DNA of 28,866 bases, taken from positions 1-28,866 of the IMG/VR virus record IMGVR_UViG_3300020423_000293. One strand, written 5' to 3'. Under the pieces are notes generated by a model. It saw only the letters and a program-made list of their open reading frames with translations. It searched no databases and was not told the DNA's origin. A program made the translations under genes and the position numbers. Positions 1 through 28,866 of the stretch are shown one piece after another. The DNA is from a virus. Within the stretch, counting starts at the first letter, position 1. Each line of letters begins with the position of its first letter.

Positions 1-1050
1 TTCATAATATCCACATGGTGTTGGAGTTCTCGACCATTTACTTTTATCTTTAAAATATTCTAAAATATTCTCATAAATATTTTCTTTTGTAGTTTCTTGA
101 ATTCCTTTAGTACCTACAGAACTATTAATTTCCAATATATAAACATTGTCTTTTTTATCTTTTATAAAATCAACCCCAGTCCAAGTTCCACCAACAGCCT
201 TGGCCGCTTTTAAGCAAATTATCTTTTCGTCTTCTGATAATTTATATGACTTTACTTCTCCACCTCTTGAATAATTACTTCTAAAATCACCCTCTGCAAC
301 ATCTCTACGCATTGTTGCTAAAATAGTATCACCTAATACGTGTACTCTGACATCAAAATCTGCTTTAATATATGACTGTAAAAGCAATTCTGTATCTTCA
401 TTAATCTTCCAAAGTAATTGACAGGTAGAATCGAGAGACCTTCTTGATTCAATAAACAATACACCTACACCTTTAGAACCACGCAAAGTTTTTAAAATTA
501 ATGGATATTTCTCTCCGACAATTTCTAAAGCCTTAGGTATAGTCTTTTCGTTTTGAACCAATGCAGTCTTTGGTGTTGTTAAACCAACATCAGCTAATCT
601 TAATCCTGTTCGATATTTATCTGAACAAATTTCCATAACTTGTCTTTGATTAACACAACAAACTCCTGCTTTTTCTAATTGTGAAACTAAGTCTAATCGA
701 GAATCTGCAAGATTAACAGAACCTCTAATAATTGCAACTGTATTCCTTGGTTCTATTTGAAATACTTCGTCATCATCTTCATTATATATTTTGTAGATTG
801 TTGGATTTGTATTTTCTAATTGAATTGAGCCTGATTCTGCATGAAGAATATAAGCAGGAATATTCATGGCTTTTGCTTGTTCTATCAATTTTCTACCAGT
901 GTAAAATTCCTTATGATATTCGGGGCTAGTTGGTTGAGTACTAACTATCAATAATTTATAAGAAATGTCTTTTTTAGTTGCTTCCGTCAACAGATTTTCA
1001 AAGGATGTATTGACCTTTATGGATTTCTTTAACTCCCTTAGTTTTCTCAT
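1..1050 (-). CDS. RimK-type ATP-grasp ligase (C-terminus beyond window)
   Basis: The frame is open from ATG at 1050 to the left edge (350 codons, no stop), so the gene is partial at its 3' end. RimK-family enzymes use ATP to join an amino acid, usually glutamate, to a protein or peptide carboxylate. Visible ATP-grasp motifs are the glycine-rich loop GSKGVGV (residues 191-197), DVRVHVLGD (233-241), RRDVAEGDFRSNYSRGG (248-264) and the metal-binding end motif EINSSVGTKGI (307-317). These match RimK closely. The start has GGAG nine bases upstream and overlaps the preceding micro-ORF by ATGA. The last visible residues (CGYYE) follow the end of the ATP-grasp fold, so an extra C-terminal domain may lie outside. 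The gene is much more AT-rich than its neighbours (14 G/C in 61-120), suggesting recent acquisition. Family assignment is firm; the substrate is unknown. Confidence 0.9.
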   Translation of the reverse strand, partial: MRKLRELKKSIKVNTSFENLLTEATKKDISYKLLIVSTQPTSPEYHKEFYTGRKLIEQAKAMNIPAYILHAESGSIQLENTNPTIYKIYNEDDDEVFQIEPRNTVAIIRGSVNLADSRLDLVSQLEKAGVCCVNQRQVMEICSDKYRTGLRLADVGLTTPKTALVQNEKTIPKALEIVGEKYPLILKTLRGSKGVGVLFIESRRSLDSTCQLLWKINEDTELLLQSYIKADFDVRVHVLGDTILATMRRDVAEGDFRSNYSRGGEVKSYKLSEDEKIICLKAAKAVGGTWTGVDFIKDKKDNVYILEINSSVGTKGIQETTKENIYENILEYFKDKSKWSRTPTPCGYYE

Positions 1051-1133
1051 GGGGTATCACTCCATTGTGGAATTCCAGATATTTTACCTGTATCTGGTAC
1101 AAGACCGTGGTATTGTTGGAATCCTTTCATCAT
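1047..1133 (-). CDS. 28-codon micro-ORF coupled to the RimK-like ligase
   Basis: A short frame of 28 codons starts at ATG 1133 (or the adjacent ATG at 1130) behind a GAGGT ribosome-binding site; spacing favours the second ATG. Its TGA overlaps the ATG of the ligase gene (ATGA). The peptide is hydrophilic with aromatic residues (QQYHG, PQW) and has no membrane segment. It fills most of the gap between the 82-codon gene and the ligase. Seen in sequence: a good ribosome site and exact stop-start overlap. Inference: it is translated, either as a leader that couples translation or as a peptide acted on by the ligase. No homologue is recognised. Confidence 0.5.
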   Translation of the reverse strand: MMKGFQQYHGLVPDTGKISGIPQWSDTP

Positions 1134-1151
1134 CTTACCTCTATACTAGAA

Positions 1152-1400
1152 TTATCTAACCCGACCATTACGCCAAACAACTTTTTCCTTCTTCGTATCG
1201 AAGATGTAAGTATTGCCTGCTACCTTTTCCTTTAAGGAGCCAGCATTTTCTTTAGCTTCATCATACTCATGAAACTTGCCTAAGGTCTTCCAGTACCCCT
1301 CCACTTCTCCAAAGACTATATATTGTTCTTTGTGCCATGTTTTGGTTACATGGGGTCTACCGTCCAGATACTTCTCTAAATATGTTTTGAATGTTTGCAT
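1152..1400 (-). CDS. Small hypothetical protein, 82 aa
   Basis: The function is not recognised. The start at ATG 1400 is supported by an AGGAGAAG ribosome-binding site about seven bases upstream. The protein is soluble, lysine-rich and aromatic, with an alternating pattern (YIVFGEVEGYWKTLGKF, then NTYIFDTKKEKVVWRNGRV) that looks like a small beta-rich fold. It lies 32 bases after the 408-residue gene and upstream of the micro-ORF and ligase, in the same transcriptional direction, so it is probably in the unit driven by the late promoter near 2990. No signal peptide or membrane segment is visible. Confidence 0.7.
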   Translation of the reverse strand: MQTFKTYLEKYLDGRPHVTKTWHKEQYIVFGEVEGYWKTLGKFHEYDEAKENAGSLKEKVAGNTYIFDTKKEKVVWRNGRVR

Positions 1401-1432
1401 TTTTATTCTTCTCCTTTTGAATTGAAATTAAA

Positions 1433-2659
1433 TTATGACCAACCCTTTTGTACGTTGGGGCTAAAATTCGCATGACTAAACTCCATACGATCCACCAGTT
1501 TAATAGTATTTCCTCCAATACGGTCGATTGCTACAAATCCCTCTTGTCCCGTGGCTTGATACCCATTATCCGTCAATAGGAAGGTATTTAGTTGTTTCAC
1601 CGTGTCTAGCTTGCTTATTAATAGGTTCTTCGCTGCAACAATAACGTTCATCATGTCGAATATCGCCTTCAAATTGGTCTTGTTTGTCTTAGTAAAGAAC
1701 TTGATGACGTTCTGTCTCTGTGTCACTTGTGTTGCCTGACCCCTTGGAGTTGACCGTTTGGCTGCCTCTCCCTTATAAAAATTGACTATATATGCTATCA
1801 ATTCATTAACATGTTTACTTGTATTTGAGATGGGTTGCTGTGCTCTTATCTTGAGGTTATTGAAGGTCTTAATTTTTTGTAACAACACCGGATCCTCAGC
1901 AATACCATTCAGGGTGCTTGCATCAATCTTCTGGAATATTTTACCAGCCGTTGAAAGAATACGAGTAATCTCTTTTGTTTCTGCGGCCGTCATCGTTGCT
2001 AACCCAGATTGGTCTTGGTAAGTAGCATCGGTGAACCATACAGACTTTGTAGAGGTTAATGAAGATGAGATGTCACCACCAAGTGATGCTGACATACTCT
2101 CAAAATCTGTACCACTATATGTGGTGTGCCAAACCACACCAATTTTTGAACTCTTGATTTTTTGGGCCAACGGAACATTAGTAGGTACAGCATAGACTAT
2201 CGTATTTGGGTGAAATGTGAGGTAGGATTGTCCTTCAAAATTGACCGTTTTAAGGTCACTCTTGGTATACAACAAATCACCTTGAATAATGCCTTTGATA
2301 TCAAGTTTCGAGAATTCGGCCAGTGCAATTGTGAATTTGGCAGCCAAAGCGCCTGAAAGTCCACTCTTTATGTCTGCATCGGTCTTGAAAAGTTGTGGAG
2401 TTTTGTTGAAGATGCCCTTCTTTGCAACGAAAAATTGACCATCATTCGGGTCTATTCCTGCAAATATAGCAGGGGCACCATCCCACTTAACTGTTATGTC
2501 AACACTTTTTTTAGAGTGACCAACAAGCATATCCCTGATTGCCCGTAAGAAGTTGATTGTCTGTCTTGTACCATCAACACCACCATTAAGAACGTTATCT
2601 TCAAGGTGTTCCATGTGGATGTTCTTATCCTCTATTATAAACGTATTAAATGACTTCAT
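1433..2659 (-). CDS. Phage protein with ligase-like KWDG motif, 408 aa
   Basis: A conserved-looking phage protein with no assigned role. Around residue 58 it has VKWDGAPAIFAG, resembling motif I (KxDG) of covalent nucleotidyltransferases such as DNA and RNA ligases, where the lysine is adenylated. About 65 residues later comes IIQGDLLY (124-131), like ligase motif III (E-x-x-G-D-L-L-Y), although the usual glutamate is glutamine here. GVVWHTTY (174-181) could be motif IV. These resemblances are seen in the sequence; catalytic activity is inference. The start overlaps the stop of the upstream 103-residue gene by ATGA, so the two are probably translated together from a late promoter. An alternative is an inactive or structural derivative of the fold. 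Confidence 0.75.
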   Translation of the reverse strand: MKSFNTFIIEDKNIHMEHLEDNVLNGGVDGTRQTINFLRAIRDMLVGHSKKSVDITVKWDGAPAIFAGIDPNDGQFFVAKKGIFNKTPQLFKTDADIKSGLSGALAAKFTIALAEFSKLDIKGIIQGDLLYTKSDLKTVNFEGQSYLTFHPNTIVYAVPTNVPLAQKIKSSKIGVVWHTTYSGTDFESMSASLGGDISSSLTSTKSVWFTDATYQDQSGLATMTAAETKEITRILSTAGKIFQKIDASTLNGIAEDPVLLQKIKTFNNLKIRAQQPISNTSKHVNELIAYIVNFYKGEAAKRSTPRGQATQVTQRQNVIKFFTKTNKTNLKAIFDMMNVIVAAKNLLISKLDTVKQLNTFLLTDNGYQATGQEGFVAIDRIGGNTIKLVDRMEFSHANFSPNVQKGWS

Positions 2660-2967
2660 TTGACTGTCCGGGCTGAGGTTTCATAGTATTCAAACTCTCT
2701 GGTCTGAACCAGTTGTGTCAGGTTGATGATTTTTCTTGTATCGGAATTGAGAAAGTGTCTTGTATCACGCATGGACCTTAAAGCCCTTTCATCACCCCGT
2801 TGATAGGCCCTCTTAATGGTATCGTTGATAAACTCTAACCTAATTTTACTTCGTGGCACAATATCAAAAACCGCACCAGATGCAATCATAGACACTATCT
2901 TAGTGATACGTTTCTTCTTGGTTTTGACAAACGTTTTGAAAAGTTCATCTAAGTTTAGTGTTTTCAT
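2656..2967 (-). CDS. Small basic hypothetical protein, 103 aa
   Basis: The function is not recognised. The protein is basic and predicted largely helical (KTKKKRITKIVSMI near the start; IKRAYQRGDERALRSMRDTRHFL in the middle), without a membrane segment. ATG 2967 is preceded by AGGAG at good spacing and, about 20 bases upstream, by the exact T4 late motif TATAAATA. It is therefore the first gene of a late unit that continues into the KWDG-motif gene by an ATGA overlap. Late expression would fit a role in assembly or packaging, but nothing in the sequence proves that. Confidence 0.7.
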   Translation of the reverse strand: MKTLNLDELFKTFVKTKKKRITKIVSMIASGAVFDIVPRSKIRLEFINDTIKRAYQRGDERALRSMRDTRHFLNSDTRKIINLTQLVQTREFEYYETSARTVK

Positions 2968-2986
2968 GATAACTCCTATAATACCT

Positions 2987-2994
2987 TATTTATA
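2987..2994 (-). promoter_or_regulatory. T4-type late promoter (TATAAATA)
   Basis: Exact match to the T4 late -10 element TATAAATA on the minus strand, with no -35 box, as expected for a gp55-type sigma factor. It lies about 20 bases before ATG 2967 and just downstream of a terminator that closes the previous unit, so it starts the 103 aa / 408 aa / 82 aa group. Confidence 0.75.
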
Positions 2995-2999
2995 ACCAT

Positions 3000-3033
3000 A
3001 AAAAAACCTTAACCGATGTATATCAATTAAGGT
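3000..3033 (-). terminator. Rho-independent terminator after tRNA-Ala
   Basis: On the minus strand a 7-bp stem (ACCTTAA/TTAAGGT) with a 14-nt loop is followed by seven T residues. It begins directly after the 3' end of the tRNA, so it ends the transcript that carries gp41, the SoxYZ-like gene and the tRNA. The stem is AT-rich and only moderately stable. Confidence 0.7.
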
Positions 3034-3034
3034 A

Positions 3035-3109
3035 TGGTGGAGGTGACCGGACTTGAACCGGTGACCTCCTGCTTGCAAAGCAGGCGTTCTCCCGCTGAAC
3101 TACACCCCC
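3035..3109 (-). tRNA. tRNA-Ala (anticodon TGC), CCA encoded
   Basis: A full cloverleaf can be drawn over 75 nt on the minus strand: acceptor GGGGGTG/CACCTCC, D stem GTTC/GAAC, anticodon stem CCTGC/GCAGG around loop TTTGCAA (anticodon TGC), T stem ACCGG/CCGGT with loop TTCAAGT, discriminator A and encoded CCA. The acceptor stem has the G3-U70 wobble pair that is the main identity element for alanyl-tRNA synthetase. It follows the stop codon of the SoxYZ-like gene by one base and is followed by a terminator, so it is probably cut from that mRNA. Phage tRNAs usually supplement codons rarer in the host. Confidence 0.97.
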
Positions 3110-3110
3110 A

Positions 3111-4205
3111 TTATGGTGATGGCTCCGCTGAATACAAGATTACGGGCCAATCTTGTTTGTATGTCTTATTCATACTGTCTGTAACTACAACCTTGAATGT
3201 GCCTCTTGTTTCTGGTCCATAATAGAATCGAAACATAGGATTTTCACTTATTGAAATGTCACTATCCACACTAAAAATCTTCCTACCACCACGGGTCACC
3301 ACAACCGAATCGACATAGTGAGCAGGGATAAACTGACTATTCACTTGGTCCATCTGTAATCCTGAGAAATTGGGATGCCTAATCATCAGTTGGGACATAC
3401 CCAGTTTGGGTCTTTGTAGAGCAGCACTTGCTCTGGTAAGGTCAAAGAATTTCATTTTCATTTGACCAGCTGTATCTTGTGCTTCTTCCATCCCACTGAG
3501 ACCAGGCACACTACACCCCCCTGAGGCTTTGATAAACTTTGTTGACATAAAAAGACGGCCATCGTTCATTTGAGCGATGGCACGGACTTTGGTGTATGCA
3601 TTGATGCGGATTCGTGTATCGACACTAGCAAGACCAGAATCGGGTGTGAAATGGAATACCGCTGCAATGGGGGAGGGATTCTGGTCTATCACAAGGGTAA
3701 TGGACTCGATAAATGTTTCTTTGGTCTGTATCATACCAGCTACTATGCTAACGGGCACCACAGCGGCATCCATCGCTCTGTAGGGGGTATCTAGGTGAAT
3801 AACACCCTCACCGTCATTGATTATCTGTTCTTTCTGGTAACCATTATCATTCACTGTTGCACCATAAAGCATCTCACGGATGTCATTCCAAGCATCATGG
3901 TTGTAACCTGGACCTACATCGTCCTCTGGGTTTCTCTCATCATCTATTTCCCAATACTCATAGTTTTCCCAAGGTACTTGAGCAGCCTTAGCAGGAGACA
4001 GTATCATAAACACGGCTGATAGGGCAACAACCAATTTCTGTAAGATAAAGGAGGGGGTATGTCCATTGAACGCACCACCGTTTTCTAGAAACCTTTTTCT
4101 ATTTTTTGCTTCTTTCTTACTGTTGTGAGATGAGATGTTTTGTCCAGAGGTGACCTCAACGACATGAAACTTGTTGTGAAACTCTTTGATGAGATACTTA
4201 CTCAT
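3111..4205 (-). CDS. Fused SoxYZ-like sulfur carrier with N-terminal extension
   Basis: This is an auxiliary metabolic gene. SoxYZ is the periplasmic carrier that holds thiosulfate-derived sulfur on a SoxY cysteine; fused SoxYZ-like carriers also occur beside PQQ-dependent dehydrogenases in methylotrophs. Residues about 78-235 are SoxY-like (NPSPIAAVFHFTP; RIRINAYTKVRAIAQMNDGR) and end in ASGGCSVPG with Cys231 in the carrier position. Residues about 260-364 are SoxZ-like (RHPNFSGLQMD; FIPAHYVDSVVVTRGG; NPMFRFYYG). A hydrophobic export signal (LVVALSAVFMILSPAKAA) lies at 58-75, preceded by an unusual 50-residue hydrophilic module ending GGAFNGHTPSF. Start and helicase stop overlap as TAATG, so it is translated with gp41. 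The usual swinging-arm GGCGG is here internal GGCSVP, as in fused forms. Confidence 0.88.
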   Translation of the reverse strand: MSKYLIKEFHNKFHVVEVTSGQNISSHNSKKEAKNRKRFLENGGAFNGHTPSFILQKLVVALSAVFMILSPAKAAQVPWENYEYWEIDDERNPEDDVGPGYNHDAWNDIREMLYGATVNDNGYQKEQIINDGEGVIHLDTPYRAMDAAVVPVSIVAGMIQTKETFIESITLVIDQNPSPIAAVFHFTPDSGLASVDTRIRINAYTKVRAIAQMNDGRLFMSTKFIKASGGCSVPGLSGMEEAQDTAGQMKMKFFDLTRASAALQRPKLGMSQLMIRHPNFSGLQMDQVNSQFIPAHYVDSVVVTRGGRKIFSVDSDISISENPMFRFYYGPETRGTFKVVVTDSMNKTYKQDWPVILYSAEPSP

Positions 4206-5632
4206 TATATTTTCAACTCCTTAAACTTCTTTTTCTTAGACCCTTCATCTTCTTCATCTTCTTTCAACCTTCTACCAAACGTGGTCTTATCCATGACAGG
4301 TTCGTCTTTCATTTTTGCCCAATCAACTGATTTGCCCTCGGTCTCCGCTTCACTAAGGTTATATAGCCTCATTTTTGAAGTGTCAATACCTATCATAAAC
4401 CTCTTATATACCCCTTTATCCGCATACCTGTTTTTCAACTGTTTGACCATCAACTGGTTTAGTTCTTCCAACTCCTCTGTGGTCACCAAAGCCACCATGA
4501 AATCTGCTGTTGCTGGTAAACCGAAGGACTCCGCTGTGTCTGTCATGTCTGGGTCACTACTGGAAAACCCTGGTCGGTTCAGCTGTGTCGCACTGATGAT
4601 GGGAACGTTATGCTCTACAGCCAACCCCCTCAATTCTTCTGCGATTGATTTGATGTAACTGTAACTATCGTAGTTGTTCCCTTTCAATCTCATAGAGATG
4701 CAGATATTTATATAATCCACGTATATGATGTCGGGTACAAAGTTCTTTTTCATCTTGAGTTCGTTCAACAGGAACCTAAAATGCCCCACACCCGCAGTAG
4801 CAGTAGGGTACTCCTTGATAATGAGTTTACCGGACGTACGTCCTTTCAGTAGATTAATCTTCTTCTCAAACTGCGCTTTAGGTAGCAAGGGAACGTCATT
4901 CAAACTAACGTTGAGAGTGTTTGCATCAATACGTTCAGCAATTCTCTCCTCCGCCATCTCCAGCGTGATATACAGCACATCCTTACCATCCAATAAGTTT
5001 GCAGCAGCCATATGACACATCGCCAATGACTTACCTACGTTAATACCAGCGAGGATGATGGTTAGGCTTTTCTTGGCTATACCATTGTTGGTGATTTTGT
5101 TGAAGTAATCCAGGTCAAACGGTACCTTCTCCTCTTTCCTGTGGTAAAAGTCGAACCGTTCCTCTACATCACCAAAAAAATCATGTCCAATATGGCTATC
5201 AAAAGACACAGATAAAGCATCACTGAGAATGACAGGAATAGAACCTTTAGATTTTTTCCCCGATTTGTCGTCCAGAATCGAAATCGACTCTCTAATCCCA
5301 TTGTAGATAGCCTTCTCTTGGCAAAACTTTTCTGTATTGTCAAGTAACCACTGGTCATCAGTCTTGTTATCAGTCGCATATAGTTTCCCTATCAGTTGTG
5401 TCGTCTTGTCGAACTCCTGCTCTGACAAGTACTTGTTGCTGTCAATCTCAATTGTCAAGGATTCCTTGGTCGGTATGTTGTTATACTTTAGAAAGAAATC
5501 GTTGACAGCATTGAACACCTCTCGTTCAGTGTTCTCGTCAAAGTATTCTGATTTCAGGAACGGCAACGTCTTTCTGACGTAACCTTCGTTCATCAACAAG
5601 TTTCTTAGGATCAATTCTTCTATCTTTACCAT
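4205..5632 (-). CDS. 41: Replicative DNA helicase gp41 (DnaB type)
   Basis: This is the hexameric 5'-3' helicase of the phage replisome, which unwinds the fork and works with the primase. At 475 residues it has the same length as T4 gp41. The N-terminal helical domain (1-150) is followed by a RecA-type motor domain with Walker A AGINVGKS (195-202), a Walker B strand DIIYVDYINI near 310, and SATQLNRP, matching DnaB motif H4. The C-terminal tail is charged (KEDEEDEGSKKKK). It follows a 101-residue gene by eight bases and shares TAATG with the SoxYZ-like gene. UvsX lies three genes upstream in the same direction, keeping the T4 order. Confidence 0.95.
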   Translation of the reverse strand: MVKIEELILRNLLMNEGYVRKTLPFLKSEYFDENTEREVFNAVNDFFLKYNNIPTKESLTIEIDSNKYLSEQEFDKTTQLIGKLYATDNKTDDQWLLDNTEKFCQEKAIYNGIRESISILDDKSGKKSKGSIPVILSDALSVSFDSHIGHDFFGDVEERFDFYHRKEEKVPFDLDYFNKITNNGIAKKSLTIILAGINVGKSLAMCHMAAANLLDGKDVLYITLEMAEERIAERIDANTLNVSLNDVPLLPKAQFEKKINLLKGRTSGKLIIKEYPTATAGVGHFRFLLNELKMKKNFVPDIIYVDYINICISMRLKGNNYDSYSYIKSIAEELRGLAVEHNVPIISATQLNRPGFSSSDPDMTDTAESFGLPATADFMVALVTTEELEELNQLMVKQLKNRYADKGVYKRFMIGIDTSKMRLYNLSEAETEGKSVDWAKMKDEPVMDKTTFGRRLKEDEEDEGSKKKKFKELKI

Positions 5633-5640
5633 CGTACCTC

Positions 5641-5946
5641 TTAATGTACACTGGGAGGCGGTTCTTCTGCCGCTTCCTCATGTTCAATTAGGTCCACAAG
5701 TATATCACCTAACAGAGTCCGAAACGCTGTGTCATCCTCTGTTAAGACTACACTCAATGGATTACGTATTATATCGTATGAGAAGCTCAAAGTCAACCCC
5801 TTATCTTCACCTTCTTCGTGCATACCTACCTTGTCATACCTGATAACAAGCCCTTCGTTAGGTGGTTTCAACAGTTCAATGCCCCACCACCTATCAAAAT
5901 CTACAATGATTTCTACCAGTTTGTAATCTACGTTTTCTTTAGCCAT
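5641..5946 (-). CDS. Hypothetical acidic protein, 101 aa
   Basis: The function is not recognised. ATG 5946 lies just after the stop of the DUF4338-like gene, with AAGG nine bases upstream. The protein is acidic and soluble, with beta-rich segments (YKLVEIIVDFDRWWGIELL; LTLSFSYDIIRNPLSVVL) and a helical acidic tail ending EEAAEEPPPSVH. Its position between the DUF4338-like gene and helicase gp41 and the tight spacing suggest co-expression with replication proteins. No enzymatic motif is visible. Confidence 0.7.
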   Translation of the reverse strand: MAKENVDYKLVEIIVDFDRWWGIELLKPPNEGLVIRYDKVGMHEEGEDKGLTLSFSYDIIRNPLSVVLTEDDTAFRTLLGDILVDLIEHEEAAEEPPPSVH

Positions 5947-5950
5947 CTGT

Positions 5951-7102
5951 CTACCTTATAATGTCAATGTTTTCATCATCGCTCCATAGTTCTAACTCGG
6001 TTCTTACCCTATCCTCACCGGCCAGTTTACTATACCGTTTTTCTGCCTTGTTTCTCCACCACTCGACCACATTATCCAGAGCATATTTGTAACTGTTCTC
6101 GGCAGGCACCAGCGTCTGTGTTTTCCCCGTCATCACGTCCACCACGTTCTCATACCCATATGAGGACATATAGAATCTCTTTTGGTTGGTCATGCTCTGT
6201 GCTTTGGTGATGCTGTCCGTAAATAGTTTCAGTTGGTCTTGGTTGTTATGGTTACTGAGAGAATTCTTGAGAATGGCTATCATCTTCATGTGTATCTTCA
6301 ATTTCCGTGAGGCGGTTACGATACCTTTTGGGGTGTGGGTGGGAACGAGGGGTGTCCCATCGTTTTTGGAGGTGAACCACTTGTTTAGGTTTCTGTATCG
6401 GTCATCATTTAACAGTGGGGTAAACTTGCTGTCTGTCAGTCCCTTATACCTCAGAAACGGTTTCAGACCGTCATACTGTGAGCAGGTTTTGAGGTTACCA
6501 TACAGGGATGTCGTTTCAAACAGACATATCTCTGAACCGTATTTTTGATTGATGTGTTCCCTGATTTCGTGTGTGCAACACATCAACGCTAACAGTTTAC
6601 CACCAAGATAGTTGAAACCGAAGGGTTGCATCGGAACGATGATGAAACCCATGATTGCGTGTTTGTTTAGGAGCTTCAGGTCAAGGTTACCACCAAAGAA
6701 CTCGTTTCTCGGTTTGGAGTTAATCATCGGCGACCCTAACCTGATAACACCACAGATTTTACCTGTGGTGGTTTCCTCTACTACAATGATTATCCTTTTG
6801 CCGACCATAGCCCTCTCTGTAATGTGTGACGTTGTAAGGTCTAGAAGGCTGTCATAACTCTCTTGATTATAGTTGTAGTGTAATTTGAAACCCATATCCT
6901 TTGGGTTCAAGGAGAAGTCATCAAATATGTCGTCCTCGGGCGCACACCCAGGCAGAGTGGACGGCGTTTTCAATTTTGCCGTCGCCATCCTTTGCTGTTT
7001 TATGTCTCTTTGATAGTCATCAATCCTGTCATACTTCTCGAAGAAGTTAATGAATATCTCAGACGCATAGGTAGCATCACTATTCGTTAATATCAGACCC
7101 AT
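5951..7102 (-). CDS. DUF4338/DruA-like protein (copy 1)
   Basis: A 383-residue protein whose central part resembles DUF4338, the family that includes DruA of the Druantia defence system, and more loosely Mom-type GNAT-fold proteins. Visible landmarks are GKICGVIRLGSP, then IMGFIIVPMQPFGFNYLGGK followed by LLALMC, then ETTSLYGNLKTCSQYDGLKP. A second protein at 26159-27466 shares PMQP-GFNY-GGKLLAL and TTSLYG. The N-terminus is helical and charged; the C-terminus (from about 270) is helical. The start overlaps the end of uvsX by 23 bases, so it is coupled to the recombinase gene. What it does in phages is unknown; a DNA- or nucleotide-modifying role is a guess from the family. Confidence 0.7.
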   Translation of the reverse strand: MGLILTNSDATYASEIFINFFEKYDRIDDYQRDIKQQRMATAKLKTPSTLPGCAPEDDIFDDFSLNPKDMGFKLHYNYNQESYDSLLDLTTSHITERAMVGKRIIIVVEETTTGKICGVIRLGSPMINSKPRNEFFGGNLDLKLLNKHAIMGFIIVPMQPFGFNYLGGKLLALMCCTHEIREHINQKYGSEICLFETTSLYGNLKTCSQYDGLKPFLRYKGLTDSKFTPLLNDDRYRNLNKWFTSKNDGTPLVPTHTPKGIVTASRKLKIHMKMIAILKNSLSNHNNQDQLKLFTDSITKAQSMTNQKRFYMSSYGYENVVDVMTGKTQTLVPAENSYKYALDNVVEWWRNKAEKRYSKLAGEDRVRTELELWSDDENIDIIR

Positions 7103-8108
7103 ATAGAAATTCTTTCGCTGCTGCTTTTTCCAATTTTTCCATCACCTCTTTTGTGAAGTATTTCTCAGGCTCCTTATATATGGCTTTTCTAAACTTTTTC
7201 GTGCCATCAGCCAATTCTATTTGTGTGGAAACCCCTTTCCAGATGTCATATTTGACAGCAAGGTCAATTAGTCCATAATATCTGTCTAATCCCTTGTCGT
7301 ATGTCAGTTTTACCTCGACTTTAGAGTTTTCTTTGGTCAGTCTACCCTTCTTGAGTGTACAGGTGATGATGTGTCCTATCACATCCGTACCATCTTTTTC
7401 TTTGCGTCTTGAGAGGAAAATGATGTTGGACGCAGCGAATTTCAGACCACCTCCACCACCCATTTCCTTACTTGCATACATCTGTCCCATCTGTACATAC
7501 GTGTGGTTCGTGACCAGCAACGGCACACCAAGGGAACCTAGTTTGAGGGTGAGGACACGGAAGGTTGCTTTTGCAATCGCAGCCCTAGTCATGTCCTTCG
7601 TTTCTGCACCAGCAGCGGTGTCTTCGATTTCTTTTGAGGTTGAAAGCATACCGAAACTGTCTAGAACTAAGAGCATCGGTTTGCGTTCATCTTCGGCCAT
7701 GGCTCTGTAGTTGTCAACAATCTTGAGGGACTGGAAACGGAATTCCTGAACGGTCGTGACAGGGACAATCAACACCCTCTTGGTGTCAACACCCCTGCTT
7801 GCTAACATTTTCTTAGAGATTGCAGACTCAGACTCGAAGAAAACCACTATCGCATCTGGGTTTTCATCAAGGAAATGCTTGCATATGCCCAACACAAAAA
7901 AGGTTTTGCCTGTCGATTCCTCACCAGCAATAGCGCCGATTCGGTTATCGGGAGCCCCTCCGTAGAGGGACCCCGACAACATAGCATTAAGCATGTAAGA
8001 ACCAGTGTCTAAAAACCCTGATACATCACCTGCTGTGATGCCTTCTGAAGCCAATGCAGCAAATTCGTTAGCTAGACCTGTTTGTATAACTTTGAAAATG
8101 TCTGTCAT
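7080..8108 (-). CDS. uvsX: UvsX RecA-like recombinase
   Basis: The phage RecA homologue forms filaments on single-stranded DNA and drives strand exchange for recombination-dependent replication. Of its 342 residues, the core shows Walker A GEESTGKT (62-69), an acidic strand with VVFFESESAI, Walker B MLLVLDSFGML near 150 and GGGGGLKFAAS in the DNA-binding loop region. The length is a little under T4 UvsX (about 390). It is the first gene behind a sigma70-type promoter, with a leader of roughly 25 bases and no clear ribosome-binding site. Helicase gp41 lies downstream in the same unit. Confidence 0.95.
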   Translation of the reverse strand: MTDIFKVIQTGLANEFAALASEGITAGDVSGFLDTGSYMLNAMLSGSLYGGAPDNRIGAIAGEESTGKTFFVLGICKHFLDENPDAIVVFFESESAISKKMLASRGVDTKRVLIVPVTTVQEFRFQSLKIVDNYRAMAEDERKPMLLVLDSFGMLSTSKEIEDTAAGAETKDMTRAAIAKATFRVLTLKLGSLGVPLLVTNHTYVQMGQMYASKEMGGGGGLKFAASNIIFLSRRKEKDGTDVIGHIITCTLKKGRLTKENSKVEVKLTYDKGLDRYYGLIDLAVKYDIWKGVSTQIELADGTKKFRKAIYKEPEKYFTKEVMEKLEKAAAKEFLYGSDINE

Positions 8109-8140
8109 GTACTATCAATGCCATTTATTGATTATAGTGA

Positions 8141-8169
8141 AGTATAACATCTTGAGTAGTAAATGGCAA
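8141..8169 (-). promoter_or_regulatory. Sigma70-type promoter for uvsX
   Basis: On the minus strand TTGCCA (8169-8164) is separated by 17 bases from TATACT (8146-8141), preceded by TGT as in an extended -10. It lies in the only gap between the 63-residue gene and uvsX. The -35 and the following TTTACT are shared with the Hsp20 promoter. Confidence 0.8.
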
Positions 8170-8179
8170 GTTAAAAATG

Positions 8180-8371
8180 TTACTTTCGATGTATTTTCTT
8201 TCCATGAACATCAATAGTAAAGGCGTCTTTAAGTGGATCATCTATTTCTTTGATATCAGTAAGTTCACCATCCGGAAACCTTGATATAACATCTTCTTCC
8301 GAATCACCATAGGCAAAAGTTTCTATAGTCTTGTTTTCTAATGTTAGAGTAAATTGATAAACCTTTAACAT
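8180..8371 (-). CDS. Small hypothetical protein, 63 aa
   Basis: The function is not recognised. I chose ATG 8371, five bases after the upstream stop. A longer GTG start at 8437 would add 22 basic residues but overlap the lipoprotein gene by 61 bases. The short form is MLKVYQFTLTLENK..., then FAYGDSEEDVISRFPDG: a small beta/alpha pattern seen in many phage accessory proteins. No membrane segment is visible. No strong ribosome site precedes the ATG (an A-run only), so translation is probably coupled to the upstream gene. Confidence 0.6.
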   Translation of the reverse strand: MLKVYQFTLTLENKTIETFAYGDSEEDVISRFPDGELTDIKEIDDPLKDAFTIDVHGKKIHRK

Positions 8372-8376
8372 TTTTT

Positions 8377-8673
8377 TTAGTCTTGGATTGCGTGGATTTT
8401 TTCTCTTAATATCAAGTGGTCCTTGATAAAAATACACGCTGTTGGGTGTTCTGGCATGATCCTCATGTCATCATTACCACAGATATGGTCAACTTCCCAT
8501 GCCAACTGGTCCTTGAATTTCTCACTATATTCTTCTAGGGGACCTAGTTCTGTTTCGGTTCCAATGCCTACGGAAGTCAAACTACACCCTGTAAGAAAAT
8601 ACAGTAATAATACAGCCAAACCAGTCCACATAGCAAAGTTCAATAAAACGATTTGTGTTTTTGTTTTCATCAT
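8377..8673 (-). CDS. Small lipoprotein, possible outer-membrane spanin
   Basis: A 98-residue protein with a hydrophobic N-terminal segment ending in the lipobox LTGC (cysteine about residue 30), so it is probably exported, lipidated and anchored in the outer membrane. It overlaps the preceding small membrane protein gene by ATGA. A small membrane protein followed directly by a small lipoprotein is the usual layout of Rz/Rz1-type spanins, which fuse inner and outer membranes at lysis. The lipobox is seen in the sequence; the spanin role is inferred from layout. The mature part is not proline-rich as in lambda Rz1, so the call is tentative. Confidence 0.6.
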   Translation of the reverse strand: MMKTKTQIVLLNFAMWTGLAVLLLYFLTGCSLTSVGIGTETELGPLEEYSEKFKDQLAWEVDHICGNDDMRIMPEHPTACIFIKDHLILREKIHAIQD

Positions 8674-8897
8674 ATCTTATCCTTGTCTCTAATTACATCA
8701 CCTGCTGATTTGTCCCTCAATTTACTCTTGAGTTTCTTACCAGCCTTATCGGCCTTCTTGCGTCTTTTCACCGACTTCTTGACTATCTGTGCCTCCTTCG
8801 CCCTCTTGCCACCAACATATGCGGCCACATATGAGAAAGCCTTCAGTATAGGACCAATAATCTTTGATAAAAGACTTACTATTGCTGCCCATGTCAT
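8670..8897 (-). CDS. Small membrane protein with basic tail (spanin/holin-like)
   Basis: Of 75 residues, an N-terminal hydrophobic stretch (IVSLLSKIIGPILKAFSYVAAYVGG) is followed by a very lysine- and arginine-rich helical tail (KRAKEAQIVKKSVKRRKKADKAGKK and on). This could be an inner-membrane spanin or a holin-type protein. Its start overlaps the stop of the LpxH-like gene (TAATG) and its end overlaps the lipoprotein gene (ATGA), so the three are translated as a block. The strongly basic tail is unusual for a periplasmic coiled coil and would fit a cytoplasmic location equally well. Confidence 0.55.
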   Translation of the reverse strand: MTWAAIVSLLSKIIGPILKAFSYVAAYVGGKRAKEAQIVKKSVKRRKKADKAGKKLKSKLRDKSAGDVIRDKDKI

Positions 8898-9625
8898 TAT
8901 GTTTTTACTCCTACATTAATGATTTCTAGTTCACCATATTTATCTTCTACTAACGCCGTTGTGTTGGTGAACCAATCCCCGTCATTTGCATATATGAACC
9001 CGTCTATTTCCTTTATAGATGGATGATGTAAATGACCAACAACGACGCCGCTAAGATTCTCATTACGATATTTAACACCGGCAATAACCATTTGTGCATA
9101 ATTGTCTGAGATGTCCTCTTGTCGTTCTGACGTTAGGTATAACATAGATAACGACCTATATTTCTTCCCAAAAATCCTACGAAGCCAATTGTAACAGTTG
9201 TTAAACCATAATGTGAATATGTAATACTTGGTTGCCCATGCGTATTTGACCATATCGTTGTCAAACTCGTCCCCATGAGTTACCAGTATCCGTTTTCCGT
9301 TAGCTAATGTGTGAATGTGTTCCTTTTTTAGTTCTATACCACCGAAGTTAAGACCTATGAATTGTTTGAAACCCTCATCATGGTTACCCGGAATGTATAT
9401 AACTCTCGTTCCCTTTGCATCTAATTTCATCAGTTCCATAAAGACCTTATTATGTTCTTTCGGCCAGAACCAACCAGCCTTCAGTCTCCACATGTCAATA
9501 ATATCACCACATAAAAACAGTGTATCACACTTCATGTTATCTAGAAAATTCAATAACTCTTTGTGCTTGCTTGCCAACGTCCCTAAGTGAACGTCCGAAA
9601 TCCATACTGTTCTATACTTACGCAT
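8897..9625 (-). CDS. LpxH-like calcineurin-type phosphoesterase
   Basis: A 242-residue metallophosphoesterase with the full set of metal-binding motifs: SDVHLG (10-15), GDIIDMW (40-46), PGNHDEG (79-85), THGDEFD (116-122) and GHLHHP (197-202). Overall layout matches the UDP-2,3-diacylglucosamine diphosphatase family, which removes UMP during lipid A synthesis. Seen: an intact two-metal active site. Inferred: it acts on a lipid or nucleotide-linked substrate at the inner membrane, possibly to modify the host envelope. It diverges from the NlpC/P60-like gene across an 18-base gap and continues into the spanin-like pair. A weak TTGTTT-17-TATAAT promoter overlaps the divergent late promoter. Confidence 0.85.
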   Translation of the reverse strand: MRKYRTVWISDVHLGTLASKHKELLNFLDNMKCDTLFLCGDIIDMWRLKAGWFWPKEHNKVFMELMKLDAKGTRVIYIPGNHDEGFKQFIGLNFGGIELKKEHIHTLANGKRILVTHGDEFDNDMVKYAWATKYYIFTLWFNNCYNWLRRIFGKKYRSLSMLYLTSERQEDISDNYAQMVIAGVKYRNENLSGVVVGHLHHPSIKEIDGFIYANDGDWFTNTTALVEDKYGELEIINVGVKT

Positions 9626-9629
9626 ATAT

Positions 9630-9637
9630 TATAAATA
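9630..9637 (+). promoter_or_regulatory. T4-type late promoter for the plus-strand gene
   Basis: Exact TATAAATA on the plus strand. Only six bases separate it from ATG 9644, so the transcript should begin at or next to the start codon, giving a nearly leaderless mRNA. The same bases overlap a possible minus-strand TATAAT (9633-9628) with TTGTTT 17 bases upstream for the divergent LpxH-like gene. Confidence 0.65.
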
Positions 9638-9643
9638 CCTTTT

Positions 9644-10291
9644 ATGCCAAAAACAACTCTCAGATACGATATCCAATCATGGTTACTTAAAAAATTTGCA
9701 CACATCAAAGTGTTCAAGTACCCCCTATTTATTACTTATAACCCCACCACATTCAAATTAAAGAGTGATTCATACTATGCCGTACGTAAACTCGTCAAAC
9801 CGGGTGATATACTGTTGCGGGGTTATGATTCCTATCTGGATGGTTATTGTATCCCTGGTCTATATAGTCATGCTGCAATATATGTCGGTTGGTCCCCGAA
9901 TGGTGGGTCTGCTGAGAACGAACATATCATCCACGCAATGACACCCTGTGTCCAATATACCGACTTGGTTCAATTCATGCGGTGCGATAGGGTGTGTGTC
10001 GTTAGACCTACGGTCAATCCAAAACTCAGAGACCTTGCAGTTACAAAAGCTATATCTAAATTAAACGTTCCCTATGATTATGATTTCGTTTTTGATACAG
10101 ACAATCCCAACGACAAGGACAGGTTGTTTTCCTGTTCTGAGTTAGTATATTACTGTTACAATCACGTATTAAAACAATTAGGATGGAGACTCCATGAAAA
10201 AAATTATATATGCATTAGCAAGAAAATGTTTACCCCTGATAATTGTCTTCCAGTAGAAGGTTCAGCGTCTGAAATCGTCTGGCAAGGCTAA
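9644..10291 (+). CDS. NlpC/P60-type (YiiX-like) cysteine hydrolase
   Basis: The only plus-strand gene in the window. Its 215 residues follow the permuted papain-like pattern of YiiX/YebB proteins: VKPGDILLRG (51-60), YSHAAIYVG with His76 (74-82), VCVVRP (117-122), PYDYDFVF, and FSCSELVYYCY with the likely nucleophile Cys164. Such enzymes cleave amide or ester bonds in peptidoglycan or lipids. No signal peptide is evident, so export would need the holin pathway or the target is inside the cell. A late promoter directly abuts the start codon. The gene ends tail-to-tail with a minus-strand membrane protein (4-base overlap). Its divergence from an LpxH-like gene suggests a joint envelope role, which is inference. 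Confidence 0.8.
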   Translation: MPKTTLRYDIQSWLLKKFAHIKVFKYPLFITYNPTTFKLKSDSYYAVRKLVKPGDILLRGYDSYLDGYCIPGLYSHAAIYVGWSPNGGSAENEHIIHAMTPCVQYTDLVQFMRCDRVCVVRPTVNPKLRDLAVTKAISKLNVPYDYDFVFDTDNPNDKDRLFSCSELVYYCYNHVLKQLGWRLHEKNYICISKKMFTPDNCLPVEGSASEIVWQG

Positions 10292-11208
10292 CACTGAGAT
10301 TCTTCACCCGACCCTGGATTATGGGGCGGGACTTTAGACTTCTTAGGTTGCTTCTTATAGGTTTCCTTGTGCCAAGGGTATAGAGATTTAGGTTTACTCT
10401 TAGGTGCAGGTGCCTCTGGTTCCCTAACCCCTCCAAGACTACCAACCTGACCAAACAAACTCATATTCGCAGCGACCAACATAAGAATCGCCAATGGGTC
10501 AAAGACAAACACCAACGCAAGGATAACTGCCCTGACACATTCGTCTAGGAAATTGTTTGCTTGGTCACCATAAATCAACGCAGCGATATATTTGACAGGT
10601 CCAATATCGGCCTCTAGGTTACGCACCTTCTGCTGTAGTGGGAATTTCTTGTCAACCAAGATGTCAATAGCACCCTGAGCATCGGCAATTTCTATGTTCA
10701 ACTCATCACGTTCCGGCTTCTGGTTCTTTCTGGTCGCAATCGCACCACCCTTACCTCTTACACGATCATAACTCAACAGGACTTGGACGGAATCGTCCAA
10801 CTGTTGTATCACCAACTCAGCATCACGTATCCGTCTGTTCTCTCTTGTGATTGACATATCAATACGTTCAATCTTTGCTATCATCTCATCACTGGGTAGT
10901 GTCTGGTCTAGATGGGCTTTCGATAGGAACCCAAAGATGCCCATGCTTGTGATTAGCATCAGCATGACAACAGCCGCAGTTAAATACGTCTTGAGTAGCT
11001 TCGGTACCTGTTTCCAGTTTCTATACAACCACGAAGCAGTCACCAACTTACCGACTTCCAACACAGAGCCCATGATGATAATGGGTATCACTGCTGCGGA
11101 AAAGATTGCAGCAAGACCGACGATTGAATACCATGCAGCAACGATTGAGATTGCGATGGCTGTAACTAAAGTTAATATGCCTAAATTTCTATCTACACGA
11201 AATGACAT
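10288..11208 (-). CDS. Multi-pass membrane protein with coiled-coil loop
   Basis: A 306-residue protein with no recognised function. Hydrophobic segments lie near residues 8-40, 42-60 and 75-95, then a long charged helical region (about 105-200, IERIDMSITRENRRIRDAELVIQQ type) predicted to be coiled coil, then another membrane stretch (about 225-250, VILALVFVFDPLAILMLVAA). The tail is proline- and lysine-rich (APAPKSKPKSLYPWHK...) and ends in cysteine. ATG 11208 has a perfect AGGAGG site and sits eight bases after the stop of gp43 C, so it is co-expressed with the polymerase. It may anchor something at the membrane, but the sequence gives no direct clue. Confidence 0.8.
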   Translation of the reverse strand: MSFRVDRNLGILTLVTAIAISIVAAWYSIVGLAAIFSAAVIPIIIMGSVLEVGKLVTASWLYRNWKQVPKLLKTYLTAAVVMLMLITSMGIFGFLSKAHLDQTLPSDEMIAKIERIDMSITRENRRIRDAELVIQQLDDSVQVLLSYDRVRGKGGAIATRKNQKPERDELNIEIADAQGAIDILVDKKFPLQQKVRNLEADIGPVKYIAALIYGDQANNFLDECVRAVILALVFVFDPLAILMLVAANMSLFGQVGSLGGVREPEAPAPKSKPKSLYPWHKETYKKQPKKSKVPPHNPGSGEESQC

Positions 11209-11216
11209 GTTTCCTC

Positions 11217-12320
11217 CTAAATTTGTAACACGTTTCTCTTTTCAGCCTTCCAACCAACGGTATCCAAAATAATCTTCAAGGGCTCCAAGAATGTTTTTGA
11301 GAATTGCATATCGTAGTCTATATATTTCCCCAAATCCAACTCTCTTGGTAGAATATCAATAATCGCAAACACATTGTCCTGGAAGATATTTGGTTCCTTC
11401 ATATAACAAAATTTGAGGCTGTCTCCTTCTTGTATATACGGATATTTCCTTTGTAGTTTGTTTTCCTCGACCAAATTATTATAGATGAGGGCACCCCTAA
11501 CATGTATGGGGGTGCCTTTCTTGCAAAGGTCCCGTTCACCCTTATATTTATACAAACCGGTGACGCCTCTGGGGAAAGCAATGTCTTCAAATTGAGACCC
11601 CATGAATATCGTCTTAAACTCCTTGATGTGCTTTTGTAGGGTTTCCTCATCCTTCCTGAGTATGATACCGACACACTCCCTTAGTGAGTCCCGACACAGT
11701 TCAGGGGTTGACGACTTGACAATCTCCAACCCCTTGACCTTCAGTTTTGGTTCGTTTAGTCTTGTACCTTCATCATCATATACATTCAACGCATACCGTT
11801 TCTTGGCAGTCCAGAAACCCTTGTCTGCAATTACCTCTCGCTTCATGAACATTTTCTGTTCATATGCGTTCATGGTTACAGCAAGATCCTGATAACATTT
11901 ATCAATATATGGTTCAATTTTAGTCTTACAGATGTCATCAAGGAAGGCGACAATACTATCCGCATTATCTGCCTCCTCCGTATACATCTTACTAACCAAC
12001 TGATTAAAATTAATGTATAGTGAATCCGTATCCGATGCAATAACATAATCTACATCTCCTTCTGTGGTTTCTAAAAGTTCATTGATATAGAAGTTTACCT
12101 TATCAGCAATATATTGGATGGCGAGTTGACCCGATAAGGTCACTGCTTCCGCAACACGTACATCATAAAACCTGAAATACTCGTTACCAAGAGCACCATA
12201 CGCAGAGTTCAGCTGAACCTTCTTCGCAGTTTGGAAGGTGTCATACTGAGAAGCCTCAAGTCTCTTTTGGGTCAGTAACTCTCGTAGTTCTTCTGTTGTT
12301 AAGGTTGCTAAGTCATTCAT
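11217..12320 (-). CDS. 43B: DNA polymerase gp43, C-terminal half (split gene)
   Basis: Family B DNA polymerase, palm, fingers and thumb part, 367 residues. It carries motif B (KKVQLNSAYGALGN, 33-46) and motif C (ASDTDSLY, 95-102) with both catalytic aspartates, while motif A lies in the upstream gene. The break is therefore in the fingers region between motifs A and B. ATG 12320 overlaps the stop of a 31-codon membrane peptide gene by ATGA and has no ribosome site of its own. Together the halves total 850 residues, close to T4 gp43 (898). T4-related Aeromonas phages also have two-part polymerases, so an active two-chain enzyme is likely. No C-terminal clamp-binding hydrophobic tail like that of T4 is obvious. 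Confidence 0.95.
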   Translation of the reverse strand: MNDLATLTTEELRELLTQKRLEASQYDTFQTAKKVQLNSAYGALGNEYFRFYDVRVAEAVTLSGQLAIQYIADKVNFYINELLETTEGDVDYVIASDTDSLYINFNQLVSKMYTEEADNADSIVAFLDDICKTKIEPYIDKCYQDLAVTMNAYEQKMFMKREVIADKGFWTAKKRYALNVYDDEGTRLNEPKLKVKGLEIVKSSTPELCRDSLRECVGIILRKDEETLQKHIKEFKTIFMGSQFEDIAFPRGVTGLYKYKGERDLCKKGTPIHVRGALIYNNLVEENKLQRKYPYIQEGDSLKFCYMKEPNIFQDNVFAIIDILPRELDLGKYIDYDMQFSKTFLEPLKIILDTVGWKAEKRNVLQI

Positions 12321-12412
12321 TGTGCTGGTGTCATCGTTATGAGTAAATCAACAAGGGCAACGACGGTCAGGAAACCGAGTAAGAACATTAGTGGTATCAA
12401 TAGGTATTTCAT
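12317..12412 (-). CDS. 31-codon membrane peptide between the polymerase halves
   Basis: A 31-codon frame fills the gap between the two gp43 genes exactly. Its ATG overlaps the stop of gp43 N as ATGA, and its TGA overlaps the ATG of gp43 C as ATGA. The peptide is a single hydrophobic helix (MKYLLIPLMFLLGFLTVVAL, then VDLLITMTPAQ), typical of a small membrane protein. It does not resemble a homing endonuclease or intein. AAGGAG lies 15 bases before the ATG inside gp43 N, so translation is probably by coupling. The tiling and the clear membrane pattern argue for a real gene; function is unknown. Confidence 0.65.
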   Translation of the reverse strand: MKYLLIPLMFLLGFLTVVALVDLLITMTPAQ

Positions 12413-13860
12413 GTCCGTTTCTTCAACTCCTTCTTAATGGATTCAATGTCTTTGTAGGCTTGGAGCATCTTCTTCTTTGCTCGTGCCCGGTCATTGAACA
12501 TGGTTTCAATAATTTCTGGTAGAAACCCCTGCTTAGATTTGTCAAAATAGTATCCGTTCGCAGCTAAGGCATACTCTGTATCATTCTTAACCTTACCACT
12601 GATTACGTCCTTCACCTTAATGTGCTTATCAATATGTATGTCTTCAATGATGGTTTCTGGGGACAAATTATACTGCATGTGGAGGTGAGGATACAGACTC
12701 ACCAAGTCGAAACTAACAATCCATTCGTGCATCCCCACCTGTGGGTCCTTCACGTAAGCACCTTCATATGGATGATTCTTGGGGGTTTTCTTCTTCTGTG
12801 GAACGACAATTTTTCTGTCTAGAAGGTAGTTGTGGATGATTGTGTCCCACAGCCTGATTTGAGTGAACACATCTGAATAGTTGACCTTTGCGTCATATGC
12901 TGCGGTCAATACGAGGTCGATGAACCCCCCTTTCTGGTCAATGCGTTGGACCAGTCGGGTGTCATGGATGTTGTAGTCAATGTATTTCTCGAAATTCTTT
13001 TCATATAGGTCATACAGGGTTCGATACTCCGAGTAGTCTATCTTCCTCTCGTTTAACTCTACATGGGCAATATAGTTCAGTTTGTATGACTCTCGTTTTT
13101 CTTGGGTGAACTTCTTATATATCTCCAACATGTCCAAGACAGCGATGCCTACAATGTCGAACAGTTGTTGGGTTTTGCCCATGATGGTTGTGGTTCTGTC
13201 GGTGAACAACCCCCACGGCGAGAACGTTTTAGCGACACGCTTACCTAGGATGTTGGTCGTCCTGTTGATCAAATAGGGAATATCGAAAAACGTGATGTTC
13301 CATCCTGTGACCACATCGGGTTTAATCTTGTTCCACAACTTCAGAAATTTTAGTATCAGGTCTTTCTCGTCCTTGCACTTGAGGTACTTGACGTTCTTGT
13401 CCTTCGGTGTGTAGTCCCCACAACTGATGGCGTAGAACACGTTGTTATACTCCAGTGTAATCGCAGATATCGGTGCGAAGGCGTCTGTGGGTGAGGGGAA
13501 CCCATCGTCACTTTTCACCTCAATGTCAATGTTCGCAACACGTATGAGTGATTTGTCAAAGACGACCTTGCCCGGAAATTCTTCGTTGAGATACGTGTGG
13601 GTAAATCTAAAGTTCCCATAGATGTCAAAATTATTAACACCCTGGTATCTCTGTACAAACTGCTTAGCGTCCCGTATCGTCTGAAACTTTTTGGGTTCGA
13701 CGGGAGCGTTATCTAAGGTTTTGTATTGGGACTCTAGGTCTTTTGTGGGGATATAGAGGGTCGGTGAGTATAGAACTTTCTTGAAAAACTGCTTCCCATT
13801 GTCATATCCACGTACCAACACATTATTACCTACGGCATGGGCATTTGTATAGAAGTACAT
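12409..13860 (-). CDS. 43A: DNA polymerase gp43, N-terminal half (exonuclease and motif A)
   Basis: Family B DNA polymerase, 483 residues, containing the N-terminal domain, the 3'-5' proofreading exonuclease and the start of the palm. Exo I is NIDIEVK (D112, E114), Exo II GWNITFFDIPYL (D193), Exo III YNIHDTRLV (D300), and polymerase motif A is SFDLVSLYPHLHMQYNLSPET (D385). The protein ends in a charged fingers helix (ESIKKELKKRT). The stop overlaps the 31-codon membrane peptide. The start overlaps the Sm-like gene as TAATG. All catalytic residues of both activities are present across the two halves, so this is a natural split rather than decay. Confidence 0.95.
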   Translation of the reverse strand: MYFYTNAHAVGNNVLVRGYDNGKQFFKKVLYSPTLYIPTKDLESQYKTLDNAPVEPKKFQTIRDAKQFVQRYQGVNNFDIYGNFRFTHTYLNEEFPGKVVFDKSLIRVANIDIEVKSDDGFPSPTDAFAPISAITLEYNNVFYAISCGDYTPKDKNVKYLKCKDEKDLILKFLKLWNKIKPDVVTGWNITFFDIPYLINRTTNILGKRVAKTFSPWGLFTDRTTTIMGKTQQLFDIVGIAVLDMLEIYKKFTQEKRESYKLNYIAHVELNERKIDYSEYRTLYDLYEKNFEKYIDYNIHDTRLVQRIDQKGGFIDLVLTAAYDAKVNYSDVFTQIRLWDTIIHNYLLDRKIVVPQKKKTPKNHPYEGAYVKDPQVGMHEWIVSFDLVSLYPHLHMQYNLSPETIIEDIHIDKHIKVKDVISGKVKNDTEYALAANGYYFDKSKQGFLPEIIETMFNDRARAKKKMLQAYKDIESIKKELKKRT

Positions 13861-14153
13861 TATGTGATGAGTTCTGGTCCCACCGTAAGTAACCCACTAC
13901 CAAAGGCTTTGCTGTAATTGTTTTCTAGTTCTGTGACTGGAAAATACACATACATCACTTTATCCCTACCAATCGTTATCACATTTTCTTTGCTCATAGG
14001 TGCACCTGGAACCATGGCAAGTTGAGGTTGACCAGTTTTACCTGAAACCATCTGAAACGCAGCTGGTTTCTTTATTCTGTATGTTTGGTCTGTTTCTGTG
14101 ACATCACCGATAATTTCCTCACCGGTCACCAATCTTACTACTTTAACGGCCAT
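13860..14153 (-). CDS. Sm-like (Hfq/LSm fold) protein
   Basis: A 97-residue protein with an N-terminal pattern typical of Sm folds (VKVVRLVTGEEIIGDVTETDQTYRIKKPAAFQM) and a second strand pair later (DKVMYVYFPVTELE). Marine T4-like phages commonly carry such a protein next to gp43; RNA binding is expected from the fold but not shown here. ATG 14153 follows a CAGGAG site. A sigma70-type promoter 30-60 bases upstream makes it the first gene of the unit that continues by a TAATG overlap into gp43 N, so it could influence polymerase expression. Confidence 0.75.
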   Translation of the reverse strand: MAVKVVRLVTGEEIIGDVTETDQTYRIKKPAAFQMVSGKTGQPQLAMVPGAPMSKENVITIGRDKVMYVYFPVTELENNYSKAFGSGLLTVGPELIT

Positions 14154-14185
14154 ATTCTAAACTCCTGTGTTACGTTCATTTTCTA

Positions 14186-14214
14186 AGTATAACACAAGTA
14201 TACTGAAAAGTCAA
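14186..14214 (-). promoter_or_regulatory. Sigma70-type promoter for Sm-like protein and gp43
   Basis: TTGACT (14214-14209), a 17-base spacer and TATACT (14191-14186) preceded by TGT, on the minus strand. It lies in the short gap after the metallopeptidase gene and before ATG 14153. Confidence 0.8.
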
Positions 14215-14216
14215 CT

Positions 14217-14690
14217 CTAATTATTCTCTCTTATAACAGTACCATCTGGCACATTTTTGGGGCAATTACTGAAAAACCTAATATACTTCTTTCGCATATG
14301 TTTGATAGGGTCGGGTCTCATCTTTTCCCAAAGGTATTGACCACCTAATATGTATGCTTCTTTTTCTCTATGCCTATCACATTCAAATGAGGCTCTAGTC
14401 TCTCTCTGAACGTGGTGAACCAACTCATGTAACAGTTTCTCCCGATCTTGATATTTGTCGGGATTAAACGTGTCACTGAGGTAAATGGTTTTTGTGTGTG
14501 CGTCATACAATCCAAAAAATTTATCAACGTGAGTCTCTTTCAATCCAGAATAACCCGGGTGATTTTTTGTTGCTCTCTCATACAATTCCTGTTGAGGTAC
14601 TAGCACAACGTTTGGGTCGTCTAAATTTTCTGTGATGTAGGGAGTATGTGTGGAAATCCACACAAACAGCAGTGCTATTAATTTTTCCAT
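14217..14690 (-). CDS. Small HExxH zinc-peptidase-like protein
   Basis: From ATG 14690 the protein has 157 residues (a TTG at 14696 would add two). A short hydrophobic N-terminus (LIALLFVWIS, 4-13) may be a signal or anchor. HELVHHV at 88-94 is a canonical zinc-binding HExxH, and EKEAYILG with Glu111 could give the third ligand, as in gluzincins. The sequence between them (ETRASFECDRH) is charged. Seen: an intact HExxH. Inferred: a small metallopeptidase acting in the periplasm, perhaps late in infection because two late motifs lie about 110 bases upstream. The substrate is unknown. The ribosome site (AAAGAG) is weak. Confidence 0.75.
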   Translation of the reverse strand: MEKLIALLFVWISTHTPYITENLDDPNVVLVPQQELYERATKNHPGYSGLKETHVDKFFGLYDAHTKTIYLSDTFNPDKYQDREKLLHELVHHVQRETRASFECDRHREKEAYILGGQYLWEKMRPDPIKHMRKKYIRFFSNCPKNVPDGTVIRENN

Positions 14691-14798
14691 CGGCAAGCTC
14701 TTTCGTTCTTTAAGCCCTATGAAGATGAACAGCCAGAAAAGCAGGGCACTATTTTAACGTTTTAATATTTTCTCCTAATGGGTTGTTTCCATCCCTTC

Positions 14799-14817
14799 TA
14801 TTTATACTCTATTTATA
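14799..14817 (-). promoter_or_regulatory. Two tandem T4-type late promoters
   Basis: Two exact TATAAATA motifs on the minus strand (14806-14799 and 14817-14810), 11 bases apart, lie between the 45-codon gene and the HExxH gene. They would give leaders of over 100 bases to the metallopeptidase gene. The rest of the gap (14697-14798) holds no convincing gene; a loose inverted repeat GCCCT/AGGGC is present near 14722-14755. Confidence 0.7.
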
Positions 14818-14826
14818 CACATTACA

Positions 14827-14964
14827 TCAGAATATGCTTATGGAAACGGCATATGATAAGAACGTAAGGATAACCAAATTCCTTCTCAACCGTTCCTCCG
14901 CAGGCGTTATTGGGTTACGGATGTGAGTTATACTTAGTGCGCCTGGAAATACTGTTTTCCTCAT
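14827..14964 (-). CDS. 45-aa single-pass membrane peptide next to the lysis genes
   Basis: A 45-codon frame starting at ATG 14964, which overlaps the stop of the lipoprotein gene (ATGA). A charged segment (TPAEERLRRN) is followed by a C-terminal hydrophobic helix (LVILTFLSYAVSISIF), giving an N-in, C-terminal membrane topology. It closes the lysozyme-lipoprotein block. By position it might help lysis (holin or antiholin type), but one short helix is not enough to prove that. No homologue is recognised. Confidence 0.55.
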   Translation of the reverse strand: MRKTVFPGALSITHIRNPITPAEERLRRNLVILTFLSYAVSISIF

Positions 14965-15485
14965 TTTGATGGTCTCGTAAGTACAACAATATTATAACCC
15001 TTATCAATTCTCAAATACCGCATCTGTGTTTGTTTAGCAATATCTACCCATGAAGTTGGTGTTGTATCAAGTTGTGTGTTGAAATTGATATATGTTGTGG
15101 GCAAGTCAACGGGGGTTGGTGCTTCTTTTAAATACTGTGATTTATTCACATCGGGTGTCCACCATGACGTTTTGTTTTGACAAAACTTACTGGGTTGTAA
15201 TCCAGCTTTCTTTGTGTTGCTATCCTCAAGGAAATGGAATGTGGAACAATCTTTATCTGTTACTGCACTAGCAATATGGTCAGTTGAAGTCTTTTGTGTT
15301 GTTATGAGACTTGCAACGTCAACGGTTGTCTTTGTTTGCATAATCAATTCGGCTGTCCATGATGATATTAAACCACCAGCTACCTTAGTTAAAACTCCAG
15401 AACAACCAGACAACAGAAACATACCTATAAACGTAAGCATATACAAGCTAACTAGGAACTTTCCTCTATCATTTAGTGGTGTCAT
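14961..15485 (-). CDS. Lipoprotein downstream of lysozyme, 174 aa
   Basis: A hydrophobic N-terminus (VSLYMLTFIGMFLLSGC) ends in the lipobox LSGC near residue 28, so the mature protein is probably a periplasm-facing lipoprotein. The rest is polar and threonine-rich, with three later cysteines or so and a WTPDVNKSQYLKE segment; no family is recognised. It overlaps the lysozyme gene upstream and the 45-codon gene downstream, both as ATGA, so it belongs to the lysis block. It could be an outer-membrane spanin or a superinfection-exclusion lipoprotein; the sequence does not decide. Confidence 0.65.
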   Translation of the reverse strand: MTPLNDRGKFLVSLYMLTFIGMFLLSGCSGVLTKVAGGLISSWTAELIMQTKTTVDVASLITTQKTSTDHIASAVTDKDCSTFHFLEDSNTKKAGLQPSKFCQNKTSWWTPDVNKSQYLKEAPTPVDLPTTYINFNTQLDTTPTSWVDIAKQTQMRYLRIDKGYNIVVLTRPSK

Positions 15486-16000
15486 TGTTTGTACTCCTTT
15501 GGAACTTTACCATAACCAACTACTCTGTCCCATTGGCGTTGTGTGTATTTATTAGTAATGTGATTTGCCTCTCTCATTCGTTGTACGAGTCTCACCGACC
15601 TACCACCAACTTGGTGATACCATCTGCTATCCTTCATCTCGTCTGCTGCTGTTTCCCAATCACGGGATTTGACGGCCGCAATCATGTTCTTGAATTTACC
15701 AAATCTTGTTTGGCCAAGATTAAACGCCATGTTAAGTAGGACGTGTTGCACATCCTCTGGATACGTATAAAAATCTGAAAATGTCTTATGACAAGTTACG
15801 GTCGCTTCGTCAAGGTCTTTCAGGAAAAGCACATCGCACAATTCTTCTGATATAGTTTCGCCCACATGATAGAGGAAATTGTCCTTCGGTTCTATCAAAT
15901 GACCTATACCGACGGTGGGATAACCTTCTGAATCTAGATAAACGTCAAGCCTAATGCCCTCATCATCAATTAGTTCAGTTTTCAACTGTTCTAAGTTCAT
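15482..16000 (-). CDS. e: T4-type lysozyme (endolysin)
   Basis: A glycoside hydrolase family 24 muramidase that cuts the peptidoglycan glycan chain during lysis. The catalytic triad of T4 lysozyme (E11, D20, T26) is conserved here as E14, D23 and T29 in IDDEGIRLDVYLDSEG and YPTVGIGH, with identical spacing. Further matches are NMAFNLGQTRFGKF and SRWYHQVGGRS. At 172 residues it is close to T4 lysozyme (164). There is no signal peptide, so it needs a holin. ATG 16000 has AAGGAG upstream. It follows a highly structured intergenic segment after hsp20. Confidence 0.95.
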   Translation of the reverse strand: MNLEQLKTELIDDEGIRLDVYLDSEGYPTVGIGHLIEPKDNFLYHVGETISEELCDVLFLKDLDEATVTCHKTFSDFYTYPEDVQHVLLNMAFNLGQTRFGKFKNMIAAVKSRDWETAADEMKDSRWYHQVGGRSVRLVQRMREANHITNKYTQRQWDRVVGYGKVPKEYKQ

Positions 16001-16024
16001 AATATACTCCTTTTGTTAGAGGTT

Positions 16025-16076
16025 GAGGGGAACCCCGCAGCTGCCTCTCGGCAGCCGAGAGATTGGGGCTCCCCTC
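16025..16076 (-). other. Long stacked hairpin between hsp20 and lysozyme
   Basis: Three nested helices can be paired: GAGGGGA with TCCCCTC (16025-16031/16070-16076), CCCC with GGGG (16033-16036/16065-16068), and CTCTCGG with CCGAGAG (16045-16051/16055-16061) closed by a 3-base loop. That is 18 base pairs, mostly G-C. No T-run follows on either strand, so it is not a standard terminator. It lies within the transcript about 25 bases before the lysozyme start. It may stabilise or process the mRNA, or be a small RNA. Confidence 0.7.
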
Positions 16077-16078
16077 TG

Positions 16079-16115
16079 GACTCGCAGCAAAACCCCCTAT
16101 TATGGACTGCGAGTC
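16079..16115 (-). repeat. Perfect 9-bp inverted repeat after hsp20
   Basis: GACTCGCAG (16079-16087) pairs exactly with CTGCGAGTC (16107-16115) around a 19-base loop. It begins eight bases after the hsp20 stop codon and stands directly beside the larger hairpin. No T-tract follows. The two hairpins together make one compact structured region. Confidence 0.75.
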
Positions 16116-16122
16116 ATGTTAG

Positions 16123-16605
16123 TTAGTCCTTCCCTTTAATGTCAACCTTGGTAGGTTTCTTTGATTCGGGAATAACATTCTCTAAAAACACCTTCAATAG
16201 TCCATTGACCATTTCGGCGTGCTTCACCTCAACATGGTCTGCTAAAGTATATGCCCGGGTAAATTCACGGTTTGAGATCCCTTTGTACAGGAACCCAAGA
16301 CCCTTCTCCTCATCAGTTTCATCAACAGATTCGGACTTACCAGTAATCCGTAACGTATCACCCTCAACATTCACTTCGACTTCACTCTTACTGAAACCAG
16401 CAATTGCTAGTTCAATAACATATGTGTCATCTCCAGTTTTCTTTATGTTGTATGGGGGATAGCCCGGGATGTATTTACCAAGTTGGTTGTGGGCTGATTC
16501 CAGTTGTTCGACAACTTTGTCGAAGCCTACTGTCCACAATCCCATGTCTTTTGTATTAAAGTTTCCCAAACTCGGCCAATCTCTAAAGTTCATTAGATTA
16601 TTCAT
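16123..16605 (-). CDS. hsp20: Small heat shock protein Hsp20
   Basis: An alpha-crystallin-type chaperone that holds unfolding proteins. I chose ATG 16605, which has a strong AAGGAGG site; the upstream TTG at 16629 would put that site inside the coding region. The crystallin domain shows YPPYNIKKTGDDTYVIELAIAGF, then VEVNVEGDTLRITGK, GISNREFTRAYTLADHVEV, and GLLKVFLENVIPESKKP with the I-x-I/V-like tail. Length 160 residues is normal. Marine T4-like phages almost always carry it, possibly to protect phage proteins. It has its own promoter and a hairpin in the leader. Confidence 0.93.
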   Translation of the reverse strand: MNNLMNFRDWPSLGNFNTKDMGLWTVGFDKVVEQLESAHNQLGKYIPGYPPYNIKKTGDDTYVIELAIAGFSKSEVEVNVEGDTLRITGKSESVDETDEEKGLGFLYKGISNREFTRAYTLADHVEVKHAEMVNGLLKVFLENVIPESKKPTKVDIKGKD

Positions 16606-16640
16606 TTTTATTGCCTCCTTATAAAGCAAGGTTAATATTC

Positions 16641-16666
16641 GTAGGAACCCACGCAGGCATTCCTAC
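16641..16666 (-). promoter_or_regulatory. Hairpin in the hsp20 leader
   Basis: GTAGGAA (16641-16647) pairs with TTCCTAC (16660-16666) around a 12-base loop, between the hsp20 promoter and its ribosome-binding site. It lies near the expected 5' end of the mRNA. It may stabilise the transcript or form part of a temperature-sensitive leader; the latter is speculation. Confidence 0.5.
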
Positions 16667-16676
16667 AACTGTATTA

Positions 16677-16707
16677 TATTTATAACACACTTTACAGTAA
16701 ATGGCAA
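16677..16707 (-). promoter_or_regulatory. Promoter for hsp20: sigma70-type overlapping late motif
   Basis: TTGCCA (16707-16702) and a 17-base spacer lead to TATAAA (16684-16679) on the minus strand; the same bases form an exact TATAAATA late motif (16684-16677). The site could therefore serve both the host sigma factor and the phage late sigma factor, giving early and late expression. Confidence 0.75.
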
Positions 16708-16712
16708 GTAAA

Positions 16713-17036
16713 TTAAACAACTGGTGACCCGTAACCCCAACCGTAAGGGACGGGACCTGAAAATGCGACCACATCACCCTCATCCACAGTGAAACCTAGT
16801 CGGGGACCACCGTTTATATGGGGGGTGATGTCTCGTCCGTTGACCAGCACCAGAAAAACTTCACTGGATGGAATGCCACAACGGTTCAGGATGTCACCTA
16901 TACTGGTCCCTGCTTCCACTTCCATGGATCCATGACCATCATATGAGGATAGACTGTTGAATAGACGTACTTCTATAGTGAGAACGCAGTCACCAGAGTT
17001 GTGACCGATATTATACTCCGGTTGAGCCAAAACCAT
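16713..17036 (-). CDS. MoaD/ThiS-like ubiquitin-fold protein
   Basis: I chose ATG 17036, which has an AGAGGT site; upstream ATG 17057 and TTG 17060 are alternatives. The 107-residue protein has the beta-grasp pattern of MoaD and ThiS: CVLTIEVRLFNSLSSYDGHG, VEAGTSIGDILNRCGIPSSE, FLVLVNGRDITPH, then DEGDVVAFSGPVPYGWGYG. MoaD and ThiS are small sulfur carriers that are thiocarboxylated on a terminal Gly-Gly; here the end is GWGYGSPVV, so the true diglycine is missing and three more residues follow. It may be a binding protein rather than a carrier. It overlaps the dUTPase gene by 26 bases and ends just before the hsp20 promoter. Confidence 0.7.
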   Translation of the reverse strand: MVLAQPEYNIGHNSGDCVLTIEVRLFNSLSSYDGHGSMEVEAGTSIGDILNRCGIPSSEVFLVLVNGRDITPHINGGPRLGFTVDEGDVVAFSGPVPYGWGYGSPVV

Positions 17037-17454
17037 CGGAACCTCTTGTGGTATCATCAAGTTCTTCTTTCAAGTCCCATTCGATTTGGGGCACCATCTG
17101 TGGCACCATTTGTGCAATTCGGTCACCCGGATTGACACGGAAACCTTTCATTTTGCTGTGATTTATGAGGATAACCTTGATTTCACCACGATAATCACTA
17201 TCAATTGTTCCGGGTGTGTTCAGAACTGTAATATGGTGTCTTGCTGCGAGTCCAGAACGGGGTCGGATTTGTAACTCAAACCCTATGGGGAGTGATACGG
17301 AAATACCACACGGAATGATTGCCATGTTGTCTTGTAGGTTAAATTTGCCTCTGGGGATGATAATAGGTTTCTCAATCGCAGCATACAGGTCCATGCCGAC
17401 GGAGTGTTCTGTCTCATACGAGGGCAGTTTCACAAAGTTGGATAGCGCCTTCAC
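17011..17454 (-). CDS. dut: dUTPase (deoxyuridine triphosphatase)
   Basis: A trimeric dUTPase hydrolyses dUTP to dUMP, keeping uracil out of phage DNA and feeding dTMP synthesis. All five motifs are visible: SVGMDLYA (1), PCGISVSLPIG (2), RPRSGLAARHHITVLNTPG and TIDSDYRGEI (3), GDRIAQMV (4) and RGSDGFGSTG (5). The marked start is GTG 17454; the frame stays open upstream to about 17514 without an ATG, so the N-terminus is uncertain and could begin at a rare codon near 17500. It follows regA and overlaps the ubiquitin-fold gene. Confidence 0.92.
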   Translation of the reverse strand: MKALSNFVKLPSYETEHSVGMDLYAAIEKPIIIPRGKFNLQDNMAIIPCGISVSLPIGFELQIRPRSGLAARHHITVLNTPGTIDSDYRGEIKVILINHSKMKGFRVNPGDRIAQMVPQMVPQIEWDLKEELDDTTRGSDGFGSTGV

Positions 17455-17495
17455 ACCTACCGTGACAGGTGGCTTTCTCGTTTTATATACAATAC

Positions 17496-17900
17496 CTATT
17501 TTCTTTTTCCTATATTATACTTCGCTGAAAGAGTCCATTCCTCTTTCTCACTGAATGGTAGAATTTTTATCTGGTTCAAAGATGCCATTGGTTCGTCTTC
17601 TATCCACGGGTTCACTAATTTTACCAAGTTCCATTCGTCTAATAGGTTTGCTATGGAGTTTCTCCTAGCAATATCATTTGATGATATGTTGGTTGGTTTT
17701 CCGTCAAGGGCAAATAGTTCTTTGAAATGAACTATCGCATACTCTCCCTGTTTATGTAGAATGTGGCAAGACTGGTATAAGGTTTTCGTTTTCTTGGAAG
17801 CAACACCCATTCTTGTTAGGGTTTCTCGCACTTTTAAAAAGTCTTGTTCGTTTTCTAATGTCACTTCCACTCCCACACCCAGTTCATCAAAAACTCCCAT
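17496..17900 (-). CDS. regA: RegA translational repressor
   Basis: RegA binds the translation start regions of early phage mRNAs, including replication genes, and blocks ribosome entry. The 134-residue protein (T4: 122) shows the family pattern VGVEVTLENEQDFLKVRETLTRMGVASKK, LYQSCHILHKQGEYAIVHFKELFALDG and DIARRNSIANLLDEWNLV. It lies between gp62 and dUTPase, as in T4 where regA follows 62. A GGAG site precedes ATG 17900. Likely targets are the nearby clamp and clamp-loader mRNAs, by analogy with T4. Confidence 0.93.
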   Translation of the reverse strand: MGVFDELGVGVEVTLENEQDFLKVRETLTRMGVASKKTKTLYQSCHILHKQGEYAIVHFKELFALDGKPTNISSNDIARRNSIANLLDEWNLVKLVNPWIEDEPMASLNQIKILPFSEKEEWTLSAKYNIGKRK

Positions 17901-17922
17901 TTAGTTGTCTCCTCTTGTGTTC

Positions 17923-18315
17923 TTATTGTCTGCCACCTTTGTCATTTTTATACGCAATAACTTCCAGTTCCGCATCAGTCAATATACTCAAGGCTTCCAA
18001 AGTTTTCTTATTGTTATATCCATAATACTCTTGAACTATCTTAAAGTTTTTCTGAGTGTCCTTTTTAGCCCATTCGGTAAACCTACTTTTAGGTCTAATA
18101 GTATTTAGGTAAAAATCATTCTTTAGTTTAGCAGGAATATCATAGTATTGGTTCATTTGGTTAGCAAACCAGATGGTGTCATGGAAATAGGAGAACGTTC
18201 TATGGATAAGAAAAGAGTGTGATTCAAATCCTTTTTCCATCAGGTCGGGGTCATCCGAATCACGGATGATGTCCTGACCTCTGTTAATTGCTTTCACATA
18301 ATCAAACGGATTCAT
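17923..18315 (-). CDS. 62: Clamp loader small subunit gp62
   Basis: gp62 joins four gp44 subunits to form the clamp loader that places gp45 on DNA. The N-terminus MNPFDYVKAINRGQDI matches the T4 family, followed by SFLIHRTFSYFHDTIWFANQMNQY and the C-terminal STOP-proximal YYGYNNKKTLEALSILTDAELE. At 130 residues it is shorter than T4 gp62 (187), as is usual in marine relatives. Its start overlaps the inserted GIY-YIG-like gene by 14 bases; in T4 gp44 and gp62 are directly adjacent and translationally coupled. Confidence 0.9.
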   Translation of the reverse strand: MNPFDYVKAINRGQDIIRDSDDPDLMEKGFESHSFLIHRTFSYFHDTIWFANQMNQYYDIPAKLKNDFYLNTIRPKSRFTEWAKKDTQKNFKIVQEYYGYNNKKTLEALSILTDAELEVIAYKNDKGGRQ

Positions 18316-19219
18316 CTAATTCATCTAACCTTTGCCTGTCTTTTTCTTTTTGTTCTTTGATTTTCACATCCAGGAGGGTGCACCTCCTTATCGTGTGGGC
18401 AGGTTGGCCAATATAACAGGCCTGAAGTGTGGGGTATACCTCAAGTTCAACAGAGCCCGGAGTTTTTGGCACAACATATGTTAATATTTTTCTTGGCCTT
18501 TCACCGTAGCCTGCCTTTGTATATATACCTGCGGGTGTGTTAGCCATAAAAGCACAAGGTGGGCGTTTATCCCTAACATCCTGCTTTCCATCTAAAGTGT
18601 CAATAATATGAGCTTTCATGGTATTGGTATACGCATATGTAGAAGGCATTTGTATCATAAACTCGTCTAAACGTTGCATTGCTATCTTTTTTGCTTCATC
18701 ATCACCTATCACAAATTGCTCGACAGTATTTCCATTTGGATTCCAACCTTGATCTCTACAAAATGCTAGTATCGCATTTTCTGCCTTTGTTAATCGATTC
18801 TTAGGAACTGGTCTGAAATATTGGAACACAATACTACCAATAGTACCTCTATAGTCCTTTTCTCGTGCTGCCTTATTTGTGCATTTTCCTACCTTGATAA
18901 TCCACCAGTCCCATATGGGACATTTCACAAAAAAAGCATAGATACCACTCGCATCCGACGCCGGCAACTTGGATCTATCAACGGGCTTATCTAATATGGC
19001 CCTAATGGCGTTATTGTGATTCTCATAGAGGTATAAACCTCTGGTTCCAAACCGTTTAATTATGCCACCAGAGATCAATTCATTCAAGCTTTCATAATAG
19101 CTGTGAGAAGCGTATCCATAACGCTTCATGCGACGAGCCACTATTTTCTGAGATACAGGGTTATTATAATCTGATACTACCGCTTCTACAATTTTGGTTT
19201 TCATACTCTGTTTTTTCAT
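18302..19219 (-). CDS. Inserted protein with GIY-YIG-like domain between gp44 and gp62
   Basis: A 305-residue protein that separates the normally adjacent 44 and 62 genes. The N-terminus looks like a winged helix (SQKIVARRMKRYGYASHSYY, then GGIIKRFGTRGLYLY). Residues 92-150 fit a divergent GIY-YIG nuclease: GIY (92-94), IIKVGKC (107-113), Arg119 and Glu147 in LTKAENAILAF. GIY-YIG proteins include homing endonucleases, and T4-type genomes often carry these between replication genes. ATG 19219 directly follows the gp44 stop. The motif match is by eye and divergent; DNA cleavage is inference. It may instead be an accessory protein retained with the clamp loader. Confidence 0.6.
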   Translation of the reverse strand: MKKQSMKTKIVEAVVSDYNNPVSQKIVARRMKRYGYASHSYYESLNELISGGIIKRFGTRGLYLYENHNNAIRAILDKPVDRSKLPASDASGIYAFFVKCPIWDWWIIKVGKCTNKAAREKDYRGTIGSIVFQYFRPVPKNRLTKAENAILAFCRDQGWNPNGNTVEQFVIGDDEAKKIAMQRLDEFMIQMPSTYAYTNTMKAHIIDTLDGKQDVRDKRPPCAFMANTPAGIYTKAGYGERPRKILTYVVPKTPGSVELEVYPTLQACYIGQPAHTIRRCTLLDVKIKEQKEKDRQRLDELDESV

Positions 19220-20179
19220 CTAATTAAACTCCACGTTCATCATAATTTCTGTGAGCATCGCAACGGTGTTGATTTCGGTGTCGGATGCGAAGGCGTTCTT
19301 GTACTGGTATTCTGCCAGTGTGATGACCAACTGAGGCACACTCTCTGGTTTGGTGTAGTCATAGCAGGTGTCGTACAGTCTCCTACACAAACTTTCAAAG
19401 TCGTTATCTAGATTTGCTCCAACCCACTTTCTCATATTGGTGAACTCCTTTTCTTTCAGTGTCGTCACCAAGTCCATAAAGGTCTTGTCAGAAACCTGAA
19501 CCAGAACACCAGCATCAATCTGACCACATGCCGCATACCTTTGGAGTTCGTTGATGAGTCTACGCCAGTCTGGCATATACTTCATAATCATCTCTGCAAT
19601 GACCTTCTGGTCATATTGGACACCTTCTGCGTTCAGAATGTACTCAATACGTTTCAGGAACTGTGATGCTAAGAGGGGTTTTTCCTGATTGCCAATTTTG
19701 AAATTGACAATGGAACACCTGCCATGCAGGGGTTTGATAATTCTGTTGATATAATTACATGTTAGGATGAACCCACAACTCTTGGAGAACTCCTCCATGA
19801 AGTTCCTGAGAGCGGGTTGTGTAGATATTGCGTTAAGATAGTCTGCCTCATCTAGGATTACATATTTCTTACCATCGTTGACAAGGGACATAGCTGACGC
19901 ATAGTTCTGGATTTTGTTTCTTAGGGTGTCAATGTTACCTTCCATGGAACCATTGATTACGATGTAGTCTGACCCCAACTGGTTGACCAAAGCCTTAGCA
20001 ACAGTAGTTTTACCCACACCCGGACCCCCATGTAACAGGAGATTTGGAAGATTACCCTGTTTCAATAGGTCCGAGAAGTTGGATTTCAAACCATTAGGTA
20101 GAATACAATCATCAATTGTGGTGGGCCGATACTTCTCAACCCACAGGTATTCTTTAGTCATTGGATTCAACCACGACAT
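19220..20179 (-). CDS. 44: Clamp loader large subunit gp44 (AAA+ ATPase)
   Basis: ATP-driven opening and loading of the gp45 clamp. At 319 residues (T4 gp44: 319) it has LWVEKYRPTTIDDCILP at the N-terminus, Walker A HGGPGVGKTT (50-59), Walker B VILDEADYL near 108 and the arginine-finger segment HGRCSIV. The C-terminal collar region follows. The marked ATG overlaps gp45 by 26 bases; ATG 20161, with an 8-base overlap, is an equally good start. The gene is coupled to gp45 as in T4 and followed by the inserted GIY-YIG-like gene. Confidence 0.95.
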   Translation of the reverse strand: MSWLNPMTKEYLWVEKYRPTTIDDCILPNGLKSNFSDLLKQGNLPNLLLHGGPGVGKTTVAKALVNQLGSDYIVINGSMEGNIDTLRNKIQNYASAMSLVNDGKKYVILDEADYLNAISTQPALRNFMEEFSKSCGFILTCNYINRIIKPLHGRCSIVNFKIGNQEKPLLASQFLKRIEYILNAEGVQYDQKVIAEMIMKYMPDWRRLINELQRYAACGQIDAGVLVQVSDKTFMDLVTTLKEKEFTNMRKWVGANLDNDFESLCRRLYDTCYDYTKPESVPQLVITLAEYQYKNAFASDTEINTVAMLTEIMMNVEFN

Positions 20180-20807
20180 AATATTTCATGGTGTCGTTTT
20201 CAAATACCGTCATACGTGTAGATAGAGTTACCTGATACGTGGCAGAAAGCAATTTGAAATACTCTATCTTCATTACGTTTCTGAATTTGGGTATCGCCTT
20301 AAGGTCTGTTAAGACCACCTTTTTATAGGTATGCGATAAGCTATCATTCACATCTGTAGCTTGCATCATTACGTTTGTACCATCACATGTAAACACGATA
20401 TTGGGTCTCTGCATCACCCTAGCAGCTTTCAAGACCTCATCTAAGACATCAGCTTTGAGTTCAAATGTCAAAAGTTCATCTTCCATATCTAGCGTTTTCT
20501 TCTTGGGTGAACTGACTGTCTGTGGGTCTGCGAAACGGTATATGCTCTGTGAGGTTTTACCGTTAATCATCAGGTAATTGTCTGCGAATTTGAATGTCGG
20601 TTTGTCAAACAAATCCAAAACTCCAAGAAAGAGGTTTAGGTCGTAGATAGCAAATTCTTTTGGAAACGGTGTCTCCAACTTCGCAACAGCCAGGACGGTG
20701 TGACTCGGTGACATTGTTGCCAACTCATCCGTAGTGTCAAAGACCAGCCCTTGATTGATCGTTGCAAAGTTCTTGAGGATATCTATTGTCTTATCTGAAA
20801 TATTCAT
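20154..20807 (-). CDS. 45: Sliding clamp gp45
   Basis: The ring-shaped processivity factor for gp43, also the coactivator of late transcription in T4. The 217-residue sequence (T4: 228) has the family start MNISDKTIDILKNFATINQG and strands such as KEFAIYDLNLFLGVLDLFDK, YLMINGKTSQSIYRF and the closing MKYYVVVESND. It has its own sigma70-type promoter within the end of the preceding small gene and a GGAG site before ATG 20807. The late TATAAATA promoters in this window fit a gp45-dependent late system. Confidence 0.94.
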   Translation of the reverse strand: MNISDKTIDILKNFATINQGLVFDTTDELATMSPSHTVLAVAKLETPFPKEFAIYDLNLFLGVLDLFDKPTFKFADNYLMINGKTSQSIYRFADPQTVSSPKKKTLDMEDELLTFELKADVLDEVLKAARVMQRPNIVFTCDGTNVMMQATDVNDSLSHTYKKVVLTDLKAIPKFRNVMKIEYFKLLSATYQVTLSTRMTVFENDTMKYYVVVESND

Positions 20808-20843
20808 TATATACTGTCACTCCATTATTTCATTATATTAGGT

Positions 20844-20872
20844 ATTATACACCTATTTTGAGGCAATGTCAA
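20844..20872 (-). promoter_or_regulatory. Sigma70-type promoter for the clamp operon
   Basis: TTGACA (20872-20867), a 17-base spacer and TATAAT (20849-20844): a perfect consensus on the minus strand. It overlaps the last codons of the 97-residue gene and lies about 40 bases before gp45. The sequence AATAGGTGTATAAT is identical to that in the promoter at 27473-27501. Confidence 0.88.
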
Positions 20873-21146
20873 GATTTTTCTTGTCGGTAAAATACAGGAG
20901 TAAGATAGCATAGTGAGCCAACTTGAGAAGGTCATCCCTATTGCGTCCTCCCTTTTTACCATACCTTGACGCATATTTGATACAGGATGCCCGTATATGT
21001 TCTTCTACGATGCCTACAGACTCCAACAAATCGAGCACCTGTATCTGGTCTTCCTTCCCGACATAGTGCTGATTATATGTCGAGAGTATATACTTTTTCA
21101 CTTCATTTAGATAGTCATCTTCATCATATTTCATAATTTTCTTCAC
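20853..21146 (-). CDS. Small DUF3310-like protein, 97 aa
   Basis: The C-terminal half, IRASCIKYASRYGKKGGRNRDDLLKLAHYAILLL, resembles DUF3310, a small helical phage family sometimes listed as nucleotide kinase-like or MazG-like, though its role is not established. The marked start is GTG 21146, favoured by AGGGGG at good spacing; ATG 21134 would remove four residues. It follows the 122-residue gene by three bases and its end contains the gp45 promoter. Confidence 0.7.
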   Translation of the reverse strand: MKKIMKYDEDDYLNEVKKYILSTYNQHYVGKEDQIQVLDLLESVGIVEEHIRASCIKYASRYGKKGGRNRDDLLKLAHYAILLLYFTDKKNLDIASK

Positions 21147-21149
21147 GGG

Positions 21150-21518
21150 TTACCCCCTGGTTAGTTTCATAATCTTTTCCATCTGAGCCTTGATAATTGG
21201 ACCACGGTTGGGCCAATGTATGTAAGGTTCGTCACTCTTACTCAAATTGTATAAGAATGGTAGAACGATTCTTTCAATCTCCTTGAATCGTGCTTTAACG
21301 TTTTCATCAACAACCTCTGCTGTCAACGATTCATTAGCACCAACCCTCTGCATCAGCTCATTCGTCAATGCCTTGATAGCAGAGACATCTGAGGCTAAAG
21401 CCGTATCGGTGGCTGAAGGTGGTGTTTCTTCTTTTGGTTTCTCACTTACCGGGGTAAATCCCCAATCATCTGTCAGGTCAAATCCTTCCATAAAATCTGG
21501 TAAGTCGTTATCCATCAT
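21150..21518 (-). CDS. Hypothetical acidic protein, 122 aa
   Basis: The function is not recognised. The N-terminal third is acidic and proline-rich (DLPDFMEGFDLTDDWG; KPKEETPPSATD), likely disordered; the rest is helical, including KARFKEIERIVLPFLYNLSK and WPNRGPIIKAQMEKIM. It overlaps the glycosyltransferase gene by ATGA and precedes the DUF3310-like gene by three bases. It lies in a unit that begins at the late promoter near 22430. Acidic, disordered-plus-helical proteins of this size are common in marine T4-like phages; no activity can be assigned. Confidence 0.7.
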   Translation of the reverse strand: MMDNDLPDFMEGFDLTDDWGFTPVSEKPKEETPPSATDTALASDVSAIKALTNELMQRVGANESLTAEVVDENVKARFKEIERIVLPFLYNLSKSDEPYIHWPNRGPIIKAQMEKIMKLTRG

Positions 21519-22390
21519 TTTTTCCCTTTCTTTTTCCGTTGTTTCTTTACTTCTTTTTGTCGGTTCATCTCATCCATATCGGCAGTCGCAGCTACACCAA
21601 TTGCAGCTAAATCTATTAAGGAACCACCAAAGTTGTATGACCCTGTATGGATCAAATGCATCCATGGACATAACCAAACTTTCAATCCAGCGGCTCTTGC
21701 CCACTGACAGAACATATAATCCTCTGAGAGGTATCGTCTGCTTTTGGAGTCAATCACACAATCAAAAAATGCCATAATCTCCCGTGAACCATCAAATGCT
21801 TCTGTTCTCACATGGTCTGGTTTGTACATAAACTCAGGGTATGCTTCTTGATACTTCTCTAGGGTCTTACGTTGTATCATCATGAAACCAGTTCCGCCCT
21901 CTAGGACCTCTACTGGTTCGTTTATTTTAAGTGATATATCTCCCTCGACTGGATTAAACACATAGTCTCCAACGTATTTATCTAAATCGTTTGGGTCTTG
22001 GTCTGCATATCCCTTATCAACTGCCTTTTTAATTTTCTCCCACGCAATCGTTTTCTTTGGGTATGGGCCACAGATAATGTCTTTGTCACCACCTGATAGG
22101 GCAGCGAGTGCTAATACGTCGTTAGCATCAAACCCAATGTCACTATCAATGAACATTAAATGGGTGCAATCAGACCTGAGAAATTCATCCACTAGATAAT
22201 TTCGGGCCCTTGTCACAAGAGACTCATTGAACAGGTAAAAGAACCTGACCTCTACACCATACTTTGCAGATAGCAACGCTAAATCTGCGGTTGACTTGGT
22301 GTACATACCAGAACACATACCCCCATACATAGGGGTAGCTACAAATATTTTTCTTTTCTGGAGTTCTTTCGCATCAATTGTAATTTCCAT
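21515..22390 (-). CDS. GT-A type glycosyltransferase-like protein
   Basis: A 291-residue protein with a nucleotide-sugar-binding fold: IFVATPMYGGMCSGMYTKS, NESLVTRARNYLVDEFL, and HLMFIDSDIGFDANDVL, where DSD is the metal-binding DxD. Later come YLSEDYMFCQWARAAG, which resembles the acceptor/base segment (ED) of GT-A enzymes, and WMHLIHTGSYNFGG. It could transfer sugar to phage DNA, to a phage protein or to a host surface molecule; the sequence does not show which. It is the first gene after a terminator and has the late motif TATAAATA 38 bases upstream. The tail is lysine-rich. Confidence 0.8.
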   Translation of the reverse strand: MEITIDAKELQKRKIFVATPMYGGMCSGMYTKSTADLALLSAKYGVEVRFFYLFNESLVTRARNYLVDEFLRSDCTHLMFIDSDIGFDANDVLALAALSGGDKDIICGPYPKKTIAWEKIKKAVDKGYADQDPNDLDKYVGDYVFNPVEGDISLKINEPVEVLEGGTGFMMIQRKTLEKYQEAYPEFMYKPDHVRTEAFDGSREIMAFFDCVIDSKSRRYLSEDYMFCQWARAAGLKVWLCPWMHLIHTGSYNFGGSLIDLAAIGVAATADMDEMNRQKEVKKQRKKKGKK

Positions 22391-22427
22391 ACCTATACCT
22401 CATATTATGTTACAAATTTCACCGTCT

Positions 22428-22435
22428 TATTTATA
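22428..22435 (-). promoter_or_regulatory. T4-type late promoter for the glycosyltransferase
   Basis: Exact TATAAATA on the minus strand, beginning two bases beyond the T-run of the cobS terminator and 38 bases before ATG 22390. A GAGGT ribosome site follows. Confidence 0.75.
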
Positions 22436-22436
22436 T

Positions 22437-22463
22437 AAAAAAACAGGGAGAATTTCTCCCTGT
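22437..22463 (-). terminator. Rho-independent terminator after cobS
   Basis: On the minus strand ACAGGGAG pairs with CTCCCTGT around a 5-base AAATT loop, followed directly by seven T residues. It lies about 20 bases after the cobS stop codon and is the clearest terminator in the window. Confidence 0.92.
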
Positions 22464-22483
22464 AGAAGTTTATGTTGACGTTT

Positions 22484-23689
22484 TTAGAAAGGAGCCAGAC
22501 TTTCGTCTGCATCACCATCCTTGGTGGTGACACCTTCTTCTTCTTTATTTTCTCCGCCTGTCTCGGATTCTTCCAAGTCAGACATTCTGGACTGCTCATC
22601 AATCTTGGTGTAGAAGTCAAGGAAGGAAGTTTTCGTTTCCTCGTCAAACCGGTTGACGCACAACTTGATTGATTCCATCCTGTCCTTAAAGATTGAGAAC
22701 GCATTGGCGATATGGACTAACCGTCTGGTGGAGATGATGTCATCTGAACCACCCTCTAGGAAAGTCTTTCGGGTTAAATCGGCCCACTCAACGAGGAGAC
22801 CAATAAACTCGGTTTCTTTCTTGAGGTTCAAGGACTCGAATACCTTACTCAAGATTTTTTGTTCAACAGATTTTGCGGGATAATCCTGCTCAACTGTAAT
22901 GGGGAACCTCTCAAGGAAAGCTTCATTCAAGATGTTGGTTCCGATGAACTGACCATCTTCTGACCCTTTACCCTTGGTGTTACCAGTTGCGATAACGGTG
23001 AACCCTGGAGCAGGTTTTACATATTCACCAGTCTTTTTGATGAAATATCCAGAACCCTCTAGGATTGACTGCAAGCACATAACTCTTGCGGGATTTGCAA
23101 GGTCAATTTCGTCCAGAAGCAATATAGCGCCCCGTTCCATGGCTTCGATAACAGGTCCCTTAAAGAACGCTGTCTCACCATTGACGAGCCGGAAACCACC
23201 GATTAGGTCATCTTCATCAGTTTCACCCGTGAGATTGACCCGTATCAATTCCCGTTTTGCGGCAGCACATGCTTGCTGAACCATGAAAGTTTTTCCGTTA
23301 CCGGAAAGACCAGTGACGAAAATGGGGTAGAATAACTGTGATTCTATGATTTTCCGTAACTTTGTAAAGAACCCGAATTTAACGAATAACTTGTCCTTCT
23401 GAGGAATTAAGCACTCCTCCCTGGCGGTCGATGTGACCGTTGCGAGGGTAACGTTATTTGCTACGGGCTGTGACTCTTCCACAACTGTCATAACAGGAGT
23501 TGTGGTGCCTGTGTTAGGTACCTGATATTTCCCGTGGGATACACGGAACTCAGTTCTTGCGAACCACGAAGGAAACGGTATCTTTGCTTTCTTCGCAACC
23601 TCTTTTATCTGTGATTTGGTGATTACTGCACCCGGACCAAAGGTCTTTTCGGCAGCCTCCACAAATCGTTTTCTTGTAGGTGTCAACAT
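22484..23689 (-). CDS. cobS: CobS-like MoxR-type AAA+ ATPase
   Basis: A 401-residue AAA+ protein related to the CobS subunit of aerobic cobaltochelatase and to MoxR chaperones. The N-terminus (1-100) is phage-specific. Walker A is GLSGNGKT (127-134), Walker B ILLLDEIDLA (189-198), sensor 1 VIATGNT and the arginine-finger region FLERFPITVEQDYP. The tail is acidic (SETGGENKEEEG). CobS with a VWA partner is widespread in marine T4-like phages, where no other cobalamin genes occur here, so protein remodelling with the CobT-like partner is as likely as cobalt insertion. It has its own promoter and a terminator. Confidence 0.92.
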   Translation of the reverse strand: MLTPTRKRFVEAAEKTFGPGAVITKSQIKEVAKKAKIPFPSWFARTEFRVSHGKYQVPNTGTTTPVMTVVEESQPVANNVTLATVTSTAREECLIPQKDKLFVKFGFFTKLRKIIESQLFYPIFVTGLSGNGKTFMVQQACAAAKRELIRVNLTGETDEDDLIGGFRLVNGETAFFKGPVIEAMERGAILLLDEIDLANPARVMCLQSILEGSGYFIKKTGEYVKPAPGFTVIATGNTKGKGSEDGQFIGTNILNEAFLERFPITVEQDYPAKSVEQKILSKVFESLNLKKETEFIGLLVEWADLTRKTFLEGGSDDIISTRRLVHIANAFSIFKDRMESIKLCVNRFDEETKTSFLDFYTKIDEQSRMSDLEESETGGENKEEEGVTTKDGDADESLAPF

Positions 23690-23733
23690 AAATTTAGTTC
23701 TCCTTTCAATCTATTTCCTACTCTCATAATACC

Positions 23734-23761
23734 ATTATACTACATATGGTGACCGTGGCAA
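23734..23761 (-). promoter_or_regulatory. Sigma70-type promoter for cobS
   Basis: TTGCCA (23761-23756), a 16-base spacer and TATAAT (23739-23734) on the minus strand, in the short gap between the cobT-like stop and cobS. Confidence 0.75.
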
Positions 23762-23769
23762 GCGTTTTT

Positions 23770-26058
23770 TTACGCAATCTGGTCAATAAATTTCGATAAA
23801 ATCACCCGTGAAACCAACTTTTTCTTTGTCATTTTCACTAATTGTTCTTTCAGTGTTTCGGCATCCCTTTCGTATCCACCGGCGGTGAATCTACCAAGGT
23901 ATTCATCTTCAAGCTGTTTCTTAGTTTTACCCAAATCTTTACCACCTTTGATGATGTATAATTCATTGTAACCAGCATCTTTCACAACTACTGCTTGGTG
24001 TTTCTCAAAAAACTCTAATGTTGCCTCTTGGTCAATATCGTCACTGGTGAATGCTTCTAATGCTTTAATAATGGGTTGACTTGTGAGGAAGAACCCAACA
24101 GCATTCACACCACAACGGTCCCGAAGGATAGTCAAGAGGATCTTGGTCATATTTCTTCTATCTGAATTCCAACATCTGAGAAGCGGCCGCTTCTCAGAAG
24201 CTTGAGTGTAATCTTTTTTCGTAACAGGGTCATGGATAATATCATTATTACCCACTACTTCTGCTCTAAAAGGATTATCTATTGGTATTCTGGGAACGAC
24301 TTCGTTTGTCTGTTTCATTTTAGGAAGAGAGCCAATCTTTTTACAAGCGTTAGAATCTCCATCGGTTAAAAAGACCGTATTCACAATTTGCACATTATTG
24401 GTTTTTTGAAACTGTTTCACAATCTCATATGAGCACATAATGGCTTCATTCAGAGGCGTTGAGCATAACCTGTACCCTTTAGGACATGAATCCCACCTTC
24501 CGCCCTCTAGGAACTTGGACATTCCAAGCATATCCCGACTACGGAGTTTATGGTCTCTAATTTTCATTTTTGACGAAAACAGATGCAAGAGGCCGAGGTT
24601 AGTAATAACTATATCGTTTACTTGGATATTTTTCATAGTTTCTAAAAAGCCCCTACCATACGGCGGAGTGTAACCATCGGCAAACGCATAAACGTCGTAA
24701 GGGATGTTGACCTTTCTGCAAAACTCAATCAACGTCAGCAACTGCTGCATGGTGTTGAAAATGTCGTGTTTCATGGAAGAACTCCAATCAATAAACATGA
24801 TCAGGCCGTGGTTCTTACCATCTGTCATCACAGAACTTTTTTTGAAAATGTCTTCAGCGAACTTGTAAGTGTGAAGTTTTAGGGGGTCAATAACGCCCGT
24901 TTTCGCAGTAAATGTCCGACGAAAATCATCAGCGGACTTTTTCATTTCAAATTCTTTAACGAGATAATTGATGAGGCCTTTGTTTTCGTTTCTCCACGTT
25001 TTCAACAGCCGTGCAGAGGTCCTGACACGGTTTGCAGTGAGAATATCTTCTGTCCACCTCTTTAAGTCTTCACCAACCTGTTTTGTACTCACAATGATGT
25101 TTTCCAACTTAGGCGTCGGCAACGTCAAGTATGAAATCTCATACTCGTTTGTATTTTCAACTAACCGGTCGGCATTTTCTCTATAGGCTGTGTCTGTCTG
25201 GGATACAGGAGCCTGAGCTTCGGTTTCCTTGGAACCAGTCTCCCCACTAGCTGTTCCTTCATCGCTCTGGGTCTCCTCGGTTTCTTCACCTTCTTCTCCT
25301 TCACCCCGACCTTCTTCTTCAGAACCTTCAGCAGTTTCTTCACCACTAGGAGCACCGTCCGTTTCTTCGGTCTGTGCATTTTCATCAGGAGAACTACCGG
25401 ATTCTTCGGTTTCTTCACCTTCTTCGTTTTCACCAGGCTTTCCACCTTCAGAGGTTCCAGACTGTTCGGGGTCGGATTCACTTTTCTGAGTTTCAAAAAG
25501 TTCGTCTGCAAGTTTTACAGCATCCTTAAACGTTATGAGGTTTTCCATTCTCTTAACATACTGCATTTCCTCTTTGGAAAATTCAATATCAAGAGCGGTT
25601 CCAACCTTGAGTTTTATGTTAAGCCGGTCAATGAGGGGCATACCATTAATACGACCCTTGATGTCCTCACCAAAGAAGCCGTTGTTAATCATCCACCTGT
25701 AACCTTCAGTGAAGGCTCTTTTCAGACCGGGATATTTGATTTTCTGTTTCTTCTCAATTCGTGCATCTTCACAGATATTGAGGTAACCCTGATAAACCTT
25801 ACCTTTCTTACTCACATTGGTGTGCCAACCCTTAGGAGGGGTGTATAAGGCGTGACCAACTTCATGACCAATCAAAAGGTCATAAACGTCATTGCCCATA
25901 TCCTTCCAGACAGGGAGTCCAACTTTTCGGGATTCCGGTTCAAAATACGCACTGGTGATACCCACCTCATGCTGAACAGTAAGATTTTCCGTCGCCAACA
26001 GGCGAGCAAGTTTATTCTTACTTTCGATGTATTTTGCGTATTTGTGGGTGTTTTGCAT
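23770..26058 (-). CDS. cobT: CobT-like protein: HExxH domain plus VWA domain
   Basis: At 762 residues it is the largest protein here. The N-terminal domain has LLIGHEVGHALYTPP (HEVGH, 65-69) and ICEDARIEKK (95-104), a zinc-peptidase-like set of ligands. Residues about 190-290 are an acidic, low-complexity linker (E, G, S and T repeats). The C-terminal von Willebrand A domain starts near 418 with the metal-ion site MFIDWSSSM (D424, S426, S428), later VFLTDGDSN. CobT-type proteins pair with CobS, the gene just downstream. The HExxH makes simple cobaltochelatase work less likely and suggests ATPase-driven protein processing, which is inference. It has a weak promoter of its own. Confidence 0.9.
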   Translation of the reverse strand: MQNTHKYAKYIESKNKLARLLATENLTVQHEVGITSAYFEPESRKVGLPVWKDMGNDVYDLLIGHEVGHALYTPPKGWHTNVSKKGKVYQGYLNICEDARIEKKQKIKYPGLKRAFTEGYRWMINNGFFGEDIKGRINGMPLIDRLNIKLKVGTALDIEFSKEEMQYVKRMENLITFKDAVKLADELFETQKSESDPEQSGTSEGGKPGENEEGEETEESGSSPDENAQTEETDGAPSGEETAEGSEEEGRGEGEEGEETEETQSDEGTASGETGSKETEAQAPVSQTDTAYRENADRLVENTNEYEISYLTLPTPKLENIIVSTKQVGEDLKRWTEDILTANRVRTSARLLKTWRNENKGLINYLVKEFEMKKSADDFRRTFTAKTGVIDPLKLHTYKFAEDIFKKSSVMTDGKNHGLIMFIDWSSSMKHDIFNTMQQLLTLIEFCRKVNIPYDVYAFADGYTPPYGRGFLETMKNIQVNDIVITNLGLLHLFSSKMKIRDHKLRSRDMLGMSKFLEGGRWDSCPKGYRLCSTPLNEAIMCSYEIVKQFQKTNNVQIVNTVFLTDGDSNACKKIGSLPKMKQTNEVVPRIPIDNPFRAEVVGNNDIIHDPVTKKDYTQASEKRPLLRCWNSDRRNMTKILLTILRDRCGVNAVGFFLTSQPIIKALEAFTSDDIDQEATLEFFEKHQAVVVKDAGYNELYIIKGGKDLGKTKKQLEDEYLGRFTAGGYERDAETLKEQLVKMTKKKLVSRVILSKFIDQIA

Positions 26059-26078
26059 TAATCTCTAATTACAATACT

Positions 26079-26106
26079 ATCCTATCACACTGGTGGACCA
26101 TGTCAA
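26079..26106 (-). promoter_or_regulatory. Probable promoter for the cobT-like gene
   Basis: A perfect TTGACA (26106-26101) stands 16 bases before TAGGAT (26084-26079) on the minus strand. The -10 is poor, though a TAGTAT lies slightly further down. Position between two genes supports it. Confidence 0.5.
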
Positions 26107-26158
26107 GTACTATTTTGCGCTTTTAACCCTTAGAAATCAATGACTTAGCATTTTTTTT

Positions 26159-27466
26159 CTAACGGCCGACCTCACCGAGATACTTTTCCTTGGTTTCCGG
26201 CCATGTTTTCGTGACCAGGTCGTCTAAAAAGAAGGTTTTGTCACTCACACGGTCGTTCCGTTGCAAGGATTCTATCCTACGACGGGCATACTTGTTTTTC
26301 CATAGGTCAACCAAGGTCTCCACCGAGTTGTCAAACGCAGGTTCCAGTTTATCCTCTGAGATGTCGGCACGTAAAAATTCGTTGGTGTTGGTGTATAGTT
26401 TTGCAAAGTAGATACCACGTTCATGGGAACTTTGGAAACGGTCACTCTTGATATCCAGACCCCTGTAACATGTTTGGTTGCACCTATTGGTTGCATCACG
26501 TTTAAACGGTAGACCAGACCTTCTGGTCGCAAGTGTGTACTCCCAATACTTTCTGGGATTTTCCACTCGTAACCAATTCCGCATAACCTTCTTGACCTTC
26601 TTAGATGGTTGATATGCGATACTACCTTTGGAATACCCCATACGTTTCCAATATTTGAGGTTGTCATACTGGGACATCCCATGACCCCCCTTGTATTTTC
26701 CATATAAAGAGGTCGTGGTCACACCAACCAATTTATCACCGTATGATTTTTCCCACAACTTAGGCACCGGTTCCGACAAGCACAACAACGCTAACAACTT
26801 ACCACCAACATAATTGAACCCTAGTGGTTGCATGGGAATAATGGTCGACCCTATCGCAGTAAACCGAACCCTCTTTTCATCTGTCCTTTGTTCCCTCGTC
26901 CAACCGATTTTCTCGTCACGGGCTGTCAGGTCTAAAAAATCTCCAGATACAGTAATGACACCAAGATATTTTCTTGACACCTTGTCACGGATGAGGAAAC
27001 TCATCGCTCTCTGGGGTCCCACTCCGGCGTGCATTTGATTTGAACAGAATATCCTCAGTGTCGTCCAGTCTGTAGAGAGTGGTATCTGGTCAGGATTATC
27101 AGATGTCGGGACACTTGTGTCTCCTTCTTTCACATACACCAGTTCTGGTTCAAGTCCCATATAGTCGTCAAGGGACTTTGGAATCCAAATGAGGGATTTT
27201 GCCCTGTTGATGGCGTTGATTTGTCTTTTGTTTTTTAGACTGTGACCACCAAACAAATCATTCACTGTGGGGTACTTGAATTGTATTTCTTCCCACTTCT
27301 GGTACAACGTATATTCTTCAACAGACATTTGGTTAATCTTGTTGAGGTCATCAACGACGGTCTTCCGTATCTCATCTTTATCCACAGCCTCAAACGTTTG
27401 GGTGTCATGCCATTTCTGGTACATTTCATCCATCTCTGTCTCTGAAAAGAAAAGGTCTTGTGTCAT
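26159..27466 (-). CDS. DUF4338/DruA-like protein (copy 2)
   Basis: A paralogue of the protein at 5951-7102. I chose ATG 27466 (435 residues); an in-frame GTG at 27481 would lie on the promoter -10. The core has YLGVITVSGDF, RDEKIGWTREQR, TIIPMQPLGFNYVGGK followed by LLALLCL, and TTTSLYGKYKGGHGMSQYDN, matching the DUF4338 order (G-V-I, RDxxIGW, PW/PM-Q segment, E/TTSLYG). The N-terminus is acidic and helical. The promoter sits so close that the mRNA may begin at the ATG, and no ribosome site is present. Function in phages is unknown; DruA belongs to a defence system, so counter-defence or DNA-modification roles are possible. Confidence 0.72.
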   Translation of the reverse strand: MTQDLFFSETEMDEMYQKWHDTQTFEAVDKDEIRKTVVDDLNKINQMSVEEYTLYQKWEEIQFKYPTVNDLFGGHSLKNKRQINAINRAKSLIWIPKSLDDYMGLEPELVYVKEGDTSVPTSDNPDQIPLSTDWTTLRIFCSNQMHAGVGPQRAMSFLIRDKVSRKYLGVITVSGDFLDLTARDEKIGWTREQRTDEKRVRFTAIGSTIIPMQPLGFNYVGGKLLALLCLSEPVPKLWEKSYGDKLVGVTTTSLYGKYKGGHGMSQYDNLKYWKRMGYSKGSIAYQPSKKVKKVMRNWLRVENPRKYWEYTLATRRSGLPFKRDATNRCNQTCYRGLDIKSDRFQSSHERGIYFAKLYTNTNEFLRADISEDKLEPAFDNSVETLVDLWKNKYARRRIESLQRNDRVSDKTFFLDDLVTKTWPETKEKYLGEVGR

Positions 27467-27472
27467 TTTAAT

Positions 27473-27501
27473 ATTATACACCTATTCCTAGTAAATGTCA
27501 A
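27473..27501 (-). promoter_or_regulatory. Consensus sigma70-type promoter, nearly leaderless
   Basis: TTGACA (27501-27496), 17 bases, TATAAT (27478-27473) on the minus strand, then only six bases to ATG 27466. The -35 overlaps the end of the deformylase gene. The transcript is expected to start at or beside the start codon. Confidence 0.9.
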
Positions 27502-28022
27502 GTCTTTACTCGCTTTCTCTTTCTCAAGATGAGCTTACGGTATTTCTGGGCCCGATGGAGGTGAAATTTAGTAGCAACCTTAGTAAACATAACTCCCTCT
27601 AGATGGTCATACTCATGTTGGAAAATCCTAGAGGTCAACCCATCAAATTTGATGGTGTCGGTTACACCTTCATGGGTGGTATATCGTACTCGAATCTTAT
27701 CAGGTCGTTTGATATCAATGTAGAGGTCGGGGTATGTCAAACAGGCTTCTGTGTATCTCAACTTTTTCCCATCAGGTATATCAACGATTTGTGGATTGAA
27801 CACACCAACAACATTCTCTATATCCAAGTGGTGACCAAATACAAACATCCTGTAAGGCAATCCTACTTGAGGACACGCAAGACCCAACCCCTCATGCTTT
27901 ATCATCGTTTCCTTCATATCTTCAAAGAGTTCCATGGGGTCAATGGGTGGCTCTTTGAAATCAAAAGTCTCTGTTTGCGTATGCAGAATCTCATCAGTAG
28001 GTTTTACTAGGTCGTATATCAT
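27498..28022 (-). CDS. def: Peptide deformylase
   Basis: It removes the formyl group from N-terminal methionine of new proteins. Motif 1 is GLGLACPQVG (45-54), motif 2 EACLT (92-96, usually EGCLS) with metal ligand Cys94, and motif 3 QHEYDHLEG (135-143) with His136, Glu137 and His140. All catalytic residues are present; the Gly-to-Ala and Ser-to-Thr changes in motif 2 are conservative. At 174 residues it is as long as bacterial enzymes and longer than the short cyanophage forms. It overlaps gp46 by four bases (28019-28022), so it is coupled to a recombination gene. Confidence 0.95.
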   Translation of the reverse strand: MIYDLVKPTDEILHTQTETFDFKEPPIDPMELFEDMKETMIKHEGLGLACPQVGLPYRMFVFGHHLDIENVVGVFNPQIVDIPDGKKLRYTEACLTYPDLYIDIKRPDKIRVRYTTHEGVTDTIKFDGLTSRIFQHEYDHLEGVMFTKVATKFHLHRAQKYRKLILRKRKRVKT

Positions 28023-28866
28023 TGTATCCTCGAAAAATTCTTATAGGTCTCAAAGTGTATCACGTTGTTGAACTTATCAACTAATGTGTCCTTCTTGTGA
28101 CTGATGATGAAGATATTGGTACCCTCACCGATTGTTTGGAGAATCTTCATCAACTCGTCTGTGCCATTCTCGTCCAGTGACGCATCAAAAATCTCATCTA
28201 AGATAAGTAGGTTGGTTGATGCGCTATTCTTTTTCTTGGCGACTGCCCTCCAACACAACAACAACGCAACGTCAATACGTTGTTTCTCACCCTCACTGAA
28301 GTTGCCATATGAAAAATCATCCCTGTGCCGACTCCTTATAGTCTCGTTGAAGTTTTCATCCAGTTTAAAGTTCACGAAAAAATCCATAGACGCAAGATAC
28401 TTGTTTATCAACTTGTTCATGAGAGGTATGTACTGCTTGATGATTTTCGTTTTGATACCCGTGTCTTTCAGTAACATCGAAGCGATATTGAACAGGGACA
28501 TTTCCTCAAGCAACTCCGTCTTCTGTTTTTTCAGTTCTGTCTTGTCCTTTTCCAGAGTCTTCAACTTACTGGTCGCTTTGGTTAAGTCCTTCTTGTTGAC
28601 ACACAACGATTCCGTTTCATCCACTAACCTGTTTTTGTATGAGGTCAGGGTGATGATGGCATTCTGTTCGTTGGTAATTTTTTCATCTACCTCTGCAATC
28701 CGTTTTTCTACTTCTGCAATCTGGTCTAACCTATCCGCAACTATGTCGATTTCTTTCTGCAACTGGTCGAACCCATCCATGTTTTCGGCCAGTGTCTTGG
28801 TCTTTCTTGTGACAATCTTGTCCTTCTGCTTCTCATCAATCTGTTGTTTGCATGTGGGACAGTTTT
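28019..28866 (-). CDS. 46: gp46 recombination nuclease subunit, C-terminal part (partial)
   Basis: The Rad50/SbcC-type ATPase that works with gp47 to resect DNA ends and start recombination-dependent replication. The gene runs off the right edge. The first visible residues contain CPTC (codons at 28861-28850), the zinc hook at the tip of the coiled coil. A long coiled coil follows (EKRIAEVDEKITNEQNAI; LKTLEKDKTELKKQKTELLE), then the C-terminal ATPase lobe with signature FSEGEKQRIDVALLL, Walker B LLILDEIFDASLD and the switch histidine in FIISHKKD. The frame continues upstream of ATG 28780, so that ATG is internal. Confidence 0.95.
   Translation of the reverse strand, partial: NCPTCKQQIDEKQKDKIVTRKTKTLAENMDGFDQLQKEIDIVADRLDQIAEVEKRIAEVDEKITNEQNAIITLTSYKNRLVDETESLCVNKKDLTKATSKLKTLEKDKTELKKQKTELLEEMSLFNIASMLLKDTGIKTKIIKQYIPLMNKLINKYLASMDFFVNFKLDENFNETIRSRHRDDFSYGNFSEGEKQRIDVALLLCWRAVAKKKNSASTNLLILDEIFDASLDENGTDELMKILQTIGEGTNIFIISHKKDTLVDKFNNVIHFETYKNFSRIQ

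What the first reader, a model, noticed from the sequence alone, without database searches (positions are those of the whole stretch)
11217..13860. Split DNA polymerase with a 31-codon membrane gene tiled between its halves
gp43 is divided between motif A and motif B (fingers region). The gap is not a homing endonuclease or debris: it is one short frame coding a single hydrophobic helix that shares ATGA with the stop of the first half and ATGA with the start of the second. All catalytic residues survive in the two chains. The layout forces ribosomes to pass through the membrane peptide to reach the second half, so the peptide could set subunit ratio or tether the polymerase to the membrane. 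Split gp43 is known in T4-related Aeromonas phages; a membrane micro-gene at the joint is not something I know of.
Basis: partly seen in the sequence, partly recalled or inferred. Interest (0 to 1): 0.85.

Follow-up and report, generated by a model that had tools for sequence, protein, structure and literature searches.

The report
Cytochrome remnant inside split phage polymerase
A marine T4-like phage makes its DNA polymerase as two chains, and the tiny "membrane gene" between them is the leftover signal sequence of a cytochrome c gene that sister phages still carry intact at the same joint, a joint where related phages keep many different genes.

Summary
gp43 is split on the minus strand into 483 and 367 residues, with a 31-codon hydrophobic frame tiled between them by two ATGA overlaps. 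All catalytic residues survive. The interpretation does not hold. Near-identical phages (flanks about 99%) carry at the same joint a 114-codon c-type cytochrome gene (PF13442, E=7.5e-12). Its signal anchor is this peptide. The window has lost 83 codons, exactly in frame, so the peptide is a deletion remnant, shared with one other contig, and not a conserved polymerase part. The split itself is more interesting. The same fingertip of gp43 is split in 47 distinct related viral loci. There the joint holds nothing, an Sm-like protein, a 2OG-Fe(II) oxygenase, a phosphomannomutase-like enzyme, homing endonucleases, or combinations. Non-nuclease genes are almost always tiled by short overlaps. Every split polymerase whose joint was aligned has longer finger helices (61-70 versus 47-53 residues). 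Split and unsplit states interchange repeatedly on the tree. Best reading: a two-chain polymerase held together by elongated finger helices, the joint acting as a translationally coupled slot for passenger genes. Split gp43 is known in Aeromonas phages; tiled passengers and the cytochrome were not found in the papers searched.

The parts
12409..13860 (-). gp43A: N-terminal half of the B-family DNA polymerase (exonuclease domain, motif A, first finger helix)
   Evidence: PF03104 E=1.8e-25, PF00136 E=2.4e-19; T4 alignment
12317..12412 (-). 31-codon frame: signal anchor left from a deleted c-type cytochrome gene; ATGA overlap at each end
   Evidence: first 91 nt identical to the cytochrome gene of L083; full 114-aa gene in L001, L083, L084
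12321..12322 (.). deletion junction: 249 nt (83 codons, the whole heme domain) present here in sister contigs is missing
   Evidence: exact break in pairwise alignments; imperfect repeats ACACCAGCAC / ACACAAGAAC at the two ends
11217..12320 (-). gp43B: C-terminal half of the polymerase (second finger helix, motif B, motif C DTDS, thumb)
   Evidence: PF00136 E=1.6e-15
13860..14153 (-). Sm-like family gene (phrog_527) just upstream of gp43A; the same family is the commonest gene found in the joint of other split phages
   Evidence: phrog_527 E=2e-13; hhalign against joint Sm-like proteins 95.3%, E=2.3e-8
10288..11208 (-). membrane/coiled-coil gene just downstream of gp43B; its homologue lies inside the joint in L094
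   Evidence: 40% identity over 245 columns, E=2e-53

Best explanation
gp43 of this marine T4-like phage is a two-chain polymerase broken at the fingertip. The joint is a slot into which passenger genes are tiled by short frame overlaps. In this phage population the passenger is a small exported c-type cytochrome. In the window's genotype a 249-nt in-frame deletion has removed its heme domain and left the 31-residue signal anchor. Shown: the split, the overlaps, the full cytochrome gene in sister contigs, the deletion, varied passengers in related split phages, and longer finger helices in the split polymerases that were aligned. Inferred: (1) ribosomes finish 43A, re-initiate on the passenger and then on 43B, so the passenger frame must stay open for 43B to be made, which would explain why a dead cytochrome remains as an in-frame stub; (2) the two chains reassemble through the elongated antiparallel finger helices, which replace the covalent hairpin; (3) the split first arises through invasion by homing endonucleases or recombination, after which neighbouring genes fill the gap; (4) the intact cytochrome serves electron transport at the membrane or periplasm of the infected host.
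For: Cytochrome: PF13442 E=7.5e-12, above its curated cut-off; CYTCH heme motif and MPSW; PDB relatives are cytochrome c-552 and the p-cresol methylhydroxylase cytochrome subunit. Same joint, about 99% flanks, exact 249-nt break. One contig, L085, ends exactly at the breakpoint, as an assembly fork between two alleles would. The deletion is in frame and keeps both ATGA overlaps. Slot: 47 distinct loci split at the fingertip with different contents, 81 of 90 gene borders overlapping by 1-14 nt. Finger helices: split 61-70 residues, intact 47-53, no overlap. Recurrence: at least 5 and at least 10 split/intact changes forced by well-supported branches in two trees. Precedent: split 43A/43B of Aeromonas phage 25 co-purify and have polymerase activity (PMC2988022, citing Petrov 2010).
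Against: No expression, activity or structure data. Only two contigs carry the deletion, so selection on the stub cannot be measured; an in-frame deletion has a 1 in 3 chance. The AlphaFold model of the cytochrome is poor (pLDDT 52.7), so that assignment rests on profile and motif. Start codons of 43B are predictions, which makes the finger-helix lengths approximate. The window lineage sits on a long branch, so whether its split shares an origin with the Sm-carrying clade is unresolved.
Confidence: 0.8

Rival explanations
1. The 31-codon frame is a functional membrane micro-protein that anchors the split polymerase or sets subunit ratio.
For: It is an intact frame with a strong hydrophobic helix and ATGA at both ends, and it is the same in two contigs.
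Against: The same residues are the signal anchor of a full cytochrome gene in three sister contigs; other split phages have no membrane peptide there.
Confidence: 0.07
2. The reverse history: the 31-codon gene came first, and a heme domain was inserted into it later.
For: Both alleles occur in one population with about 99% identical flanks, so polarity is not read from a tree.
Against: It needs an in-frame insertion of exactly one complete cytochrome domain behind a ready signal anchor; a single deletion between imperfect 10-nt repeats is simpler.
Confidence: 0.06
3. The gene is not truly two-chain: the halves are joined by programmed frameshifting, trans-splicing inteins or a spliced intron.
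For: Frames overlap by a few bases; split inteins in fractured phage genes are known (Dassa 2009, cited in PMC10448857).
Against: Pfam shows no intein domain on either half; no Rfam intron at the joint; fusion would put a membrane helix or a whole passenger protein into the fingers; passengers of 88-354 residues sit in the gap.
Confidence: 0.05
4. The joint is only scar tissue from homing endonuclease invasion; passenger genes have no link to polymerase expression.
For: Endonuclease genes sit at the same fingertip in L271, L309 and L167, as in Aeromonas phage 25 (PMC2988022).
Against: Endonuclease genes there start 28-55 nt after the 43A stop, while the other passengers almost all overlap it; passengers are diverse and recur in different lineages.
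Confidence: 0.25

Closest known systems
Split gp43A/gp43B of Aeromonas phages 44RR and 25
   Same: B-family T4-type polymerase broken at the fingertip (44RR at about T4 residue 510, window about 523); two separate genes; phage 25 halves co-purify and are active (PMC2988022)
   Different: There the gap is an untranslated sequence (44RR) or a seg homing endonuclease (phage 25); here it is a coding passenger tiled by ATGA at both ends
Class I cytochrome c, Cytochrome_CBB3 (PF13442) / c-552 type
   Same: The L001/L083/L084 gene has an N-terminal anchor, CxxCH and a Met-Pro segment
   Different: The window retains only the anchor; the gene is phage-borne and sits inside a polymerase gene
mobE-split nrdA of Aeromonas phage Aeh1
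   Same: Essential phage enzyme made as two chains around an inserted gene (PMC2988022)
   Different: The insert there is a homing endonuclease; none is at the window's joint
Fractured genes with split inteins (Dassa 2009)
   Same: Environmental phage genes broken in two with a gene between the halves (from memory; paper not held)
   Different: No intein domain on either half here

Membership tests
Split gp43 of T4-related phages | Two frames that together give a complete gp43 with all catalytic residues | tested here: met
Split gp43 of T4-related phages | Break at the fingertip between motif A and motif B | tested here: met
   window about T4 523, 44RR about T4 510
Split gp43 of T4-related phages | Halves associate and polymerise DNA | not testable with these tools
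   shown for phage 25 only (PMC2988022)
Class I cytochrome c (PF13442) | CxxCH heme attachment motif | tested here: not met
   absent from the window's 31 codons; present in sister contigs L001, L083, L084
Class I cytochrome c (PF13442) | N-terminal export signal or anchor | tested here: met
   hydrophobicity 2.58 over 19 residues; identical to the cytochrome N terminus
Homing-endonuclease-split gene | Endonuclease gene in the gap | tested here: not met
   none in the window; present at this site in L271, L309 and L167
Split-intein fractured gene | Intein halves at the break | tested here: not met
   only exonuclease and polB domains in Pfam
Intron-interrupted gp43 | Self-splicing intron at the joint | tested here: not met
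   no Rfam match up to E=0.1 in 9000-16000

The most novel reading that the evidence does not exclude
The fingertip of T4-type DNA polymerase is a recurrent, perhaps reversible fission site used as an expression slot: passenger genes, including a respiratory cytochrome, are translated between the two polymerase chains in obligatory series, so their output is tied to the replication enzyme.
Probability: 0.45. Interest if true: 0.8.

Novelty: new variant of a known kind. Interest (0 to 1): 0.62.

Why it matters
It turns a few known oddities (split gp43 in Aeromonas phages) into a general pattern in uncultured aquatic phages: a core replication enzyme breaks again and again at one structural point and hosts changing genes there. 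It gives a natural series of two-chain polymerases in which finger-helix length can be compared with and without the break. It also shows a phage carrying a c-type cytochrome, with intact and deleted alleles in one population. As a caution, a micro-gene that looks designed can be the signal peptide of a deleted gene.

Tried and rejected
Membrane tether by the 31-mer: rejected on sister contigs. Intein: no domain on either half. Intron: no Rfam match in the window region or in the six loci tested. Assembly error: the same junction is in L002, and a contig end falls at the breakpoint in L085. Cellular source of the cytochrome: the genome-contig scan found no relative and phage isolates gave none, so the host is unknown. 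AlphaFold of the cytochrome was too poor to use. L275 was first counted as a joint endonuclease, but its break lies between motif A and the fingers, so it is excluded from the 47. An automatic regular-expression measure of finger length depended too much on start-codon choice and left many sequences unparsed; the alignment-based measure is used instead. The Petrov 2010 and Dassa 2009 papers were not held and are cited through PMC2988022 and PMC10448857.

Full report
What is in the window. The minus strand carries a T4-type replication block: gp44-like and gp45-like proteins, a CobS-like ATPase (phrog_249), UvsX, a DnaB-like helicase and gp43. Closest isolates by the helicase are Methylophilales phages Melnitz and T4-like cyanophages, at about 56-61%. 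gp43 is in two frames, 13860-12409 and 12320-11217, with a 31-codon frame at 12412-12317 between them; both borders are ATGA. Aligned with T4 gp43, the break falls at about residue 523, in the fingertip, and the catalytic acids of both active sites are kept.

What the micro-gene is. Searching with 43B gave L001, whose 43A and 43B are 99.4% and 100% identical in protein but whose gap is larger. Its joint frame reads MKYLLIPLMFLLGLLTVVALVDLLITMTPAR, followed by a domain with CYTCHDH and MPSW: a c-type cytochrome, PF13442 E=7.5e-12, with cytochrome c-552 among its PDB relatives. A second scan found the same gene in two more contigs, L083 and L084, and the stub in L002; L085 ends exactly at the break. 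Pairwise alignments give one clean 249-nt difference, 83 codons, in frame, with flanks about 99% identical. The ends show imperfect repeats ACACCAGCAC and ACACAAGAAC. L002 (stub) and L084 (full gene) have 43A genes with no difference in 1,452 nt, while L002 and the window, both with the stub, differ at 26 of 5,285 positions, so the stub allele seems to have moved between backgrounds by recombination (inference). The heme domain is nowhere else in the window. The stub is therefore a deletion remnant. Keeping the frame keeps both overlaps, which would matter if 43B depends on ribosomes arriving from upstream (inference; one in three deletions is in frame by chance).

The joint as a slot. Among loci fetched with four gp43 queries and an Sm-like query, 48 distinct loci (window included) are split; one (L275) is split elsewhere, leaving 47 at the fingertip. 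Sampling favoured split forms, so this is no prevalence. Contents: nothing (L014, L095, L097, L118, L120, L268, L274, L317, L327); an 88-94-residue Sm-like protein (most); 2OG-Fe(II) oxygenase (L096, L121, L128, L132; PF13640); phosphomannomutase-like HAD enzyme (L114; PF03332 E=6.3e-26); tail assembly chaperone plus Sm-like (L093; PF16778); Sm-like plus a homologue of the window gene at 10288-11208 (L094; 40% identity); homing-type endonucleases (L271, L309; L167 together with Sm-like); and the cytochrome or its stub. The Sm-like model has pLDDT 89.3 and its best PDB match is 3by7, an Sm/LSm-like protein. The family also flanks gp43 in the window and in unsplit phages, so passengers include genes that are otherwise gp43's neighbours.

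Tiling. Of 90 borders measured, 49 overlap by 4 nt, 18 by 1 nt and 14 by 8-14 nt; the four loosest (+28 to +55 nt) are all 5' borders of endonuclease genes, one of them in L275. Passengers other than nucleases are thus built into a coupled series; nucleases are not.

Finger helices. From the alignment, the segment across the fingertip is 61-70 residues in split polymerases and 47-53 in unsplit marine relatives, without overlap; T4 and 44RR have a different, longer fingertip (88-89). The later-found splits L268, L274, L317, L327 and L271 were only inspected by eye and also look extended. The extra residues extend both helices, for example KELEEVNKQLKEL and TKQELLQRKKQLEKDISK in L005. I infer that the longer antiparallel helices hold the two chains together.

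Phylogeny. On a 127-row tree the unsplit label needs at least 5 changes on well-supported branches, and on a 58-row IQ-TREE at least 10 (one split row, L275, being split elsewhere), with the fingertip columns left out. Splitting is recurrent or reversible or both. L121, L128 and L132 lie among unsplit relatives, yet their fingertip resembles that of the Sm-carrying clade, which hints at transfer of the joint itself (inference). The window's lineage is on a long branch of its own.

Known ground. Split gp43 is described in Aeromonas phages 44RR (untranslated spacer) and 25 (seg endonuclease), and the phage 25 halves co-purify with activity (PMC2988022; 44RR annotation). Searches of the paper library found no report of passenger genes tiled into split gp43, nor of a c-type cytochrome in such a place. 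A study of virus-encoded nitrogen genes in oxygen-poor waters says no cytochrome carriers were observed in its phages (PMC8115048); cbb3 oxidase subunit I genes were reported in Indian Ocean viromes (PMC3474794). The library is partial, so novelty is provisional.

Verdict. Observation confirmed; interpretation partly supported; the peptide is ordinary debris in itself, but it sits in an unusual and more general arrangement.

Noticed in passing
window 16726-17008, against L220: L220 (IMGVR 3300020364_000098), otherwise nearly identical, lacks about 283 nt here: a second deletion polymorphism in the same phage population.
   Followed up: no
L275 1945-2650: HNH endonuclease gene (PF01844) inserted in gp43 at another site, between motif A and the fingers.
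   Followed up: partly
L121, L128, L132 against L127, L141: Split, oxygenase-carrying phages lie among unsplit relatives on the gp43 tree, yet their fingertip sequence resembles that of the Sm-carrying split clade: possible horizontal transfer of the joint.
   Followed up: partly
window 5951-7102 and 26159-27481: Two proteins that both match phrog_19197, of unknown function: possible paralogues in one phage.
   Followed up: no
window 9644-10291 (+): A permuted papain-like amidase (Peptidase_C92) on the plus strand between minus-strand genes.
   Followed up: no
L085 end (contig IMGVR 3300034992_000099): The contig stops exactly at the cytochrome deletion breakpoint, suggesting both alleles in one sample.
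   Followed up: partly
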